Below, in pieces: positions 1 to 64,000 of a DNA stretch of 64,000 nucleotides (position 1 is its first letter; every line of letters begins with the position of its first letter). The notes under the pieces were generated by a model. The model searched no databases. It was not told where the DNA came from and saw only the letters and a list, made by a program, of their open reading frames with translations. Source of the DNA: Erysipelotrichaceae bacterium (lineage in GTDB: Bacteria > Bacillota_I > Bacilli_A > Erysipelotrichales > Erysipelotrichaceae); the NCBI GenBank assembly GCA_017404205.1, contig JAFRCV010000002.1:1-64000 (forward strand), read 5' to 3'. Position numbers and translations under genes: made by a program.

Positions 1-180
1 AAAATAAAAAATTCTTATTAGCCATATTCTTTTACCATATTTTTATCTACCCCCATATATATAAAATACATATAAAAAGCATATATTTATAGTTTTCATG
101 GTAATTAAGACTATGTGTACTAATAAGTTTGGAAAGTAACACAATTTTACTACATTACTTATTTAATATAGTAGATTTGT

Positions 181-186
181 TATAAT
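181..186 (+). promoter_or_regulatory. -10 box of a probable leaderless promoter
   Basis: A perfect TATAAT lies 6 nt before the ATG at 193 and there is no Shine-Dalgarno in between, so transcription should begin at or next to the start codon. No good -35 is visible. The same spacing recurs at several other genes in the window. Confidence 0.55.
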
Positions 187-192
187 TAATTT

Positions 193-1353
193 ATGAGTAG
201 AGACAAAAAGAAAATATTAATTGTCAATGATGAGATGCTTGTAGGAGGAGTCGCAAGAGTTCTCAACAATATGCTGAAAGATTTAAGTGATTTAGATGTT
301 GATATAGATATATTAATACTTCATCCTCATGGAGAAATGTTGAAAGATATACCAGGTAATTATGATATTTTAAACTCTACACCTTTTTTTGAAATGTGTG
401 ATATTCCTGTAAATGATGCCATAACTAAACAAGGATTAAAAGTAGCTATTAAAAGAATATATTTCTTTTTGTTGATGAAAACTGGATTAATTCATTACTT
501 TATTAAAAGAGAAAGAAAGAAAATATTAAATAAAAAATATGATGTTGAAATAGCTTATAAAGAAGGTTTTTGTACAATATTTGTGGCTGATGGTGACAGT
601 AAGAAAAAAGTAAACTGGATTCATGTAGATTATGAAAAATCTAATTATTCTAAAAATCATATGTCTTTAGTAAAAGATGCTTTAAAGAAAATTGATGTAA
701 ATGTATCGCCATCTAAAGATGCCCTTGAGGCATATAAACGCGTCTTTAATATTGATGGAGATTTTAGAGTAATTAGTAATTTTATAGATGAAGATTTAAT
801 TAAAGAGAAAATTAAAGAGGAATACCATTACCCAACTCATGATTTTAATATTGTAACTGTTGGCAGACTACATTACCAAAAAGCGAATTTAAGAATGATG
901 GAAGTATGTAGGAGGCTCAATGCTGATAATTTGAAATATGATTTCTACATAGTTGGCGATGGTGAAGAAAGAAAAGAAGTAGAAGCTAAAATAAAGGAAT
1001 ATGAATTAAACAATGTTCACTTAATTGGCTATGATTCTAACCCATATAAATATATAAAAAATGCTGATATGTTTTTACTTCCAAGTAAATATGAAGGTGT
1101 GCCAACTGTTGTTTATGAAGCGTTGTCTATTGGCTATATTCCTATTGTTTCAACTAAAGTATCAGGCATAACTGAACAACTTGGGAACAATGAATATGGA
1201 ATTATAATCAATAATAGTGAAGATGCAATATATGAAAAACTAAAAGAGATTTTAAATAATCATTCAATTTTAGATGTTTATAAAACTAAGAAAAAAGAAT
1301 TAACTAATAATAAAATAGCTAAAAAAGAAATGATCAAATTATTTGAAGATTAA
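193..1353 (+). CDS. glycosyltransferase family 4 (GT-B fold)
   Basis: A 386-residue cytoplasmic glycosyltransferase that would move a sugar from a nucleotide-sugar donor to a surface polysaccharide or lipid acceptor. The N-terminal half has the acceptor-side glycine turn (EMLVGGVARVLNN, about residues 16-28). The C-terminal Rossmann half has VTVGRLHYQK, VGDGEERK and the donor-binding segment PSKYEGVPTVVYEA with the EX7E-type glutamates. No membrane segment is visible. The start follows TATAAT by 6 nt without an SD, so the mRNA is probably leaderless. The fold is clear; donor and acceptor cannot be read from sequence. Confidence 0.85.
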   Translation: MSRDKKKILIVNDEMLVGGVARVLNNMLKDLSDLDVDIDILILHPHGEMLKDIPGNYDILNSTPFFEMCDIPVNDAITKQGLKVAIKRIYFFLLMKTGLIHYFIKRERKKILNKKYDVEIAYKEGFCTIFVADGDSKKKVNWIHVDYEKSNYSKNHMSLVKDALKKIDVNVSPSKDALEAYKRVFNIDGDFRVISNFIDEDLIKEKIKEEYHYPTHDFNIVTVGRLHYQKANLRMMEVCRRLNADNLKYDFYIVGDGEERKEVEAKIKEYELNNVHLIGYDSNPYKYIKNADMFLLPSKYEGVPTVVYEALSIGYIPIVSTKVSGITEQLGNNEYGIIINNSEDAIYEKLKEILNNHSILDVYKTKKKELTNNKIAKKEMIKLFED

Positions 1354-1385
1354 AAAATAGAACCGTTATTCAGTTCTATTTTTTC
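1353..1385. terminator. bidirectional intrinsic terminator
   Basis: The stem AAAAATAGAAC / GTTCTATTTTT is followed by T-runs on both strands. It separates the convergent glycosyltransferase and small membrane protein genes. Confidence 0.75.
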
Positions 1386-1574
1386 TCATTTTTCTTTTAA
1401 GAAAAGCATACCACCGGTCAATAAACCAACGACAATTGGCAAAATCAGTTCATCACCAACTTCAAAAGTATATGGTTTACCTGTAACAAAGTTAAAAATA
1501 AAATCAAAAATGTTCCAAAAAACAAGAACAAACAATACAAATAATACTAATGCCAGATATTTATTTTTAATCAT
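1386..1574 (-). CDS. small two-helix membrane protein
   Basis: A 62-residue protein beginning MIKNKYLALV with two hydrophobic segments (LALVLFVLFVLVFW and LPIVVGLLTGGMLF) and a short charged tail. The reading frame is open further upstream, but the ATG at 1574 directly follows the TAA of the cyclophilin gene (1576-1578), so translational coupling makes it the better start. The stop is TGA. It is probably co-transcribed with the cyclophilin. No family recognised; function unknown. Confidence 0.55.
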   Translation of the reverse strand: MIKNKYLALVLFVLFVLVFWNIFDFIFNFVTGKPYTFEVGDELILPIVVGLLTGGMLFLKEK

Positions 1575-1575
1575 T

Positions 1576-2058
1576 TTATAATATCTCAATCTTTTCAATT
1601 CTTTGTTCAACTAATGGTTTATCATAAGGATCAGTTTCTGTTTCTGCTATTTCATCGATCACATCTAATCCATCAGTTATTTTTCCAAATGCAGCATAAC
1701 TGCCATCTAAATGAGGAGCAGCTTTATGCATAATAAAAAATTGACTACTTGCACTATTTGGGTCCATTGATCTAGCCATTGAAATAACACCTCTACTATG
1801 TTTTAAGTTATTTCTAAATCCATTATTTAAAAATTCACCATAAATAGTTTCTTTGCTACCACCCATTCCATTTCCAAGTGGATCACCACCTTGTATCATG
1901 AAGTTTTTAATAACACGGTGAAAAATTAATCCATCATAAAAATGTTCACTAACTAATTTAATAAAATTCCTAACTGTTTTTGGTGCAACTTCAGGATATA
2001 GATCTCCTTCCATTGTTTTCCCATTTGCCATTGTGATTTTGAATCTAATTGTTTCCAT
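1576..2058 (-). CDS. peptidyl-prolyl cis-trans isomerase, cyclophilin type
   Basis: A 160-residue single-domain cyclophilin that catalyses proline cis/trans isomerisation during protein folding. Typical motifs are present: APKTVRNFIKL, YDGLIFHRVIKNFMIQGGDP (catalytic Arg in FHRV, substrate groove FMIQGGD), SRGVISMAR and SASSQFFI. No signal peptide is seen, so it should be cytoplasmic. It sits 9 nt downstream of the aldo/keto reductase gene on the same strand, so they probably form one operon with the flavodoxin upstream. Confidence 0.92.
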   Translation of the reverse strand: METIRFKITMANGKTMEGDLYPEVAPKTVRNFIKLVSEHFYDGLIFHRVIKNFMIQGGDPLGNGMGGSKETIYGEFLNNGFRNNLKHSRGVISMARSMDPNSASSQFFIMHKAAPHLDGSYAAFGKITDGLDVIDEIAETETDPYDKPLVEQRIEKIEIL

Positions 2059-2067
2059 AAGTCTCCT

Positions 2068-3204
2068 TTAATTATCAAATACATTGCTTACTTTTTCTAA
2101 TAATTCTCTTATTTGTAAATGTTGTGGACAAACACTTTCACACATTCCACATTTAATACAATCTGATGCTTTGCCAAAATCATTTGCGGTTAATACATTT
2201 TCATAATAGAAGCCTGTATTCCAATTGTGGAAAGCTTCATGGGCATTAAGCGCTGAAAATAAATCTGGAATACGAATATTCATTGGACAAGTATTTTCTT
2301 CAACACAATAATGACATGCCGTACAAGGAATAAGATTTAAATTATTAAATATTCCTACTACTTTAGCGATAGCATTTAATTCATCATTACTTAATTCTTT
2401 AAAATCTTTCATGGTAGAAATATTATCTTGCATTTGTTCCATTGTGTTCATTCCTGAAATAACCATCGCAATGTTTGGATGACTTGCTGCAAATCTTAAC
2501 GCATAACTAGCGTTTGTTCCACCATTTAATTCTCTTAAAATATCATCAGCTTCTTTTGGAAGATTAACTAAACTTCCTCCTTTTACTGGCTCCATAACGA
2601 TTACTGGCTTGCCATGTTTTTCGCATACTTCATATACTTTTTTGCTTTCTACTGAGGCATCTAACCAATCAATATAATTCAATTGTATTTGAACTATTTC
2701 GATTTCTGGATGTTCATTTAAAATCATATCTAATACTTCAGCTTTATCATGGAAAGAAATGCCTAAATGTTTAATTAATCCTTGTTTCTTAAATTCGCTA
2801 CATATTTCATATGCCTTATGTTTAGTAAATTTCTTATAATTATTTCTATCTTGAGCGTGCATTAAATAAAAATCAAAATATTCAACACCACACCATTCAA
2901 GTTGTTGTTTAAAAAATGTTTTGATATCTTCTTCACTATTAAAATATGGATCAGTTAGTTTATTTGTTAATAAAAATTTACTACGATCATATCTTTTTGT
3001 AATACAATCTCTAATAGCTGTTTCTGATTTGCCTCTTAAATAGCCATGTGCTGTATCAAAATAATTAAATCCTGCACCGATATATTCATCAACCATTTTA
3101 CTGAATATATCATAATCAACGTTTCCGTCTTCTTTTAATGTAAGACGCATACATCCAAACCCAAAATTACCATTAATTTCTTCAAAAAACTTGTTTTTAA
3201 TCAT
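2068..3204 (-). CDS. aldo/keto reductase with C-terminal 4Fe-4S domain
   Basis: A 378-residue protein of the Fe-S aldo/keto reductase branch. The N-terminal TIM barrel has GFGCMRL, YFDTAHGYLRGKSE (catalytic Tyr region) and YLMHAQD. After about residue 285 come cysteine clusters, CTACHYCVEENTCP and CIKCGMCESVCP, the latter a bacterial 4Fe-4S ferredoxin motif. The cluster suggests ferredoxin or flavodoxin as electron partner instead of, or alongside, NAD(P)H, fitting the flavodoxin gene 7 nt upstream. The substrate is unknown. Confidence 0.9.
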   Translation of the reverse strand: MIKNKFFEEINGNFGFGCMRLTLKEDGNVDYDIFSKMVDEYIGAGFNYFDTAHGYLRGKSETAIRDCITKRYDRSKFLLTNKLTDPYFNSEEDIKTFFKQQLEWCGVEYFDFYLMHAQDRNNYKKFTKHKAYEICSEFKKQGLIKHLGISFHDKAEVLDMILNEHPEIEIVQIQLNYIDWLDASVESKKVYEVCEKHGKPVIVMEPVKGGSLVNLPKEADDILRELNGGTNASYALRFAASHPNIAMVISGMNTMEQMQDNISTMKDFKELSNDELNAIAKVVGIFNNLNLIPCTACHYCVEENTCPMNIRIPDLFSALNAHEAFHNWNTGFYYENVLTANDFGKASDCIKCGMCESVCPQHLQIRELLEKVSNVFDN

Positions 3205-3211
3205 ATCGTCC

Positions 3212-3730
3212 TCACTTTAAATTATTAATAGTCCACCTAGTAATTACATCTTTTGATTGTTTAACAGATGAACCTTTTATAGCTAAACCTTCTTTAATAG
3301 TTGCCCCTTCACAATTTTTCTTTAAATCTTCAACTGAATTAGCTAAACCACTTCCTTCATGGCTCATGATAGGAAATATATTTTTATTTGTGAAATTTAG
3401 TTTTTCTAATTGTGAGAAAATTGCATAAGGATATGTTCCCCACCAACAAGGTCCTGCAACAATAATATTCTCATACTTGTCAATTGAATCCAAATATTCT
3501 TTTAATTTAGGTCTTTCATTGTTGCTTATATCTTCTTTCGCTTCTTTAATGCAGGTCATGTAGTCTTTAGAATATTCTTTAACTGTTTTTATTTCAAATA
3601 AATCACAATCTATAGTATTTTTAATATATTCTACTATTACTTCTACATTTCCTTTTTCAAGATCTTTTATGGAACCATCAACATAATTTTGTCCCCTTCT
3701 TGAATAATAGATTATTAAATTCTTAGACAT
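3212..3730 (-). CDS. flavodoxin family protein
   Basis: A 172-residue FMN-binding fold: the phosphate loop region IIYYSRRGQNY at residues 6-16 and later IVAGPCWWGTYPYAI, which is the usual isoalloxazine-flanking loop of flavodoxin_4-type proteins. It likely carries electrons for the adjacent Fe-S aldo/keto reductase. First gene of a probable three- or four-gene operon on the minus strand. Confidence 0.85.
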   Translation of the reverse strand: MSKNLIIYYSRRGQNYVDGSIKDLEKGNVEVIVEYIKNTIDCDLFEIKTVKEYSKDYMTCIKEAKEDISNNERPKLKEYLDSIDKYENIIVAGPCWWGTYPYAIFSQLEKLNFTNKNIFPIMSHEGSGLANSVEDLKKNCEGATIKEGLAIKGSSVKQSKDVITRWTINNLK

Positions 3731-3823
3731 AATTACCCCTTTTATATTTTATAATATCCAACTGGTTATTTGAAAAAGTGACATTTATAAACTAAAATAA
3801 TTTTAATAGATGGAGGCTAAGAA

Positions 3824-4171
3824 ATGGAAGAAAACAAAACTACTGAAGCTGGTAAAGATACTTTACAAGAAGCAAAGAAAACTGTTCAAGAATTTAATTC
3901 ATTTAATGACAAATTATTTGGTAATACTGAAAAGAAAATCACTTTAGTCGCAAGAATTCTATTTTGGGTAGGATCAATTGCGTCTATCATTTGTGCATTT
4001 GCTTTTGGCATTGTTTCTTATGGAAGTGGATATTATAGAGAGACTGTATTTATTGGAGCTATCTTTTGGCCATTCTTATTGGGTGGACCAATTGTATTCT
4101 ATGTATCTTCTTTAATGATGCATGGCTTTGCTAAAGTAATTGAAAAGTTAGATATTATTTCTAAAAAATAA
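3824..4171 (+). CDS. small membrane protein of unknown function
   Basis: A 115-residue protein with a polar N-terminus (about 45 residues rich in Glu, Lys and Thr) and two long hydrophobic segments near residues 48-68 and 77-98. A good Shine-Dalgarno (GGAGG) sits about 9 nt before the ATG. The arrangement resembles small DUF4282-type membrane proteins, but similarity is too weak to assign. It is transcribed alone between divergent and convergent neighbours. Confidence 0.7.
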   Translation: MEENKTTEAGKDTLQEAKKTVQEFNSFNDKLFGNTEKKITLVARILFWVGSIASIICAFAFGIVSYGSGYYRETVFIGAIFWPFLLGGPIVFYVSSLMMHGFAKVIEKLDIISKK

Positions 4172-4196
4172 AACGAATCTCTGATTCGTTTTTTTA
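4171..4196. terminator. bidirectional intrinsic terminator
   Basis: AACGAATC-tct-GATTCGTT with T/A runs on both sides, shared by the convergent genes at 3824-4171 and 4194-4748. Confidence 0.8.
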
Positions 4197-4748
4197 ATAG
4201 TCTAGCAAACGACCATAATCATTCCATTCGCCAAACATTTTTCCTTTTTTGGTTTCTTCTATAAGATGTATCAACATCTTTTCATATGCTTCTTTATTTT
4301 TATTTTTGTAAAATGCTAAATTATATAATCTTATCCTCTGATAAAGTTCAGGGAATTTTTTAAATTGTGTAAAGATTCTTGCCTTCTTTAATTCAGCTTC
4401 TATTTCTTTATCTATCTTGGAATTTTTGTCCATATTTGGAAGAAGTTTTCTTCCTGCATCTTCCATTAAGCCAAGCTTTTCTAATCTTCTTACACGTTCT
4501 TTGTTTAATTCGCTCCATATACTATTTTTTCTTCTTGGAGAAAAACGTTGCATAGTTCTTCCATTGATATGAACATAAGAACTATCAATCCAACCAGAAC
4601 AAAGTGCTTCTTCTACTGCATCAATGTAGTAAAAAGTTTTGTCATCTTTCGGCTTTCCTCTTTTGAATTCTTTCTCATTGTCATGATGATTATTTAACCA
4701 CTCACGAAATTCTTTTCGATTTTTTACCTTTAAAATGTTTTCTCTCAT
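4194..4748 (-). CDS. YdeI/OmpD-associated family protein
   Basis: A 184-residue protein with the hallmarks of the YdeI/OmpD-associated family: REWLNNHHD near the N-terminus, then YYIDAVEEALCSGWIDS, RFSPRRKNSIWSELNKERV and LEKLGLMEDAG. The family is linked to bacteriocin and antimicrobial-peptide protection, but its biochemical activity is not established. It lies 14 nt after the glutaredoxin-like gene and probably shares its transcript; no clear SD is seen. Confidence 0.8.
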   Translation of the reverse strand: MRENILKVKNRKEFREWLNNHHDNEKEFKRGKPKDDKTFYYIDAVEEALCSGWIDSSYVHINGRTMQRFSPRRKNSIWSELNKERVRRLEKLGLMEDAGRKLLPNMDKNSKIDKEIEAELKKARIFTQFKKFPELYQRIRLYNLAFYKNKNKEAYEKMLIHLIEETKKGKMFGEWNDYGRLLDY

Positions 4749-4762
4749 TTATTGAGTTTGCA

Positions 4763-5074
4763 TTAACAACCTTTTCTACCGCTTCTATGATCTTCTATTG
4801 AACATGCATCTGCTGTTCCATATTCAATTAGTCCTGCATCTTTTGGATCAATTGAAACTCTACCATCTTCGAATACAAAAGCCGGTATTCCAACATCACC
4901 AATTTTTTTACAATTATCAAAAATAGGACTTTTATCTCTCAATCTAGTAAAAGCACTCATATTCCTAATGTTTTCACCAATATTTATATATTCAAATTCA
5001 TCTTCGCGTCCTTTAATTTGTTCATAAATATAATCGCAATAAGGACATGTTGGCATTCCATAAATTTTAATCAT
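4763..5074 (-). CDS. glutaredoxin-like thiol oxidoreductase
   Basis: A 103-residue thioredoxin-fold protein starting MIKIYGMPTCPYC, with a CPYC active site directly after the first beta strand and a cis-proline loop (VGIPAFVF). The tail has extra cysteines (DACSIEDHRSGRKGC). The open frame extends 17 codons upstream, but the ATG at 5074 has an AGGAAG Shine-Dalgarno and overlaps the end of the upstream small gene (ATGATTAA), so it is the preferred start. It likely reduces disulfides or glutathione-like mixed disulfides in the cytoplasm. Confidence 0.8.
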   Translation of the reverse strand: MIKIYGMPTCPYCDYIYEQIKGREDEFEYINIGENIRNMSAFTRLRDKSPIFDNCKKIGDVGIPAFVFEDGRVSIDPKDAGLIEYGTADACSIEDHRSGRKGC

Positions 5075-5246
5075 TTTTTTCTTCCTGTTCTTTCTTTTCT
5101 TCAGTTTCCTCTTCGCTATCTCCATTAAACATTAATCCAAAACATATTCCTAAAGATAAGCCAATTGGTAACCATAAACCAATGTTATTTGTGGCAACAC
5201 CAATAGCTACGCCTAAAGACATTCCAATACACATTCCTATTATCAT
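5067..5246 (-). CDS. 59-residue glycine-rich membrane protein
   Basis: A short gene whose frame runs from the ATG at 5246 to the TAA at 5067-5069. The product has two glycine-zipper hydrophobic stretches (IGMCIGMSLGVAIGVA and WLPIGLSLGICFGLMF) followed by an acidic/lysine tail. Its stop overlaps the start of the glutaredoxin-like gene by the ATGATTAA arrangement, which argues that it is translated. It may be a small membrane partner of the thiol oxidoreductase. Function unknown. Confidence 0.65.
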   Translation of the reverse strand: MIIGMCIGMSLGVAIGVATNNIGLWLPIGLSLGICFGLMFNGDSEEETEEKKEQEEKND

Positions 5247-5322
5247 AATCTATCGCCATTAATATTAATCATATCTATTTTAACAATTTTCGTTTCTATA
5301 TTTTTTTAATATGTTTAAGACA

Positions 5323-5946
5323 TCATGGGTTACATGTTCCACAAGGTTTATATCCTAATTTAATAATTTCTTCTCGATTAAGATTGCTTATTTCTTTATT
5401 CTTTTCAGCCATATCACTTACACCTTGACACCATGAATAATGAAATCTTTTTGATTTGATATTTAAGACATATATTTCTTTATTATCATCATTTTTTACT
5501 GATTCAACTTTCTTGTTTTCAATAGATATAGATTGAGAATTTGAAGAACTTACCTTCTTATTCTTTTCTGTTGATATTTCAATGCTGTTACCATCACTAG
5601 AAATAATTATATCTCCATTAATATCTGTTCTATATGTTTTAACATTATATTCACTTAATCTTAAAAGGACATCAATAGATGGATAATCATAATTGTTTTC
5701 TTTTCCCACAGAGATAATAGCATAATCAGGTGGCACTTTTTTAAGAATGCTTCGCTTGTTGAATATTTTGAACCATGGTGAGCTATTTTTAATAAATCAC
5801 TTTAATATCTGCATTACTTGCCCAACATCAATAATCGTAATCTGAAATGGATATGAATTTATTTTGTCGCTAGATTCTATAGCATTATCTTGAATAACTG
5901 AATCGACATTTTTATTGTCACTACAAGCAAGCAATAATAAAAACAT
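5323..5946 (-). pseudogene. metallo-beta-lactamase-fold lipoprotein, internally deleted
   Basis: Remains of a ComEC-like secreted MBL-fold hydrolase. The 5' part starts at 5946 with a lipoprotein signal (LLLLACS) and reaches the first strand motif ITIIDVGQ. It then jumps, out of frame, into IAHHGSKYSTSEAFLKK and PPDYAIISVGKENNYDYPS. The whole metal-binding core (the HxHxDH region) is missing around 5800-5815. The C-terminal tail, with CQG and CGTC pairs about 27 residues apart, resembles the Ada-type zinc-binding tail of related proteins. The surviving 137-residue reading frame at 5323-5736 is only the C-terminal end and should not be active. Confidence 0.75.
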
Positions 5947-6076
5947 TATTATAATGGTAAGAAAATATTAATTTTTGGTGTACTTTTTCTCTTTGCCATG
6001 TTTAATGAATATAATGATATTATATTTTATAATTCTTGTTTTCAAATATTAAAATTAAACGGTCATAACAGCATAT
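5947..6076. other. AT-rich intergenic stretch
   Basis: No gene, hairpin or recognisable promoter seen between the dead lipoprotein gene and the LuxR-type regulator gene. Confidence 0.4.
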
Positions 6077-7408
6077 CTACATCTTGTTCAATGCATTAAC
6101 GACATCAATTCTTGATTTAGAATTTGTTTTCTTCAACAAATTAGATATGTGAAAACGAACGGTGTTATTGCTGATAAACAATTTAGAGGAGATTTCTAAA
6201 TCAGATAATCCTTGAACCAATAATTCTAAGATTTCTTTTTCTCTATTAGTTAATTCATATTTCTCACAAAATAATGCCATCCTTTTTGTTTCAGAAAATG
6301 ATGTGCCAACATATTTCTCGTTTTGTGTTTTTACAAAAACAAACAATAAAGGAATAAAACATATAGCTGAAAATATTAATTGGACAATATTAGAAATATT
6401 TAATTTCATTAATACTATCGTAATTATTGCCTCACTTAATCTAGAAACCAATAATCCTAATGATGAGAACAACAAATAATCATTTTCTTTTTTATATAAC
6501 TTACCAAAAGAAAGCACATAATAAATAGTTATAAATCCTCTAAAAATGTAACTTAGAGAAAGTGTAATTGTATCTGTCATTCCTTGATTGAACAAAGATG
6601 TCGCAATTAACGGATATGTCAATGATGCAACAACACATGTTTCTCCCATAAATGAGTTTTTATCCATTATTAATCCAGCTATTATTAAGCCTATTGAATA
6701 AAATGCTCTAATCAAGTACCAGTTAATTCCCTGAGCTTGAGGTAAAGAATAATATAACCCAGATCCTATACAAGATATTGTGGTCATTAATATGATAATC
6801 AATACAAGATTTTTTGTTGAAGAAGGCATTTGTGTTTTTGTGTTTTTTCTACTTTTATATTTGATGTTTTCAGAATTTAAAACAAAATAAATGATTAAGG
6901 CGATGATTAAAAAATACAACGCAATACTCTTTGAAGAAGTGATATATTCGCCATTATCAATTAAAGAAAGAAGGTATGTACCAATACTCCCAAGCGCATA
7001 TGACAAGCCAAAAAATAAACCCATTTTTTCTTCTGGACATTTTTCTGTAAAAAGTGTCAAGTAGAAAGCTGAATTAATTCCAATTGATAAATTGAATAGA
7101 TATCCAAAAATTTGTAAAATAATCGGATTTCTAGTAATTAAAATAATACTCATAAAAATACTGCCGATTATTAGTGAATAAACAAAGAAATGATTATTGC
7201 TAAATAACAAATATCTTTTTTTAAATCCATAAATATAAATAGCTATTCCTAAAGCTTGTAAAATGTAGTTATAAACCGAAGTGATGATATCGATTGTCAC
7301 ATCATCATAAAAAGTCATCAATCGATAATATTGAGCCATATATACTGATCCTGTGTAGAAAAAGCATAAAGCAACTACAGCTGATACAAAGAAAATATTC
7401 TTTTTCAT
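6077..7408 (-). CDS. membrane-bound LuxR-family transcriptional regulator
   Basis: A 443-residue protein: about twelve hydrophobic segments over residues 1-350, arranged like an MFS transporter, followed by a cytoplasmic LuxR/GerE helix-turn-helix (LTNREKEILELLVQGLSDLEISSKLF and NNTVRFHISNLLKKTNSKSR). Such fusions are common in anaerobic gut Actinobacteria and Firmicutes and probably sense a small molecule at the membrane. The frame is open 16 codons further, but the ATG at 7408 lies 12-13 nt after a TATACT -10 box, so it is preferred. It diverges from the broken surface-protein gene at 7561, its likely former target. Confidence 0.8.
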   Translation of the reverse strand: MKKNIFFVSAVVALCFFYTGSVYMAQYYRLMTFYDDVTIDIITSVYNYILQALGIAIYIYGFKKRYLLFSNNHFFVYSLIIGSIFMSIILITRNPIILQIFGYLFNLSIGINSAFYLTLFTEKCPEEKMGLFFGLSYALGSIGTYLLSLIDNGEYITSSKSIALYFLIIALIIYFVLNSENIKYKSRKNTKTQMPSSTKNLVLIIILMTTISCIGSGLYYSLPQAQGINWYLIRAFYSIGLIIAGLIMDKNSFMGETCVVASLTYPLIATSLFNQGMTDTITLSLSYIFRGFITIYYVLSFGKLYKKENDYLLFSSLGLLVSRLSEAIITIVLMKLNISNIVQLIFSAICFIPLLFVFVKTQNEKYVGTSFSETKRMALFCEKYELTNREKEILELLVQGLSDLEISSKLFISNNTVRFHISNLLKKTNSKSRIDVVNALNKM

Positions 7409-7560
7409 ATTTCTTAATTTAAGTATATACAAAAATAAATAACAATTATTATACAAACACTAAATAATAGGTTACCTACCAATAATCAAACAGCAGCATG
7501 TTTTTTAAGCTTTGAACTAAAATTATAGAAGTGTTTTTTCTTATGGAAAGAATATAATTT

Positions 7561-8126
7561 ATGAAAATCAAAAGTAAAAGAATAATATCAATGATGTTTG
7601 CGATTTTATTGATAATAATGAATTTTAAAGCTGTTCCAATAACGGCATTGAATGATTTTAATATCAATATAAATTTTGCGAGTGACTATAGTAGCGAACA
7701 AGGCTATGTTGAATATAAAATTGATGAAGGAGATTGGATTGTCGTTTCTAATAATTCATAAATTCCAGTAAGCGAAGAAATAAGTAGTCTTAAATTTAAA
7801 GTTATCGCTAATTCTAATTATGAAGTGAATTTTGATAATGGGCCTTATTTATCTGATGGGGTTGGTGTTGCCTTTTATGCAGGAGATGCTGAAGAAAAAA
7901 GAGAATGTTTAATCAATGATGGTTATGAGGCAACCTTAACGCCAGGATTAACAAATGTGACTTTGAGCGATATTTCTTTTAGTGCTTTAAATGCAACAAC
8001 GGCATTTATAGTGTTCCAGATACAAGTGTTAAAGGTGAAACTCCTTTAAATACTTGCATCATAATTCTTTCTTCTTTCATATCAATTATGGCTATATTTA
8101 TCACCACACAAAAGAAGAGAGGCTAA
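7561..8126 (+). pseudogene. secreted, membrane-anchored surface protein (broken)
   Basis: The N-terminus is a signal peptide (KRIISMMFAILLIIMNF) followed by a beta-rich region. An in-frame TAA at 7759-7761 interrupts it, and the same frame continues with IPVSEEISSLKFKVIANS up to about residue 150. A frameshift near 8001-8006 then moves the end into another frame: VPDTSVKGETPLNTC, a hydrophobic segment and the tail TTQKKRG ending at 8126, i.e. a C-terminal membrane anchor. Two lesions make this a pseudogene. It stands opposite the LuxR-type regulator. Confidence 0.75.
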
Positions 8127-8150
8127 TTAATAAAATACATTATTTACTTA

Positions 8151-8176
8151 AAGCGTGAAATTAATCACGCTTTTTT
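8151..8176 (+). terminator. intrinsic terminator
   Basis: AAGCGTGA / TCACGCTT stem followed by TTTTTT. It ends the surface-protein pseudogene transcript. A related AAGCGTGAA hairpin occurs at 10231-10270. Confidence 0.75.
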
Positions 8177-8295
8177 ATTAATTGCGTATCTACTTTGTTA
8201 ATGACACAACAGTTGTGGATATATCATTTTTAAAAAAACGACTTTGATATATAGTCATTTCTTAAAATTTTTTAATTCTAAAGTTTCTTCCCAAA

Positions 8296-8574
8296 CTATC
8301 TTTTTATTCTATAAACTTCTTTACGATGCCCAACTGTTAAAACATATATTAATATCTTGTTGTCTTGAATATCACAAATCAATCTATAGTCACCAATTCT
8401 ATATCTCCATTCCTTGCTTCGATTGCCAGTTAAACCCTTGCCATGTATTCTTGGGTTATCACAGCCTTCTAAGTTTTTTCTAATCCAGCCAACAATCAAG
8501 GAAGCTGTAGGCTTATCTAATTTCTTTAAATCTTTTCTAGCCTCATTTGAAAAAACAACAGTGTATTTTTTCAT
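8296..8574 (-). CDS. RelE/ParE-superfamily toxin
   Basis: A 92-residue RelE-fold protein: VVFSNEARKDLKKLDKPTA, then GNRSKEWRYRIGDYRLICD with the conserved Arg/Tyr surface, and VLTVGHRKEVYR at the end. RelE toxins cut mRNA in the ribosomal A site; whether this one is RelE or ParE in activity cannot be settled. Its start overlaps the antitoxin stop by 4 nt, the normal layout for a type II toxin-antitoxin operon. The stop is TAG. Confidence 0.88.
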   Translation of the reverse strand: MKKYTVVFSNEARKDLKKLDKPTASLIVGWIRKNLEGCDNPRIHGKGLTGNRSKEWRYRIGDYRLICDIQDNKILIYVLTVGHRKEVYRIKR

Positions 8575-8789
8575 AAACCCAATTCCTTTTCTATTTCATC
8601 TAAGGAATATGTTTTAGGGTTCTTTTTAAAAGATTTGATTGCTTTATTATATGCGTCTAAGTCAATTTCATCTTCTATTTTTTCTATTACTGCTTGTCTA
8701 ATTAAGTCTGATATACTAACGTTATTGATTTTGGCATAATCTTTTATTAGTTTTGTATCTTCATCACTTAATCTTAATGATATCGTCAT
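8571..8789 (-). CDS. RelB/DinJ-like antitoxin
   Basis: A 72-residue antitoxin: N-terminal ribbon-helix-helix (MTISLRLSDEDTKLIKDYAK and NVSISDLIRQAV) that should bind the operator, and an acidic C-terminal segment (EKIEDEIDLDAYNKAIKS) that wraps the toxin. SD GGAGG is 10 nt before the ATG. Its promoter carries two GTATTAC repeats that overlap the -10 box. Confidence 0.88.
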   Translation of the reverse strand: MTISLRLSDEDTKLIKDYAKINNVSISDLIRQAVIEKIEDEIDLDAYNKAIKSFKKNPKTYSLDEIEKELGL

Positions 8790-8807
8790 ATAATAAAACC
8801 TCCATGT

Positions 8808-8844
8808 GTATTACATTGTATTACTCTTGGATGTTGATTGTCAA
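8808..8844 (-). promoter_or_regulatory. toxin-antitoxin promoter with operator repeats
   Basis: On the minus strand TTGACA (8839-8844) and TACAAT (8815-8820) are 18 nt apart. GTATTAC (plus-strand reading) occurs at 8808-8814 and again at 8818-8824, 10 bp apart, covering the -10. That spacing suits cooperative ribbon-helix-helix binding and conditional autoregulation. Confidence 0.65.
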
Positions 8845-8939
8845 TGGTGGAGCTAAGGAGGATTCAGAGGAACCCTTAATCATAGGATATCGTTATATTA
8901 TTAATATTGTTCTTTAATGATAAATGATTCCTTATCTTT

Positions 8940-10193
8940 CTATAAACCAATTAACGTATCTGGTATTTCATATACGTTGTCATTAATTGGCATTATATTG
9001 TCTCTTCTGCATATTACAAAACCATCTGTTATTTCTTTCCCGTATTTTTCTAACACTTTAAAATTCTTAGATGCTCTTGTTGGTTTTACGCTTTTCTTTA
9101 TTTCAATAGGAGTTATCTTGTCCATTTGATAAAATATTAGATCAATTTCTTTTTGATGTGTATCTCTATAGTAATATAAATACCATTTGGGATTTTTTCC
9201 ATTATGATAATATGATTTATATATTTCGCTAACTACGTATGTTTCATAAAAAGCACCAGCCATCATGCTATTTTCTAAAAACTCTGCTGTAGGAATTTTG
9301 CATAGGTAAGCGCATAAACCGGTGTCCATAAAATATAATTTTGGAGCTTTAATAATACTATTAGAGATGTTTGCAAAAAACGGTTGTACCAATATAATCA
9401 TGCCTGACGTTTCTAAAATTGATAACCATCTTTTAATCGTTCTAACATCAACTCCAACTGCGTTTGATAAATCATTATAGTTTATTTGTTGTCCGGTTCT
9501 CATAGCAAGAATTGAAAGGAAATTAATATATTCATGTTCTAAAGAAATGTTTATTAATTGTTTAATATCTTTTTCAATATAGGAATTCAAGTATCCTTGA
9601 AAGTATAAATCTCTATCTTGATCATCAACTACTATTGATGGCATTCCACCTTTAAAAATTCTATTAAAAACATTTTCAGTATCTTTATCGTTTTCTCTTT
9701 CTCTTTCAGTTCTTAATAATATATCAATATCTGGTAAAAATTCTTTTGAGTCTTTTTGTAATATTTCATATCTGGAAAAAGAATTCATAAATAAAACGCC
9801 AATTCTACCAGCAAGTGATTCACTTACTGATTGTTGTAGCTCAAATTGTTGAGAACCCGTCAAATAAAATAAGTTTTCTTTTTTTCTATTTGTTTCAATT
9901 GCTTCAAGACGATAATTATCTATATACATTTTTATATAAGATAAAAGATTAGGAGCCTTTTGTATTTCATCAATAATAACAGGAGGATTATAAACTTTTA
10001 AAAACTGTTCGGGGTTTTCGTTGGCTAGTTTTCTTACCTGAACATCATCTAGGCTTACAACTTTATATTTATTTTTATTTCTTTGGGCTAAGGTTGTGGA
10101 TTTTCCAACTTGTCTTGGCCCATAAATAACTATGCTTTCAAATACATTTTCAACATCATCCAAAATTTTATCTATTGTTCTTTTATAATACAT
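8940..10193 (-). CDS. AAA_14 / DUF4143 ATPase
   Basis: A 417-residue protein of the common AAA_14+DUF4143 family. Walker A is YGPRQVGKSTTLAQ (residues 25-38), Walker B is PPVIIDEIQKAPNLL, and LTGSQQFEL is sensor-like. The DUF4143 part (from about residue 200) includes a winged-helix stretch (AVGVDVRTIKRWLSILE) and a PD-(D/E)xK-like end (KEIDLIFYQ, PIEIKKS). The role of this family is not established. SD GAGG precedes the ATG. It stands alone between the RelBE pair and the split Cys-tail gene. Confidence 0.85.
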   Translation of the reverse strand: MYYKRTIDKILDDVENVFESIVIYGPRQVGKSTTLAQRNKNKYKVVSLDDVQVRKLANENPEQFLKVYNPPVIIDEIQKAPNLLSYIKMYIDNYRLEAIETNRKKENLFYLTGSQQFELQQSVSESLAGRIGVLFMNSFSRYEILQKDSKEFLPDIDILLRTERERENDKDTENVFNRIFKGGMPSIVVDDQDRDLYFQGYLNSYIEKDIKQLINISLEHEYINFLSILAMRTGQQINYNDLSNAVGVDVRTIKRWLSILETSGMIILVQPFFANISNSIIKAPKLYFMDTGLCAYLCKIPTAEFLENSMMAGAFYETYVVSEIYKSYYHNGKNPKWYLYYYRDTHQKEIDLIFYQMDKITPIEIKKSVKPTRASKNFKVLEKYGKEITDGFVICRRDNIMPINDNVYEIPDTLIGL

Positions 10194-10230
10194 ATGAATT
10201 CCTCTTGCTTGATGTCATTTTAACATATAA

Positions 10231-10270
10231 AAAGCGTGAAATCAACATCTGAATGTAATATTCACGCTTA
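10231..10270 (-). terminator. probable intrinsic terminator
   Basis: AAGCGTGAA / TTCACGCTT arms about 20 nt apart with a T-run on the minus strand (CTTTTTATA). It follows the Cys-tail gene region. Confidence 0.5.
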
Positions 10271-10315
10271 TTTTCAATGGCAAAGGTATACAAATTTGAT
10301 ACAAAACGTTTGCCA

Positions 10316-10438
10316 CTATTTATCTTTGCTTTTTAGTAAATCCATCATGCTTTTTCTTAATGCTTTTAATTCTTTAGGATTCCTTATACATGTAAATCTA
10401 GAACATTGCTCGTTAAGATAACAGCTCTCACAGATAAT
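10316..10438 (-). other. detached Cys-rich tail of the upstream gene
   Basis: Directly after the TAA of the 10439-10999 gene the same reading frame continues for 40 codons to a TAG at 10316. It encodes IICESCYLNEQCSRFTC and a basic helix, KELKALRKSMMDLLK. The C-x2-C...C-x4-C spacing looks like a small metal-binding or Fe-S unit. It has no start codon or SD of its own, so it is best read as the former C-terminus cut off by a nonsense mutation. Confidence 0.55.
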
Positions 10439-10999
10439 TTAATTAATGGATTGAAGCATTAATTCAATATCAGTAGGAAGCTCGTATTTATCTATCTTCT
10501 TAACATCTGATGCATTTCTTAAACCAAAATCTAGTTTTTTACCATTGCTGGTTTTAACATACCTATATGGTTCTGCAAAGAAAGATACACAGTCGCCTTT
10601 TTCTAAATGACCGAAGCCATCAGATGGCACCCAGACATGATCTTCTTTTCCTTCAAAACATGTTCCATCAGGGTACATTCCATCAACATAAATTCTTTTG
10701 AAGCATATTCTATCTTTAGTGAAAGTCTCCGCCTCACCTTTAAATCCCATAGGATTGTAATAATAGCAAAGCATAAATGAGCCACGATAGTCTGCACTAG
10801 TTTGAATTTGAATATCTATGAAGTCCTCATAGGTTAGCTTTTCAGCGCCAACTATATCCTTCATGGCTTCTTTGTTAAAATTAAGAAGTTCGCCTGTGTC
10901 TGTTTGGAATAATTCCTTAGATCCATAATGTGCTTTTATCACATCATAAAATTCTTTGTTGTCCTTGTATTTATCAAGGAGCTCTTGTTTTGTTTTCAT
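10439..10999 (-). CDS. conserved hypothetical protein, probably truncated by a stop codon
   Basis: A 186-residue soluble protein with no assigned function. Notable segments are QTSADYRGSFMLCYYYNPMG, EGKEDHVWVPSDGF, KGDCVSFFAEPYRYVKTSNGK and FGLRNASDVKKIDKYELP, which look like a beta-barrel or OB-like body found in gut Firmicutes hypotheticals. SD GGAGG is about 10 nt upstream. The leader contains a GCCACA/TGTGGC hairpin (about 11021-11040). The ORF ends in TAA, but the same frame continues with a Cys-rich tail, suggesting that the full-length protein was longer. Confidence 0.7.
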   Translation of the reverse strand: MKTKQELLDKYKDNKEFYDVIKAHYGSKELFQTDTGELLNFNKEAMKDIVGAEKLTYEDFIDIQIQTSADYRGSFMLCYYYNPMGFKGEAETFTKDRICFKRIYVDGMYPDGTCFEGKEDHVWVPSDGFGHLEKGDCVSFFAEPYRYVKTSNGKKLDFGLRNASDVKKIDKYELPTDIELMLQSIN

Positions 11000-11261
11000 A
11001 TTATTTTTCCTCCATTAATAAGTGCCACATCCTGTGTGGCCTAACATGCTAATAAAGGAATTAACATTTATGCATTAAGTATATCACAAATGCTTTTTTT
11101 CTACCGTTTGGCGCAATTCTTTATATTTTTATTACATATTTTAAAATGCAACCGCCTAAATTGATAATTTGATTTACTAGTTTAAAAATGATGCCAAAAA
11201 TTAGGCAAATTTCTTATTGGTGAGACTTGTACTCCGGTGATTTTACCTATTTTTACCCTAA

Positions 11262-11299
11262 AAATTAAAAAATTGTGACAGATTTCTCGTATCACAATT
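11262..11299 (-). terminator. terminator of the tmRNA gene
   Basis: AATTGTGA (11271-11278) pairs with TCACAATT (11292-11299). On the minus strand the stem is followed by TTTTTTAATTTTT. Confidence 0.75.
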
Positions 11300-11311
11300 C
11301 TAGTTCTTTTA

Positions 11312-11662
11312 TGGTGGAGATGAGGGGGATCGAACCCCTGTCCAAGAATAGCCCCACATTTTAACTTCTACAGTTTAGTTTAATTTTTGATAAGACAATA
11401 CAGAAGGCTTAAACTACCAAGTATTGAATTTGCCTTTTCGGTTTTCGGATAAGCAGATATAGGCTAACTACTTTCACCTAGTTCATGTTTACGACCAATC
11501 GCTATGAACCTTACAATTGGAAGCTGCTCAGGGAGCTACAGCGCTCAACCTATATTAAGCAAATGCTAATTCGTTATTGCCGAATATTTTGTTTTGATGA
11601 TAAGGTCATCACTCCACTGCAGTTAAAATCCAGCATAGACCTGTCGAAACCAAGACATCCCC
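11312..11662 (-). ncRNA. ssrA: tmRNA (transfer-messenger RNA)
   Basis: 351 nt. The 5' end GGGGATG pairs with CATCTCC before the 3' ACCA, forming the alanine-type acceptor stem. The T-arm GGACAGGGGTTCGATCCCC is canonical. After pseudoknot 1 (GATGA/TCATC) a short frame GGC-AAT-AAC-GAA-TTA-GCA-TTT-GCT-TAA gives a tag ending NNELAFA; GGC is the likeliest resume codon, making an 8-residue tag GNNELAFA. It rescues stalled ribosomes with SmpB, whose gene is about 1.5 kb upstream on the same strand. CCA is encoded. The tag start is an inference. Confidence 0.95.
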
Positions 11663-11708
11663 ATTTGGATATTTTATTAAACTACATTATTAAACAAAAT
11701 GCAATAGT

Positions 11709-11957
11709 TTATTCACTCTTTTCGTTATTTTTTGATAATAACGATAGTTTTCTATCAATCTTAATTGCCCTTTCAATTAATTCGCAAAAGCCAAGAACCA
11801 TAAAATATATAAATACTGCACAAAATGCTTTCACTATATTAGGAAGTACGAGTATTAATATACTTGAAAATGAATTTGCATAGCCATAAAGAATTACATT
11901 ATTAATAATATTTAAGACATAATAAATACACACAACTATTAAGCTTATTAAAGCCAT
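11709..11957 (-). CDS. small membrane protein
   Basis: An 82-residue protein with two hydrophobic helices (about residues 3-22 and 30-55) and a basic, polar tail (IDRKLSLLSKNNEKSE). No family recognised. It lies between tmRNA and the polysaccharide deacetylase gene on the same strand; whether it is expressed with them is unknown. Confidence 0.45.
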   Translation of the reverse strand: MALISLIVVCIYYVLNIINNVILYGYANSFSSILILVLPNIVKAFCAVFIYFMVLGFCELIERAIKIDRKLSLLSKNNEKSE

Positions 11958-11996
11958 TGTTTTGATACACTTACTTATTTTCAGATGATTTTTCCA

Positions 11997-12926
11997 CTAC
12001 TTTCTAACTATTGGTGCATCATAACTTAAAGGCAAGAATATATATCCTTGATTAGTTAATTCCTCAATCATTTGTGACAAACACGCTAGTGTATTTGTGC
12101 TATAGTCATGCATTAAAACAGATATAACATTGAAATTAGGTGAGCTATCAATAACATTGTGTAAGAATTCATCTGGTGTTAAATATGTAGGTCCACCGCC
12201 ATCGCCTGTTGTAAGTGTCCAATCAACATAGCCATAATGATTTTCTCTTAATTTTTCAATCATTTGATTAGTGCTTAAACCACTATAACTAACTTGAGGA
12301 CTGCCTCCTGGAAAACGCATGACATCAGTTGTGATTCCTAATAAATCTTCAATGAACTTTCTATTTTCTAATAAATCATTAATAAATACATCGACACTAC
12401 TATAAATATATTTGATATTGTGACTTGCAGTATGGTTGCCTATTGTATGGCAATTCATCTTTTCTCTTTTATAAATATCATCAACACCTTCTTTAGCTAA
12501 ACAAAAGAAAGTAGCTTGCACATCATACTTTTCAAGAACATCTAAGAAAGCTGGTGTTGTTTTAGAATATGGTCCATCATCAAATGTTAAATAACAAACT
12601 TTAAAATCTGCTTCGCCACTTCTCGCTAATTCTTCTGCTTTTACTGCATTTTTAAAATATATTTCTTTTATTTCATCGATCTTCTTATCAATATCTTTTA
12701 AATCATTTAATTCTTTATTACAATTATCTAAATTTACATTTGTCTTATCTAATGTTTCATTTAAAACATTTAAGACTTGTTTATTTTGAATTAGTTTTTC
12801 ATTTGCTTTTGTATATGCATTATAAAAGTAAATACTTAAACAACTAAGTCCTATTGCTAAAAGCGCAATTAAAATTGTGCTTCTTATTTGAGAATTTCTT
12901 CTAACTTTTGATTTTGTCTTTTCCAA
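11997..12926 (-). CDS. membrane-anchored polysaccharide deacetylase (NodB domain)
   Basis: A 309-residue protein with an N-terminal signal anchor (about residues 16-34), an extracytoplasmic coiled coil (residues 35-90) and a NodB carbohydrate esterase 4 domain. Catalytic motifs: LTFDDGP (general base Asp and metal Asp), HTASH (metal His pair), RFPGGS and the final LMHD. It should remove N-acetyl groups from peptidoglycan or another surface glycan, as in lysozyme-resistance deacetylases. Its start overlaps the upstream coiled-coil gene by 43 nt, so the two are coupled. Confidence 0.88.
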   Translation of the reverse strand: MEKTKSKVRRNSQIRSTILIALLAIGLSCLSIYFYNAYTKANEKLIQNKQVLNVLNETLDKTNVNLDNCNKELNDLKDIDKKIDEIKEIYFKNAVKAEELARSGEADFKVCYLTFDDGPYSKTTPAFLDVLEKYDVQATFFCLAKEGVDDIYKREKMNCHTIGNHTASHNIKYIYSSVDVFINDLLENRKFIEDLLGITTDVMRFPGGSPQVSYSGLSTNQMIEKLRENHYGYVDWTLTTGDGGGPTYLTPDEFLHNVIDSSPNFNVISVLMHDYSTNTLACLSQMIEELTNQGYIFLPLSYDAPIVRK

Positions 12927-13159
12927 GTTGTGTACTCACTAAAAGCAGCGCTTTTACTTTCTTTCAATTCATTTATTTCTAAATTAAGCTTATCTATTTG
13001 ATTTTCAGCATCATCAATTTCTTTACTGATATCATTTATTTCATTTATGACATCTTCATTCTCGTTTGAAATCATAAAAAGCTTATATCCTAAATATGCA
13101 AATACTATCATAAAACATATAAGAATAATTAGCATTATATTTTTAATAATTTTATTCAT
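12884..13159 (-). CDS. single-pass membrane coiled-coil protein
   Basis: A 91-residue protein: one N-terminal transmembrane helix (IMLIILICFMIVFAYLG) and then a heptad-rich Glu/Lys/Asn coiled coil to the end, which overlaps the deacetylase start. The neighbouring deacetylase also begins with TM + coiled coil, so the two may pair through their coils outside the membrane. It begins right after the smpB stop codon (13160). The topology resembles FtsL/DivIC-like small proteins, but homology cannot be claimed. Confidence 0.65.
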   Translation of the reverse strand: MNKIIKNIMLIILICFMIVFAYLGYKLFMISNENEDVINEINDISKEIDDAENQIDKLNLEINELKESKSAAFSEYTTWKRQNQKLEEILK

Positions 13160-13606
13160 TTATCTTTTTAAAGCTTTTTGAGCTTCTCTCTTCATTGATT
13201 TTAGTTTATCACTTTCACGCTTATCATATAATGTTTTTCCTCGCGCTAGTGCTATTTCAAGTTTAGCTTTGCCATCTTTTAAATACATCTTTAAAGGAAT
13301 TACTGTTAGACCTTGTAGTTTGACTTTATTAGCTAACTTGCGAATTTCAGCTTTATGCAATAATAGCTTACGATCTCTTGTTTCATCATGATTAAAACGA
13401 TTGCCTAAATCATATTGGGCAATGTTCATCCCTTTGATGTAAGCTTCGTTATTGATAAATGAGACATAAGATTCTTTGAGTTGAACTTTACCTTTACGAA
13501 TTGATTTAATTTCTGTTCCAAGTAAAGATAAGCCAGCTTCATAATTATCTAATATTTCAAAATCATGAAAAGCTTTTTTATTTACTGCGACTTCTTTTAT
13601 TCCCAT
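13160..13606 (-). CDS. smpB: SsrA-binding protein SmpB
   Basis: 148 residues, the normal length. The beta-barrel core has NKKAFHDFEILDNYEAGLSL, GTEIKSIRKGKVQLKESYV and the RKLLLHKAEI segment. The basic C-terminal tail (YDKRESDKLKSMKREAQK) inserts into the ribosomal mRNA channel. It binds the tmRNA encoded about 1.5 kb downstream. No clear SD precedes the ATG; a short GGGTA/TACCC hairpin with a T-run ends 4-5 nt before the start codon. Confidence 0.95.
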   Translation of the reverse strand: MGIKEVAVNKKAFHDFEILDNYEAGLSLLGTEIKSIRKGKVQLKESYVSFINNEAYIKGMNIAQYDLGNRFNHDETRDRKLLLHKAEIRKLANKVKLQGLTVIPLKMYLKDGKAKLEIALARGKTLYDKRESDKLKSMKREAQKALKR

Positions 13607-13610
13607 AGTA

Positions 13611-13633
13611 ATAAAAAGGGTATTTACTACCCC
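13611..13633 (-). terminator. short terminator-like hairpin between secG and smpB
   Basis: GGGTA-gtaaa-TACCC followed by TTTTT on the minus strand, immediately before the smpB start codon. The five-base-pair stem is short, so termination may be partial, linking smpB expression to secG read-through. Confidence 0.45.
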
Positions 13634-13851
13634 TATTTGATAACTCTAATAATAATGACTAAGACAAAGAAGATTATTCCTAGAATCATTGTAATTCTTG
13701 AGATTACTTTTTCTGGACCTCTTTCTTTAACATTTTGGAATAAGCCCAAATCACCAGAACCAGTGAAAGCACTCAAGCCATCAGATTTACCACTTTGTAG
13801 TAAAGATATAAGTATAAGCAATATAGCTACTATTAATAAAATAATTTCCAT
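13633..13851 (-). CDS. secG: protein translocase subunit SecG
   Basis: 72 residues with the family layout: an N-terminal TM helix (IILLIVAILLILISLLQSGKSDGLSAF), a central Gly/Ser loop (GSGDLGLFQN) and a second TM helix. It is the auxiliary channel subunit of SecYEG. secG-smpB-ssrA clustering is common in Firmicutes; the usual rnr gene between secG and smpB is absent here. Confidence 0.9.
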   Translation of the reverse strand: MEIILLIVAILLILISLLQSGKSDGLSAFTGSGDLGLFQNVKERGPEKVISRITMILGIIFFVLVIIIRVIK

Positions 13852-13900
13852 AATTTACCTCAATAAAGCGTGTTATCATTTTATAACTTTTTATGCGTTA

Positions 13901-14635
13901 TTACAATATCTCTGGGCCGTTATTTTTAAATATCAGCTTTCCTAAATATTCATAAAAATCTATTAAAGAACCATTAGGATATACATTTATATCTTTATTG
14001 CTCTTGTTTATTAAGCAATCGGTAACTAAATATACTTTCATTCCTAGCTTTTCAGCTATCATATCTTCATCTACATCGTTTCCTACCATCAAACATTCTT
14101 CAGGATTGAGGTTCATTTTTTTAATGATCTCTTCATAATATTTAATGTTGGGTTTTGAATAGCTTGAACTTTCATATGCTGTATATAAATCAATATCTTT
14201 TAAATTGATGCCCGCCCATTTCATTCTGCTTTCAGTTGCAAAATAAGGAAAGATAGGATTAGTGGCAATAATAACTTGTAATCCTCTTTTTTTAATTTCA
14301 GAGATAATTATTTTAGCGTATTTGTTGAAACCGCAATATTTCTTGCTTTCTTGGAAATCAACTTTATAAAAATCATTTAGTTCATTTTCTAGTTCTTTAG
14401 AATAATCTTTATAATAGGTTTTTATATCTTCCCAAAAGACATCTCTATTAGTTTTTTTACCATCATTTAAAACCATTGCCTTTGTGCCATGCCATATCGC
14501 ATTTATCAACTCTTTTCCATCAATTCCTAATGGCAACATTCTTTTAACTAGCAATCGAAAATAAGATTCAACAAATTTATCTTGGTCCATTGGCAACAGA
14601 GTTCCGTCTAAATCAAATAAAATTGTTTTTATCAT
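13901..14635 (-). CDS. HAD-superfamily hydrolase
   Basis: A 244-residue haloacid-dehalogenase-fold phosphatase: motif I FDLDGTLLPMD (nucleophile and acid Asp), motif II ATNPIFP, Lys in SKPNIKYYEE and motif IV VGNDVDEDM. A helical cap lies between motifs I and II. The substrate is not predictable. Its start overlaps the DUF951 stop by 4 nt, so it is in one operon with DUF951, dtd, the GtrA gene and possibly mgtE. Confidence 0.85.
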   Translation of the reverse strand: MIKTILFDLDGTLLPMDQDKFVESYFRLLVKRMLPLGIDGKELINAIWHGTKAMVLNDGKKTNRDVFWEDIKTYYKDYSKELENELNDFYKVDFQESKKYCGFNKYAKIIISEIKKRGLQVIIATNPIFPYFATESRMKWAGINLKDIDLYTAYESSSYSKPNIKYYEEIIKKMNLNPEECLMVGNDVDEDMIAEKLGMKVYLVTDCLINKSNKDINVYPNGSLIDFYEYLGKLIFKNNGPEIL

Positions 14636-14838
14636 AATTCGTTTTCTTGTGCTTTTTGAATCATCTTTTTACATTTGCGTTCAAATTCTTGTCTTTCCAT
14701 CATTACAATGGCACCGCAACCTTCGCATTTAATTTTAATATCAGCACCCATTCTTGTTATTTTCCAATAATGTGATTTATGGCAAGGATGATCTTTTTTC
14801 ATTTGCACAATATCATTTAAATTGTAATTTTCAATCAT
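14632..14838 (-). CDS. DUF951 family protein
   Basis: A 68-residue member of a small Firmicutes-specific family: [21 protein letters not shown], then [19 protein letters not shown]. The single Cys in HPC plus the C-x2-C pair suggests a zinc site. Function unknown. It overlaps both neighbours by 4 nt within the dtd operon. Confidence 0.88.
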
Positions 14839-15287
14839 TTTAAAATCTCCTTTGAATCTAAAACAATCGTAACTGGTCCATCATTTATTAAAGCTATCTT
14901 CATATCTGCACCAAATATGCCTGTCTCAACAATTAGCCCTAATTCTTTTAAACAATCATTAAAATAATTATATAAATCAATAGCTCTTTCACCATTTAAT
15001 GCATTTATAAATGATGGTCTATTTCCTTTAGAACAATCAGCCAATAATGTAAATTGCGATATCGATAAAACTGAGCCATTAACATCATATAAACTTAAAT
15101 TCATTTTATGGTTCTCATCATCAAATATTCTTAACTTACTCATTTTATTAGCCATCTTTAATATCACTTCTTTATCATCATTAACATCAATACCAACAAG
15201 CACTAAAAAACCTTGATCAATTCTTCCAGTGATTTTGTTGTCTACTGTACAAGATGCTTCTTTTACTCTTTGAATAACTAATTTCAT
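14835..15287 (-). CDS. dtd: D-aminoacyl-tRNA deacylase
   Basis: 150 residues, typical DTD length. [58 protein letters not shown] (the SQFTL catalytic loop) and [18 protein letters not shown] (with the GP cis-dipeptide) are all present. It removes D-amino acids and glycine wrongly attached to tRNA. Overlaps with the GtrA and DUF951 genes indicate a tight operon. Confidence 0.95.
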
Positions 15288-15694
15288 TTTTTAAAAATAA
15301 ATAATTTTGATAAAAAATAATTTGACACAATAACGACAACTTGAGCAATTATCTTAACAATGAGTGCATCAATATTTAATAAGTTACAGCCAACAAAAAG
15401 AATTATTTCTTCTATTCCTAAAGTTAATAGTCGTGCTGTAACAAAAGATATTAATTCTTTTATGACTGTCTTTTTTTCTTTTGCCTTTGATTCAAATACA
15501 AATACTTTATTTGTGACAAACGCAAAAGCAACAGCTAATATCCAACTTATAATATTTGATATATGTTCATTAAAAGATAAGGCCTTATTAAAAATATAAA
15601 AGCTGATAATGCTTACTAGAAAAGTGCATCCACCAAAGAATAGATAACTGATAACTTCTTTATATTTTAAAAATAATTCTTTTATTTTTTTCAT
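15284..15694 (-). CDS. GtrA-family membrane protein
   Basis: 136 residues with four hydrophobic helices and the family's signature positions ([19 protein letters not shown], then [12 protein letters not shown] in the first half and ANYFLSK-like [12 protein letters not shown] at the end). GtrA proteins are thought to help flip lipid-linked sugars. It overlaps dtd by 4 nt and follows mgtE by 1 nt. The glycolipid substrate is unknown. Confidence 0.85.
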
Positions 15695-15695
15695 C

Positions 15696-17027
15696 TTATA
15701 TATTCATCAATAATAAAGCAATATTAAAGAAAATAACTAAGCTACAAGCATCAACCATAGTAGTAATCATTGGTGAAGCCATATAAGCTGGATCAAGTTT
15801 TAATGATTTAGCCAATATTGGAAGCAAACAACCAAGCGATTTAGCAAGCATTGCGGTAAAGAATAAAGTTATACCTATTACAATAGCTAATGATAAATCA
15901 TGATATTGTAAGAAGATTCTAACGCCATTAACAATCGCCAATGTTCCACCAACTAACATAGCGATTCTTATTTCCTTCCACCAAACTTTTAAGACATCTC
16001 TTGTTTCTACTTCATCAGTAGCTAAAGCTCTAATAACCATTGTTGAAGCTTGTGAACCACAATTACCGCCCGTATCCATAATCATTGGAATAAATGAAAC
16101 TAATATAGGCACAGCTGCAAAGGCGTTTTCATAGCTAGTAATAATCTTTCCTGTAACAATGGAACTTAACATTAAGACCAAAAGCCATACGATACGATTT
16201 CGATATTGTGAGAAGACTGATTCTTTCATGTAATCTTCTTCAGATGGTGCCATAGCGGCCATCTTTTCGAAGTCTTCTTCATTTTCTTCTGACATGACAT
16301 CGATGGCATCATCAATTGTAACGATACCAACAAGTCTAGTTTCAGAGTCAACAACCGGTATAGCTAAGAAGTCATATTTATCAAACATCTTAGCAACCTC
16401 TTCTTTATCCTCATTAGTATTGACACTAATAACATTTTCTTCCATTATTTCTGACATCTTTGTCTGTGGTTCAGCCAATAATAAATCTTTAGCTGATACA
16501 ACGCCCACAAGATAACGTGCCTTATCAGTAATGTATATTGTATAAATAGTTTCCTTTGTTAATCCTCTTTTTCTTATTCTATTAAAGGCTTCTTCAACTG
16601 TCGTGTCTTCTTCTAATGAAGAATATTCAGTTGTCATAATTGATCCTGCTGAATCTTCAGGATATTTTAACATTTCGTTGATAGCTTTACGTTTTGTTTC
16701 TGAGGAGTTATTTAAAACCCTAGTTACAAGATTGGCAGGTAATTCATCAATTAAATCAACGGCATCATCAATGTACATCTTCGATACAATACTGGCGATT
16801 TCATTATCACTTAATGTTTCAATTAAGTTCTCTTGCGTATCGGGATCCATTCTAGCAAAGATATCTGCCGCTTCATCTTTTTTTAATAAGCGAAATACTA
16901 CTGCTTGTTTATTCTTATCTAATTCGTCCAAGCATTCTGCAATATCTGCCTCATTGGCTTCGCTTAAAAGTAACTTCAATTCTTTAAAGTTTTCTTTTTC
17001 TAATAGCTCTATGATTTTTTCAACCAT
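15696..17027 (-). CDS. mgtE: magnesium transporter MgtE
   Basis: 443 residues, full length. The N-terminal superhelical domain (ANEADIAECLDELD, DPDTQENLIETLSD) and a tandem CBS pair (about residues 130-255) form the cytosolic Mg2+ sensor. Five TM helices follow, with the conserved PMIMDTGGNCGSQASTMVIR and the pore Asp region near the end (PMITTMVDACSLVIF). Excellent SD AAGGAGGA about 7 nt upstream. It is preceded by a short leader peptide and a stable hairpin, so expression is probably attenuated in addition to protein-level gating by Mg2+. Confidence 0.95.
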   Translation of the reverse strand: MVEKIIELLEKENFKELKLLLSEANEADIAECLDELDKNKQAVVFRLLKKDEAADIFARMDPDTQENLIETLSDNEIASIVSKMYIDDAVDLIDELPANLVTRVLNNSSETKRKAINEMLKYPEDSAGSIMTTEYSSLEEDTTVEEAFNRIRKRGLTKETIYTIYITDKARYLVGVVSAKDLLLAEPQTKMSEIMEENVISVNTNEDKEEVAKMFDKYDFLAIPVVDSETRLVGIVTIDDAIDVMSEENEEDFEKMAAMAPSEEDYMKESVFSQYRNRIVWLLVLMLSSIVTGKIITSYENAFAAVPILVSFIPMIMDTGGNCGSQASTMVIRALATDEVETRDVLKVWWKEIRIAMLVGGTLAIVNGVRIFLQYHDLSLAIVIGITLFFTAMLAKSLGCLLPILAKSLKLDPAYMASPMITTMVDACSLVIFFNIALLLMNI

Positions 17028-17042
17028 CGTCTTTCCTCCTTA

Positions 17043-17096
17043 CAATTAAAAGACGATTTAAATGAGGCACGCCTTCGGGTGCTCATCTAAATCGTT
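17043..17096 (-). promoter_or_regulatory. attenuator-like hairpin in the mgtE leader
   Basis: AACGATTTAGATGAG pairs with CTCATTTAAATCGT (GU-tolerant), closed by GCAC...GTGC, and is followed on the minus strand by CTTTTAATT. The 5' arm lies inside the leader peptide codons for N-D-L-D-E, so a ribosome there would prevent folding. It does not match the M-box consensus. Confidence 0.6.
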
Positions 17097-17129
17097 ACTA
17101 TGTGAATTATTGCATAAATGAACATCCAT
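17058..17129 (-). CDS. mgtE leader peptide (23 residues)
   Basis: An ATG at 17129 with SD AAGGAGGA 7 nt upstream opens a 23-codon frame ending in TAA at 17058, 30 nt before mgtE. The peptide contains the acidic-proline run NDLDEHP. Such segments destabilise translating ribosomes when Mg2+ is low, as shown for the MgtL leader of E. coli. Here those codons also form one arm of the downstream hairpin. The SD itself lies in the loop of an AACGC/GCGTT hairpin (17131-17150). Leader function is inferred; no homolog is recognised. Confidence 0.6.
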   Translation of the reverse strand: MDVHLCNNSHSNDLDEHPKACLI

Positions 17130-17153
17130 AAACGCTTCCTCCTTGGCGTTTTT

Positions 17154-17183
17154 ATTTTACCTTTTTTATTAAAAACAGGTCAA
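17154..17183 (-). promoter_or_regulatory. mgtE operon promoter
   Basis: Minus strand TTGACC (17178-17183), 18 nt spacer, TAAAAT (17154-17159). Transcription would start near 17147, leaving a leader of about 120 nt before mgtE. Confidence 0.6.
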
Positions 17184-17220
17184 TGTAATTCGTTTATTTT
17201 TCAAGCCCTTATATGAAGTA

Positions 17221-17250
17221 TTGACTTCACATTATGTGCAAATTCACAAT
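17221..17250 (+). promoter_or_regulatory. promoter/operator of the MerR-type gene
   Basis: TTGACT at 17221 followed by a perfect palindrome CACATTATGTG (17228-17238) and a weak -10 (CACAAT, 17245-17250). A dyad between -35 and -10 is where MerR-family regulators bind, so autoregulation is likely. Confidence 0.5.
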
Positions 17251-17265
17251 AAGGAGGAAATTTAA

Positions 17266-17640
17266 ATGAAAGAAAAACTATACTATCGAAAAGACATCAT
17301 GAAGAAATATCACATCTCAAGAAGGGTGATAGAAAACTATGAACATTTAGGTCTTGTGAAAGCTACAAAGAAAGATAAGATGGGATATCTTCTATATGAT
17401 GAAAAAGCTATTAATCAAGTTGGACAAATTCGTTTCTTACAACTATTGAAAATTGATTTAAGACAAATTAAAGATATCTTAAATGATTCTAAACAAGAAA
17501 AGGTAATTATTAATAAACAAATAAATATCTTAAAGAAAGAACCTATATATATTAATAAATTGATTATGGCGGCTAAATTATATTTAAAAGACAAAGCGTT
17601 ATTTCTAAATAGTGAAGAGATAAATAAATTGTATAAATAG
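17266..17640 (+). CDS. MerR-family transcriptional regulator
   Basis: A 124-residue protein with an N-terminal winged HTH of MerR type (YYRKDIMKKYHISRRVIENYEHLGLVKATKKDKMGYLLYDE) and a short dimerisation helix. RFLQLLKIDLRQIKDILND is the standard second segment. No cysteine-rich effector site is present, so the signal is not a thiol-bound metal. SD AAGGAGGAA upstream. A 31-codon membrane peptide gene follows 8 nt later. Confidence 0.85.
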   Translation: MKEKLYYRKDIMKKYHISRRVIENYEHLGLVKATKKDKMGYLLYDEKAINQVGQIRFLQLLKIDLRQIKDILNDSKQEKVIINKQINILKKEPIYINKLIMAAKLYLKDKALFLNSEEINKLYK

Positions 17641-17648
17641 GAGGAAAT

Positions 17649-17744
17649 ATGTTTTCATTATTGGCATTTATTGTATCAAGATTCTTTTTCTTTATATTGA
17701 TACCATTTAAATTGCTTAAGAAATTCTTGAGCTGGCTATTTTAA
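17649..17744 (+). CDS. 31-residue hydrophobic peptide
   Basis: ATG at 17649 with SD GGAGGAA 3-4 nt upstream, ending TAA at 17742. The sequence starts MFSLLAFIVSRFFFFIL and ends LLKKFLSWLF: one membrane-spanning helix and a short amphipathic basic tail. It is co-transcribed with the MerR-type regulator and followed at once by a terminator. It could be a membrane stress peptide under that regulator's control; function unknown. Confidence 0.5.
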   Translation: MFSLLAFIVSRFFFFILIPFKLLKKFLSWLF

Positions 17745-17766
17745 AAAGGGGCGTAAGCCTCTTTTT
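17743..17766. terminator. bidirectional intrinsic terminator
   Basis: AAAAAGGGGC-gtaa-GCCTCTTTTT between the MerR/peptide operon and the convergent MATE gene. Confidence 0.75.
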
Positions 17767-19138
17767 AAACTGTTAAATTAATTAGCCATGTTTCTCTTTT
17801 TAACCAGAAATAACAGGCCACAACCTTACCAACGTCAACGAATCTACTGATTATATAAATGCCTACAGGGCCAAGGCTTGTGCCATTAGCCAAGAAAAAG
17901 ACAAGCGGAACTGTAATTATAATATTTACTAAGCCATCTAAGATGAAGGCCATATTTGCATCTCCTCCAGCTCTGGCTATTGCGAGTTGTACATTAAAGA
18001 CAATCCACACTGGCATAAATAGGGCCATATAGAAAACCATTCTTTCACATATTAATTGGGCACTGAGACTTAAGTTAGAATAAATTATTGGCACAAGGAA
18101 AGTTGTTGAAATTCCAAGCAAAGTTACAAATAAAGAAAATATCAACGAACCAGAAGAAAGCCATACACGCTTTTGTCTTGCCTCTTCAAGTTTTCCTTCA
18201 CCTAACAATTTGCCAAGTATGACGCCAGTGGCAACATTGACACCCGCAAAAGCTGTAAAATACAAATTCGCAATCGTAAAGCTTGATGACATGCCCGATA
18301 CAACATCAGCTCCACCTTTGCCATTATAAACAGCTGTAGTAACTGTTTCAGTTAATACCCAAATTGCTTCTGAAGCCATAATGCGTGCACCACGTTTAAA
18401 AATATTCACAAATAATTCATGGTCAATATTGAATAATTCTTTAAATGTTGTCTTAATAGGAGCGTCGCTTTTCTTAATGATATATAAGAATATAAGTGCT
18501 TCAGAAATTCTCGCAATAACTGTAGCAATTGCTGCACCAACGACTTCAAGTCTAGGCATTCCTAAATTTCCATATATTAAGCCGTAATTGAAAAACATGT
18601 TTATCAAAGCTGCAATAAACGAAACATATAGTGGTTGCTTAACATAACCGATCTCTTTTAATGATGAAGCACATATATAGCAAACAACCATTGGAAGCCC
18701 AGCAAGAGACATAACACGCATGTATTTGATGCCTTCAGCAATAATGGCTTCTTTTTGATTATTTCCAATAAGCATTAAACTGAGTACCTGTCTTGGGAAT
18801 AATAAACAAGCTATTAAATAGACTAATAATAAAACAAGAGAAACAATTGTTTTAAAACTAATAGCTTGTTTGATGCCTTTTGCATCATTAGCACCATGAT
18901 ATTGAGTTAAGAAAATGCCACCAGAAATACAAACAGCATTAACAAGTATCATAAAAACAAAGATGATTTGTCCTGCAACACTTGTACCTGACATCTTTAA
19001 ATCACCTAGTCCTGATACCATAAAGTTATCAATTAGATTAACTAGATTTTCAACAAGGTTTTGAGCAATTACAGGTAGTGCCAACATCAGTGTTGAAATA
19101 TAAAACTTTTTATCACCAAATAATTTCTTAATAGCCAT
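17765..19138 (-). CDS. MATE-family multidrug/metabolite exporter
   Basis: 457 residues with twelve hydrophobic segments. MATE features: LPVIAQNLVENLVNLIDNFM at the N-terminus, QYHGANDAKGIKQAISF in loop 2-3, and LGKLLGEGKLEEARQKR at the start of the second half. It exchanges cations (Na+ or H+) for organic substrates at the membrane. It is transcribed alone, downstream of the transketolase genes. The start codon lacks an obvious SD. Substrate unknown. Confidence 0.88.
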   Translation of the reverse strand: MAIKKLFGDKKFYISTLMLALPVIAQNLVENLVNLIDNFMVSGLGDLKMSGTSVAGQIIFVFMILVNAVCISGGIFLTQYHGANDAKGIKQAISFKTIVSLVLLLVYLIACLLFPRQVLSLMLIGNNQKEAIIAEGIKYMRVMSLAGLPMVVCYICASSLKEIGYVKQPLYVSFIAALINMFFNYGLIYGNLGMPRLEVVGAAIATVIARISEALIFLYIIKKSDAPIKTTFKELFNIDHELFVNIFKRGARIMASEAIWVLTETVTTAVYNGKGGADVVSGMSSSFTIANLYFTAFAGVNVATGVILGKLLGEGKLEEARQKRVWLSSGSLIFSLFVTLLGISTTFLVPIIYSNLSLSAQLICERMVFYMALFMPVWIVFNVQLAIARAGGDANMAFILDGLVNIIITVPLVFFLANGTSLGPVGIYIISRFVDVGKVVACYFWLKRETWLINLTV

Positions 19139-19164
19139 ACCAAATCATTTTACACTAAAATTAT

Positions 19165-19191
19165 TAAAAAGGAACAGATTAACTGTTCCTT
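19165..19191 (-). terminator. terminator of the transketolase operon
   Basis: GGAACAG-ttaat-CTGTTCC followed by TTTTTAATAA on the minus strand. Confidence 0.75.
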
Positions 19192-19198
19192 GTACATC

Positions 19199-20104
19199 TT
19201 ATCCTTTTACAACTTTAACAACATTCTCTGCTGTTAGACCATATTTGTGTAAGACATCTTTAGCTTTTCCTGATTCACCAAATGTATCATTGACACCAAT
19301 TGGATAAATAGGTGTGCCAATGTCTGTTTTAGCTTTTATTTCGGCAATTGCTGAATATAGTCCACCATAGATATTATGTTCTTCTAAAGCATAAGCTTTT
19401 TTATGAGATTTTAATAATTCAACGATACCTTCTTCATCAACTGGTTTTAAACTTGATACATTGACAACAGTTGCATCTAATTCTTCAGCAGCTTTTAAAG
19501 CTTCTTGAACCATTAGGCCCATTGCGAATAAGACAATGTCTTTTCCTTTTCTTAATATATCAACTTTAGAAAAATCAAATTTAGTATCAGCTGTATAAAC
19601 ATCTTCAACTTTTCCTCTTCCAAGTCTTACATAACAAGGACCATTTAATTTTGATACATATTCAATTAAGGCCTTTGTTTCATATTGATCACAAGGAACA
19701 AATACTTTCATATTAGGAAGAGTTCTCATAATGCCAACATCTTCAATTGATTGATGTGATGCACCATCTTCTCCAACCGATAAACCTGCATGTGTAGCAC
19801 AAATCTTTACATTCAATTTTGGATAACAAATCGAATTTCTAATAATTTCAAATGCTCTACCAGCAGCAAATACAGCAAATGAGCTCGCAAATACTGTCTT
19901 TCCACTAGCTGCAAGACCTGCAGCCATACCCATCATATTAGCTTCAGCAATGCCAGCGTTAAAATGTCTTTCAGGACATGCTTTTTTAGCATCAGCTGTT
20001 TTTGTTGATTTAGTTAAGTCGGCATCTAATACAACAATCTTCTCATCTTTGACAATTAATTCAGCTAATTTTTCGCCATAAGCGTTTCTTGTTTCTTGTG
20101 CCAT
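19199..20104 (-). CDS. transketolase, C-terminal subunit
   Basis: A 301-residue subunit beginning MAQETRNAYG, carrying the pyrimidine-binding and C-terminal domains: VLDADLTKSTKT, HFNAGIAEANMMGMAAGLA (catalytic Glu for TPP), THAGLSVGEDGASHQS and YVRLGRG. The frame is open further upstream, but the ATG at 20104 is 1 nt from the N-subunit stop with AAGGAGG about 13 nt before it. With the N-subunit it forms the two-gene transketolase of the pentose phosphate pathway. Confidence 0.93.
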   Translation of the reverse strand: MAQETRNAYGEKLAELIVKDEKIVVLDADLTKSTKTADAKKACPERHFNAGIAEANMMGMAAGLAASGKTVFASSFAVFAAGRAFEIIRNSICYPKLNVKICATHAGLSVGEDGASHQSIEDVGIMRTLPNMKVFVPCDQYETKALIEYVSKLNGPCYVRLGRGKVEDVYTADTKFDFSKVDILRKGKDIVLFAMGLMVQEALKAAEELDATVVNVSSLKPVDEEGIVELLKSHKKAYALEEHNIYGGLYSAIAEIKAKTDIGTPIYPIGVNDTFGESGKAKDVLHKYGLTAENVVKVVKG

Positions 20105-20105
20105 A

Positions 20106-20921
20106 TTATAGGGCCTCCTTAAGATCTGACATTGCGATTTTAAATTCTTCTTCATTTGGAGCTTTGCCGTGCCAACCATAATTGTTTTCCATAAATGAAA
20201 CACCTTTGCCTTTTACAGTTTGTGCAACAATTACTGTTGGTGCGCCTTTGCATTCTCTAGCTTTTTTAAATGCATCAGCAATTTCATCAAAGTTATGACC
20301 ATCACATGTAACTACATTACAATTAAATGCTTCAGCTTTTTTGTTTAATGGTAATGGACCAATTACGTCTTCAACATTGCCATCAATTTGTAAACCATTG
20401 ACATCAAAGATAACAACTAAATTATCTAGCTTGTAATGTGCTGCCGCCATTAATGCTTCCCAAACAATGCCTTCTTCTGATTCACCATCACCAAGTAAAG
20501 CATAAACACGATTATCATTTTTATCTAATTTGTTAGCTAAAGCCATACCCACCGCTGCACTAACACCTTGGCCTAAAGAACCAGTAGACATATCAACACC
20601 CGCAACATAATTCATATTTGGGTGGCCTTGAAGTTTAGAATTTATTTGTCTAAAACTTTCTAAATCTTCATCTAATAAGTCTCTTTCTTTCAAAACTGCA
20701 TATAAAGCAGGTGAACAATGACCTTTTGATAAGACAAAACGGTCTCTATTTGTTGAAGAAAGATTTTCTTTATTGATATTCATTTCTTCAAAATATAGAT
20801 ATGTCAAAATATCTGCGCAACCTAAAGAGCCTCCTGGATGTCCGCTTTGTGCATCGTAAACCATTTTTACAATGTTTCTTCGAACAGAAAGCGCATGCTT
20901 GCTTAATTCATTATTGTCCAT
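20106..20921 (-). CDS. transketolase, N-terminal subunit
   Basis: A 271-residue subunit holding the TPP diphosphate site: [30 protein letters not shown] and [20 protein letters not shown], followed by DVNGLQIDG (the GDG...N motif). An ATG 7 codons upstream exists, but the ATG at 20921 has GGAGG at ideal spacing, so it is preferred. Sugar-phosphate carbon transfer needs both subunits; the C-subunit gene follows directly. Confidence 0.93.
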
Positions 20922-20957
20922 AAATAAATCCTCCGATATCATTTTAACATAATATCT

Positions 20958-20963
20958 TATAAT
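20958..20963 (+). promoter_or_regulatory. -10 box of a probable leaderless promoter
   Basis: TATAAT ends 6 nt before the ATG at 20970, with no SD in the gap. Confidence 0.55.
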
Positions 20964-20969
20964 AGAATT

Positions 20970-21623
20970 ATGGTTAAACTGGTCATATTTGATGTTGATG
21001 GTGTCTTAATAGATAGCGAAAATCTATATTTGAAAGCAGCTGCTATTAATTGTGAAAAATACCATTATGATATTCCCTTAGATATTTTAAAGAAGGTAAT
21101 TGGTGGTAATACTAGCTTACACAAACAATTAGTTTTAGATTATAAGGGACAAGACTTCAATTTTGATGAATATCATAACAATCTTATAAATATCATCTAT
21201 GATTTAAGACAAAAATCACCTGCGCCAAAAAAGAAAGGCGTAGATGAAATATTATCTTATTTAAAAAAGATGGATATTAAAATCGCTATTGCCACCTCAA
21301 CCGAAAGACAACGACAGATGTTTAACCTAAAAGCTTGTGGATTAGAAAATAGCTTTGATTATATGGTTTTTGGTGATGATATAAAAAATAGTAAGCCAGA
21401 TCCTGAAATCTACATAAAAGCTTGGTCGCACTTCAACTTTAAAAAAGAAGAAACTATAATTGTTGAAGATTCCATAAATGGCATATTAAGTGGAATCAAT
21501 GCAGGAATAAGAGTCATCTATATCCCTGATATAATAAATGTCCCAAAAGATATAGAAGATAAAACTATTAAATTAAATGATTTAAATGAATTGATGGAAA
21601 AAATAAATAAGGAAGAAATATGA
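20970..21623 (+). CDS. HAD-superfamily hydrolase, beta-phosphoglucomutase-like
   Basis: 217 residues: motif [15 protein letters not shown], cap domain, motif [10 protein letters not shown], motif III Lys in NSKPDPEIY and motif [18 protein letters not shown]. This is the PGMB/phosphatase-like subfamily with a helical cap; the substrate is likely a sugar phosphate. It overlaps rarA by 4 nt. The transcript is probably leaderless. Confidence 0.85.
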
Positions 21624-22879
21624 AAGAGCCATTAGCGAAAAGAATGCGTCCAGAAACAATTGATGAGATTCTTGGACAAAAACAATTAGTAGGTGAAAAT
21701 GCCGTTATAAGAAAATGTTTAGAAAAACAAACTTTTTTCTCTAGCATCTTTTTTGGCCCTCCAGGAACTGGCAAAACAACACTATCAAGAGTAATCGCTA
21801 ATGAACTTAAAAGACCATACCGCAGTTTCAATGCCGTTACTGGCAACAAAAAAGATTTAGATGCCATCTTTTTAGAAGCAAAAATGTCAGGACAACTAAT
21901 AATGATTTGTGATGAAGTGCATCGTTTAAATAAAGATAAACAGGATTTGCTACTTCCACATCTTGAAGATGGTTCGATAATTTTGTTAGGTTGTACAACA
22001 GCTAATCCTTATCATTCAATTAATCCCGCAATAAGAAGTAGATGTCATTTGTTTGAACTTAATCCTTTAACAAATGATGATATTATTGAAGGTATTAAAA
22101 AAGCCATGTCCTCACCAAAAGGACTAGAGAATAAATATACAATCGATGAAGATGCTTTGGATTTAATAGCTCAAACTGTTAATGGCGATGTTCGTTGGGC
22201 ATTAAATATTTTAGAATTGTGTGCCATCGTTTGTGATAATAATCATATCGATATTGAAACGGTAAAAGAAAACACAAAAATGGTCAATCAAAGATCTTTT
22301 GCATCAGAAGATGGTCACTATGATTTACTATCGGCTTTCCAAAAATCAATTAGAGGATCAGATGTAAATGCAGCCCTTTACTATTTAGCTTTGTTAGCCC
22401 AAAGTGGTGATGTTGAATCAATAAAAAGAAGGCTATTAGTAATTGCCTATGAAGATATTGGATTAGCTAATCCTCCACTTATCGCAAGGACCATAAATGC
22501 TTGTGAAGCAGCTGAACATGTAGGTTTTCCCGAAGCAATTATTCCTCTTGGCGTACATGTAATTGATCTATGTTTATCACCTAAGTCAAGAACAGGTGTT
22601 GATGCAATTCATAAAGCTAGTGCCTTGGTAGATGAAAAGCCATATGATGTTCCCAAATATCTAAGGCTGACTCCGGTTGGTCTTTCAAAAGAAGAACAGT
22701 ATTCATATGATCGTTATGATTGCTTCCAAAAAATACAATATCTTCCTGATGAAATTAAAGACATTGATTTTGTTGGTCCATTTAACAATAATCGTTATGA
22801 ACAATCTTTAAAACAAATCTATGAAGAGTTAAAGAAAATAAGAAGAACTAATAATTTAAAAAATCTATATAAAAAATAA
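21620..22879 (+). CDS. rarA: replication-associated recombination protein RarA (MgsA) AAA+ ATPase
   Basis: 419 residues. ETIDEILGQKQLVGENAVI precedes Walker A FGPPGTGKTTL (about residues 45-55) and Walker B MICDEVHRL; the arginine-finger region is AIRSRC. The C-terminal part has GVDAIHKASALV and VPKYLRLTP, typical of the tetramerisation domain. It acts at stalled replication forks with SSB and the clamp. It lies between the HAD and TMEM164-like genes with 4-nt and 1-nt overlaps. Confidence 0.93.
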   Translation: MKEPLAKRMRPETIDEILGQKQLVGENAVIRKCLEKQTFFSSIFFGPPGTGKTTLSRVIANELKRPYRSFNAVTGNKKDLDAIFLEAKMSGQLIMICDEVHRLNKDKQDLLLPHLEDGSIILLGCTTANPYHSINPAIRSRCHLFELNPLTNDDIIEGIKKAMSSPKGLENKYTIDEDALDLIAQTVNGDVRWALNILELCAIVCDNNHIDIETVKENTKMVNQRSFASEDGHYDLLSAFQKSIRGSDVNAALYYLALLAQSGDVESIKRRLLVIAYEDIGLANPPLIARTINACEAAEHVGFPEAIIPLGVHVIDLCLSPKSRTGVDAIHKASALVDEKPYDVPKYLRLTPVGLSKEEQYSYDRYDCFQKIQYLPDEIKDIDFVGPFNNNRYEQSLKQIYEELKKIRRTNNLKNLYKK

Positions 22880-23631
22880 TGAACTTTGTTTTTAAAGAAA
22901 CGCCAAAACTTTTTGGTATATTACATATTACTTTTCTAATACTAGGAATAATCACTAGTATTCTTTTATATCTATACATAAAAAATAAGAATGAAAATTT
23001 TTTAATTAAATTTATTTATATTCTTTCAATGACGATGTTTGTTGGTGAGATATGGAAACAAATATTTACATATAAATATGTTTTTAATAATGAATACAAC
23101 ATGTGGTTTTTTCCTTGGCAATTATGTTCAATGGCAATGTATTGTGGAATAGCTTTGCCATTAATAAAAAAAGAAAGACAAAATATATTATTAGTCTTTC
23201 TGTCAACATATTCTTTATTAGCGGCAACAGTAGCTTTAATTGGGCCGCTTGATATGCTAAGACCACAAATTTTATTAACATTTCATGGTTTTATTTATCA
23301 TATCTTAATGGTCTATTTAGCTATTATTTCAATTGTAGTTTTAAGAAAAAGAAACAATATTAAATTTAAACCAACATTCTTTTTATTCTTAATAATGTCT
23401 TTAATAGCTGAAATAATAAATATAATAAGTCATTTAATATTCAATGATGTACACTATGAATCAAATATGTTTTATATTTCACCATTTTATCCAACTACTC
23501 AGCCAGTATTTAATACAATTGCAGATAAATGTGGGATATTTATTGAGGTTATTATTTATCTTTCGCTAATCAGTTTAATGAGCTATTTATTATACAAATT
23601 ATTTATCAGTGATAGTCATTTAAAAGAGTGA
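22879..23631 (+). CDS. YwaF/TMEM164-family membrane protein
   Basis: A 250-residue protein with about seven hydrophobic helices and the family's polar signature within the membrane (WKQIFTYKY, FPWQLCSMAMYCGIALPL, LLTFHGFIYHILMVYLA). The family is of uncertain function; eukaryotic TMEM164 is an acyltransferase, and the Cys in QLCSM together with the His in FHGFIYH may form such a site. It overlaps rarA by 1 nt. Confidence 0.8.
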   Translation: MNFVFKETPKLFGILHITFLILGIITSILLYLYIKNKNENFLIKFIYILSMTMFVGEIWKQIFTYKYVFNNEYNMWFFPWQLCSMAMYCGIALPLIKKERQNILLVFLSTYSLLAATVALIGPLDMLRPQILLTFHGFIYHILMVYLAIISIVVLRKRNNIKFKPTFFLFLIMSLIAEIINIISHLIFNDVHYESNMFYISPFYPTTQPVFNTIADKCGIFIEVIIYLSLISLMSYLLYKLFISDSHLKE

Positions 23632-23658
23632 TTTTCATTTTTATCATAATCAATTTCT

Positions 23659-23694
23659 AAAAAGGTGAATAACATCTTGTTACTCACCTTTTTT
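23659..23694. terminator. bidirectional intrinsic terminator
   Basis: AAAAGGTGA / TCACCTTTTTT stem with an internal TAACA/TGTTA pairing, between convergent genes. Confidence 0.75.
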
Positions 23695-23699
23695 CTTTA

Positions 23700-24287
23700 T
23701 TATTTAGTTAATAATTCTTTTCCTTCGCTCCATGCCTGACCAACTCTTTTTCCTGTTAAGTAATAACCATTGGTAAATTGATCAAACATTAGTACTTGAA
23801 GTTTTTCAGGATCAACTTTTCCTTTTTCATTTAATACTTCTTCATCAGCTTTAACATTAATTATTTTACCTATTACACCTGAAATATTTTCTTGATCTAA
23901 ATATTCTAATAATTCACATTCAATTACTAATGGAAATTCTTCAATGATTGGCGCATTTACTTTATCGGATTTGATTGCGTGATAACCTGTTCTTTCAAAT
24001 TTATCTTCAATCTTATTTCCTGATGACATTCCAAAGAAATCAGCTACATCCATATGTTTTTCATCAGCTAAAGCTACAGTAAATGCTTTAGAAGTTAAAA
24101 TATTCTTTAATGTTTTCTTTCCTTCACCGATAAACAAGATTAATTTATCGTAATCGCATATTTGCCCCCACGCAACATTCATTACATTTACTTTTTGATT
24201 TTCATCATAAGCAGCCACCATCAATACAGGCATTGGATAGATGGCTTGAATAACACCTAAATCTTTTTTCATATCATATTCCTCCAC
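23700..24287 (-). CDS. flavin reductase / flavoredoxin-like FMN-binding protein
   Basis: 195 residues of the flavin-reductase-like split barrel: PMPVLMVAAYDENQKVNVMNVAWG at the N-terminus, FIGEGKKTLKNI, AFTVALADE and a long beta-barrel body. It binds FMN and passes electrons; flavoredoxins work with rubredoxin or Fe-S partners. It is transcribed divergently from the MBL-rubredoxin gene about 90 nt away, which suggests one redox chain. SD GGAGG is 5-6 nt upstream if the internal MKKD Met is the start. Confidence 0.85.
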   Translation of the reverse strand: MEEYDMKKDLGVIQAIYPMPVLMVAAYDENQKVNVMNVAWGQICDYDKLILFIGEGKKTLKNILTSKAFTVALADEKHMDVADFFGMSSGNKIEDKFERTGYHAIKSDKVNAPIIEEFPLVIECELLEYLDQENISGVIGKIINVKADEEVLNEKGKVDPEKLQVLMFDQFTNGYYLTGKRVGQAWSEGKELLTK

Positions 24288-24380
24288 ACCTATTTTACAA
24301 TTTTTAAATATTTATATAAGCATTTGGCTTTTATCCAAAGCAAACACAATGTTAAAATGTTTTTGAAAAGGAGATAAACA

Positions 24381-25322
24381 ATGGAAATTAAGGCTGTTAA
24401 ATTTAGAAAAGATGGTTTTTATTCTCAACCATTTGCGTTTGGTGGAGAAGAAGGTGTCGAAAAGTTTGATAAAAATGTTAGATATCGTGGAAGTTTACAA
24501 AATTACCTTATTGATACTGGCGATGAAGTAATATTAGTGGATACTGGTCTTCCTTATGGAACACCGGAAGAAAAGCCTGATGAGAATAGCGCAGTTTTCA
24601 CTGGAAAAGATATTTGTTCATATTTAGAAGCTTTAGAAAGATTAGGCTATAAAAAGGAACAAGTTACAAAGATTCTTTTGACTCATAAACATAGCGATCA
24701 TTCTGGCGAATTGAAATCATTCCCTAATGCTAAGGTGTATGTTAATAAAGATGAATTATCAGCATTAGAACTACAAGGACTTACAAATTTAATTCCGGTA
24801 GAATTCAATGATGGTCCATATTATAACTTCCCTGAATCACAAAAAATAAAAGATGGCATTTATTTTATAAAAGCCAAAGGACATACAAATGGCAATAGTA
24901 TTGTCGTTGTTGAAAACGACGGTTTATTCTATATGCTTCATGGTGACATAACCTATGTTGATGAAGCTTTATATGAAAATAAATTATCTGTTGTCTATGA
25001 TGATTTAGATGCTGCTAGAATCACACTTAATCGTGTTATTGAATTTGTTAAGAATCACCCTACTGTATATTGTGGAACACATACACCACAAGGCTATGAA
25101 AACCTAGAAGCAAAAAGAGTTATGGATTTAGATAATCCTGTACCAACAGTTCTTGCGCAAGTTGATTTTTCAAATAATGAAGAAAGTGGTAAATATGTAT
25201 GTTCAATATGCGGATATGTTTATGATCCAGCTGAACATGATGGTGTTGCCTTTGAAGATTTACCAGATGATTGGGTTTGTCCAAGATGTAAACAGGGAAA
25301 AGACAAATTTAATAAAGCATAA
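24381..25322 (+). CDS. metallo-beta-lactamase-fold protein fused to rubredoxin
   Basis: 313 residues in two parts. Residues 1-255 form a lactonase-type MBL domain with the metal ligands [23 protein letters not shown] and a final His in GTHTPQ. After a short linker, residues 269-313 form a complete rubredoxin with [10 protein letters not shown] and CPRCKQG, each Cys pair binding one Fe. No flavodoxin domain is present, unlike FprA/ROO enzymes. The opposite flavin reductase could supply the flavin step. SD AAGGAGAT upstream. Possible roles are O2/NO/peroxide scavenging or a redox-regulated hydrolase. Confidence 0.88.
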
Positions 25323-25346
25323 AAAGACACATTGTGTCTTTTTAAA
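25319..25346 (+). terminator. intrinsic terminator
   Basis: AAAAAGACAC-att-GTGTCTTTTT directly after the MBL-rubredoxin stop. Confidence 0.8.
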
Positions 25347-25558
25347 TTGATGTTTCTGTTGTTTTTACTGTTTCTTTTATTCTTTGAATATCTGAGAAAA
25401 GAAGAACCATTTTCTCATATAATTCCTTGGCAATTTTTAAGAAAATTTCTATATTTTAATAAAATATCTTTTGTTTTTTGTAGGTATTTTTCTGATTCAG
25501 CTTTTAGAAAGCATCATATCCAATTACATCATTTAAATAATTTATTCTCTTCTCTTTT
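25347..25558 (-). other. possible degraded coding remnant
   Basis: Minus-strand fragments read like protein across a frameshift: SEKYLQKTKDILLKY, then EIFLKIAKELYEKMV and IQRIKETVKTTETSI ending at about 25347. They are helical and lysine-rich. No start codon or SD is associated. It may be an eroded gene downstream of the SAM-regulated gene. Confidence 0.3.
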
Positions 25559-26311
25559 TTAATTAAATATGTTTTCTATCATTTTTATGAATTTCTTTGT
25601 ATTATAGAATTTCATCTTGCTTTGTCTAGCGTGCGCAAAATTAATATCATCAAGCGGTCCAAAACACATTAATCTATTATCGACAAATAATGTATGTGGT
25701 TTTAAATACATATAAACTGGTTTAATGTTATATTTGTTTTCATAGCCATATTTTTCTAAAACATCATATATGTCAGTTATTTCTGCTATATCTTCATACT
25801 TAACTAAAAACCATTTAGGTAGCCTATATGTATATTTTTGATAAATCAATTGTTTTTGATTTAGATCTCTTAAATAATCTAAATGTTTATTAAATAATAT
25901 TTTTTCTTCTTCAAAAGTTCTTTCTTTATCAGCTATTGATTTTCTTAATTTTATTTTTTCTTCATTGCTGATGTCACTATTTTTCAAAGTAAATTTTTCG
26001 TGTTCTAATTCTACATCTTGATATATTCTTTTTTCGATATCTTGCATTATATCTTTAAAATAGTATGTAGGATTTTTACTATATGACAGTATTGCCCAAT
26101 TATATGGATAATGCAACAGCCTGTCTTTACCAATAACAGCAATCGGGTGTGGCTTATATGGCTTATCTTTATCAAGTATTGGATGAATTATTTCTCCACT
26201 GCTCCATAAACAACCATTTTCTTTTGCCCAAACAAGAAAATCATAATAATCTTCTGGTTTAACTTCAATCTTAATTCCTGAGCCAAACATCATTGAATCT
26301 AAATTTACCAT
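25559..26311 (-). CDS. SAM-riboswitch-controlled protein of unknown function
   Basis: A 250-residue soluble protein, not recognised. Features: an N-terminal alpha/beta stretch with EDYYDFLVWAKENGCLWSSG, a middle charged coiled-coil-like helix (about residues 100-145, rich in E and K) and a conserved-looking end LFVDNRLMCFGPLDDINFAH. The frame is open 20 codons upstream, but the ATG at 26311 has a strong AAAGGAGGA Shine-Dalgarno. It is the only gene directly downstream of a SAM-I-type riboswitch with its own terminator, so it should be made when S-adenosylmethionine is scarce. No transport or methionine-enzyme motif is visible. Confidence 0.7.
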   Translation of the reverse strand: MVNLDSMMFGSGIKIEVKPEDYYDFLVWAKENGCLWSSGEIIHPILDKDKPYKPHPIAVIGKDRLLHYPYNWAILSYSKNPTYYFKDIMQDIEKRIYQDVELEHEKFTLKNSDISNEEKIKLRKSIADKERTFEEEKILFNKHLDYLRDLNQKQLIYQKYTYRLPKWFLVKYEDIAEITDIYDVLEKYGYENKYNIKPVYMYLKPHTLFVDNRLMCFGPLDDINFAHARQSKMKFYNTKKFIKMIENIFN

Positions 26312-26340
26312 TTTTATTTCCTCCTTTATCCACAAAGAGA

Positions 26341-26478
26341 AAATAAAAGCCCCCATCGTTGATAGGAGCATTTTTTATGTTTTCATGTTCCCATCATTCA
26401 AGCTTTAGCACCTTCTATCTTCGATAGGGTTGCTGACGGGTCATCGGGCTTGTCCCTCTCCGTTCTCTTTATGGTTTC
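26341..26478 (-). promoter_or_regulatory. SAM riboswitch (S-box, SAM-I clan) with terminator
   Basis: On the minus strand the core GAGGGACAAGCCCGATGA (kink-turn side) is followed by CAGCAACC, a P3 hairpin CCTATC-gaag-GATAGAAGG and GGTGCTAAAGC, the standard S-box landmarks. P4 appears short. Downstream GCTCCTATC-aac-GATGGGGGC (26349-26369) plus TTTTATTTT is a terminator. SAM binding should favour termination and switch off the 25559-26311 gene. Confidence 0.88.
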
Positions 26479-26482
26479 TTTA

Positions 26483-26511
26483 ATGTAACATTACTTTTTC
26501 GATCATGTCAA
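26483..26511 (-). promoter_or_regulatory. promoter of the SAM-riboswitch transcript
   Basis: TTGACA (26506-26511), 17-nt spacer, TTACAT (26483-26488) on the minus strand. The predicted start, about 26476, is right at the aptamer's 5' end. Confidence 0.65.
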
Positions 26512-26557
26512 CTATTTTTTTATTTTTGTATAATTATTAAGAAGGGAAGTATATTGC

Positions 26558-27235
26558 ATGAGAATTGGAATAGTTATTGCGATTGAAAGAGAATTAGAAT
26601 CTTTTTTAAAAAGTAATTATGAAATTGAAAATTTAAGTAATAATACATTTAAATATTTCAAAACAACAATAAATAATAATGAAGTTTATGCCATTAAATC
26701 TGGTTGGGGATTAATAGATGCTGCTATGGCCACACAATTTTTAATTACCAAACATGATGTTGAATTAATATTAAATTTTGGTGTTACAGGAGCGCTTGAT
26801 CCAAAATTAAAAGTTTCTGATTTGTTTTATGTGAGTAAATGTTTAAATTATGACTTTGATACATCAACAATTGATGATGTGGACAAACACCAATATGGAG
26901 ATATGAAAGATAAGTATATTTATCTTGATTCACAAATGATTGAGCTTATAAAAAAAATATGTCCCGATATCAAAGAAGCAGTAGATGCATCTGGCGATAT
27001 GTTTGTAGACAAGAAAGAAGATAAGGAAGCTAGATTTAAAGAAGGCTGTAATATTTGTGATATGGAGATTGTAGCCATATCTAGAGTTTGTGCATTAAAT
27101 AATGTAAAATGTCTTTCAATAAAATGTATATCAGATGAATATGATGGTGATGGAAAAGATTTTGAAAAAAATGTCCGTTCATCTGCTGATAAAGCATTTA
27201 AACTAATTGATGCTTTAATTCATAATATTAGCTAA
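26558..27235 (+). CDS. 5'-methylthioadenosine/S-adenosylhomocysteine nucleosidase-like protein
   Basis: 225 residues of the PNP/UDP phosphorylase superfamily: MRIGIVIAIERELESF, IKSGWGLIDAAMATQFLI, NFGVTGALDPKLKVSD, GDMFVDKKEDK, CDMEIVAISRVC (catalytic Glu in DME) and KCISDEYDGD (catalytic Asp). It should split MTA or SAH and recycle sulfur from SAM, which fits its position opposite a SAM-riboswitch gene. Purine nucleosidase activity on other substrates remains possible. SD GAAGGGAAG upstream. Confidence 0.82.
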   Translation: MRIGIVIAIERELESFLKSNYEIENLSNNTFKYFKTTINNNEVYAIKSGWGLIDAAMATQFLITKHDVELILNFGVTGALDPKLKVSDLFYVSKCLNYDFDTSTIDDVDKHQYGDMKDKYIYLDSQMIELIKKICPDIKEAVDASGDMFVDKKEDKEARFKEGCNICDMEIVAISRVCALNNVKCLSIKCISDEYDGDGKDFEKNVRSSADKAFKLIDALIHNIS

Positions 27236-27252
27236 TCATAAATCACTTATTA

Positions 27253-27284
27253 AATCATGTCATATTAAATTGACATGATTTTTT
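27253..27284 (+). terminator. intrinsic terminator
   Basis: AATCATGTCA / TGACATGATT with TTTTTATT after it, ending the nucleosidase gene. Confidence 0.8.
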
Positions 27285-27289
27285 ATTAA

Positions 27290-27602
27290 TGTTTATTTGC
27301 TGAATAATATATGACACAACTATCTTTTGTTATGTCAATTGTATGTGGCTCTAATAAGATTTAAACATATAATTTTTTATTTATATTTCTTTTTAAACTT
27401 GTTTTAAATCTATTACTCTATCTTTTATGCTTTTAGGCCTTGTTGTTTCAACATATTGAATATATTGAAGTAGCCAATATATTGTTGCTGTAGGGCTTGA
27501 TTTTATTATTACCCTTATCTTATCGAGCCACATATGGCTGTAGCCTAGTTTGGCTATATTTACTAATATATATGCGTGGCATACATAAGAACAAAAGGGA
27601 AA
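27290..27602. other. intergenic region without a clear gene
   Basis: About 310 nt between the nucleosidase and the dead XRE gene. Short inverted segments occur (AGCCACATATGGCT and TAGCC/GGCTA, 27522-27555), so a structured RNA is possible, but no known class was recognised. Confidence 0.3.
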
Positions 27603-28210
27603 TATTTTGGAGAACGATTAGCCATAGTTAGAGAAGACGTTGGTTTAACAAGAACAGCATTAGCTAAAGAATTGAGAAATGCTGTTTTTAAAAACTTATG
27701 ATGATGTTTTAAAATATGAAAAAGGTATAAGAAAACCAAATGTCGAAATTGTGAAGAGATTAGTTGAAATACTAGGAGTATCTAAAGAATGACTTCTTTC
27801 TGATGATATTAATACCTTGAATAATATGTATATTAAATGTTCAGATTCTATAAATGAGGTGGACTACCCGAAAATTAAGGGCAGATCAAAAGAAGAAAAA
27901 AATTATTTGAAAAGTCACTTGTTGAATATGCTTGTGAATATATTACACAAGTTCCTTTGGAAATCAAATATGAAATTGCTTCAATTATCGAAAAAGCATT
28001 ATTAAAAGATAGTTTTGGGTCTATTGCAATGGAATTAGGAACCTATGAAGATGAATATATGGAGATTTTTAATGTCAAAAAGAAAGTTCTACCGAAAGAT
28101 GTAAATCGATTATTCGAGAAGTAAACAAACACAGGAAAAAACACGGATTAAAAACAACTCTAGAACCACAAAAGAAGAAGAATAAAAAAGCTATAACTGA
28201 CAATATGTAA
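27603..28210 (+). pseudogene. XRE-family HTH regulator, degraded
   Basis: Pieces of an HTH_3 regulator in changing frames: YFGERLAIVREDVGLTRTALAKEL, then after a frameshift YEKGIRKPNVEIVKRLVEILGVSKE, an in-frame TGA where Trp is usual, and LLSDD. A C-terminal part follows (KSLVEYACEYITQVPLEIKY, FGSIAMELGTYEDEYMEIF) and, after another shift, VNKHRKKHGLKTTLEP to 28210. Several frameshifts and a stop make it non-functional. Its type is common in phages and integrative elements and marks the start of a mobile region. Confidence 0.7.
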
Positions 28211-28318
28211 AATATATCCATATAACTGTATTATGTAAATAAATTACAAATATTGCATTTAAATATTGCATTTTTATTTTTTTAATGTTAATATTTGATT
28301 GTAATAGGAGAATAACTT

Positions 28319-29593
28319 ATGCTATTAGAATTTAAAGTATCAAATTTTATGTCAATAAAAGATGAAGTAAGAGTTTCGTGTATAGCAAATACAGCAACAG
28401 AACACGAAGAAAATGTTTATCCATACGGCAAAGACAGAATTTTGCCTACTTTGGCTTTTTATGGATATAATGCTGCTGGAAAAAGCAATATTTTCAAGGC
28501 ACTCACAACCGCAATTTTGTTTGTTAGAAATTCTAATCTAATGCAAATTAATACATTGATTAAAACTACACCATTTTTATTGGATGAAGGAAGTAGGAAA
28601 AATCCAACTAAAATGGATTTCGTTTTTGTAAGTAAGGGCAAAAAATATAATTATGGATTTGAAATTACCGCAAAAGAAGTAATTTTAGAATATTTATATG
28701 AGTATGAGTCTTCAAGACCTTCAATGATTTTTGAAAGGAAGAAAGAAGAATATAATTTTACCACTCAAAATAGCAAAGAATTAGAAGCTTACAAAGAAAA
28801 AAACACATCCAATAAATTATTCTTATGCACTGCCACAGCATGGAATTGTCAATTAACGAAAAATGCATTTTTATGGTTTGCTGAAAGTATTGATATTTAT
28901 GATTCAGGAGCTTTTAATGATAATCAAATACTAGATTATTTAGATGCCAACCAAGATAACGAAGAAACAAAAGGATTCTTGCTAGATGTTTTCAAGAGAA
29001 CCGATTTCAATATTTCGGATTATGTTTTCGAGTCCAAAGCAATGCAAGACATGAATGTTGTGCTTCCTCCAGGCATAACATTAGATCAAAGCATTTTAGA
29101 CCAAATGAAAATTAATTCAAAGGAATTTAAATTTGATGCATTACACAACGTTAAAGACGAAGAAGGTAACGAAATGGACTATCCAATAAGTTATCCTTTT
29201 GAATCAAAAGGTACAAAAATGATGATAGCATACGCACCAATTATTAAAAAAGCCTTAGAACTTGGGAGAATAATTGTTGTAGACGAATTAGATAATAGCC
29301 TGCATCCTCTTTTAACAAATTACTTAATTAAATTATTTGTTGATAAGAGAATAAATAAAAATGGAGCGCAATTAATTTTTAATTCCCATGATACTAACTT
29401 ACTTGATAGCGAACTATTGCGCAGAGATCAAATCTATCTAGTTAAAAAGGATGAATCTGGTCAAACTAGAATAGGCAACCTATATGAGTACAAAGCTAGA
29501 AGAACCGACAATTTTAGAAAAAGTTATTTCAATGGAAAGTATATAGGTTTGCCAAAAATTAAGGATGGAATTGATTGGCAGTTTATAAAATGA
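28319..29593 (+). CDS. AAA15-family ATPase (RloA/OLD-like)
   Basis: 424 residues of the ABC-type AAA_15/AAA_21 ATPases: LEFKVSNFMSIKDE, Walker A FYGYNAAGKSNIFKAL (about residues 48-63), Walker B IIVVDELDNSLHP and LIFNSHDTNLLD with the switch His. Relatives work in phage defence, often with a nuclease partner such as RloB. No partner follows here. SD TAGGAGAAT 5 nt upstream. A defence role is inferred from family and setting. Confidence 0.8.
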   Translation: MLLEFKVSNFMSIKDEVRVSCIANTATEHEENVYPYGKDRILPTLAFYGYNAAGKSNIFKALTTAILFVRNSNLMQINTLIKTTPFLLDEGSRKNPTKMDFVFVSKGKKYNYGFEITAKEVILEYLYEYESSRPSMIFERKKEEYNFTTQNSKELEAYKEKNTSNKLFLCTATAWNCQLTKNAFLWFAESIDIYDSGAFNDNQILDYLDANQDNEETKGFLLDVFKRTDFNISDYVFESKAMQDMNVVLPPGITLDQSILDQMKINSKEFKFDALHNVKDEEGNEMDYPISYPFESKGTKMMIAYAPIIKKALELGRIIVVDELDNSLHPLLTNYLIKLFVDKRINKNGAQLIFNSHDTNLLDSELLRRDQIYLVKKDESGQTRIGNLYEYKARRTDNFRKSYFNGKYIGLPKIKDGIDWQFIK

Positions 29594-29614
29594 TTGCATA
29601 GAATTTGATTATTC

Positions 29615-29740
29615 TTTGTGATATAAAAACGCCGATATTACTTGCAATAATACCGGCACGTCATGTTGTTTGAACAACACGTAACATTGTTATTTTAACA
29701 TGACGATATCTTAAAATCTATCATATTTGATAGTTAGAAA
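29615..29740 (+). other. cluster of hairpins upstream of the DUF4417 operon
   Basis: CGTCATGTT (from 29658) pairs with AACATGACG, enclosing GTTGTT-tg-AACAAC. GCCGaTATTA / TAATAcCGGC lies just before it and CTATCA-tatt-TGATAG just after. The first may terminate the AAA15 transcript, though no long T-run is present. The density suggests a structured leader RNA. Confidence 0.4.
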
Positions 29741-29751
29741 GGAGAATTGTC

Positions 29752-29808
29752 ATGTTAAAAGAATTTGTGCTATTACTTTATATCGGATGATTCTTGGGAT
29801 TAACTTAA
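29752..29808 (+). other. possible leader or toxin-like peptide, interrupted by TGA
   Basis: ATG at 29752 with SD AAAGGAGAA upstream encodes MLKEFVLLLYIG, then TGA (29788), then FLGLT and TAA. The product is hydrophobic. After it, ACTTAATA / TATTAAGT and AAGACT / AGTCTT are mutually exclusive stems just before the GGGAGG Shine-Dalgarno of the DUF4417 gene, as in attenuators. Either a 12-residue leader peptide or a broken 18-residue peptide. Confidence 0.35.
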
Positions 29809-29849
29809 TAAGAAAGACTATTAAGTTAGTCTTCGGGAGGTTTAGATAA

Positions 29850-30578
29850 ATGACTAAGTCTAAACTTAAGAAACCATCTGATAAAAAAGATGTTTTTGGA
29901 GCATTTCTTGTAGAAAATGCTCAATTTACACTAGGAAAATATGATATGCCGATAGTTCGTTCTAATGTTGATGAATTGCCGTCAGCGTTATTTTCCTATC
30001 AAAGAGCAGGAAGCAATCAAAAAGAAATTGCTTCAGGAACTGCACTTCACTTTTACGTTTACGATTATTTATTTGATGGAGAATATGGAGTTTGGAACTC
30101 TTTGATACGTGGAGTAGAATTTAAAAGAGGCTTCAATTTAAATAAACTAGAAAGATTTGATTACATCATAACTCCTGACTATTCATTAAATGGCGACATG
30201 CCGATTGAGTGGCAGATATGGAATGTATATCGAAGTCGAGTAGTTACTATCGCTTTGCAAGAACTTGGATATAAAGTTATTGTAAATGTTCGCTGGGCTT
30301 ATGAAGAAAGCTTTGACTTTTGTTTCGCCGGAATTGATAAAGGGTCTATCGTTGCTGTTGGCAGCTACGGATGCTCAAAAAATTGGACAGATAAAAATTT
30401 GTTTGATGATGGCTTAAACGAACTCATAATTCGTGTAAAACCAAAAGCAATTATTATTTATGGTACATTAACAGATTCAGCAAAAGTAATTCTTAAGAAA
30501 CATAACCAAGATTATATAGTTTTTAGATCTGATACTGACGTTGCTATGGAGGAATCTCACCATGGGAATGAAGGCTAA
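29850..30578 (+). CDS. DUF4417 family protein
   Basis: 242 residues. The family core is clear: FDYIITPDYSLNGDMPIEWQ, WNVYRSRVVTIALQELGY, FDFCFAGIDKGSIVAVGSYG and a closing IIIYGTLTDSAKVI. DUF4417 proteins occur in phages and integrative elements; function unknown. SD GGGAGG 9-10 nt upstream. It overlaps the next gene by 17 nt, so the three genes are one operon. Confidence 0.82.
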   Translation: MTKSKLKKPSDKKDVFGAFLVENAQFTLGKYDMPIVRSNVDELPSALFSYQRAGSNQKEIASGTALHFYVYDYLFDGEYGVWNSLIRGVEFKRGFNLNKLERFDYIITPDYSLNGDMPIEWQIWNVYRSRVVTIALQELGYKVIVNVRWAYEESFDFCFAGIDKGSIVAVGSYGCSKNWTDKNLFDDGLNELIIRVKPKAIIIYGTLTDSAKVILKKHNQDYIVFRSDTDVAMEESHHGNEG

Positions 30579-31038
30579 TAGTGGATTATTCCAAAACACT
30601 AATGGAGCAATGAAATTTAAATTAAATATTCAAATGTTTGCTTCTAAAAAATCTGATAGTGTATTCAGTTCAACAGGACATATCACCAATACTAGTGTTT
30701 CTAAAAACAGAGAATACTTCTTTGGAAAATCTGCTAAGCAAATTGCGCACGACATGGAAAGCCTAGGTTATGATACAACAATCAGAAAATCATCTCATGC
30801 AAAATCTAAAGCTCAAATCATTGTTGTTGGCAATTCTAATAAGCGTAGGAACATAACTCAAGTACAAGTTTCGCCCGGAAGTAAAAGGCATGGAGATGTG
30901 CCATATGTTAAAATTAGTCTAAATCGTCCAGTCGGGACTAAAAAACATGGCAAAATAAAAATTGTAGATGCAAAAAAATCCGATTACAAAACTGACGGGA
31001 AAGAAAATGCTTACACATTCTTTAGGAGGAATAAATGA
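30562..31038 (+). CDS. toxin-like protein with phage-type N-terminus
   Basis: 158 residues. The N-terminus (ANSGLFQNTNGAMKFKLNIQMFASK) carries the LQxFA-type motif seen at the start of phage and mobile-element proteins. The C-terminal 110 residues are very basic, with IAHDMESLGYDTTIRKSSHA, ITQVQVSPGSKRHGDVPYVK and IKIVDAKKSDYKTDGKE, matching a toxin-tip pattern I associate with polymorphic nuclease toxins. The ATG at 30562 has TGGAGG 9 nt upstream; the TTG at 30541 is less likely. The next gene, acidic and overlapping, looks like its immunity protein. Confidence 0.55.
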   Translation: MGMKANSGLFQNTNGAMKFKLNIQMFASKKSDSVFSSTGHITNTSVSKNREYFFGKSAKQIAHDMESLGYDTTIRKSSHAKSKAQIIVVGNSNKRRNITQVQVSPGSKRHGDVPYVKISLNRPVGTKKHGKIKIVDAKKSDYKTDGKENAYTFFRRNK

Positions 31039-31481
31039 TGAGAAAATTAATACCATTTGTTGGACTTGATAACTATAAATTATTTCAATCGGTTCAAACA
31101 GTGAAAAATGAATTAACCGCAAATGGCGAAACATATAAAGAAGAATATTGGCCGAATGATGAGTTAACTAATCCAATACCTTGGATAGTTATAAAAACCA
31201 ATTCAAACATAAGCTTCTTCTTTGCAAATGATAAGCTATTTAAGATTTATGTGGAAGATGATAATGATTTTGTGTTAGAAAATGGGATTCAGATTGGAAT
31301 GCCGTGGGATGATGCAGAACAAATAGATCCCGAACTTTCTTATGATGATTGGAATGAAGACTGGAATTCACCTAAGGGGTATTGGTTGGAGGATGATATA
31401 GATAACAAAACAGTTTCTTCTATTACTATTTTTATCAAAGAAGTTTTAGATGATGATGTATTTGATAAATACGAATGGTAA
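31035..31481 (+). CDS. acidic protein, candidate immunity partner
   Basis: 148 residues, strongly acidic, especially residues 75-120 (EDDNDFVLENGIQIGMPWDD, YDDWNEDWN, LEDDIDNKT). Its ATG overlaps the toxin-like gene stop (ATGA), and SD AGGAGG sits 6 nt upstream. Acidic small proteins directly after basic toxin tips are usual immunity proteins. No family recognised; assignment rests on charge and position. Confidence 0.5.
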   Translation: MMRKLIPFVGLDNYKLFQSVQTVKNELTANGETYKEEYWPNDELTNPIPWIVIKTNSNISFFFANDKLFKIYVEDDNDFVLENGIQIGMPWDDAEQIDPELSYDDWNEDWNSPKGYWLEDDIDNKTVSSITIFIKEVLDDDVFDKYEW

Positions 31482-31586
31482 AATTAGTATCCAACGTTAT
31501 CTATTCACGTGAATGATATTTATTAATTATTTTTAAGGAATTCTTCTATTTTTCGGGAATATAGATAGTAGGAGGATTCTTTTTAT

Positions 31587-31700
31587 ATGTTCAAATATAA
31601 TCATGATTGCCCTTTTGAGGCATATATCACAAATCTTAATGCTTATAATGAAGGAAAAATGATTGGGGAATTTGTGAATGGGATCGACAGAAAAGAATAG
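31587..31700 (+). pseudogene. ArdA-type antirestriction protein, N-terminal stub
   Basis: ATG at 31587 with SD TAGGAGGA encodes 37 residues: after MFKYNHDCP comes FEAYITNLNAYNEGKMIGEF, the typical start of ArdA (..YI.NL..YNEG.L.GEW). The rest is lost where the IS3-type relic begins. Full ArdA has about 160 residues and mimics DNA to block type I restriction. Confidence 0.65.
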
Positions 31701-31735
31701 TTCAACGCATGCATTATAAGTCTACATAATAATAA

Positions 31736-31840
31736 TAATAATGCAAGAATTAAAATAACCTTTCTAATGTTTATAAATATTCACCATAATTGGTGATTTT
31801 ATTTCCAACATTATTGGCTATTTTAATTCTTGCATTATTA
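31736..31840. repeat. 105-bp inverted-repeat unit at the IS junction
   Basis: A 22-bp segment at 31736-31757 (core GCAAGAATTAAAATA) recurs perfectly inverted at 31819-31840, and the spacer holds TCACCA-taat-TGGTGA. The right arm is inside the transposase frame. It looks like a fold-back duplication or a small MITE at the broken left end of the IS. Confidence 0.65.
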
Positions 31841-32812
31841 GAACTTAGAGCTTACTGTAAAACTAGAATACATAAAAAAATTGAATGCCTTAGTTTCAAA
31901 AAAAGAGAACCAAAAAAAGAAGAAATCGCCCAAGTAATCAGTGAACTAAGGCAAGAATTAAAGGTATCTTTAAACTTTATATTAGATGAAATACATAAAG
32001 ATACTTCTCTACCACAGATTACTAGGAGCGATTATTATTACACCATCAATAAGCCTGATAAAGATCTTAAGAATGATGATTTAATGAATGAAATCATTGA
32101 TATTTACTATCATCATGAGAAAAGATATGGCTATCGTAGAGTTACTTTAGAACTTATAAGAAGAGGCATACAAGCCAATAATAAGAAAGTAAGAAGACTT
32201 ATGTCAAGGATGAATCTACAAGGTTTAAAGCGTCATAAACGCAAATATTCTTCTTATAAAGGTGAAATAGGAAAAGTCGCACCAAATATCATTCAAAGGA
32301 AATTCTTTTCTGATGTCCCTAATAAGAAGTGGTATACAGATATAACAGAATTCAATCTAAGAGGAGATAAACTATACCTATCCCCAATCCTTGATGGATG
32401 TGCTGGTGACATAGTTTCATATAGACTATCTAGAAACCCAAATCTTAATCAAGTTATAGATATGGCTAACGAAGCGATAACAAAGAACTATACAAATGGT
32501 TTAATTTTTCATTCAGATCAAGGCTGGCAATACCAACATTCTTACTATCAAAAACTATTAAAAGATAACGGCATAATACAATCTATGTCACGTAAAGGTA
32601 ATTCAATAGATGATGGATTGATGGAAAATTTCTTTGGATTACTTAAAACAGAAATGTTTTATGAGCAAGAATATAAATATAAAGACTTAAATGATTTATC
32701 TAAAGCAATAGATGATTACATCTACTATTACAACAATGATAGAATTAAAAGTAGATTAAAAGGCCTAACTCCAATCGAATATCGGAATCAGGCCTTAATG
32801 AGAACTGTCTAA
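31790..32812 (+). CDS. IS3-family transposase (OrfB, altered N-terminus)
   Basis: 340 residues. The rve integrase core is intact: WYTDITEF (first Asp), LIFHSDQGWQY (second Asp) and DDGLMENFFGLLK (Glu), preceded by an IS150-like HTH (HHEKRYGYRRVTLELIRRG). The first 50 or so residues (MVILFPTLLAILIL...) are not transposase-like and come from the inverted-repeat segment. OrfA is missing, so transposition by this copy is unlikely. Confidence 0.85.
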   Translation: MVILFPTLLAILILALLELRAYCKTRIHKKIECLSFKKREPKKEEIAQVISELRQELKVSLNFILDEIHKDTSLPQITRSDYYYTINKPDKDLKNDDLMNEIIDIYYHHEKRYGYRRVTLELIRRGIQANNKKVRRLMSRMNLQGLKRHKRKYSSYKGEIGKVAPNIIQRKFFSDVPNKKWYTDITEFNLRGDKLYLSPILDGCAGDIVSYRLSRNPNLNQVIDMANEAITKNYTNGLIFHSDQGWQYQHSYYQKLLKDNGIIQSMSRKGNSIDDGLMENFFGLLKTEMFYEQEYKYKDLNDLSKAIDDYIYYYNNDRIKSRLKGLTPIEYRNQALMRTV

Positions 32813-32830
32813 ATTTTGGGACTCAGTTCA
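31790..32830 (+). mobile_element. IS3-family relic lacking its left end and OrfA
   Basis: The right terminal repeat is recognisable at 32806-32830 (AATTTTGGGACTCAGTTCA), next to the transposase stop. No inverted partner is found on the left, where only 90 nt separate the ardA stub from the frame. It interrupted ardA and later lost its 5' part. Confidence 0.65.
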
Positions 32831-32880
32831 ATAGCGGGTAGTTTTTGTTCCTCACGGAACTGTGTAAACACTCTATAAAA

Positions 32881-32920
32881 ACTCCTTTTCACATGGCCGT
32901 ATGGCTATGTAAAAAGGAGT
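32881..32920. terminator. long palindrome, probable bidirectional terminator
   Basis: ACTCCTTTT-c-ACAT...ATGT-aAAAAGGAGT with GGCC/GGCT near the loop: almost 17 paired bases. It lies between the IS relic and the AlbA_2 gene. Confidence 0.5.
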
Positions 32921-32957
32921 GTGTTGCGAGTTATGAGCCTGCGGCAAACAGGGTTTG

Positions 32958-33590
32958 TTAGAATAGTTTTGCTAGCACCCATCCTATTAAGGCGCTCAAT
33001 ATACAGAAAAACCAATTGTTTCTGCTTGAATTTTTCATTTCTTTTTCGTGTTCTTCTTTTTGCTTTTTTAGTTCTTCTTCGTGTGCTTTTTGAGAACGCA
33101 GCAATTCATTATATATGTCTTCCATTTTATTTTCTAATCGTTCAAGAACTTCCTTGGGTTCTAGTGACTTAGAATCGCCAACGGTAGATGCAATTCTCGC
33201 CACTACGTCCTCGCTTGTCAAAACAACACTACTTTGACCTTTTCTTATATAAGCACCGCCACCTAAAATAACTATTGATTTTGACTTTTCAACTTGGATG
33301 ACAATTAATTCCTTTTCCTCATGCTGAATAGTATAAGTGTTGCAGACATCTTCAAGCTTATTTGACAAAATAAAGCTCTTTACTATTTCAAAATCATCGT
33401 TGGAGGTGCCGATTACTGATTGACTTCTTTCGTCATAGCCTATAATTATGTTTCCACCCTCAGTATTAGCAAACGCACTAATATTTCTGAGCAAGGCATT
33501 AACCATTCCTACCTTGGTTTTAAATTCAACCGTGCTACTTTCACCAGCTTGAAATATCGATTTAATGTTATCTTTAGTAACAATTTCCAT
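32958..33590 (-). CDS. AlbA_2 (Schlafen-like) domain protein with membrane tail
   Basis: 210 residues: AlbA_2 domain (about 15-130) with ESSTVEFKTKVGMVNALLRNISAFANTEGGNIIIGYDE and YIRKGQSSVVLTSEDV; a coiled coil (about 145-190, KKQKEEHEKEMKN) and a C-terminal TM helix (WFFCILSALIGWVLAKLF). AlbA_2 domains bind nucleic acid or act as tRNA/RNA nucleases. The membrane tail is unusual and would hold it at the inner face. SD GGGAGAT upstream. It seems to belong to the GC-richer integrative remnant. Confidence 0.75.
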   Translation of the reverse strand: MEIVTKDNIKSIFQAGESSTVEFKTKVGMVNALLRNISAFANTEGGNIIIGYDERSQSVIGTSNDDFEIVKSFILSNKLEDVCNTYTIQHEEKELIVIQVEKSKSIVILGGGAYIRKGQSSVVLTSEDVVARIASTVGDSKSLEPKEVLERLENKMEDIYNELLRSQKAHEEELKKQKEEHEKEMKNSSRNNWFFCILSALIGWVLAKLF

Positions 33591-33628
33591 CTATTTATCT
33601 CCCACACAACAAATTGCGATTTGTTTGC

Positions 33629-33832
33629 TTATCTTTTTCGATCCAGAATCGCTGCCTCTGCTTCTTCTCTGGAAGGGCAGATCCTGGACTCTCTTACTTT
33701 GACACCACCGCCGTTTTCAAAGCGGATCGTATAGAAACCTCCGGTATACTTCAAAACGGCAGCTTCCTTAATCAGATTCTTGTTTCATCCGGTCAGAAAG
33801 ACTCTCTGTCCGGTCTGATATTTGTCGTTCAT
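33629..33832 (-). pseudogene. small integrative-element protein with nonsense codon
   Basis: Frame from ATG 33832: MNDKYQTGQRVFLTG, then TGA, then in the same frame NKNLIKEAAVLKYTGGFYTI, RFENGGGVKVRESRICPS and EEAEAAILDRKR to TAA at 33629. The only lesion is the TGA, probably from CGA or TGG. Proteins of this kind sit next to integrase/excisionase genes of clostridial conjugative transposons. Base composition is richer in G+C than the flanks. Confidence 0.6.
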
Positions 33833-33849
33833 GAAACACCTCTTTAGCA

Positions 33850-34230
33850 ATATTATACCGCTTGCAGATTCTCGTCGGTATCTGTTTGCAGTATGTAATT
33901 GGACAAGAGAAAAGCTCCCTGTTACAGGAGCTTCCATGTATACGAAGTGCTTATAAGTGCTTATAAATCTTCATATCTTTCCGGTAAATTGGGGAGAAAT
34001 TGGGGAAGATTGGGAATTTTGCTGTATGAAATGTACAAAATTTACCACCTGAAGGCCTTTATAAGCCTTTATATCTGCTCATATCTCCGCTTTTTTCCAG
34101 TTTTTCGATGTCTTATTTGGGATTTATTCTCCGCGTTGCTTCATTGTCGGGAACCATTTGAGTATTTTTTTCTAATTTATGTAACATCTTTAAACCCCTT
34201 TATTTATCGGCATAATTAACTGCAACGATT
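33850..34230 (-). other. eroded end of an integrative element
   Basis: No intact gene. On the minus strand a frame ends in IPNLPQFLPNLPERYEDL, like an integrase C-terminus, followed by a terminator hairpin AAGCTCC/GGAGCTT (about 33913-33935). Short direct repeats GTGCTTATAA (33949-33968) and GCCTTTATAA (34052-34076) resemble Int arm-binding repeats. Visibly higher G+C than the surroundings. Confidence 0.4.
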
Positions 34231-34264
34231 TGTAATATATGTATAGTTACTTCTCTTTTATACA

Positions 34265-34279
34265 TTTTTGACACTTTTT
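34265..34279 (+). repeat. left copy of a 15-bp direct repeat flanking the defence island
   Basis: TTTTTGACACTTTTT occurs here and identically at 42190-42204, just outside the SIR2-HerA and kinase genes. It is low-complexity apart from GACAC, so it may be chance. Confidence 0.35.
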
Positions 34280-34293
34280 GTGGAAAATTCATT

Positions 34294-36129
34294 TTATTTC
34301 CAAAAATCAGTTAAAGTTATGTCATCGCTTTTTGGTCTCACTATTTCCTCTTTATCAACTTTAACCAGAACAGGAACGTTTATTGCTGATCCCGTTATTA
34401 TGCATTCTCCTTGACCTAATGATGGTATTTTTGAATATGAAAATCTATCTAAAGTTGGCATGGTGTTATTTAATGCTATTAAATCTTTTTCATTTACTAT
34501 TCTATGTATAAGGTAATTATGGATTTGCGAAATAATAGTTGAAGAAATATCATAAGGCCTTTGACTACAAATTGTTAAATAAAAACCAAATTTTCTTCCC
34601 TCTTTTATCATTTCTTCAAACACCGAAAGTCGATAGTCTCTCCAATCATCTCCGACATCTTGGTGTTGAGAGTTTAATATATTGTGTGCTTCATCTATTA
34701 TTAAATGTTTTGTTCTTATAATACTCTCGTTTTTAGATACTTCATCCTTTTGATCATCATATATCATCTTTGAAAAAAGCATCGGAACCAAGCGAGTAAT
34801 TTCTTGATTCGCGTTAACTAAAGTAATAACATTCATCATTTTGTAATTTTCATTTGGCTTTTCGTTTATTTCTATCACTTTTTCTAACGAAACAATAGAA
34901 GATTCTATTCTTTTAAATAAAGGATTAATATGTTGAAGATTTGTGGATTTCCATGCTGAAACATATACTTTTTGAAATTCTAAAAAATACCTCAATTTAT
35001 TAATATCGTTTGTTTTTTCATATATATTTTCTAATTCATTTTTTATTTTATCTAGTCTTAGTGTTTCTCTACCTTCCTCGGTAATTTGTTCTCCTTCAAC
35101 AATCAAAGTACCATTATTTCTAATTTCTAACTGTCCGTATTGTAAATAGAAATGAAGCTTAATGTTTTCCAACAATTCTTCATTAACTCCTATTAAATTA
35201 GCAGCTTGACACCAATTGTCTATACTATCAGATGCTACACTTCTATGCCCGGTAATTAGCTTTTCTAGCAAACCAACTTCTAGTTTCGAAAACTGTTCCG
35301 CATTTTTTATCTCGTTAAACCTTTTTATTGCAGTTCTTAAGAATGGAACTTGTGTTGCTGGCCTCGCATCAAATAATATAGATAAGATGTCTGGATCAAA
35401 AAGATATTCTTTTTTGACTTTTAATTTATTTCCTTTTTTCGGAAATTTTGTGTTTATATTTATTACATTTATATCTTCGTTGTCTAGTCCGAATTGATTG
35501 ATGTTTGTATATTCACCATTAAAATCTATTAGAAAAAATTTTGATTTCTCTCTTATTTTTTCTTTAAAACAGCTTTTAAACAATTCAAGATACAATTTAT
35601 GTAGGGTATTAGATTTTCCGCTTCCCGTGTTCCCAAATATACCTATATGTGATGAAAAAAATCCATTAATTGGTATATTAACTGGATAGTCTTCTAAAAT
35701 AGATTTTCCAATTGTAATAAATGGTTCCTTACTTAGTATCCCATATATTTGGTTTAATTCTTGTCTTGTTGTTAAGCTGACTTTGTTTCCAATCATAGGA
35801 ACATATCTGCTAGTTACTGTAAAGGAGCCTTCTTCAATTACTCCTTTTACTTTTAGAGACACCAGTTTTCTAATTGTTTCCTTTTGGTATGTATTATCAA
35901 ACACCATTGAATTAAAACTATTTTGTTCATCAGTCACTTTTTCTGAATAAACAGTTGTGATTATTTTAATGTCGTTTTGATTGATTGTTAAAAATGCACC
36001 TACTTTTGGGCCGGTTAATAAGTCACCATTCCAAATAAAATCACTGTCATTTGTGTTATTATACATTCCAACTTTTGCAACATCTCCATCAACCTCAACT
36101 ATTACACCTATTATTTTTTGTTTATTCAC
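34294..36129 (-). CDS. HerA-like ATPase of a SIR2-HerA defence system
   Basis: 611 residues. An N-terminal HAS-barrel-like domain (about 1-150) precedes Walker A IFGNTGSGKSNTLHKL (166-173 core) and Walker B KHLIIDEAHNILN. Sensor and arginine-finger regions follow (TICSQRPYDISSTI, LIHRIVNEKDL), as in FtsK/HerA motors. It begins with GTG inside the SIR2 gene's last codons, a fixed two-gene unit. In characterised SIR2-HerA systems the ATPase forms a ring with SIR2 and phage infection triggers NAD+ loss or DNA cleavage. Confidence 0.88.
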   Translation of the reverse strand: MNKQKIIGVIVEVDGDVAKVGMYNNTNDSDFIWNGDLLTGPKVGAFLTINQNDIKIITTVYSEKVTDEQNSFNSMVFDNTYQKETIRKLVSLKVKGVIEEGSFTVTSRYVPMIGNKVSLTTRQELNQIYGILSKEPFITIGKSILEDYPVNIPINGFFSSHIGIFGNTGSGKSNTLHKLYLELFKSCFKEKIREKSKFFLIDFNGEYTNINQFGLDNEDINVININTKFPKKGNKLKVKKEYLFDPDILSILFDARPATQVPFLRTAIKRFNEIKNAEQFSKLEVGLLEKLITGHRSVASDSIDNWCQAANLIGVNEELLENIKLHFYLQYGQLEIRNNGTLIVEGEQITEEGRETLRLDKIKNELENIYEKTNDINKLRYFLEFQKVYVSAWKSTNLQHINPLFKRIESSIVSLEKVIEINEKPNENYKMMNVITLVNANQEITRLVPMLFSKMIYDDQKDEVSKNESIIRTKHLIIDEAHNILNSQHQDVGDDWRDYRLSVFEEMIKEGRKFGFYLTICSQRPYDISSTIISQIHNYLIHRIVNEKDLIALNNTMPTLDRFSYSKIPSLGQGECIITGSAINVPVLVKVDKEEIVRPKSDDITLTDFWK

Positions 36130-37078
36130 AATCAGTCTCCTTATTGTTGAGAATTAATTCAGTGAGATTAGCAATGATAAATTCTTTAATCTTTTCTCCA
36201 TCATTGGTATCTATTTCTGATGGAACAACAACCATTAAGTTGTTTTGATTATTAGGAACATCTAGGTTTTCATAAATTCGATCTTTCTCTGTTTTGCCAT
36301 CTTTGTCAGTTTTTTCATCATGGCAAAAGACAATTACTAATAATTCGGGATTTTTTAAAGCTCTTTTAACCATGGCTGCAATATGAGAATCTTGAAAAGA
36401 AAAACCAATAACTATCAACAAGGATTGTTGCTTATCTAGTTCAAATTGAAAAAGTCTAAGCATATTGTGAAAGTGATCGTTTATAAATGTTTCTGAATTT
36501 TCAACTCCAGTAGGAGGAACACCTACAAAGTTATCGGATACTTCGTTTTTTACAATAATGTGATTACCATTTCTTTCCCAATTAACTGACCCGTGGGGCT
36601 TAAATAAATTAATTGTCACTATTTCATCCAGGAAATTATCATTTAAGCCTTTATATGAAGTAGTTTTATTATAGTTAGAACTGTCTAATGTTCTTACAAA
36701 ATATCCATTTGCACCATCATTGAAAACAAATCTTTTATTATTCAAAAGACTATCTACAGATTTTTCTACAAACAAATCATAGTTAGTTGTGAATAAATTT
36801 ACTGCTTTTGGTGATTGTCTTGAATTGGACTGTTCTATTGAATCAATCATAACAGAAATAAAATCAACATAATTTTTTAATGTTTTTTTAATTGTTTCAT
36901 CATACTTGTTTTCTATTAGCTCCCTTGATACCTTTTTAACATCATCAAATAATTCGTTGTTATCCTTATAATCGCTCATAAATTTGATTGAAGGGTAAGA
37001 TACTCCTGAGCCCATCAAGATATTAACTCTTTTTGAAAAAATAAGATTTTTGAGAAATTTGCTATTAATAACAATCAC
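36122..37078 (-). CDS. SIR2-like NADase of a SIR2-HerA defence system
   Basis: About 315 residues with SIR2_2 motifs: NILMGSGVSYPSIKF (NAD loop), LFTTNYDLFVEKSVD, LFKPHGSVNWERNG (catalytic His in PHGS) and VIGFSFQDSHIAAMV. It should hydrolyse NAD+ when triggered, causing growth arrest. No ATG start exists: GTG at 37078 overlaps the AGGAGG Shine-Dalgarno, while an ATT at 37069 has ideal 8-nt spacing, so initiation is non-standard and probably weak. It overlaps herA by 8 nt. Confidence 0.88.
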   Translation of the reverse strand: MIVINSKFLKNLIFSKRVNILMGSGVSYPSIKFMSDYKDNNELFDDVKKVSRELIENKYDETIKKTLKNYVDFISVMIDSIEQSNSRQSPKAVNLFTTNYDLFVEKSVDSLLNNKRFVFNDGANGYFVRTLDSSNYNKTTSYKGLNDNFLDEIVTINLFKPHGSVNWERNGNHIIVKNEVSDNFVGVPPTGVENSETFINDHFHNMLRLFQFELDKQQSLLIVIGFSFQDSHIAAMVKRALKNPELLVIVFCHDEKTDKDGKTEKDRIYENLDVPNNQNNLMVVVPSEIDTNDGEKIKEFIIANLTELILNNKETDCE

Positions 37079-37132
37079 CTCCTCTTATATTTTATAATAC
37101 ATTGTTATTTATATGTTCACATTACATTTCTT

Positions 37133-37205
37133 TGTGATTGGAGAAGCCTGTTAAACATGCTAAAATGGTTTTAAGATTAGCACATAAGTGGCTAGTCCAA
37201 TCACA
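37133..37205 (-). ncRNA. long imperfect hairpin in the SIR2-HerA leader
   Basis: TGTGATTGGA / TCCAATCACA form the outer stem, AGCC / GGCT the middle and TGCTAA / TTAGCA the inner one, with symmetrical internal loops; total 73 nt. It lies within the predicted 200-nt leader of SIR2-HerA, 55 nt before the gene. It ends in ACCA on the plus strand but lacks a T-arm, so it is not a tRNA. Confidence 0.5.
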
Positions 37206-37245
37206 CCAAACCCGATCTGCGAAACTTATGGTTATGGTTAAGAGT

Positions 37246-37315
37246 GTTCATAGTACGTATGATTTTCCATACATATTATGAACATATTGTACATTGTATT
37301 TTTTTGTGGTGTCAA
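37246..37315 (-). promoter_or_regulatory. SIR2-HerA promoter with large inverted repeat
   Basis: Minus strand TTGACA (37310-37315), 18-nt spacer, TACAAT (37286-37291), start near 37279. A 16-bp imperfect inverted repeat (GTTCATAgTAcGTATG / CATACaTAtTATGAAC, 37246-37261 and 37268-37283) covers the start site, a likely operator, perhaps for the divergent HTH protein. Confidence 0.6.
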
Positions 37316-37348
37316 CAACCTAAAACAAGATATATTAAAGCGTAAAAT

Positions 37349-38125
37349 ATGTCTAAATATTTCCTTGATTCATTCGTAAAAGATTTAAGAGAAGAAATCG
37401 GCCTAACACAATTACAGTTTGCTGAAAAGTTAGGCGTTGGTTTTTCTACACTTAAGATGGCTGAACTTGGAACCACTTCTATTCCACAAAAAGATTTCTT
37501 AAGTGCTTTGGCAAAATATTGTAAAACAAATGAAGATGAAATATTAAAATATGTTTTATATTACGATTATTTAAATTATTTAAGAATAAACAAAGACGCT
37601 AATGCTTTAGCTTTATATACGTGTCATTTATATAATAATGGATTTAGATTAGTCGATCCTTTTATGTTTCTAAAATCTAATGCTGGTAAATTTGGATTCA
37701 ATGTTTGCAAATTTGATGAAGATCATTTTATTTCAACTTTATTACCAGCAAAATTAGAAAAACCTAATAAAGATTTAGAGATTGAGAATTTTTTAGGAAT
37801 TGGTACATGTGTTAAAAAAGGCAACAACCCTATCAAATTGATTTTATCTGTTACTTCAAAGGATTTGGTGTTTGCTGATGTTAAGAATAATCCAAACGAG
37901 TATATGATTTGTGCAGAAACGATAATAAGAAGCATATCTTCTTTATATCCTGAGTTTGATTATACAAACACGAAAATATCATTTGTTTATAGCGATGGCA
38001 AAGATGAACACAAAATTTATTTAAAAGAAAAACTATTAACAAACAATATTGATAAACGTGGTAATTTTAATTTTGTTTATGTTAATAGTGCGAAGAACAC
38101 ATTTGATGTTTTATATTATCGTTAA
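37349..38125 (+). CDS. HTH protein with novel C-terminal domain, paired with HEPN gene
   Basis: 258 residues. Residues 5-70 form an XRE-type HTH (LREEIGLTQLQFAEKLGVGFSTLKMAELGTTSIP). Residues 75-258 are a separate alpha/beta domain that I do not recognise; it includes KPNKDLEIENFLGIGTCVKK, LILSVTSKDLVFADVKNN and a charged end KDEHKIYLKEKLL. The frame ends 2 nt before the HEPN gene, so the two are co-translated. It may regulate the promoter region shared with SIR2-HerA and act as antitoxin or sensor. No SD; TATATT lies 12 nt upstream. Confidence 0.65.
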   Translation: MSKYFLDSFVKDLREEIGLTQLQFAEKLGVGFSTLKMAELGTTSIPQKDFLSALAKYCKTNEDEILKYVLYYDYLNYLRINKDANALALYTCHLYNNGFRLVDPFMFLKSNAGKFGFNVCKFDEDHFISTLLPAKLEKPNKDLEIENFLGIGTCVKKGNNPIKLILSVTSKDLVFADVKNNPNEYMICAETIIRSISSLYPEFDYTNTKISFVYSDGKDEHKIYLKEKLLTNNIDKRGNFNFVYVNSAKNTFDVLYYR

Positions 38126-38127
38126 TC

Positions 38128-39441
38128 ATGGAAAAAATTTATGGTTTTGCAACATTAAACAATACTAGTTGCCCTTTCACATATGAAGATGGAGTGGCAA
38201 CTTTTTATGCTGGTGTAAATGGCGTTCCGCTTCCAGAAAATGGTATTCATGATTTTATCGCTGTAGACTATAGCAACAAACAATATTATTTTCATTTGTC
38301 GTTGCCAATCACTTGGACAGGATATGTGATGATTGATGGAGAAGGCAAATCACAAGAATATATAAATTTTATTTATGGTGTTGACATCGACTATTATATT
38401 GAGGATTACAAACGCAATGCTCAATATTCACGATTGGATTTTAGATTCCCTGAACTTGATTATTTTATTCCATCAAAAACTTCAATTGAGGATTTGCAAA
38501 ATTGTACCTTCAAGGGCAAATACTATTCCTATTTTGATGAAGATTTTGCTTATTTAGAATCTACAATTAAGTTTAAACTTTTCACTGAAACTCATATTAA
38601 TAAAAGCATTTCTTTTAATATGCACACCGAATCCGTATTGCGTTTGTTGTTTGATGAAACTACAGATTTAAAATATGTTGTGAAACTATATAACAAGGTT
38701 GTTAATTTGTTTTCATTTATTTGTAACAGAAGAAATGTTTCTGTTGAGTCAGCAGTGTTAAATGACAAAAGTATTCTACATTGCAATAATAGGTTTGTTG
38801 AACCTTTTGAAGATGAAAATATTATTAAAAAAACTTTACCATTTAGATATTTAGAAAAAGGTTTTAGTGAACTCTTTAAATTAATTCTCAGTGATGAAAT
38901 ATCAATAAATAATATTCATTCTTCCGAAAAGAAAAAACACTTAATTGATTTAGAATATAGTCTTAGTGTTACCTCATCTTTTGAAAATTACTCAAGAAAA
39001 TGGCTACCAGAAATATCGTCTGATACTACTATTCAATGCTATAAAGAAGCTTATGATTTAATAAGCAATTATTCGCAAGAATTTACAGGCAAAAAGAAAA
39101 ATAAATTTAACCAAATTTTAAGATATTTAAATAGTCCTGAGATAAGCTTGTCTACAAAAATAATAAAAATATATTCCGGTTATAACGGTTGGGGTGGTTG
39201 TAAAGAGTATTTATCTAATTATTTTGGCGATGATATAGTCGCACTTGCTGAAAATGTAAATGAATGGCGAAATGAACTCGCTCACAACAAAAACGAATAC
39301 GCTCCTGTAAGAGAAACAATAGACGGAATATTGCTTCTTGATATCATGAATTATTGTTTAATTCTATATAAATGTGGATATTCAAAAGAAATTATTCAAT
39401 TAATTGTTGAAAAAGTTTTTAAATTAAGTAAACGGCATTAA
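38128..39441 (+). CDS. ApeA-like HEPN ribonuclease candidate
   Basis: 437 residues. The N-terminal 230 residues are beta-rich (YGFATLNNTSCPFTYEDGVA, HFHLSLPITWTG-like) as in ApeA N-terminal domains. The C-terminal 120 are helical and hold the HEPN signature RNELAH (R381-X4-H386) after NVNEWRN, with LLLDIMNYCLILYKCGY. HEPN RNases of this type cut tRNA or other RNA during abortive infection. It starts 2 nt after the HTH gene stop, without its own SD. Assignment to ApeA-like is by pattern only. Confidence 0.65.
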   Translation: MEKIYGFATLNNTSCPFTYEDGVATFYAGVNGVPLPENGIHDFIAVDYSNKQYYFHLSLPITWTGYVMIDGEGKSQEYINFIYGVDIDYYIEDYKRNAQYSRLDFRFPELDYFIPSKTSIEDLQNCTFKGKYYSYFDEDFAYLESTIKFKLFTETHINKSISFNMHTESVLRLLFDETTDLKYVVKLYNKVVNLFSFICNRRNVSVESAVLNDKSILHCNNRFVEPFEDENIIKKTLPFRYLEKGFSELFKLILSDEISINNIHSSEKKKHLIDLEYSLSVTSSFENYSRKWLPEISSDTTIQCYKEAYDLISNYSQEFTGKKKNKFNQILRYLNSPEISLSTKIIKIYSGYNGWGGCKEYLSNYFGDDIVALAENVNEWRNELAHNKNEYAPVRETIDGILLLDIMNYCLILYKCGYSKEIIQLIVEKVFKLSKRH

Positions 39442-39462
39442 TATATTTTAAATTAATGTTGC

Positions 39463-39486
39463 AATGTCCGTTTGAATGTCCGTTTA
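39463..39486 (+). repeat. two 12-bp repeats in the promoter of the AlbA_2 gene
   Basis: AATGTCCGTTTG then AATGTCCGTTTA, directly adjacent, ending 16 nt before the TATACT -10 and so covering the -35 position. A nearly inverted copy TAAACGG-CATT lies at 39429-39439. The same 12-mer occurs three times inside the gene at 40625-40660. Confidence 0.85.
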
Positions 39487-39502
39487 TCTTTTTTTTATGT
39501 GA

Positions 39503-39508
39503 TATACT
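39503..39508 (+). promoter_or_regulatory. -10 box of a probable leaderless promoter
   Basis: TATACT ends 6 nt before the ATG at 39515; no SD is present. The two 12-bp repeats occupy the -35 area. Confidence 0.6.
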
Positions 39509-39514
39509 AATAGC

Positions 39515-40843
39515 ATGAAAAAAGTAAAATATATTGAATCAGAATCTATTGAATTAAAAAGCAAAATAAGCGATTCCTTACAAAAAGATATCGTCGCATT
39601 TTTAAATTGCTCCGGTGGAAAAATATATGTTGGTGTTGATGATAATGGGAATGTGACTGGAATTAACAACATAGATAGCACGCTAAAAGAAATTGCAGAT
39701 ATTATTTCTACCGCTATTCTTCCAAATCCATCATCTTCTATAAGAAGCCATGTTTTAACTATGGACAATAAAAACATCATAGAGATAGAAATAAGCAAAG
39801 GGATAAAATCTCTTTATTATTTAAAGAAATATGGTCTTTCACCAAAAGGCTGTTTATTACGTGTCGGTACAACTTGTAGAGAAATGGAAGAAAACGAGAT
39901 TGAAAAAAGATATAAATTAAATCTTCATCAAAACGATTATTTAGTTGATACAGAATCTTATATGAATACATTAAGTTTTACTACTTTTAAAGTGTATATG
40001 ACAGAAAAAGGTTTTCATATAGATGATGCTACATTTGAATCTAATTTCAAATTTAGAACGAGTAACGGCAGATACAATTATCTAGCAGAACTTATGTCTG
40101 ATAACAACACAATCCCTTTTATAGTTGCAAGATTCCAAGGGATTGATAAAGCCACTATTAATGAAAAAACAGATTACGGATCTAGGTGCGTTCTTTCTAC
40201 AGTTGAAAGAGTATTAGCTAGAATGGATTCTGAAAACATCGTTTATTCTGATACTTCTGTTAGACCAAGAAAAGATAAAAAATTAATGGATGATTTTTCT
40301 TTGAAAGAGGCTATCATCAATGCTTTTGTTCACAACGATTGGTCTATATCTCAACCAGCTATTTATATCTATGATGATAGAGTTGAGATAATTTCTTATG
40401 GTGGTTTGCCTGTTGGTGAAACAATTGAGGATTTTTATACCGGTATTAGTCATCCAAGAAGCGATAGCTTAATGCGAATATTTTTAAACGTTGATTTAGT
40501 TGAACATACAGGACACGGTGTTCCTAATATTGTTAAAAGGTATGGCAAGGAATGCTTTAAAATCACCGATAATTACATATTAACAACTATACCGTTTGAT
40601 AAAGAAGTTATGGATAATTGCAAAAATGTCCGTTTGAATGTCCGTTTGAATGTCCGTTTGAATGATACCCAAAAACAGATATTAAAATTATTAAAAGAAA
40701 ATCCAAAATATACTGCTTTAGATTTATCAGAAAAATTGAATTTAACAAAAAAGACGATAGAAAGAAATTTTAAATTATTAAAAGAAAACAATATAATTCA
40801 ACGTGGTGGTTCAAAGCGCGATGGATATTGGATTGTTTTATAA
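39515..40843 (+). CDS. AlbA_2/Schlafen-type regulator with GHKL-like and winged-helix domains
   Basis: 442 residues: AlbA_2 domain (about 8-135: ESIELKSKISDSLQKDIVAFLNCSGGKIYVGVDD), a HATPase_c_4-type ATP-binding part (SLKEAIINAFVHNDWSI with the catalytic-box Asn, IISYGGLPVG, VEHTGHGVPNIVKRY), then the linker N-V-R-L repeated three times and a C-terminal winged helix (QKQILKLLKENPKYTALDLS). The family is widespread and often placed beside defence genes; its role is unsettled. The linker DNA matches the repeats in its own promoter. Confidence 0.8.
   Translation: MKKVKYIESESIELKSKISDSLQKDIVAFLNCSGGKIYVGVDDNGNVTGINNIDSTLKEIADIISTAILPNPSSSIRSHVLTMDNKNIIEIEISKGIKSLYYLKKYGLSPKGCLLRVGTTCREMEENEIEKRYKLNLHQNDYLVDTESYMNTLSFTTFKVYMTEKGFHIDDATFESNFKFRTSNGRYNYLAELMSDNNTIPFIVARFQGIDKATINEKTDYGSRCVLSTVERVLARMDSENIVYSDTSVRPRKDKKLMDDFSLKEAIINAFVHNDWSISQPAIYIYDDRVEIISYGGLPVGETIEDFYTGISHPRSDSLMRIFLNVDLVEHTGHGVPNIVKRYGKECFKITDNYILTTIPFDKEVMDNCKNVRLNVRLNVRLNDTQKQILKLLKENPKYTALDLSEKLNLTKKTIERNFKLLKENNIIQRGGSKRDGYWIVL
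40625..40660 (+). repeat. three 12-bp repeats encoding the N-V-R-L linker
   Basis: AATGTCCGTTTG three times in tandem, with a partial fourth (AATG). Each gives Asn-Val-Arg-Leu. Identical to the repeats at 39463-39486 in the gene's promoter. Confidence 0.9.
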
Positions 40844-40872
40844 AAGATGTTTTATGAAAAAAGGGGTTAAGC

Positions 40873-42149
40873 ATGCGCGTTGATATAAAAGGCGGAAATG
40901 GCAATATTGTATTTGATGAAAAAAACGCAGAAGCAACCAAATACCTAAGAAACACATCTTCAAAAGAAAAAATAATTCGTTTCAAAAAAGAAATTGAAAT
41001 ACTTCAAGAATTATCTAAATCATCGATTTCAAATATTGTGGAGGTACATAGTGTTAACATTGATGATAATGTTAGCAAGTGCTTTATAACAATGAAAAAT
41101 ATGATGGGAATCTTTATGATTTGTTGTCCAGAACAAAAGGCAATTTAAAATTTACAATTGCCATACTTCTTCCAATTGTAGAAACATTAAATACATTAGC
41201 AACAAGAGATGTTCCAATTTATCATAGAGATATAAAGCCAGACAATATTCTATATGAATATACTGATGGCAAAATCACTCTATTTTTAGCAGATTTTGGA
41301 TTGTGTTATCTAAAAGATGATAACGAACGATTGACAGAAGAAATCACCGCCATAGGACCCAGAATGTTTATAGCACCAGAATACGAGAAAGGCAAAGTAG
41401 AAGATGTAGATGAAAAAGGTGATATTTTCTCAATTGGCAAATTATTGTGGTTTATGATTAATGGAAACACCAATGAATATTTACCTTCTAATTTTTGGTT
41501 TTTAGATGAATATAATTTATCAAAAAAATTCAATTCTGATTGCGAAATGATAAAAGCAAATATTATTATTTCTTCATGCCTATCTAGCATACCTAGTGAA
41601 CGTAATAATTATGGCCAATTGATAACCAAAATGACTGAAGTTTTAAATGACAACATTGTAAGTGACAAAGTGCTTAAAACAAAAGAATATGAAGAGAAAA
41701 GAAAACTTGAACTTTTAGAAATAAAAGAGCAAAACAAATTATTAGTTAATTATTTCAGCATCGAGTATTTGGCTGTTCTTAAATTACTGATAGAAAAATA
41801 TAATAATTTTGATATGTTGGTTTATTTTTATAATCAATATGAATCAAAAAGAAATATAAATAATAATTTTGTAACATCTAACGTTGATAAAAACATTGAA
41901 TCTTACTTGTATTCGGGCACGTTCGACAGAATTTATATATCAATAAAATATCATAGAGCTAATGACACTGATAAATATTGTAATATTTCATTAGATTATT
42001 CGATTTCTAATGGAAAAAACGACAGTGTTAAATTTTATTATGATTCAAACAAAAATGTTTTTATAAAAACAAACGAATATAATTGTCCGTATGACAGAAA
42101 GTTCTTTTTTGAGCTTATTGAAAAGATGATTGAGAATTATATATCTTAA
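40873..42149 (+). pseudogene. serine/threonine protein kinase split by a frameshift
   Basis: Frame 1 (40873-41148) begins MRVDIKGGNGNIVFDEKNAE and contains the N-lobe with the Lys/Glu helix. After CFITMK it loses frame. Frame 2 continues YDGNLYDLLSRTKGNL, YHRDIKPDNILYEY (catalytic loop), FLADFGLCYLKDD (DFG), MFIAPEYEKGKVEDVDEKGDIFSIGKLL (APE-like). One missing A in the run at 41095-41099 (A5 instead of A6) explains the break. About 425 residues if restored, with a C-terminal domain of unknown type. Sequencing error or slippage-based on/off switching are alternatives to true loss. Confidence 0.75.
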
Positions 42150-42189
42150 ATTATTCTTTCTTATATTATTATTAAATTTTTAATTACGA

Positions 42190-42204
42190 TTTTTGACACT
42201 TTTT
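42190..42204 (+). repeat. right copy of the 15-bp direct repeat
   Basis: Identical to 34265-34279; overlaps the terminator of the kinase gene. Confidence 0.35.
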
Positions 42205-42234
42205 TGACATTTTTTGATAAAAGTGTCATTTTTG
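42194..42234 (+). terminator. intrinsic terminator of the kinase transcript
   Basis: TGACACTTTT (42194-42203) / AAAAGTGTCA (42219-42228) followed by TTTTTG. Confidence 0.6.
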
Positions 42235-42261
42235 TAACGAGTTTAAATTAATGTAAGTATT

Positions 42262-42284
42262 AAAAAACCCGCGTTATAACGGGA
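42262..42284 (-). terminator. lysS terminator
   Basis: CCCG / CGGG stem with GTTATAAC loop and TTTTTTAATA on the minus strand. Confidence 0.7.
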
Positions 42285-42308
42285 TTTAATGATTTTCTTT
42301 AATTTCTA

Positions 42309-43814
42309 TTATCCTTGTCTTTCCTTCATTGTCGGGAACAACAATACATCTCTAATAGAATCTGATTCAGTAAATAGCATTACCATTCTATCAATTCCAT
42401 AACCAATGCCACCTGCAGGAGGCATACCATATTCTAATGCTTCAATGAAGTCCATATCAATATCATTAGCTTCATCATCACCTAATTCTTTAGCTTTTAA
42501 TTGAGCTTCAAATCTTTCTAATTGATCAATCGGATCATTTAATTCTGTATAAGCATTTGCAGCTTCATGCCCTGCAATAAATAATTCAAATCGATCTACA
42601 AATCGAGGATCTTCTTCATTGGCTCTAGTCAATGGAGAAATCTCAATTGGATGTCCATATAAGAATGTTGGCTGGATCAGCGTTTCTTCAACATATTTCT
42701 CAAAGAAAGCATTAATAATATGTCCTGTTGTAAAATGTGGTTCAACTTCAATGTCGTGTTGTTTAGCCAATTCTTTTGCTTCCTCAAATGTATAATTATT
42801 CTTAAAATCAATTCCTGTTTTTTCTTTGATTGCATCAGTCATTGAAACTCTTTTCCAATTACCATCTAAAGATATTTCGTTGCCTAAGAAATTAAATGTT
42901 CTTTTTCCAAATACATTATCAGCAATATATTTATACATCTCTTCAGTAAGATTCATCATGCCTTCAAGATTTGAATATGCTTCATATAATTCCATCATGG
43001 TAAATTCTGGGTTGTGTTGCAAATCCATACCTTCATTTCTGAATGTTCTTCCTATTTCATAAACTTTTTCCATACCACCAACAAGAAGTCTCTTTAAATT
43101 TAATTCAAGAGCTATTCTTAAATACATATCAATATCTTGACTATTATGATGAGTAATAAACGGTCTAGCACTAGCGCCAGTTAATAGGTTTGTTAATACT
43201 GGCGTTTCAACTTCTGTAAAATCTCTTTTACTTAAGAATTCTCTAATAGCAGCAAGTATTTTAGGTCTTGTGAAAGCTACCTTCTTTGATTCTTCATTCA
43301 TAATCAAATCAAGATATCTTCTTCTATATCTTTCTTCTTTATCAGTTAAACCATGGAATTTCTCTGGGAATGGATTTAATGATTTTGTTAAATGAGTATA
43401 TTTCAAAACATAGATAGATAATTCACCATTAGGATTTTGTTCAGTAGGGTTTGTACGATATACTCTTCCTTCTACACCAATGATGTCACCTACATCACTT
43501 GCCTTAACAAGTTCATATGGCTCTTCACCTAAATCAGCTTTATTAATAACAAGTTGAATTAGTCCATCTTTGTCTTGAATGTGCATGAAACACATTTTGC
43601 CCATTCTTCTTTTAGACATGATTCTTCCAGCAACAGATACATGAATGTCTTTTAATTCTAATTCTTCTTTAGAAAAGAAATCATATTTTTCTTTTACGAT
43701 TTTAGAGTTAGCATTTCTTTGATAGGCATTACCAAAAGGTCTAATTCCTTTTTCTCTTAAATCATCTAACTTCTTTCTTCTGGCTAATTGTTGATCGTTG
43801 AATTCTCTTTCCAT
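42309..43814 (-). CDS. lysS: lysyl-tRNA synthetase, class II
   Basis: 501 residues, full length. The N-terminal OB-fold anticodon domain ([26 protein letters not shown]) is followed by class II motifs: motif 1 around [15 protein letters not shown], motif 2 [29 protein letters not shown] and motif 3 [14 protein letters not shown]. The ATG at 43814 has AGGAGGAA 6 nt upstream; the frame is open upstream into the T-box but no signal supports an earlier start. It charges tRNA-Lys and is controlled by a T-box leader. Confidence 0.97.
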
Positions 43815-43825
43815 AGTTCCTCCTA

Positions 43826-44005
43826 AATAAATAAAAGGTGGTAAAAGGGCGCTATTGCGCGGTACCACCTTTTTTGTTTCTCTTAATCTTTAACGCAGAT
43901 ATGCGATTCACTCCAAGTTTTTATTCAGTTATCAGTATCTTATCTTCTTACACCATACAAGACTCGCTTTAAGGCTTAATAACTTACTCGTCTTTTCATA
44001 ATGAC
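43826..44005 (-). promoter_or_regulatory. T-box riboswitch upstream of lysS
   Basis: The antiterminator T-box AAGGTGGTACCGCG is perfect. It can instead pair with TTTTACCACCTTTT to form the terminator before lysS (TTTATTTATTT follows). Stem I features GGTGTAAG and an AGATAAGATA specifier-loop region with an AAG triplet in a reasonable place, fitting lysine. Uncharged tRNA-Lys should promote read-through. Confidence 0.92.
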
Positions 44006-44028
44006 AAATAAATTTTAACACACTTTAA

Positions 44029-44697
44029 TTAAATAATGCCAAGTGGAATTAGTGTTACTAACAATATTGCGACTAGTCCCCATACAATAATTAAGAATCT
44101 ATTTCTCTTTTTAGGTTCCATATCAGGAACATAGTTACTCGCAAGGAAGAAAGGAATATAAGTAGTAATAAATACTGGCAATACACCCCACCACTTATAT
44201 ACCCACATAAATGAATGATTAGATGTGCCTGCTAAGAATGATTCAACAAGCGCAAATAATAAGGCCATACTAATAGCACCAACAAGTTTTGCACTAACAC
44301 CTTTTTTACCATTCTTAGTAAAATAACGTGCATTAGGATCATCTGGTAACATCTTATATGAAATAATACCTGCAAGTGTAAACATCATTGACAATTCCCA
44401 ACATACACCAATAAGAAGAATAAATGTAGTTGATTCATTACTTACAGACCATAAAGGATAGCCAAAGAAATGAGCAATTACCGCATTACAGATTTCATAT
44501 AGCCAATGTACACCATATAATGCGAAGCCTGCATAGATTGCTTTAAAGTTCTTTTTATTATACTCGCTCCAATATACATAAAATACAACAGCTAGAATGA
44601 ATATAAATGTCCAATTAAAATTTTCGGTTGAACGAACTATTATTTTATCTACTAAATCTTTAATAGTTTGAGAACCGTCTCCCCAAAACACAAACAT
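44029..44697 (-). CDS. integral membrane protein of unknown function
   Basis: 222 residues with six hydrophobic helices, a short N-terminal extracytoplasmic-like stretch (GDGSQTIKDLVDK) and several intramembrane aromatic and charged positions (YGVHWLYEICNAVIAHFFGYP, CWELSMMF, ALVESFLAG). The E/H pattern inside helices could bind a metal or cofactor. No family recognised. SD AGGAGGAAAG upstream; single gene with its own promoter region. Confidence 0.65.
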   Translation of the reverse strand: MFVFWGDGSQTIKDLVDKIIVRSTENFNWTFIFILAVVFYVYWSEYNKKNFKAIYAGFALYGVHWLYEICNAVIAHFFGYPLWSVSNESTTFILLIGVCWELSMMFTLAGIISYKMLPDDPNARYFTKNGKKGVSAKLVGAISMALLFALVESFLAGTSNHSFMWVYKWWGVLPVFITTYIPFFLASNYVPDMEPKKRNRFLIIVWGLVAILLVTLIPLGII

Positions 44698-45034
44698 ATC
44701 TTTCCTCCTGTTTATTATTTTTAAAACTCTTGTTATCTTTATTATATTCCTAATAGTTATCGTTTAATCAATAGTAAGATTTAATTTTCATAAACAAAGA
44801 GTTTTATAGAATTTATGAGATCTTCTAATGTTGTAAATTAATCTATATATGATTTATTGGTATTAAAAATCTATAGTAAAATGTTTAACTACTTTACGTT
44901 TTATAGCATTGCTTTATATTGTCTATCTTTTGTTTATATTTGTATATGTTGTTTTTTGATAACCTAATTTCATATCGATGATTAATATTAATTAATGCCT
45001 GTTATCATACAAAGCAAAATGATAAGCGTTTATT
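44698..45034. other. long AT-rich intergenic region
   Basis: About 340 nt between divergent genes. Only promoter-like AT runs and a weak AAAACTCTTG / AAGAGTTTT pair near 44721 and 44800 are seen. No gene recognised. Confidence 0.4.
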
Positions 45035-45295
45035 TTGAAAGCTAAAAGTAAAACATTGAACATCATCGCAAAATTACTTTATAAAAAGCAACCATTAAAA
45101 ACTATTAGACAAAAAAGAAATTTAAGTCAATCTGAATTATCAAAAATTAGTGGAGTTAATCGCTGCGCTATTCAAGCTTATGAACAAAGAGAACTAGATA
45201 TATCTAAAGCTCAATACGATACTTTATATTCGCTTTCAAATTCTCTTGGCCGTGAAGTTAATGATGTTGTTTTTGATTATAAAGATAGTAAATAA
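45035..45295 (+). CDS. XRE-family HTH protein
   Basis: 86 residues, almost entirely a Cro/C1-type HTH (KTIRQKRNLSQSELSKISGVNRCAIQAYEQRELDIS) with a basic N-terminus. It starts with TTG at 45035 and has no SD, so low expression is likely. A lone regulator or antitoxin-like protein; no partner gene found next to it. Confidence 0.6.
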   Translation: MKAKSKTLNIIAKLLYKKQPLKTIRQKRNLSQSELSKISGVNRCAIQAYEQRELDISKAQYDTLYSLSNSLGREVNDVVFDYKDSK

Positions 45296-45383
45296 TAGTA
45301 ATATTTTATTATTTTAAATATTATTAATAATGAAATTGTTTTAAAAAACTTTTATTATATTAATAGGTTAAAGGAAGATTAAG

Positions 45384-46058
45384 ATGACTATAAAAGAGAA
45401 GATTGAACATTTTGTATTAGATGTACTTGTTATACATGATGCACCTAAAGTTGATATAAACAAAAAGCATATTGCTTGTATTGGTGATAGTATCACTTTT
45501 GGAGCTGGTGTTGGTGGTATAAAGAACGAAACCTGGGAACATTTTCTTGAAGAGAAAATAGGCAATGAATACCAAGTTTTAAATTATGGCATTAGTGGAA
45601 GAACTTTACAAGATGAAGGCGATTACCCTTATACAAAAGAAGAATACTTTAAAATATCTCAAGATATAAATGCTGATATTTATTTAATCATGTTAGGTAC
45701 TAATGATACTAAACCATTTAATTGGAATGAAGAAAGATTTAAAAAAGAATTAAACGATTTTGTTTCCACATATATTAATTTAGAAAATAAACCAAAAGTT
45801 ATTTTAATGACGCCTCCTGCTTGTTTTCCTGAAGAATCGTTAAAAATCGTAGCTTTTGAAATAAATGAAGAAATCATTAATGGACCTGTGTATGATATTG
45901 TTAGTAACTGTGCTAAAAATCATGGCATACAATTAATTGATTTATATAATCACACCAAAGACCATAGTGAATGGTTTATTGATGGAGTACATCCAAATAT
46001 ACACGGAAATAAAGAATTCGCAGAATTTATCTATCAGAATATAAAAGAGATTTTATAA
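45384..46058 (+). CDS. SGNH/GDSL-family hydrolase
   Basis: 224 residues with the four SGNH blocks: CIGDSITFGAG (nucleophile Ser), GISGRTLQDEG (Gly), MLGTNDTKPFNW (Asn) and FIDGVHPNIHGN (Asp-x-x-His). No signal peptide, so it acts inside the cell on an ester or acetylated sugar. SD AAAGGAAG upstream. It precedes the MATE gene by about 60 nt on the same strand. Confidence 0.88.
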   Translation: MTIKEKIEHFVLDVLVIHDAPKVDINKKHIACIGDSITFGAGVGGIKNETWEHFLEEKIGNEYQVLNYGISGRTLQDEGDYPYTKEEYFKISQDINADIYLIMLGTNDTKPFNWNEERFKKELNDFVSTYINLENKPKVILMTPPACFPEESLKIVAFEINEEIINGPVYDIVSNCAKNHGIQLIDLYNHTKDHSEWFIDGVHPNIHGNKEFAEFIYQNIKEIL

Positions 46059-46107
46059 ATAATTAAATTATAAAATCTATTTTTTTATATGTATGTTTTT
46101 ATTATGT

Positions 46108-46113
46108 TATCAT
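46108..46113 (+). promoter_or_regulatory. -10 box of a probable leaderless promoter
   Basis: TATCAT ends 7 nt before the ATG at 46121; no SD. Confidence 0.4.
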
Positions 46114-46120
46114 TTATAGC

Positions 46121-47461
46121 ATGAGTAATAGATCAGAAAAAATGGCCACTTGGCCAATAGGTAAATTATTGTTTTCAATGGGCTTGCCTGCAGTTTTCTC
46201 AATGCTTATACAAGCTCTTTATAATGTTGTAGATACAATCTACATTTCTAAATATTCACAAGATGCATTATTTGCAATTGGTGTTGTTACACCTATGGTA
46301 ATGGTTGGTTTAGCAATTGCGTTAGGAGGAGGCGTTGGTATATCAACACTTGTTGCAAGAAAGCTTGGTGAAAGAAATAAAAACGAAGCTGATGCTGTTG
46401 CCAGCACAGGCTTACTATTAACATTTATTCATGTCTTTATAACAATGCTTATTTGTTTATTGTTTGGTAAAACTTTTATTAGATTATTTACAAATAGAGA
46501 AGAAATTATTGCTTTAGCATATTCATATATGAGCATCTGTATGTTTGTATGTTTTGGCCAACATTTCGCTATCTTTTTAGAAAGACTTATGCAAGCACAA
46601 TCAAATATGTTGATGCCAATGTTTGCTCAACTCTTTGGTGCCCTAACTAATATTATTCTTGATCCAATCCTAATCTTTGGAACAAAAACAATTCCTGCTA
46701 TGGGCATTGCTGGTGCAGCTTATGCAACTGTGCTTGGCCAAATTGTTCAATTCCTTTTATGTATGTTTTTTTATCGTAAAAGCGAAGTTGCTATTAGATT
46801 AAAAGATATTAAATTAGAATTTAATAGAATTAAAGATATTTATGCTGTTGGCCTACCAACAATGATTATGAATATGGTTGGATCTTTAACAACTATTTTA
46901 ATGAATTCTATTTTAGTTAAATTCTCTGAGGATGCTGTATCTAGTTTATCTTTATATTTCAAAGTTCAATCATTTGTCTTTATGCCTGTGTTTGGTTTCA
47001 CACAAGGTGCATTGCCTATTCTTTCATATAATTATGGTGCATATAATAAAGAACGATACTTGGCCACAGAAAAATTATACTTATTAACTAATGTTGCGAT
47101 TTTGTTTGTCGGCACTTTATTATTTAGATTTAAAACCGATTTAGTTTTATCTTTCTTTACAATGAATGAATCATTGTATTCAATTACTACAAGAGCTTTC
47201 CACATCATTTGTTTATGCTTTGTTCCAGCTGCTATTTCTATTTCTTTTGGAACAGTATTTCAATCATTTGGACAAGGAATATATTCGATGATTCAATCAT
47301 TTTTAAGGCAAATAATCTTGCTTGTTCCAATTGCGTATTTTTTGTCAACATTTAATGATTTAGATCTTGTATGGTGGGCATATCCAATAGCTGAAATAAT
47401 TGTCACCTTAATATTTATTCCATTAACAATTAATACGTATCGCAAACATTTCGATCATTAA
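46121..47461 (+). CDS. MATE-family efflux transporter
   Basis: 446 residues, twelve hydrophobic helices. N-terminal LLFSMGLPAVFSMLIQALYNVVDTIYISK and ALGGGVGISTLVARKLGERNK, then the second-half motif SLSLYFKVQSFVFMPVFGFTQGALPILSYNYGA, as in NorM/DinF-like MATE proteins. It differs from the other MATE protein at 17765. Ends at a strong terminator. Confidence 0.9.
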   Translation: MSNRSEKMATWPIGKLLFSMGLPAVFSMLIQALYNVVDTIYISKYSQDALFAIGVVTPMVMVGLAIALGGGVGISTLVARKLGERNKNEADAVASTGLLLTFIHVFITMLICLLFGKTFIRLFTNREEIIALAYSYMSICMFVCFGQHFAIFLERLMQAQSNMLMPMFAQLFGALTNIILDPILIFGTKTIPAMGIAGAAYATVLGQIVQFLLCMFFYRKSEVAIRLKDIKLEFNRIKDIYAVGLPTMIMNMVGSLTTILMNSILVKFSEDAVSSLSLYFKVQSFVFMPVFGFTQGALPILSYNYGAYNKERYLATEKLYLLTNVAILFVGTLLFRFKTDLVLSFFTMNESLYSITTRAFHIICLCFVPAAISISFGTVFQSFGQGIYSMIQSFLRQIILLVPIAYFLSTFNDLDLVWWAYPIAEIIVTLIFIPLTINTYRKHFDH

Positions 47462-47471
47462 TCAACCACTT

Positions 47472-47504
47472 AAGCATAAGATAAAACATCTTATGCTTTT
47501 TATT
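47472..47504 (+). terminator. intrinsic terminator
   Basis: AAGCATAAGAT / ATCTTATGCTT followed by TTTATTT. Confidence 0.8.
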
Positions 47505-47514
47505 TAGAATACAC

Positions 47515-47550
47515 TTGACATCCACTACTCTACAAGTGTAGAGTATAAGT
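47515..47550 (+). promoter_or_regulatory. BlaI-type operator and promoter
   Basis: TTGACA at 47515-47520; the dyad TACTCTACA-AG-TGTAGAGTA (47526-47545) sits between -35 and -10, close to the BlaI/MecI box TACTACA..TGTAGTA. It should be repressed by the BlaI homolog encoded two genes downstream. Confidence 0.75.
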
Positions 47551-47566
47551 AAGGAGGGTACTTATC

Positions 47567-47986
47567 ATGAAAAAATATTTAGCTACAATCTTAATTGCCT
47601 TATCACTTTTTTTACTACCAACTAATTATGTTTTTGCTAACGAAGGTTTAGATCAACCTGTTGATCCTATAAAGCCTGACGAATATATAGTAAGACAATT
47701 ATCAGGTACAGGTTCTCACACATTTATTTTTAACGATGGCTTTGAAATCGCAACAATTAATTCATCAGGGTCTGGCAATATTGATCAAAACGGACAAATT
47801 GAGTCTTATAACCTTTCGACTTATGCTTACATTTCTGATGGAGAAGGACATTTAAGTGCTACTGCTCAACTTACAAGTTTAAGTTATAGTAATAGTGGCA
47901 CAAGAATCACTGTATACTACACTGTTAAAGTCACTGTAAGTAGCGGCGCTAGTCAATCATATTCTGGTTCATTCTTTGTTCAATAA
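47567..47986 (+). CDS. small secreted protein under BlaI-type control
   Basis: 139 residues with a Sec signal peptide (MKKYLATILIALSLFLLP, cleavage after VFA-N) and a beta-rich Ser/Thr/Gly mature part (GTGSHTFIFNDGFEIATI, YTVKVTVSSGASQS). SD AAGGAGGG upstream. It is first in the operon with the BlaI-like repressor and M56 sensor, so it is the regulated output, perhaps a cell-wall or antimicrobial-response protein. No family known. Confidence 0.65.
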   Translation: MKKYLATILIALSLFLLPTNYVFANEGLDQPVDPIKPDEYIVRQLSGTGSHTFIFNDGFEIATINSSGSGNIDQNGQIESYNLSTYAYISDGEGHLSATAQLTSLSYSNSGTRITVYYTVKVTVSSGASQSYSGSFFVQ

Positions 47987-47998
47987 GGAAAAAATTGT

Positions 47999-48355
47999 AT
48001 GAAAATTACTTATACAGAGAAAAAGGTAATGGATTTTATTTGGGAAAAAGAACCAGTAAAATCTAAAGATATTGTTGAATATTGTAAGAATAGTTTTGAT
48101 TGGAAAAATACTACTACTTTTACATTTCTAAAGAGATTAGAGAATAAAGGGATCGTTGTAAATAACAACTCCATTGTTAGCTCATTGATCTCAAAAGACA
48201 ACATTGAACAAGAAGCTTCAAAAGAATTTGTTCAAGATGTTTTTAATCAATCTTTGCCATCTTTTTTAGCTGCTTTTTTAAATGGCAAGCATCTTAGTGA
48301 TAAAGAATATAAAGAGATTAAAAAATTAATTGATGAACATAGAATGGAGAAATAG
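47999..48355 (+). CDS. BlaI/MecI/CopY-family repressor
   Basis: 118 residues: winged helix with ITYTEKKVMDFIWEKEPVKSKDIVEY and KNTTTFTFLKRLENKGIV, the family's typical spacing, and a short dimerisation tail. It should bind the TACTCTACA...TGTAGAGTA operator upstream of the secreted protein and be cleaved after signalling by the M56 protein that follows 2 nt later. Confidence 0.85.
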   Translation: MKITYTEKKVMDFIWEKEPVKSKDIVEYCKNSFDWKNTTTFTFLKRLENKGIVVNNNSIVSSLISKDNIEQEASKEFVQDVFNQSLPSFLAAFLNGKHLSDKEYKEIKKLIDEHRMEK

Positions 48356-48357
48356 TT

Positions 48358-49659
48358 ATGAACACAATTTATTCTTCTATTTTATTAAGAGCATCATTGC
48401 ATGCGACAATTGCCTTTTTGTTGCTATTAATTTTAAGGATATTAACAAACAAGTTATCTAAAAAATATACTCGTTATTTAATGATTGGTGTGTTTGGGTC
48501 TTTGTTATTATCTCCTTTTCTAAAAAGTGACTTTTCTATAGTTAATGTCGCACAAAGAGTTGTTGATAATAATTCCTTTTCGCATGTTATTAGATTAGTT
48601 AATGAAAAGAATATTATTGGTATAATTTCTTCAAATAATGAAAGCTATGGTATATTTTCTTCAATCTTTTTTATTATCTGGATAATTGGTATATGTATTA
48701 TTTTGCTTAATGTAATTATTAATTATTTGAATATTAAGAAGCATTTATTATTTGCGATGAAGATTCATGACAATATTTATGAATGTGAAGATATTCAAGC
48801 GCCATTTATTTTAGGAATCATAAATCCGAGAATCTATTTGCCAATTACATTAAATGAAACACAAAGAAGCATTATCATCAATCATGAAAAAATACATATT
48901 AAATATTATGATTATATAGTTAAACCATTATGTTTATTGATTCTTATAATTCATTGGTTTAATCCTGTAGTTTGGCTTTCTTATAAAATGCTTAGTAGTG
49001 ATTTGGAAGCAGCATGTGATGAATTAACAATTGACACATACAACAATGATAAAGACAGTTATATAGATGCTCTTATGAGTTTATCAAGAGTTAATACATT
49101 TGTTACATTCATATCTTTTGAAGGCAATAATGTTAAAGAAAGAATAAAAAATTTATTAAATTATAACGGACAAAAAAGGCCTGTATTGATGTCTCTGAGT
49201 ATTTTATTTTCTTTCATTTTATCGTTATTTATTATTCTTTCTTATAAACAAGGAACAAGTGTTATTAATGGAGAAACATTTTCTGTTAATGATCCAGTTT
49301 ATAACATTGAGGTTATTTGCGAATATGGATGTTACTACAATAAAAAAACAATTAATTTAATAAATAAAATAGATAGGAACGGAAATGTATATCCATTAAA
49401 TTATGGTGTTGTTGAATCAATAGGCTATGATAATATAAATGGAAATTATTTATATATAATACATGATAATGGATACAGAAGCTTTTATAGTGGTTTAGAA
49501 AAAATTAATGTATCAAAAGATGAAAAAGTAAATATTAATTCTTCTTTAGGAAATATAGGCTATACCGGAATTTTAAAAAAAGGTAATCATTTATCAATTG
49601 CCTTGTTTGATGAAAATGGTAATTATATAAAAAATCTTTCTGAATTTTTTACTAAATAA
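48358..49659 (+). CDS. BlaR1-like M56 metalloprotease sensor with degenerate M23/LytM-like domain
   Basis: 433 residues. TM helices at 12-28, 38-56, 97-122 and about 185-205 enclose a zinc-protease site INHEKIHIKYYD (HExxH) with the third ligand in DLEAACDE. After a further TM helix (about 280-298) the extracellular part is not a penicillin-binding domain but a LytM/M23-like beta domain (YPLNYGVVESIGY, YRSFYSGLEKINV, GNHLSIALFDENG). The zinc His/Asp of active M23 enzymes are missing, so it probably binds cell-wall material and signals BlaI cleavage. Confidence 0.75.
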   Translation: MNTIYSSILLRASLHATIAFLLLLILRILTNKLSKKYTRYLMIGVFGSLLLSPFLKSDFSIVNVAQRVVDNNSFSHVIRLVNEKNIIGIISSNNESYGIFSSIFFIIWIIGICIILLNVIINYLNIKKHLLFAMKIHDNIYECEDIQAPFILGIINPRIYLPITLNETQRSIIINHEKIHIKYYDYIVKPLCLLILIIHWFNPVVWLSYKMLSSDLEAACDELTIDTYNNDKDSYIDALMSLSRVNTFVTFISFEGNNVKERIKNLLNYNGQKRPVLMSLSILFSFILSLFIILSYKQGTSVINGETFSVNDPVYNIEVICEYGCYYNKKTINLINKIDRNGNVYPLNYGVVESIGYDNINGNYLYIIHDNGYRSFYSGLEKINVSKDEKVNINSSLGNIGYTGILKKGNHLSIALFDENGNYIKNLSEFFTK

Positions 49660-49663
49660 TAAA

Positions 49664-49704
49664 AAAACAAGTTCATTGTTGTATATCACAATTAGAACTT
49701 GTTT
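49664..49704 (+). terminator. terminator hairpin split by an insertion
   Basis: AAACAAGTTC (49665-49674) / GAACTTGTTT (49695-49704). The T-run that should follow is not here, but appears after the same sequence at 55027-55050, on the other side of the 5.3-kb insert. Confidence 0.65.
49681..49704 (+). repeat. left copy of a 24-bp direct repeat bounding a 5.3-kb insert
   Basis: The repeat (core TATCACAATTAGAACTTG) is identical at 55027-55050. The left copy abuts the ISL3 terminal repeat. Confidence 0.85.
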
Positions 49705-51188
49705 GGCTCTCTAAAATCTAGCGTGGAAAAACGTGGAATTAATTAGAGAACCATCAAAAACTATAAAATCAAGCGTGGAAAGATCTAGACAATAATCTAG
49801 ATCTTTTTATATCGGCTTATTAGCATACATCTTTTTCTAAATCTTTCAAAATTATGATAGCCATATGATACTTTAATAATAGTTTTCAAATTATTGTTTA
49901 TTGATTCAGCTATTCCGTTTGAATAATGTTTTCCTGTTTGGTTTCTAGCTAATCCATCAGCTATTTCTATTCTCCATTTTTCATACGATTTTCCTACTGA
50001 AGATAGTAAATCTATTCCTGATATTTTTAATCTATCAGCTATATTGTCAATAAATGCCAAGCTTTCTATAAATGTATCATTACGGTTATAGTAATATAAA
50101 TCCTGAAGGATATTATAAGCAGTTAATAAATCATCATATTTTTTTATACAGTCAAATACTATATCTGTATAGTGGATAGAATAACCATAGCCTTTAGGTG
50201 TATACCATTTATCAGGTATGTCTTCACTTCTACATAAAAATAATTTCCAATTCTGTTTCATAAAAGCGGATACAAAAGTTGGATTATCAATATTTTTTAT
50301 ATGGTTATATCTAATCTTATTTACAGCTCTAGTTAATAATTGAATCACATGAAATAAATCGACTATATGTAAGGCGTATTTAAAATAGTTTTTACATATA
50401 TTTCGATATCCATCATACATATCAGAAACAAAGTATTTAACATTATTTCTTTCATTTTCTGGTATTGAATCAAAGTATTCCCTTAGATACGGAAGTTGTC
50501 TAGATTCAATGATATCAATAACCTCTCTTTTATTATGATCATATAGAACACAACAATAAGATGAATCATTGTCACCATTAAAACCTATTTCATCGATACA
50601 TAAAACATTTGGCATTTTACCTCTAGGGATATATGGGATATTATTATCAAATAATTGAATGACTCTTTGAGAAGTTAAGTTATATCTATTAGCTATAGAA
50701 GAGAATGGCATTACTTTAGTAAAATCACCAATAATCAATTGTTTAGTTTGATTACTAATTTGGCTTTTGATGGCAATCCCGTTTATAGGAGGTGTATAGG
50801 TAACACCACAATCCCTGCATTTAAACCTGGTTTTAATGATTCTCAAGGTATCTTTTATTTGATCGATTTCAGAACAATTTACTTCTACAATATCGTGATC
50901 ATTAACATAAGCATTTGTAGAGCCACATTTAGGACAAATTCTAATATCAGTTTTTTGTCTAATCTCATAGACAAACCCATCATCAGTTTTGATGGGTTCT
51001 CTATCTTCATTAATAAAATTACTTGGGTCTATCCCAAGTCTATACAATATCGTGTTAAAATTCATTTGAGGTCTCCTTGTCTGTACTTTTAACAATTTCA
51101 GTATAATGGAGACCTTTTATAGTTACAAAATCTATAAAATCTAACGTGGAATTTGGAAAATGTATTCCACATTAGATTTCAGAGAGCC
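49705..51188 (-). mobile_element. ISL3-family insertion sequence
   Basis: Terminal inverted repeats: GGCTCTCTAAAATCTAGCG at 49705 and, inverted, GGCTCTCTGAAATCTAATG ending at 51188. One transposase gene inside, intact. Flanking 8-mers (ACTTGTTT and TGAATATA) do not match, so the expected target duplication is lost, consistent with later recombination. Confidence 0.85.
49797..51065 (-). CDS. ISL3-family transposase
   Basis: 422 residues. An N-terminal zinc-binding part (CPKCGSTNAYVND, KCRDCGVTYTPP), an HTH (FSSIANRYNLTSQRVIQLF) and the DDE catalytic core: CIDEIGFNGDN, FVSDMYDGYRNICK and the Glu near YSNGIAESINNNLKTI, with YGYHNFERFRKR at the end. The ATG at 51065 has GGAGACC upstream; the frame is open 10 codons further. 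Looks intact. Confidence 0.92.
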   Translation of the reverse strand: MNFNTILYRLGIDPSNFINEDREPIKTDDGFVYEIRQKTDIRICPKCGSTNAYVNDHDIVEVNCSEIDQIKDTLRIIKTRFKCRDCGVTYTPPINGIAIKSQISNQTKQLIIGDFTKVMPFSSIANRYNLTSQRVIQLFDNNIPYIPRGKMPNVLCIDEIGFNGDNDSSYCCVLYDHNKREVIDIIESRQLPYLREYFDSIPENERNNVKYFVSDMYDGYRNICKNYFKYALHIVDLFHVIQLLTRAVNKIRYNHIKNIDNPTFVSAFMKQNWKLFLCRSEDIPDKWYTPKGYGYSIHYTDIVFDCIKKYDDLLTAYNILQDLYYYNRNDTFIESLAFIDNIADRLKISGIDLLSSVGKSYEKWRIEIADGLARNQTGKHYSNGIAESINNNLKTIIKVSYGYHNFERFRKRCMLISRYKKI

Positions 51189-51306
51189 TGAATATATTTA
51201 TGATGATAAAGAAGCTTTAGCCATATTTTTTTAATAGTATAAATAATTTATTTAAATTATTAAGAGTGATTATATTAACCGTTATTCAACTTTAATTTAA
51301 CTCTAA

Positions 51307-52113
51307 CTATTTAAATAAATATTTATATTTTCTTCTTGTTTCTAATAATATATCAATAACTCTTTGTTTAATTTCTAATGGATAATTATTTGCTTTATCA
51401 ATAATATCCTTTATTTCTTTATAACTATAATCAAAGAGCAGATTATTTCCATATAGTTTTTCTGAAGTTTTTAATTGATCATAAAATGAATCACAAATTG
51501 TTTTTGATTTAACCATATTTATTTTTTTAAATATATCTATTGTAAGTGGATATTCAATTGTTGTATCAGACAATAACCCTGCTCCGTTGTCAAAAATTGG
51601 CGCTAATTTAAAATCTCCTTTATCGTTTGTTAATACGGCTAAATTATGGGTGTGTCTGTCCTCATTTAAAAACACAGCATCTATCGTTAGTGTTTTGTTC
51701 ATATATATTCCAAAATTTTTAAGTCCAGTTACTCTTTCAACATGCTCAACAAGAGTTTTTAGCCTTTCATCTAGATTATTAATAGAATAAATAATTTGAT
51801 TAAGACCATTGCCATAAATATTCTTAAAAAGCCTTTCTAATGTAATAAGATTATAACCATTAGTGAAATCTTTGCTTTTACACACATTAAAAATAGTATC
51901 GTTATATCTAATTTGATCTAATTCATATTCTACAAATTCATCTTCTCCTAAATTTGAATACTTAAGCAGCTTAGATATCGTATATTCTACAAGACCTTCG
52001 TATCCCAGATAATCAACTTTATACCAATAACCATCTTTTTTAAATTTTAATTGATTTCCTTTTGATGATTGTCTATCCATTATAAATCTATCTTTTTCAA
52101 ATAGTTCAATCAT
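51307..52113 (-). CDS. HipA-like protein kinase (HipT-sized)
   Basis: 268 residues. An ATP-binding N-lobe (KGNQLKFKKDGYWYKVDYLG), then the HipA catalytic motif AVFLNEDRHTHNLAVL (D-R-H-x-x-N) and the metal motif PIFDNGAGLL in place of DFG. The N-subdomain 1 found in full HipA (about 440 residues) is missing, as in the HipT of HipBST systems. It may phosphorylate an aminoacyl-tRNA synthetase or another target. It follows the HTH gene by 6 nt. Confidence 0.75.
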   Translation of the reverse strand: MIELFEKDRFIMDRQSSKGNQLKFKKDGYWYKVDYLGYEGLVEYTISKLLKYSNLGEDEFVEYELDQIRYNDTIFNVCKSKDFTNGYNLITLERLFKNIYGNGLNQIIYSINNLDERLKTLVEHVERVTGLKNFGIYMNKTLTIDAVFLNEDRHTHNLAVLTNDKGDFKLAPIFDNGAGLLSDTTIEYPLTIDIFKKINMVKSKTICDSFYDQLKTSEKLYGNNLLFDYSYKEIKDIIDKANNYPLEIKQRVIDILLETRRKYKYLFK

Positions 52114-52119
52114 AATTAT

Positions 52120-52665
52120 TTACCTTTCTATTTTTATCCAGAATTTATCCTCGGCCATTCTTCCTTCGGTTTTTTCTATTATCATAAATGGATCATAAAA
52201 AGGAATGTTCAATTTCTTTAGTTCAAGCTTAATTTTGTCTCTTTCTTTAGGAAAACATCTCGATTCTAAAAACTCTTCATATTCTTCAAATGTTGGTTCG
52301 TTATTAATTCCAAAAGCCCTAAAAAGAGCATTGTCAATATAATTCTTAATTTTTACTTTTCTACTAATTTCATCAACATCAATAACTGTACAAACAATAT
52401 TTTCATACATATAGTAAAGACGAACTTTTAAATCGTTTGGTTTTAACGTTAATTTTTCAACAATATCTGGATTTCTTTGAATAATATCAAGTAACGTTAC
52501 AATTATTCCTTTAATTGGTTTTTTATTTCTTTCCCACTCTTGTATAGTCCTTTTGCTACAATTTAAAAAATCAGCAAACTCTTGTTGTGTCATATTTAAG
52601 TTTTTTCTAGTTCTATGTATATCTTTTCCTAACACATAACTGCCTATTACATATTTTTTATTCAT
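52120..52665 (-). CDS. HTH regulator/antitoxin of the HipA-like kinase, with extra domain
   Basis: 181 residues. The N-terminal HTH (GKDIHRTRKNLNMTQQEFADFLNCSKRTIQEWERNKKP) is HipB-like. The C-terminal half has the block FRAFGINNEPTFEEYEEFLE and SRCFPKERDKIKLELKKLNI, YDPFMIIEKTEGRMAEDKFW, which recurs beside HipA-like kinases in Firmicutes. It might stand in for HipS, the N-subdomain that inhibits HipT. Two operator copies lie over its promoter. Confidence 0.7.
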   Translation of the reverse strand: MNKKYVIGSYVLGKDIHRTRKNLNMTQQEFADFLNCSKRTIQEWERNKKPIKGIIVTLLDIIQRNPDIVEKLTLKPNDLKVRLYYMYENIVCTVIDVDEISRKVKIKNYIDNALFRAFGINNEPTFEEYEEFLESRCFPKERDKIKLELKKLNIPFYDPFMIIEKTEGRMAEDKFWIKIER

Positions 52666-52688
52666 AATTCTTCCTTTACTATATTAAA

Positions 52689-52740
52689 ACACAAATTATG
52701 TGCTTTTTCAATCTATTTTAGACACATATTATGTGCTTTT
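52689..52740 (-). promoter_or_regulatory. double operator of the HTH/HipA-like operon
   Basis: ACACAAATTATGTGCTTTT (52689-52707) and ACACATATTATGTGCTTTT (52722-52740), 33 bp apart (three helical turns), each with a CACA...TGTG dyad. On the minus strand TTGAAA and TAATAT flank the first copy, so repressor binding would block the promoter. Confidence 0.7.
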
Positions 52741-52842
52741 ATCATAATAATTATATGGACGCTTAAGTTTTTAAAAGCATATAAAAAGCTCCTTTTCACT
52801 ATATTAATTCAATAATTGCTGTTGGGGCGTTGTCATCTCTTC

Positions 52843-53793
52843 TTATTTAACTAAACTGCATCTATTATTTACATCTATTAAATCATCGACACCATTTTCA
52901 ATTAAAATATTAAATATTTCGTCTTTAACATCCAATATTTGTTTAGTTATTGGTGCATCATAATTGGCTATTTTCGTTTTTGTATTATTATAATCATTGC
53001 TGATTCTATAGAAACAATTTCTTCTGTTATCGTTTTTACTGTTTACAAAGTTTAAAGCTTTATAACTTGGCCAATAGTCAAATTCTCTTTGTTTTAATCC
53101 AAATTCTGGATCTTCATATGTATATCCTTCTTTAATAATCTTGTCATAAATTAGATCCTCTATTTCAGTTATTATTTTTTGATCTAGCGTATATTTGCTT
53201 CTTGTATCTCTGTGGACATCGTGATCAAAAAAATTAATAGTGATATTGTCCTTTTCATAATCATATATATTTACATCTAATCCTTTATGTAATCCTTTAA
53301 TATAATCTCTGCAAGAGAAAACTAGACCGCTCAATATTCCACTTATTGTATAATTCACTTTGAATAAATCTGTATGTTTATTAAGGTTCCTTGTTTTATT
53401 ATAAATTACAATAGGTTTACGGTGCTGGTCCTCCTCATCTTGTCTTTCAACTAAATCTAAATAATGCCATATTTCATTACTTTCAGTTAATAATAGTTTT
53501 CTTGCGTATCTATTAGTTCTTGCTCTTTTAGCATAATCATCTACAGTTTCGTTTTCTTTTCTTATAAGGCAAGATAACACTTCTTCATCATAAGTGATAT
53601 CCATCATTTCGATGTCGTCTATTGTATATTCTGAATATTGTAATAATTTGGATATTAAGTATTCTATTTCTTTAAAAGATCTACTTTTTTCCATCACAGT
53701 CATAAATAAAGCAAATATAGGCTTGTCTTCTATATAAATATCTTTCGTCGTCTCATAGCATAATCTAAGAACTTTTGAAAAATTGTCAACCAT
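52843..53793 (-). CDS. protein of unknown function in the inserted island
   Basis: 316 residues, soluble, mixed alpha/beta, rich in D, Y and N. Notable: LISKLLQYSEYTIDDIEMM (compare ISKLLKYSNLGEDEFVEYE in the HipA-like kinase), YAKRARTNRYARKLLLTES, INFFDHDVHRDTRSKY and a late VGxDD-like NGVDDLIDVNN. The short similarity suggests a degenerate or diverged relative of the kinase N-lobe, but kinase motifs are absent. Start weakly defined. Confidence 0.5.
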   Translation of the reverse strand: MVDNFSKVLRLCYETTKDIYIEDKPIFALFMTVMEKSRSFKEIEYLISKLLQYSEYTIDDIEMMDITYDEEVLSCLIRKENETVDDYAKRARTNRYARKLLLTESNEIWHYLDLVERQDEEDQHRKPIVIYNKTRNLNKHTDLFKVNYTISGILSGLVFSCRDYIKGLHKGLDVNIYDYEKDNITINFFDHDVHRDTRSKYTLDQKIITEIEDLIYDKIIKEGYTYEDPEFGLKQREFDYWPSYKALNFVNSKNDNRRNCFYRISNDYNNTKTKIANYDAPITKQILDVKDEIFNILIENGVDDLIDVNNRCSLVK

Positions 53794-54019
53794 ATTATTT
53801 ATACCCTTTCTATTATTTTTTAATGCAAAAGCATATTTCGTTAATAATTTATTAAATATCGTTTTTTATTTCGCCAACTTTTCGTTAAATACATTATTAC
53901 GTTTCTAGCTTTATTATAAATTTCTGATTGTTCTAAAATTATGCCTAGACTAAAGTCCTAGATTATGCAAGACCTTGATTATATATATATATAATCATTG
54001 ATGAAAGAAGGTTCAAACT
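53794..54019. other. intergenic region
   Basis: AT-rich, with a weak palindromic stretch AGACTAAAGTCCTAGATT near 53946. No gene recognised. Confidence 0.35.
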
Positions 54020-54484
54020 ATGGATAAAATCAAAAAGTATTTGAAGATAGGATTTATTGTAATCATTGTCTTGGTTGTTATAGGTAATATTATTGGTGGT
54101 AATAACGATAAAGAAAAAGAGGCGAATGATGCCTCGTCAGAAACTGCCCAAGAAGTTCAGCCCGCATTAGAAATAAAACTTAATGCAAATGAAATTGGTG
54201 AATATGGTAAAGAAATTACATTAAATGAGGGAACTGAATTTCCAGATACTATATTTGCTTATTATGTGCCTGTTGGTAAATATGATGTAACAAATGACGG
54301 AAAATATAGAACTCAAGTAAATGTTTATGGCGATAATATTCAAATAACCGAAGAAGGTTTAGAAGAATTTGAAGATGGAATGGTAGTATTAATTGATCCT
54401 GGTCAAATTGCAGAAATCGAAGTTTTAGAACATCAATTTATTCATATAGATGCTCCATCAGAAGTAACGCTTGTTAAAAAATAG
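54020..54484 (+). CDS. membrane-anchored protein, extracytoplasmic beta domain
   Basis: 154 residues: one N-terminal TM helix (IGFIVIIVLVVIGNIIGG), an acidic linker (EANDASSETAQEVQPALE) and a beta-rich domain (IGEYGKEITLNEGTEFPDTI, GKYDVTNDGKYRTQVNVYG). SD AAGAAGG upstream. Function unknown; similar anchored proteins are common accessory genes in gut Firmicutes. Confidence 0.6.
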   Translation: MDKIKKYLKIGFIVIIVLVVIGNIIGGNNDKEKEANDASSETAQEVQPALEIKLNANEIGEYGKEITLNEGTEFPDTIFAYYVPVGKYDVTNDGKYRTQVNVYGDNIQITEEGLEEFEDGMVVLIDPGQIAEIEVLEHQFIHIDAPSEVTLVKK

Positions 54485-54565
54485 CCTAAAGAAAACTTGG
54501 ATGGAAAATAATTATTTAAATATTCTTGGGGTGGCCATACACCTTTGAATATTCATGGGGTTTTT

Positions 54566-54589
54566 AAACTACATATCTGTAGTTTTTTT
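54566..54589 (+). terminator. intrinsic terminator
   Basis: AAACTAC-atatct-GTAGTTT followed by TTTTA. Confidence 0.7.
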
Positions 54590-54720
54590 ATTTATGATTG
54601 CATTAGAAAATTATAAATACAGAAATGTAAATTATTTCTAATAAAAGTTTATATGAATAAGATATAAAGAAATTTAAAATCATTTGTATTTAATTATTAT
54701 TTAATCTTAATAAAATGTGA

Positions 54721-54969
54721 TCTACATTAGATAATTGGAAAGAATATATTGTCAATTCATTTATTCCATATATTAAGCATAATGGTAAGATAGAGGGAAA
54801 GAATTCTTATATTAAGAAAATGTTAAAACTCGCAAACGGTTATTCTAATTTTGAAAGATTTAGAAATAGAGCTATGTATTGTGAAAACTATTATGAATCA
54901 TATTCAATAGATAAATTACCAAATAAGGTAAAAAGAATCTTTCCAAAGAAAAAAGCTGAATGGGAATAA
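54721..54969 (+). pseudogene. C-terminal fragment of an ISL3-family transposase
   Basis: Frame closed upstream by TGA at 54718. The fragment reads NWKEYIVNSFIPYI, NGKIEGKNSYIKKMLKLANG, YSNFERFRNRAMYCENYYES and ends FPKKKAEWE: the Glu-containing end of an ISL3 DDE domain. It is unlike the complete transposase at 49797-51065, so it comes from another element. Confidence 0.7.
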
Positions 54970-55026
54970 CCTCATTCAGCTATATTCTTCTTTTTTAACT
55001 TAAACCCCATGTTTATTTAAATCGCC

Positions 55027-55050
55027 GTATATCACAATTAGAACTTGTTT
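55027..55050 (+). repeat. right copy of the 24-bp direct repeat
   Basis: Identical to 49681-49704 and followed by TTTTTTATTTT, the T-run missing from the left copy. Together they mark the ends of the insertion. Confidence 0.85.
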
Positions 55051-55057
55051 TTTTATT

Positions 55058-55303
55058 TTAGAATCCAAATAATGTCTTTTTGTAAGTTTCGTTTGTTATT
55101 GATTTAAGTTCATAACCAGTTTCTTTAATTACTTCTTCTAATTCTTCTTTAGGAATTTCATTTTCACTAAGAATTAGTGTCTCACCTTTTTTATGAGATG
55201 AAGAAACTTTCTTGATTTGAAATTTATTTCTGATTGCATCATTAATATGTGCTTCACACATATTACACATCATTCCATCAATCTTCAATGTTGTTTTAAT
55301 CAT
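55058..55303 (-). CDS. heavy-metal-associated (HMA) domain protein, copper chaperone-like
   Basis: 81 residues: ferredoxin-like HMA fold beginning TTLKIDGMMCNMCEAHINDAI with the C-x-x-C metal site (CNMC), and a second half ENEIPKEELEEVIKETGYEL. Would bind Cu(I) or another soft metal and deliver it. No P-type ATPase is near. It follows the amino-acid ABC operon by 5 nt and may be read from it. Confidence 0.82.
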   Translation of the reverse strand: MIKTTLKIDGMMCNMCEAHINDAIRNKFQIKKVSSSHKKGETLILSENEIPKEELEEVIKETGYELKSITNETYKKTLFGF

Positions 55304-55308
55304 ATCTT

Positions 55309-56088
55309 CTATTTAACCGTAATATCTGTTCCAAAGAATTTAATTGATAATGAACTTAGTTCGCCTGATGCTTTTAATTCATCAATAACACTATTAACTG
55401 CATCTAAGAATTCTTTGTTATATTCGCCTTTCACAAACGGAATAGCTACATCAAGTGGATCTATTGTCATAACAACTTTTACATCGGCATCTGGATGTTC
55501 CTTAATATATAAACCATACGTATCTGCAGAATTTATTGATGCATCAGCATAGCCATTAACTAAGTTGTTGATTGTGTCAGCGAATGTATCACCACCAACA
55601 TTGCTTGCACCATATTGCTCGCCTAACAACGCATATGATGATCCTGGTGAATTTGTTAACTTCTTACCATTTAAATCTTCTAATGATTTAATGTCTTCAT
55701 TATCACCTTTTACAATTAGATAGCTAGATGCATAGGCGTATGTATTAGAGAAATCATATTTTGCTTGTCTTTCTTCTGTTACATCAATACCATTTATTAC
55801 TAAATCATATTGGCCATTATCTAATCCGCTTAAAAAACCTGTGAAATCGCCAGTTACAAATTCAGCTTCTACGCCTAATTTTTCAGCAATAGCTCTACCA
55901 AGCTCTACATCATAGCCAGTTAGATTGCCGTTTCCATCAACATATGTCCACGGTTCCCACATACCTTCTGTTGCGATTACAACCTTACCTTCGCTTTGTA
56001 CTTTTTCCAAGTGTGATGAATATTCTTTTGTCTTTGAACAAGCACATAGCATTAATACTGCTAATAATACTACTAATAATTTTTTCAT
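55309..56088 (-). CDS. amino-acid ABC transporter substrate-binding lipoprotein
   Basis: 259 residues. Lipoprotein signal LLVVLLAVLMLCACSK with lipobox LCAC. SBP family 3 features: VIATEGMWEPWTYVDGNGNLTGYDVELGRAIAEKLG, VINGIDVTEERQAKYDFSN and the hinge DVKVVMTIDPLDVAIPF. It is anchored outside and captures a polar amino acid. It overlaps the ATPase gene by 4 nt. Confidence 0.93.
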   Translation of the reverse strand: MKKLLVVLLAVLMLCACSKTKEYSSHLEKVQSEGKVVIATEGMWEPWTYVDGNGNLTGYDVELGRAIAEKLGVEAEFVTGDFTGFLSGLDNGQYDLVINGIDVTEERQAKYDFSNTYAYASSYLIVKGDNEDIKSLEDLNGKKLTNSPGSSYALLGEQYGASNVGGDTFADTINNLVNGYADASINSADTYGLYIKEHPDADVKVVMTIDPLDVAIPFVKGEYNKEFLDAVNSVIDELKASGELSSLSIKFFGTDITVK

Positions 56089-56825
56089 AATTCCCTCCTA
56101 TATGAATCTAAAAATTCTTTTGTCCTTTCTTCTTTAGGGTTTTCAAATATATCTTTTGGAGTGCCTTCCTCTACAATGTGGCCACCTTCCATAAATATAA
56201 CCTTCGTGGAAATGCTTCTTACAAAACGCATTTCATGTGAAACAATAATCATTGTTCTTTTTTCTAAAGCTAACTGTTTAATTACTTCTAATACTTCGCC
56301 TATTAATTCAGGATCTAAAGCTGAAGTTGGTTCATCAAAATAAATAATTTCAGGATTTAAAGCTAACGCTCTGGCAATTGCGACTCTTTGTTGTTGACCG
56401 CCAGATAATTGCGAAGGATAGTGGTCTTTTCTTTCTAACATACCTACTTTTTCTAGCATCTCTTCGCCTATTTTAATGGCTTCATTTTTAGCTATTTTTC
56501 TTGCGATTATTAGTCCTTCAATTACATTCTCTAATGCTGTTTTATTTAAAAATAAATTATAGTTTTGAAAAACAAAGGCTGTCTTTTTTCTAATATTATT
56601 TATTTCTTTTTTATTAATGTTAGCCATGTCATATGTTTCATCATCAAATGTTAAATATCCTTCGTCACTTGTGTTTAAAAAATTCATACACCTTAACAAT
56701 GTTGTTTTCCCACAACCTGATGGCCCAATGATTGAAATGATGTCACCTTTTTCAACTTTAAAAGATATGTCATTCAACACATAATTGCTATTAAATTTCT
56801 TTTTTAAGTTTTTTAATTCAATCAT
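56085..56825 (-). CDS. polar amino-acid ABC transporter ATP-binding protein
   Basis: 246 residues: Walker A GPSGCGKTTLLRC (about 33-45), Q-loop VFQNYNLF, signature LSGGQQQRVAIARAL, Walker B IIYFDEPTSALDPE and H-loop IVSHEM. GlnQ/ArtM type. One nucleotide overlap with the permease gene. Confidence 0.95.
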   Translation of the reverse strand: MIELKNLKKKFNSNYVLNDISFKVEKGDIISIIGPSGCGKTTLLRCMNFLNTSDEGYLTFDDETYDMANINKKEINNIRKKTAFVFQNYNLFLNKTALENVIEGLIIARKIAKNEAIKIGEEMLEKVGMLERKDHYPSQLSGGQQQRVAIARALALNPEIIYFDEPTSALDPELIGEVLEVIKQLALEKRTMIIVSHEMRFVRSISTKVIFMEGGHIVEEGTPKDIFENPKEERTKEFLDSYRREL

Positions 56826-57496
56826 TATTTACCTACCTGTGCATTTAATTTCTTTTCAACAATTGATTGTACCTTGCTTAAAACTGTTGAAAATAATAAA
56901 TATATTAATGCTACTTCTGTATATAAAAGTAGTGGCTCATATGTTGTTGTAACGATTGTTCTTGTGTTAAAGAACATTTCGGTTACTGTGATATTAGATG
57001 CAAGCGATGTATCTTTAACCATGCCTATCAAACCATTCATTAATGATGGAAAAGCAGCTCTAAGTGCTTGTGGTAAAACAATACGCCACATAATTTGTAA
57101 ATAAGACATACCCACACAGTATCCAGCTTCAATTTGTCCTTCAGGAACGGAATTTAATGATCCTCTAATTGTTTCTGAAGCATATGCTCCTTCATTTAAC
57201 GCAAAAACAATTACAGCACATATAAATGGACTTTTCCATGTTATTCCTAAAATTGGAAGACCATAATAGGCAAAAAATAATTGTACTAGTAATGGTGTTC
57301 CTCTAATTATCCAAACATAAAAACGACAAATATCTTTTAAGATTTTTATATTTGCGAAACGAATAATCGCTACGATTACCGCAATAACCATCGCTAAAAA
57401 GAATGCTAATAATGTTAAAGGAATGGTTACTAGTAAACCAGGTAAAAGTATTCTAGAAAAAGAATTTAAAAATATTTCCCATAAACGACTATTCAT
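56825..57496 (-). CDS. polar amino-acid ABC transporter permease
   Basis: 223 residues, about five TM helices. EAA loop GYCVGMSYLQIMWRIVLPQALRAAFPSL and the HisM-type GLIGMVKDTSLASNITVTEM. It pairs as a homodimer with the ATPase. First gene of the operon; TAAAAT lies 8 nt before the ATG without an SD. Confidence 0.93.
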   Translation of the reverse strand: MNSRLWEIFLNSFSRILLPGLLVTIPLTLLAFFLAMVIAVIVAIIRFANIKILKDICRFYVWIIRGTPLLVQLFFAYYGLPILGITWKSPFICAVIVFALNEGAYASETIRGSLNSVPEGQIEAGYCVGMSYLQIMWRIVLPQALRAAFPSLMNGLIGMVKDTSLASNITVTEMFFNTRTIVTTTYEPLLLYTEVALIYLLFSTVLSKVQSIVEKKLNAQVGK

Positions 57497-57532
57497 ATGG
57501 AATTATTTTAAAGCATAATTCTGCTTTTGTCT

Positions 57533-58186
57533 TTATTTTTGACTAATATATTCTATTATTTGTTTTGGCTCATCAATTATAATTCGAGCTCCATTATTAA
57601 TGAGTATTTCTTTACTTCGATAGCCCCAAGATACAGCGATAAATTTTAAATTAGCGTTAGCTGCTGTCTTTAAATCGGTTGGACTATCACCTACATATAA
57701 TACTTCTTTATTATTCAATCCCATCTTTTTAATAACTTTGTTTACATTACTAGGATCAGGTTTAATTTTGTCGCCTTCTTTAATACCTGTTACAAAGTTA
57801 ATATCTATATTAGGAAAATGCATTTCTATTAAATGCTTTGTATATTCATGATTTTTATTAGAATTAACACCTACTTTATATTCATTTTGAATTAAAAAAT
57901 CAATTAATTCATTTATGCCTTCATAAGGTTTTGTACATTTTGTATATTGCTTACTATAGGCATCTAAAAATACATTTAAAGCCTTTAATATATATTCTTC
58001 ATCTTTGCCCGGGAAACATTTTTCAATAAAATTCTTCATCCCGTGCCCTACTTGGGACATTGTTTCCTTGGTGGTGTTTCTTTTCTTTAAACCATAATAT
58101 TTAAAAGTATCATTGATACTGTTGTTTAAATCATCAATGGTATTTAACAAAGTTCCATCTAAATCAAAAATAATTCCTTTAATCAT
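57533..58186 (-). CDS. HAD-superfamily phosphatase (phosphoglycolate phosphatase-like)
   Basis: 217 residues: FDLDGTLLNTIDDLNNSI (motif I), VGVNSNKNHEY (motif II), KPDPSNVNKVIKKMGLN (Lys) and VGDSPTDLKTAANANLKFIAVSWGY (motif IV), the Gph/PpaX pattern. Substrate could be phosphoglycolate or pyrophosphate. Overlaps the beta-helix gene by 8 nt. Confidence 0.85.
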   Translation of the reverse strand: MIKGIIFDLDGTLLNTIDDLNNSINDTFKYYGLKKRNTTKETMSQVGHGMKNFIEKCFPGKDEEYILKALNVFLDAYSKQYTKCTKPYEGINELIDFLIQNEYKVGVNSNKNHEYTKHLIEMHFPNIDINFVTGIKEGDKIKPDPSNVNKVIKKMGLNNKEVLYVGDSPTDLKTAANANLKFIAVSWGYRSKEILINNGARIIIDEPKQIIEYISQK

Positions 58187-58841
58187 TTTTATCTACAATA
58201 TTATTTGTGTCTTTATAAATGCTATTAGCAGGCACGACACCCCTAACTCTAGACAAAGGATAAATATTTGTATTTCTACCTATCACTGTTCCTGGGTTTA
58301 ATACTGAATTACATCCAACTTCCACATGATCTCCAAGCACAGCACCAAATTTCTTTAGACCTGTCTCTATTTTTTCTTCTTCATTTTTAACAACAACTAA
58401 TGTCTTGTCTGATTTAACATTTGAAGTGATTGAGCCAGCTCCCATATGCGATTTATATCCAAGTATTGAATCTCCTACATAGTTGTAGTGAGGAACTTGA
58501 ACATTGTCAAAAAGAATAACATTCTTTAGTTCAACAGAATTACCAACTACGCAGTTTTTTCCAACTAAAGCACTTCCCCTAATAAATGCACAATGTCTAA
58601 CTTCTGTTTCAGGGCCAATGATACATGGGCTTCCTAAATATGCTGATGAAAAAACTTTGGCACTTTTAGCTACCCATACATTTTCACTAACTTCATCATA
58701 TTCTTCTTTATTAAGCTTTTTGCCAATTTCAATAATTAAGTCACTTATACCTTTAAAGCTTTCCCAAGGATATTCAAATTTTTCTAAATACTCTTTTGCG
58801 AGAGTATGATCTAAATCTAATAATTCTTTTGTTGTATACAT
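58179..58841 (-). CDS. left-handed beta-helix (hexapeptide) protein, nucleotidyltransferase/acyltransferase-like
   Basis: 220 residues. After an N-terminal helical part (YTTKELLDLDHTLAKEYLEK), hexapeptide coils start near residue 60: AKVFSSAYLGSPCIIGPETEV, CVVGNSVELKNVILFDNVQVPH, HVEVGCNSVLNPGTVIGRNT. No N-terminal nucleotidyltransferase domain is present, unlike GlmU. The family is annotated as UDP-GlcNAc pyrophosphorylase-like; activity uncertain. SD GGGGAAT upstream. Confidence 0.78.
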   Translation of the reverse strand: MYTTKELLDLDHTLAKEYLEKFEYPWESFKGISDLIIEIGKKLNKEEYDEVSENVWVAKSAKVFSSAYLGSPCIIGPETEVRHCAFIRGSALVGKNCVVGNSVELKNVILFDNVQVPHYNYVGDSILGYKSHMGAGSITSNVKSDKTLVVVKNEEEKIETGLKKFGAVLGDHVEVGCNSVLNPGTVIGRNTNIYPLSRVRGVVPANSIYKDTNNIVDKND

Positions 58842-58850
58842 ATTATTCCC

Positions 58851-59306
58851 CTATTTTATTACTGATTTATATTCGCCATTTTCTTTATAATATATTAATT
58901 CACTTAATTTATCACTTTCCATAATTTTAATCATTCTGTCTAAATCTAATGATAAATTAGCTTTTAATAAATCTTTTCTTTCTATCCAGAAGACTTTACC
59001 TTCTTTAGAAGATTTAAGGCGTCCTTTAAACTTATTACACTTATAATACAAAATAATATGACGATCTTCTTTGTTTAATTGTTTAAATTCTTCTATTCCA
59101 CATAATATGGGATTTTTTAGTTCTAATCCTGTTTCTTCTTTAACTTCTCTAACTACTGCATCATGAAAGTTTTCACCTTTTTCAACATGACCTCCAGGAA
59201 ATGTTAAACCAGGCCAATCTTTTTTTGTTCTTTCTTGGACTAAAACCTTATTCCCTTTATAAACCATACATATGTTTGTAAGGACCACTTTTTCACATTT
59301 TTCCAT
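58851..59306 (-). CDS. NUDIX hydrolase (MutT-like)
   Basis: 151 residues. Nudix box FPGGHVEKGENFHDAVVREVKEETGLEL (GX5EX7REVKEETGLE) is complete, about residues 37-64. It hydrolyses a nucleoside diphosphate-X, perhaps oxidised dNTPs. TATAAT sits exactly 6 nt before the ATG, so the mRNA is probably leaderless. First gene left of oriC, read away from it. Confidence 0.88.
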   Translation of the reverse strand: MEKCEKVVLTNICMVYKGNKVLVQERTKKDWPGLTFPGGHVEKGENFHDAVVREVKEETGLELKNPILCGIEEFKQLNKEDRHIILYYKCNKFKGRLKSSKEGKVFWIERKDLLKANLSLDLDRMIKIMESDKLSELIYYKENGEYKSVIK

Positions 59307-59312
59307 ATTATT

Positions 59313-59318
59313 ATTATA
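59313..59318 (-). promoter_or_regulatory. -10 box of a probable leaderless promoter
   Basis: TATAAT on the minus strand, 6 nt before the NUDIX ATG at 59306. Confidence 0.55.
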
Positions 59319-59399
59319 TAGAAAGACACTTTTTAAGTAAAAATTTATTATTTTGTGTTTTGTTAATAAATATAATCAACTTTAAATATTAAGAAAATA

Positions 59400-59740
59400 C
59401 TTCTTTATAAACATTTTATAGTTATCCACATCCACATTTTAGACTTTTCAACATATTGTTTAAATGTGGAAAAGTTATTTATATTCGATAAATAAAGGAT
59501 AATTTTATTATAGTGATGTTAATTTTATTGTTGACAAGACTATTTATTATCATCTTTCAACTGTTGATAACTTTTTATACATTTTATACACAATTTATCC
59601 ACAATAAAAAGATGTGGATAAGTGTGGAAAACTTATTAAAATGCTTTATTTATTTAATTTCTGTTTTTTATTAAGTGTGGATGTTGAAAACTTTTTAAAA
59701 TTTATTATTGAAATGTGGAAAACTCTTAATTATAATAGTT
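59400..59740. other. chromosomal replication origin region (oriC)
   Basis: Upstream of dnaA, very AT-rich, with DnaA boxes TTATCCACA at 59422-59430 and 59595-59603 (plus), its inverse TGTGGATAA at 59613-59621 and near-matches TGTGGAAAA at 59465, 59623 and 59714. The opposed pair at 59595-59621 is 9 bp apart. Genes on both sides read outward, as expected for an origin. rpmH, usual at this place in Firmicutes, is not here. Confidence 0.88.
59708..59736 (+). promoter_or_regulatory. dnaA promoter with a DnaA-box-like site in the spacer
   Basis: TTGAAA (59708-59713), 17-nt spacer, TATAAT (59731-59736). The spacer holds TGTGGAAAA (59714-59722), a near-match to the DnaA box, consistent with autoregulation. 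Confidence 0.75.
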
Positions 59741-59759
59741 TTTACATTAGGTGATTATC

Positions 59760-61094
59760 ATGTCTCAAATAGATTTTTATTATAACGATTTATGGAATAG
59801 AGTATTAGATAAAATCCATGAAAGTGGACAAATTAGTGAAGATGTTTTTAATTTGTATATTAAAGGATCTAAATTAATAAATATAAGCGAAATTGGTGCT
59901 GAAGTATTTGTTCCAGATTATATGCATCATATAATAATGACTCAAAATGAGAAATTAATTGAAACATGTTTGGAAGAATGTTTAGAACAACATATTCCAT
60001 TAAAATTGACGATGGAACAAACACAAAAATCAAGCTCTATAAATATACAAAATGACTATTTCAATTTGAAAATTGATAAAGAACAAAGATTTGATACTTT
60101 TGTTATAGGAAAGTCTAATTCTCAAGCTCATGCTGCAGCTATTACCTGTGCAACTACACCAGGAAGTTTTTATAATCCATTATTTATTTATGGTAATTCT
60201 GGTATAGGTAAAACACACTTATTAAATGCCATTGGTAATTATGTTATAAGTGCTTTTCCAAATAAAAAGGTCGGTTTTATTAATGGCGTTGGCTTTATTG
60301 ATGCTTTAACAAAATCAATTAAGAGTAATAATCTTGATGATTTTTATGATAGTTTTTATTCTTTAGATGTTTTATTAGTAGATGATATACAATTTATTGC
60401 TGGTAAACCTAAAACACAAGAAGTATTCTTTACAATTTTCAACAATTTAACAAACAATAAAAAACAAGTTTGTATTACTTCAGATCGTTCTCCTGATGAA
60501 ATAAACGATTTAGAAGAAAGAATTATTTCACGTTTTAATCGTGGTTTGAATGTTAATATCGAATCTCCTGAATTTGAGACAAGAATTGAAATTTTAAAAC
60601 GCAAATTATTAGAAAGAAATATTGATAAGATAGATGAAGATGTATATGCATATATTGCAAATATCTTCACAAAAGATGTGCGTGAATTAGAAGGTGCAGT
60701 AAATCGTTTATATTTCTATTTCATTAATTTTAATAATGATAACGAAGATCATATAAGTTTAAAAATTGCATATGAGGCATTTAAAAACCAATCTGTCGAT
60801 AATAAGAATGAATTAGATATTTCTAAAATTAAGAGGGTTGTAGCTGATTATTATAATTTAAGTGTTAAACAAATTATTTCCGCAACTAGAACAAAAAATA
60901 TAGCCATTCCTCGACATATCGCTATGTATTTATGTAGGACATTATTGGATGCCCCATATAAAGAAATAGGCAATGAATTTGGAAAAAGAGATCATTCCAC
61001 TGTAATAAATGCTTGTGAGAAAGTGGAAGACTTAATTAAAAAAGATGGTAATTATCAAAAAGCATTAAATGACATTAAATCTAGAATGATTTAA
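59760..61094 (+). CDS. dnaA: chromosomal replication initiator DnaA
   Basis: 444 residues, full length. Domain I (1-85), AAA+ domain with Walker A YGNSGIGKTHLLNAIGNY (about 148-160), Walker B VLLVDDIQFIAG and sensor TSDRSPDEINDLEERI, and domain IV with GKRDHSTVINACEKVEDL, the DnaA-box reading helix. The ATG at 59760 follows AGGTGAT closely; a GTG three codons earlier is possible. It binds the boxes in the upstream oriC. Confidence 0.97.
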   Translation: MSQIDFYYNDLWNRVLDKIHESGQISEDVFNLYIKGSKLINISEIGAEVFVPDYMHHIIMTQNEKLIETCLEECLEQHIPLKLTMEQTQKSSSINIQNDYFNLKIDKEQRFDTFVIGKSNSQAHAAAITCATTPGSFYNPLFIYGNSGIGKTHLLNAIGNYVISAFPNKKVGFINGVGFIDALTKSIKSNNLDDFYDSFYSLDVLLVDDIQFIAGKPKTQEVFFTIFNNLTNNKKQVCITSDRSPDEINDLEERIISRFNRGLNVNIESPEFETRIEILKRKLLERNIDKIDEDVYAYIANIFTKDVRELEGAVNRLYFYFINFNNDNEDHISLKIAYEAFKNQSVDNKNELDISKIKRVVADYYNLSVKQIISATRTKNIAIPRHIAMYLCRTLLDAPYKEIGNEFGKRDHSTVINACEKVEDLIKKDGNYQKALNDIKSRMI

Positions 61095-61229
61095 TCCACA
61101 TTTATTCACTATTTATCAAGACTAAAAATGTTAAAATAAGATTATAAATAAAGGGTTTTATTAACTTATCAACATTTATCAACACCCTTATAATAATAAT
61201 ATTTAAATATTTATAATAAAGGAGACCAT
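61095..61229 (+). promoter_or_regulatory. dnaA-dnaN spacer with DnaA-like boxes
   Basis: TTATCAACA at 61166-61174 and 61176-61184, and TAATCCACA at the dnaA end (61093-61101). It may be a second part of a bipartite origin, as in Bacillus. SD AAGGAGACC serves dnaN. Confidence 0.6.
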
Positions 61230-62363
61230 ATGAATTTCAAAATAAATAAAAAAGAATTGTTAGATGCATTAAATATTTCAAGCAAAGCTGTTTCTTCAAC
61301 AACACCTTTACCAACTTTAAGTGGCATAAAATTTGAAATTAAAAATGATCATATTAATTTAATATCTTCTGATTCAAATATTTCAATTTTAATTGTTTTA
61401 GATAATAAAGAAAAAGAAATTTTAACAGTTGAACAAGAAGGTGAGATTGTTATTGATTCTAAATATATCTTAGAAATCGTTAGAAAAACTGATGGTGATA
61501 TTATTAATTTTGAAACATTAGATGGTGATTACATTAAGATTTTTGGAATTAATTCAGAATATAAAATTAATGGAATGTCTGGAAATGATTATCCAACAAT
61601 CGCCTTTAACGATATTGAATCTGCTACTAATAAATTTGTATTAAGTGGTGCGGAATTCTTTAATATTGTTAATCAAACAATATTTGCTTGTTCACAAAGT
61701 GGTATTAAAGTTGCTTTAACTGGTGTAAATTTTAAAGCTGAAAATGGAATATTAGAAGTTAAAGCTAGTGATTCTTATCGTTTAGCTTTTAAAAAGATTC
61801 AATTAGCTGATGAATATAAAGAATTGAATTTTAATTTTACAATTCCTGCTAAATATTTAGGTGATATCACTCATAGTGTTTCATTAGCTCAAAATATTAC
61901 TATTACATTTGATAATCAAAAAGTTGATTTTTCATTCAGTAATATTAACATCCAAACAAGACTAATAGATGATGTTTTCCCAGATGCATCAAAATTAATA
62001 TCTAATACATATACACAAAAAGTATTAATTAATTCTAAAGAATTATTAAATGCGATTGATAGAACTTCTTTTATTAAATCAGAAGGTAAAAACATTATAA
62101 AGATGGATATTAATAATGATTCTATTTTAATTACTTCAAATGACCAGATTTCTTCATCTTTTGAAAAATTGCCAATAATCTCTTTTGAAGGTGAACCAAT
62201 TGAAGTATCTTGTAGTGGAAAATATTTAATTGATGCCGTAAAAGCGTTAGATTGTGAAGAGACATGTTTGACTTTTTCTGGCAATTTAAAACCTTTTATA
62301 GTTAAAAATGAAAATGATGATTCATTAATTCAAATCATCTCTCCAGTCAGAACTTATAAATAA
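61230..62363 (+). CDS. dnaN: DNA polymerase III sliding clamp (beta subunit)
   Basis: 377 residues in three repeated clamp domains. ALNISSKAVSSTTPLPTLSGIKFE at the start, LTGVNFKAENGILEVKASDSYRLAFKKI in the middle and the end ISPVRTY (usual ..MPMRL/VRTY). Forms the ring that holds polymerase on DNA. Good SD; followed by a terminator. Confidence 0.96.
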   Translation: MNFKINKKELLDALNISSKAVSSTTPLPTLSGIKFEIKNDHINLISSDSNISILIVLDNKEKEILTVEQEGEIVIDSKYILEIVRKTDGDIINFETLDGDYIKIFGINSEYKINGMSGNDYPTIAFNDIESATNKFVLSGAEFFNIVNQTIFACSQSGIKVALTGVNFKAENGILEVKASDSYRLAFKKIQLADEYKELNFNFTIPAKYLGDITHSVSLAQNITITFDNQKVDFSFSNINIQTRLIDDVFPDASKLISNTYTQKVLINSKELLNAIDRTSFIKSEGKNIIKMDINNDSILITSNDQISSSFEKLPIISFEGEPIEVSCSGKYLIDAVKALDCEETCLTFSGNLKPFIVKNENDDSLIQIISPVRTYK

Positions 62364-62397
62364 AAATTAGTTAAAAATTTATTTAAAAGCGAAAAAA

Positions 62398-62418
62398 GCC
62401 CAAAATTTTGGGTTTTTT
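62398..62418 (+). terminator. intrinsic terminator after dnaN
   Basis: GCCCAAAATTTTGGG followed by TTTTTTA. Confidence 0.8.
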
Positions 62419-62485
62419 ATTTTTTATTTATATATATACGAGTTTTTATTTAATTAAAAATAGGCTTAATAATGATATAATTATT

Positions 62486-62691
62486 ATGAATATGGAAAAA
62501 ATATATATTGAAAGTGAATATATAAAATTAAGCCAGTTTTTAAAATTCATTGATCTAGTTTTTAGCGGTGGTGAAGCTAAAATTTTTTTAGAAAACAATG
62601 AAATTTTAATAAATGGAGAAAAAGACAATCGTAAAGGAAGAAAACTATATAAGGGCGATATAGTTGAAATATTAGACAAACAGTATCAAAT

Positions 62692-62698
<7 letters not shown>
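62486..62698 (+). CDS. yaaA: S4-domain RNA-binding protein YaaA
   Basis: 70 residues, S4 fold: YIKLSQFLKFIDLVFSGGEAKIFLENNEILINGE, KDNRKGRKLYKGDIVEI. The frame is open upstream through a TATAAT promoter (62476-62481), so the real start is the ATG at 62486 or 62492, giving a leaderless or very short leader. Overlaps recF by 7 nt. The gene order is conserved in Bacilli. Confidence 0.9.

Positions 62699-64000
<1,302 letters not shown>

Follow-up and report, generated by a model that had tools for sequence, protein, structure and literature searches.

One 12-bp repeat, AATGTCCGTTTG, occurs both in the promoter of a single gene of an Erysipelotrichaceae bacterium and within that gene, in a stretch of 64,000 nucleotides that was analysed as a whole and is referred to here as the window. 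The gene encodes a Schlafen-AlbA_2/HATPase_c_4/winged-helix protein, and the intragenic copies of the repeat code for the linker leading into its winged helix. We consider it probable that the repeats serve as operator iterons read by the winged helix of the protein itself, placed in the promoter and used again as the code of a disordered linker; binding is inferred, as are the sign of regulation and what the intragenic copies do. Autoregulation by the protein is likely, in the absence of binding or expression data.

The sequence-only reading of this DNA had placed two adjacent copies of the repeat over the -35 position, three in tandem within the gene encoding an N-V-R-L linker, and a near-inverted copy further upstream. 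Both arrays are found as described, with the first promoter copy exact, the second differing in its last base, and the intragenic copies, 1.16 kb downstream of the promoter copies, exact and in frame, each unit being read as AAT GTC CGT TTG (Table 1). The reference to -35 is loose, as the copies, though real, are better described as sitting upstream of a predicted extended -10; and the near-inverted copy is present but weak, one base short and overlapping the upstream gene, and it may have arisen by chance. The promoter copies are non-coding, because the upstream gene ends at 39441 and the reading frame is open for just four codons above the ATG at 39515. From the putative -10 the transcription start is predicted at about 39514-39516, and the mRNA of the window gene would therefore be nearly leaderless. 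The longest stretch shared by promoter and gene is 23 bp; when the 73-bp promoter region was shuffled 1000 times with its dinucleotides preserved, the longest match to the gene reached 16 bp. The 11-mer AATGTCCGTTT is observed five times in the 1.62 Mb genome, all of them at the promoter and linker sites of this gene.

Table 1. Features of the window gene (positions in the window) and motif classes of the repeat in homologs (loci)
Feature	Position or loci	Strand	Basis or remarks
Putative promoter iteron 1, AATGTCCGTTTG	39463..39474	+	at -52; 11-mer unique to window gene in genome
Putative promoter iteron 2, AATGTCCGTTTA (AATGTCCGTTTG with last base changed to A)	39475..39486	+	sequence
Putative intragenic iteron array, exact tandem 3 x AATGTCCGTTTG	40625..40660	+	linker (N-V-R-L)x3, residues 371-382
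Degenerate inverted copy, AATGCCGTTT on minus strand / AAACGGCATT	39430..39439	-	one base short; overlaps 3' end of upstream gene
Predicted extended -10, TGaTATACT	39500..39508	+	read by eye; absent from consensus-scan list; inference
442-aa Schlafen-AlbA_2 / HATPase_c_4 / winged-helix protein, predicted COG2865-kind transcriptional regulator	39515..40843	+	Pfam matches
SLFN_AlbA_2 (PF04326), residues 8-125	39536..39889	+	Pfam, alignments
HATPase_c_4 (PF13749), residues 280-345	40352..40549	+	Pfam
Winged helix, HTH_24 (PF13412), residues 382-429	40658..40801	+	Pfam, structure; recognition helix region ..TKKTIER..
TGTCGGTTTGAA and spacer variants	L047-L052, L151-L189
TGTCCGTTTGAA	window gene
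TGGCGGTATTAA	L186
GTGGGTGATAAA	L036, L037, L065, L066
GTGGGGGATAAA	L013
GTTGGGAATAAA	L067, L219
GTTGGTAATAAA	L068, L071-L073
TTGGTAGATAAA	L084, L087
GTATACAATAAA	L075, L080, L010
AACAACCAGAAA	L131, L136, L138, L139
AATGGCACAATAA	L146
GACTCTATAAAT	L147
TGTCCAGATAA	L145, L148
GGCGYAATAA	L056, L057
GATACTGTAAGT	L043

The encoded protein has the COG2865-like order of AlbA_2, HATPase_c_4 and C-terminal HTH, with Pfam matches that exceed the curated cut-offs. The domains are confidently placed in an AlphaFold model (mean pLDDT 84.9), and the repeat linker, whose residues 371-380 fall below a pLDDT of 50, is predicted to be disordered. Among solved structures the nearest are DIP2311 (3lmm) and the human Schlafens, and for the C-terminus MarR-type winged helices. 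Of the acidic residues (E, E, D) expected in a Schlafen RNase active site, E8 and E13 are invariant in alignments; the third would correspond to D42/D43 by alignment with SLFN11, but most close relatives have K at 42. A Schlafen-type RNase activity is inferred, there being no activity data.

About 190 homologs, some of them redundant, were collected from the family, order and phylum of the window and from named genomes, which include Treponema, Peptoniphilus, Lachnospiraceae, Erysipelotrichaceae and metagenome bins labelled Victivallales and Bacteroidales; a first alignment of homologs was too diverse for pattern scans. Many have tetrapeptide repeats of differing sequence in the same linker, and in about a dozen motif classes the DNA of a gene's own linker recurs in its own promoter, the longest identical stretch being 37 bp (L182). 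The sequence-only reading would have been refuted had homologs with other linker repeats lacked matching promoter repeats; the outcome was the opposite, which supports that reading. A GNK-type member also lies on a viral contig (IMGVR_UViG_2882674194; L219 / L221), with two inverted TTGGGAATAAAG promoter copies and matching linker DNA. Scans of viral sequences for relatives yielded almost nothing, plasmid and phage records gave distant relatives only, and a search of genome contigs for close relatives of the window protein found none, so that there are no alleles in which copy number could be compared.

The correspondence of promoter and linker is specific to the gene. Promoters match their own linkers better than swapped ones (z=14, 20000 permutations), and a score of at least 14 is reached by the own pairs of 32 of 104 non-redundant homologs, where about 1.05 would be expected from swapped, dissimilar linkers. 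Pairs of relatives that share no tree branch are positive in 17 cases, negative in six and tied in three (sign test p=0.035; Wilcoxon p=0.005), and some of the negative pairs are members that keep the promoter copy and have lost the linker copy (L203, L082). Where the best match to the promoter within a gene scores at least 14, it lies inside the linker in 15 genes and outside it in two. Spacers within the TGTCGGT class also co-vary, but this amounts to one or two changes on the tree, and because relatedness inflates its p-value (p<1e-4) we do not use it as main evidence.

The sequence-only reading had further argued that selection acts on the DNA or RNA itself, and the linker is indeed constrained at the DNA level. 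Synonymous reshuffling of the linker abolishes the match in the window gene (real score 23; shuffled 9.2 +- 1.4, maximum 15), and for 12 of 25 matching loci the real score is unreached by any of 300 synonymous shuffles. In 47 linkers of the NVGx type, Val is encoded by GTC in 130 of 145 positions (90%, compared with 14.5% elsewhere in the same genes), Gly by GGT in 125 of 132 (33.6% elsewhere) and Leu by TTG in 73 of 91 (20.6% elsewhere), and all three Arg codons of the window linker are CGT, a codon used for two of 19 Arg residues elsewhere in a gene whose usual choice is AGA. Promoter and linker motifs change together, to TGTCCGT in the window gene and to TGGCGGT in L186. The third base of the Gly codon in the GDK/GNK class follows the promoter copy, being G in L013, L067 and L219 (GGG) and T in L036, L037, L065, L066, L068 and L071 (GGT, with the promoter in step), and this switch is a synonymous co-change. 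Codon choice and the synonymous co-changes together indicate selection at the DNA level.

If the repeats are operators, they should be related to the part of the protein that reads DNA. Similarity of promoter motifs is correlated with winged-helix identity (partial rho 0.22, Mantel p<0.0005), an effect of modest size, and not with N-terminal identity (0.03, p=0.23); the N-terminus is the promoter's neighbour, yet the motif does not follow it. When promoters are compared with promoters the N-terminal term is small but non-zero (0.09, p=0.0035). Recognition helices sort into motif classes, ..KRTIER.. with TGTCGGT, GKTSID with GTGGGTGATAAA and SEPGIKK with GTATAC; a search for module swaps, in which the same winged helix is joined to a different N-terminus, found none. 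Of the three mechanisms that had been proposed from the sequence – an operator read by the gene's own winged helix, RNA autoregulation, and recombination or slippage between the arrays – the first is thus the best supported, though without binding data.

The site is also essentially private to its gene. In Treponema parvum, Peptoniphilus gorbachii and three further genomes (G648, G003, G056), exact 12-mers occur nowhere in the genome except in a single gene's promoter and linker; two of five matches lie elsewhere in Treponema vincentii, and one of four in Peptostreptococcus porci. This privacy argues for self-regulation rather than a regulon. A wider regulon is ruled out by the genome-wide counts at the level of exact 12-mers. 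A paralog in the window's own genome (L091, contig 13) has three different, GTGACAAATAAA-like promoter iterons and no linker copy; because these are quite unlike those of the window gene, paralogs in the same genome appear to have separate specificities.

The two arrays are not always found together. Tandem promoter repeats, mostly of period 12, are present at p<=0.05 in 65 of 127 genes, where about six would be expected, and by tandem criteria the same 127 divide into 35 with both arrays, 48 with a linker array only, 30 with a promoter array only and 14 with neither, genes with a single promoter copy being counted as linker only. Promoter tandem repeats without linker repeats are seen in L040, L045, L046, L061, L082, L106 and L110, and promoter iterons are kept with linker copies absent in L044, L082, L110 and L187. 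For linkers of the GTVN, GEIN, DTEN, NEHL and TTQE types a promoter match was looked for and none was found. Perfect or near-perfect linker arrays without a promoter partner (GTVN, GEIN, NEHL, NDTVENK and others) occur in L109, L112-L117, L119, L121, L127, L128, L130 and L132, and their DNA units are still iteron-like, for example GGCGAAATAAAT. With so many members having a single array, the intragenic copies cannot be essential everywhere; hence they are not always needed, or are retained for another reason.

The placement of promoter copies varies among classes. In the GDK class a pair of inverted copies closely precedes the -10, and a direct copy covers the start region. Promoters of the TGTCGGT class have a tandem pair before the -35 and, in many cases, an additional core that falls between -35 and -10. 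Repression is favoured by sites placed around the -10, but the tandem sites of the TGTCGGT class could equally be compatible with activation, and the sign of regulation is inferred from site placement alone. The distance from promoter to linker was tested for helical phasing and showed none, leaving looping unsupported.

We propose that the two promoter copies are an operator for the protein's own winged helix, and that the three copies within the gene would double as code for a disordered linker tolerating almost any peptide. The protein would bind the promoter copies and control transcription of its gene, with repression the likeliest outcome, so that little is made of what may be a toxic RNase of the Schlafen type. 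The intragenic copies may be bound as a second operator cluster that strengthens repression, either as a block to elongation or through a bridge to the promoter. Should the winged helix shift in specificity, the promoter and linker copies would follow by selection, perhaps aided by copying between the arrays.

Such copying could also account for the linker copies without any function. The promoter would then hold a working operator and the linker copies would be passengers, moved in either direction by recombination, template switching or slippage, tolerated in a linker where any sequence will do and kept alike by ongoing copying. The order of variant units is mirrored between the arrays of L042, with TGGGTAATAAAGTkGGGGATAAA in both leader and linker, and of L171, with GGT followed by GGC in both promoter and linker, which suggests that DNA copying contributes; similarly, the 37-bp identity of L182 includes 5 bp beyond the array, and in L047 there are 14 matching bp outside it. 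The recombination proposed from the sequence is to this extent partially supported, and both the promoter arrays that lack a linker array and the range of linker copy number among relatives, from two to five, fit with passengers. However, linker codon choice is uniform across a class, motif similarity tracks the winged helix, and the inverted orientation in several classes is unlike a simple product of copying; we regard the passenger interpretation as unlikely, while not setting it aside.

It is less plausible still that slippage or recombination between the arrays serves phase variation, altering linker length or promoter state. The units are in-frame 12-mers whose number varies among relatives, but there are no population data and no alleles of the window gene, and the gene itself would be lost if the arrays recombined directly. 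RNA autoregulation, with the repeat in the mRNA being bound or cut by the AlbA_2 domain, draws on the relationship of AlbA_2 domains to Schlafen RNases and on the GDK class, whose leader has a direct copy across the start and Shine-Dalgarno region in addition to the coding copy. The position of other copies speaks against it: both promoter copies of the window gene lie upstream of the predicted -10 and would be absent from the mRNA, and in the GDK, VDK and SNK classes the inverted copies, too, are upstream of a predicted -10. The motif, moreover, follows the winged helix and not the AlbA_2 part, and we consider RNA autoregulation very improbable. For the window gene it was rejected on predicted promoter geometry. 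Equally remote, and already unlikely for the window, is the idea that the promoter copy was left behind by the 3' end of a duplicated paralog upstream. The upstream match of L008/L043 does run on into winged-helix code, with a deletion, but nothing of the kind is seen in the window or at most loci, and neither the inverted copies nor the sites around the -10 agree with such an origin. In L008/L043 themselves the region from about -92 to -20 from the start is a relic of code for the linker and the beginning of the winged helix, with an internal deletion, and is of separate origin.

The gene lies a short way downstream of a SIR2-HerA defence pair (34294-37078, minus strand; PADLOC SIR2 5e-121, HerA 9e-261). 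Immediately upstream, 38128-39441 encodes a 437-aa protein with no family match, whose C-terminal W-RNELAH-N resembles the HEPN R-x4-H motif; on this sequence likeness it is possibly a defence nuclease of the ApeA/HEPN type. Downstream, a PD-T4-6-like protein kinase (40873-42149) is seemingly split into overlapping frames (40873-41148 and 41079-42149), by what seems to be a frameshift or an assembly error.

In phage lambda the iterons code for the linker that joins the two halves of the O protein, and in the window gene, too, an interdomain linker is encoded by repeat DNA. Lambda O initiates replication, and its iterons form an origin. This origin inside gene O is the closest precedent, as an array of iterons bound by a protein and lying within that protein's gene (PMC4488673, PMC5043065). 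The window gene has putative iterons also in its own promoter and a chromosomal setting, and across its family the promoter and linker iterons diverge together. The tandem 12-bp coding repeats of EcoR124I HsdS (TAEL), whose copy number sets linker length, are like those of the window linker but have no promoter copy. MarR/ArsR-type autorepressors such as ZitR and AdcR match the winged-helix fold by sequence and structure, and they are not known to have an operator encoded in their own linker. Bacterial Schlafen-HATPase-wHTH proteins have been described near BREX systems, with a Schlafen/AlbA_2 domain, a minimal histidine-kinase-type ATPase and a wHTH (PMC12839542), a domain order that the window protein shares, also in a defence neighbourhood. 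TrlG of Photorhabdus, from an operon induced by temperature shift, has the same two N-terminal domains, AlbA_2 and HATPase_c_4 (PMC7554251). Both the domain architecture and an in-gene iteron array, that of lambda O, are thus known, and we found no description of promoter-linker identity in the Schlafen-HATPase-wHTH family in the literature searched, most subscription papers and preprints being outside its scope.

A more speculative role for the linker array, which we think rather unlikely but worth stating, is that of a heritable template, keeping the cognate operator beside the DNA-binding domain so that, after a change or exchange of the domain, the promoter is rewritten by copying from one array to the other; if so, the gene would be a self-contained, evolvable and orthogonal autoregulator. 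On the operator interpretation, the odd tetrapeptide repeats (NVGL, GDKV and others) in part of the family would be explained as DNA elements and not as peptide motifs, and, in a large family that has hardly been studied and is linked to phage defence, the predicted operator of a protein could be read directly from the DNA that codes for it. The family would thereby provide a natural data set of winged-helix/operator pairs from which rules of recognition might be learned, and would make the joint change of specificity in a DNA-binding protein and its site open to test.
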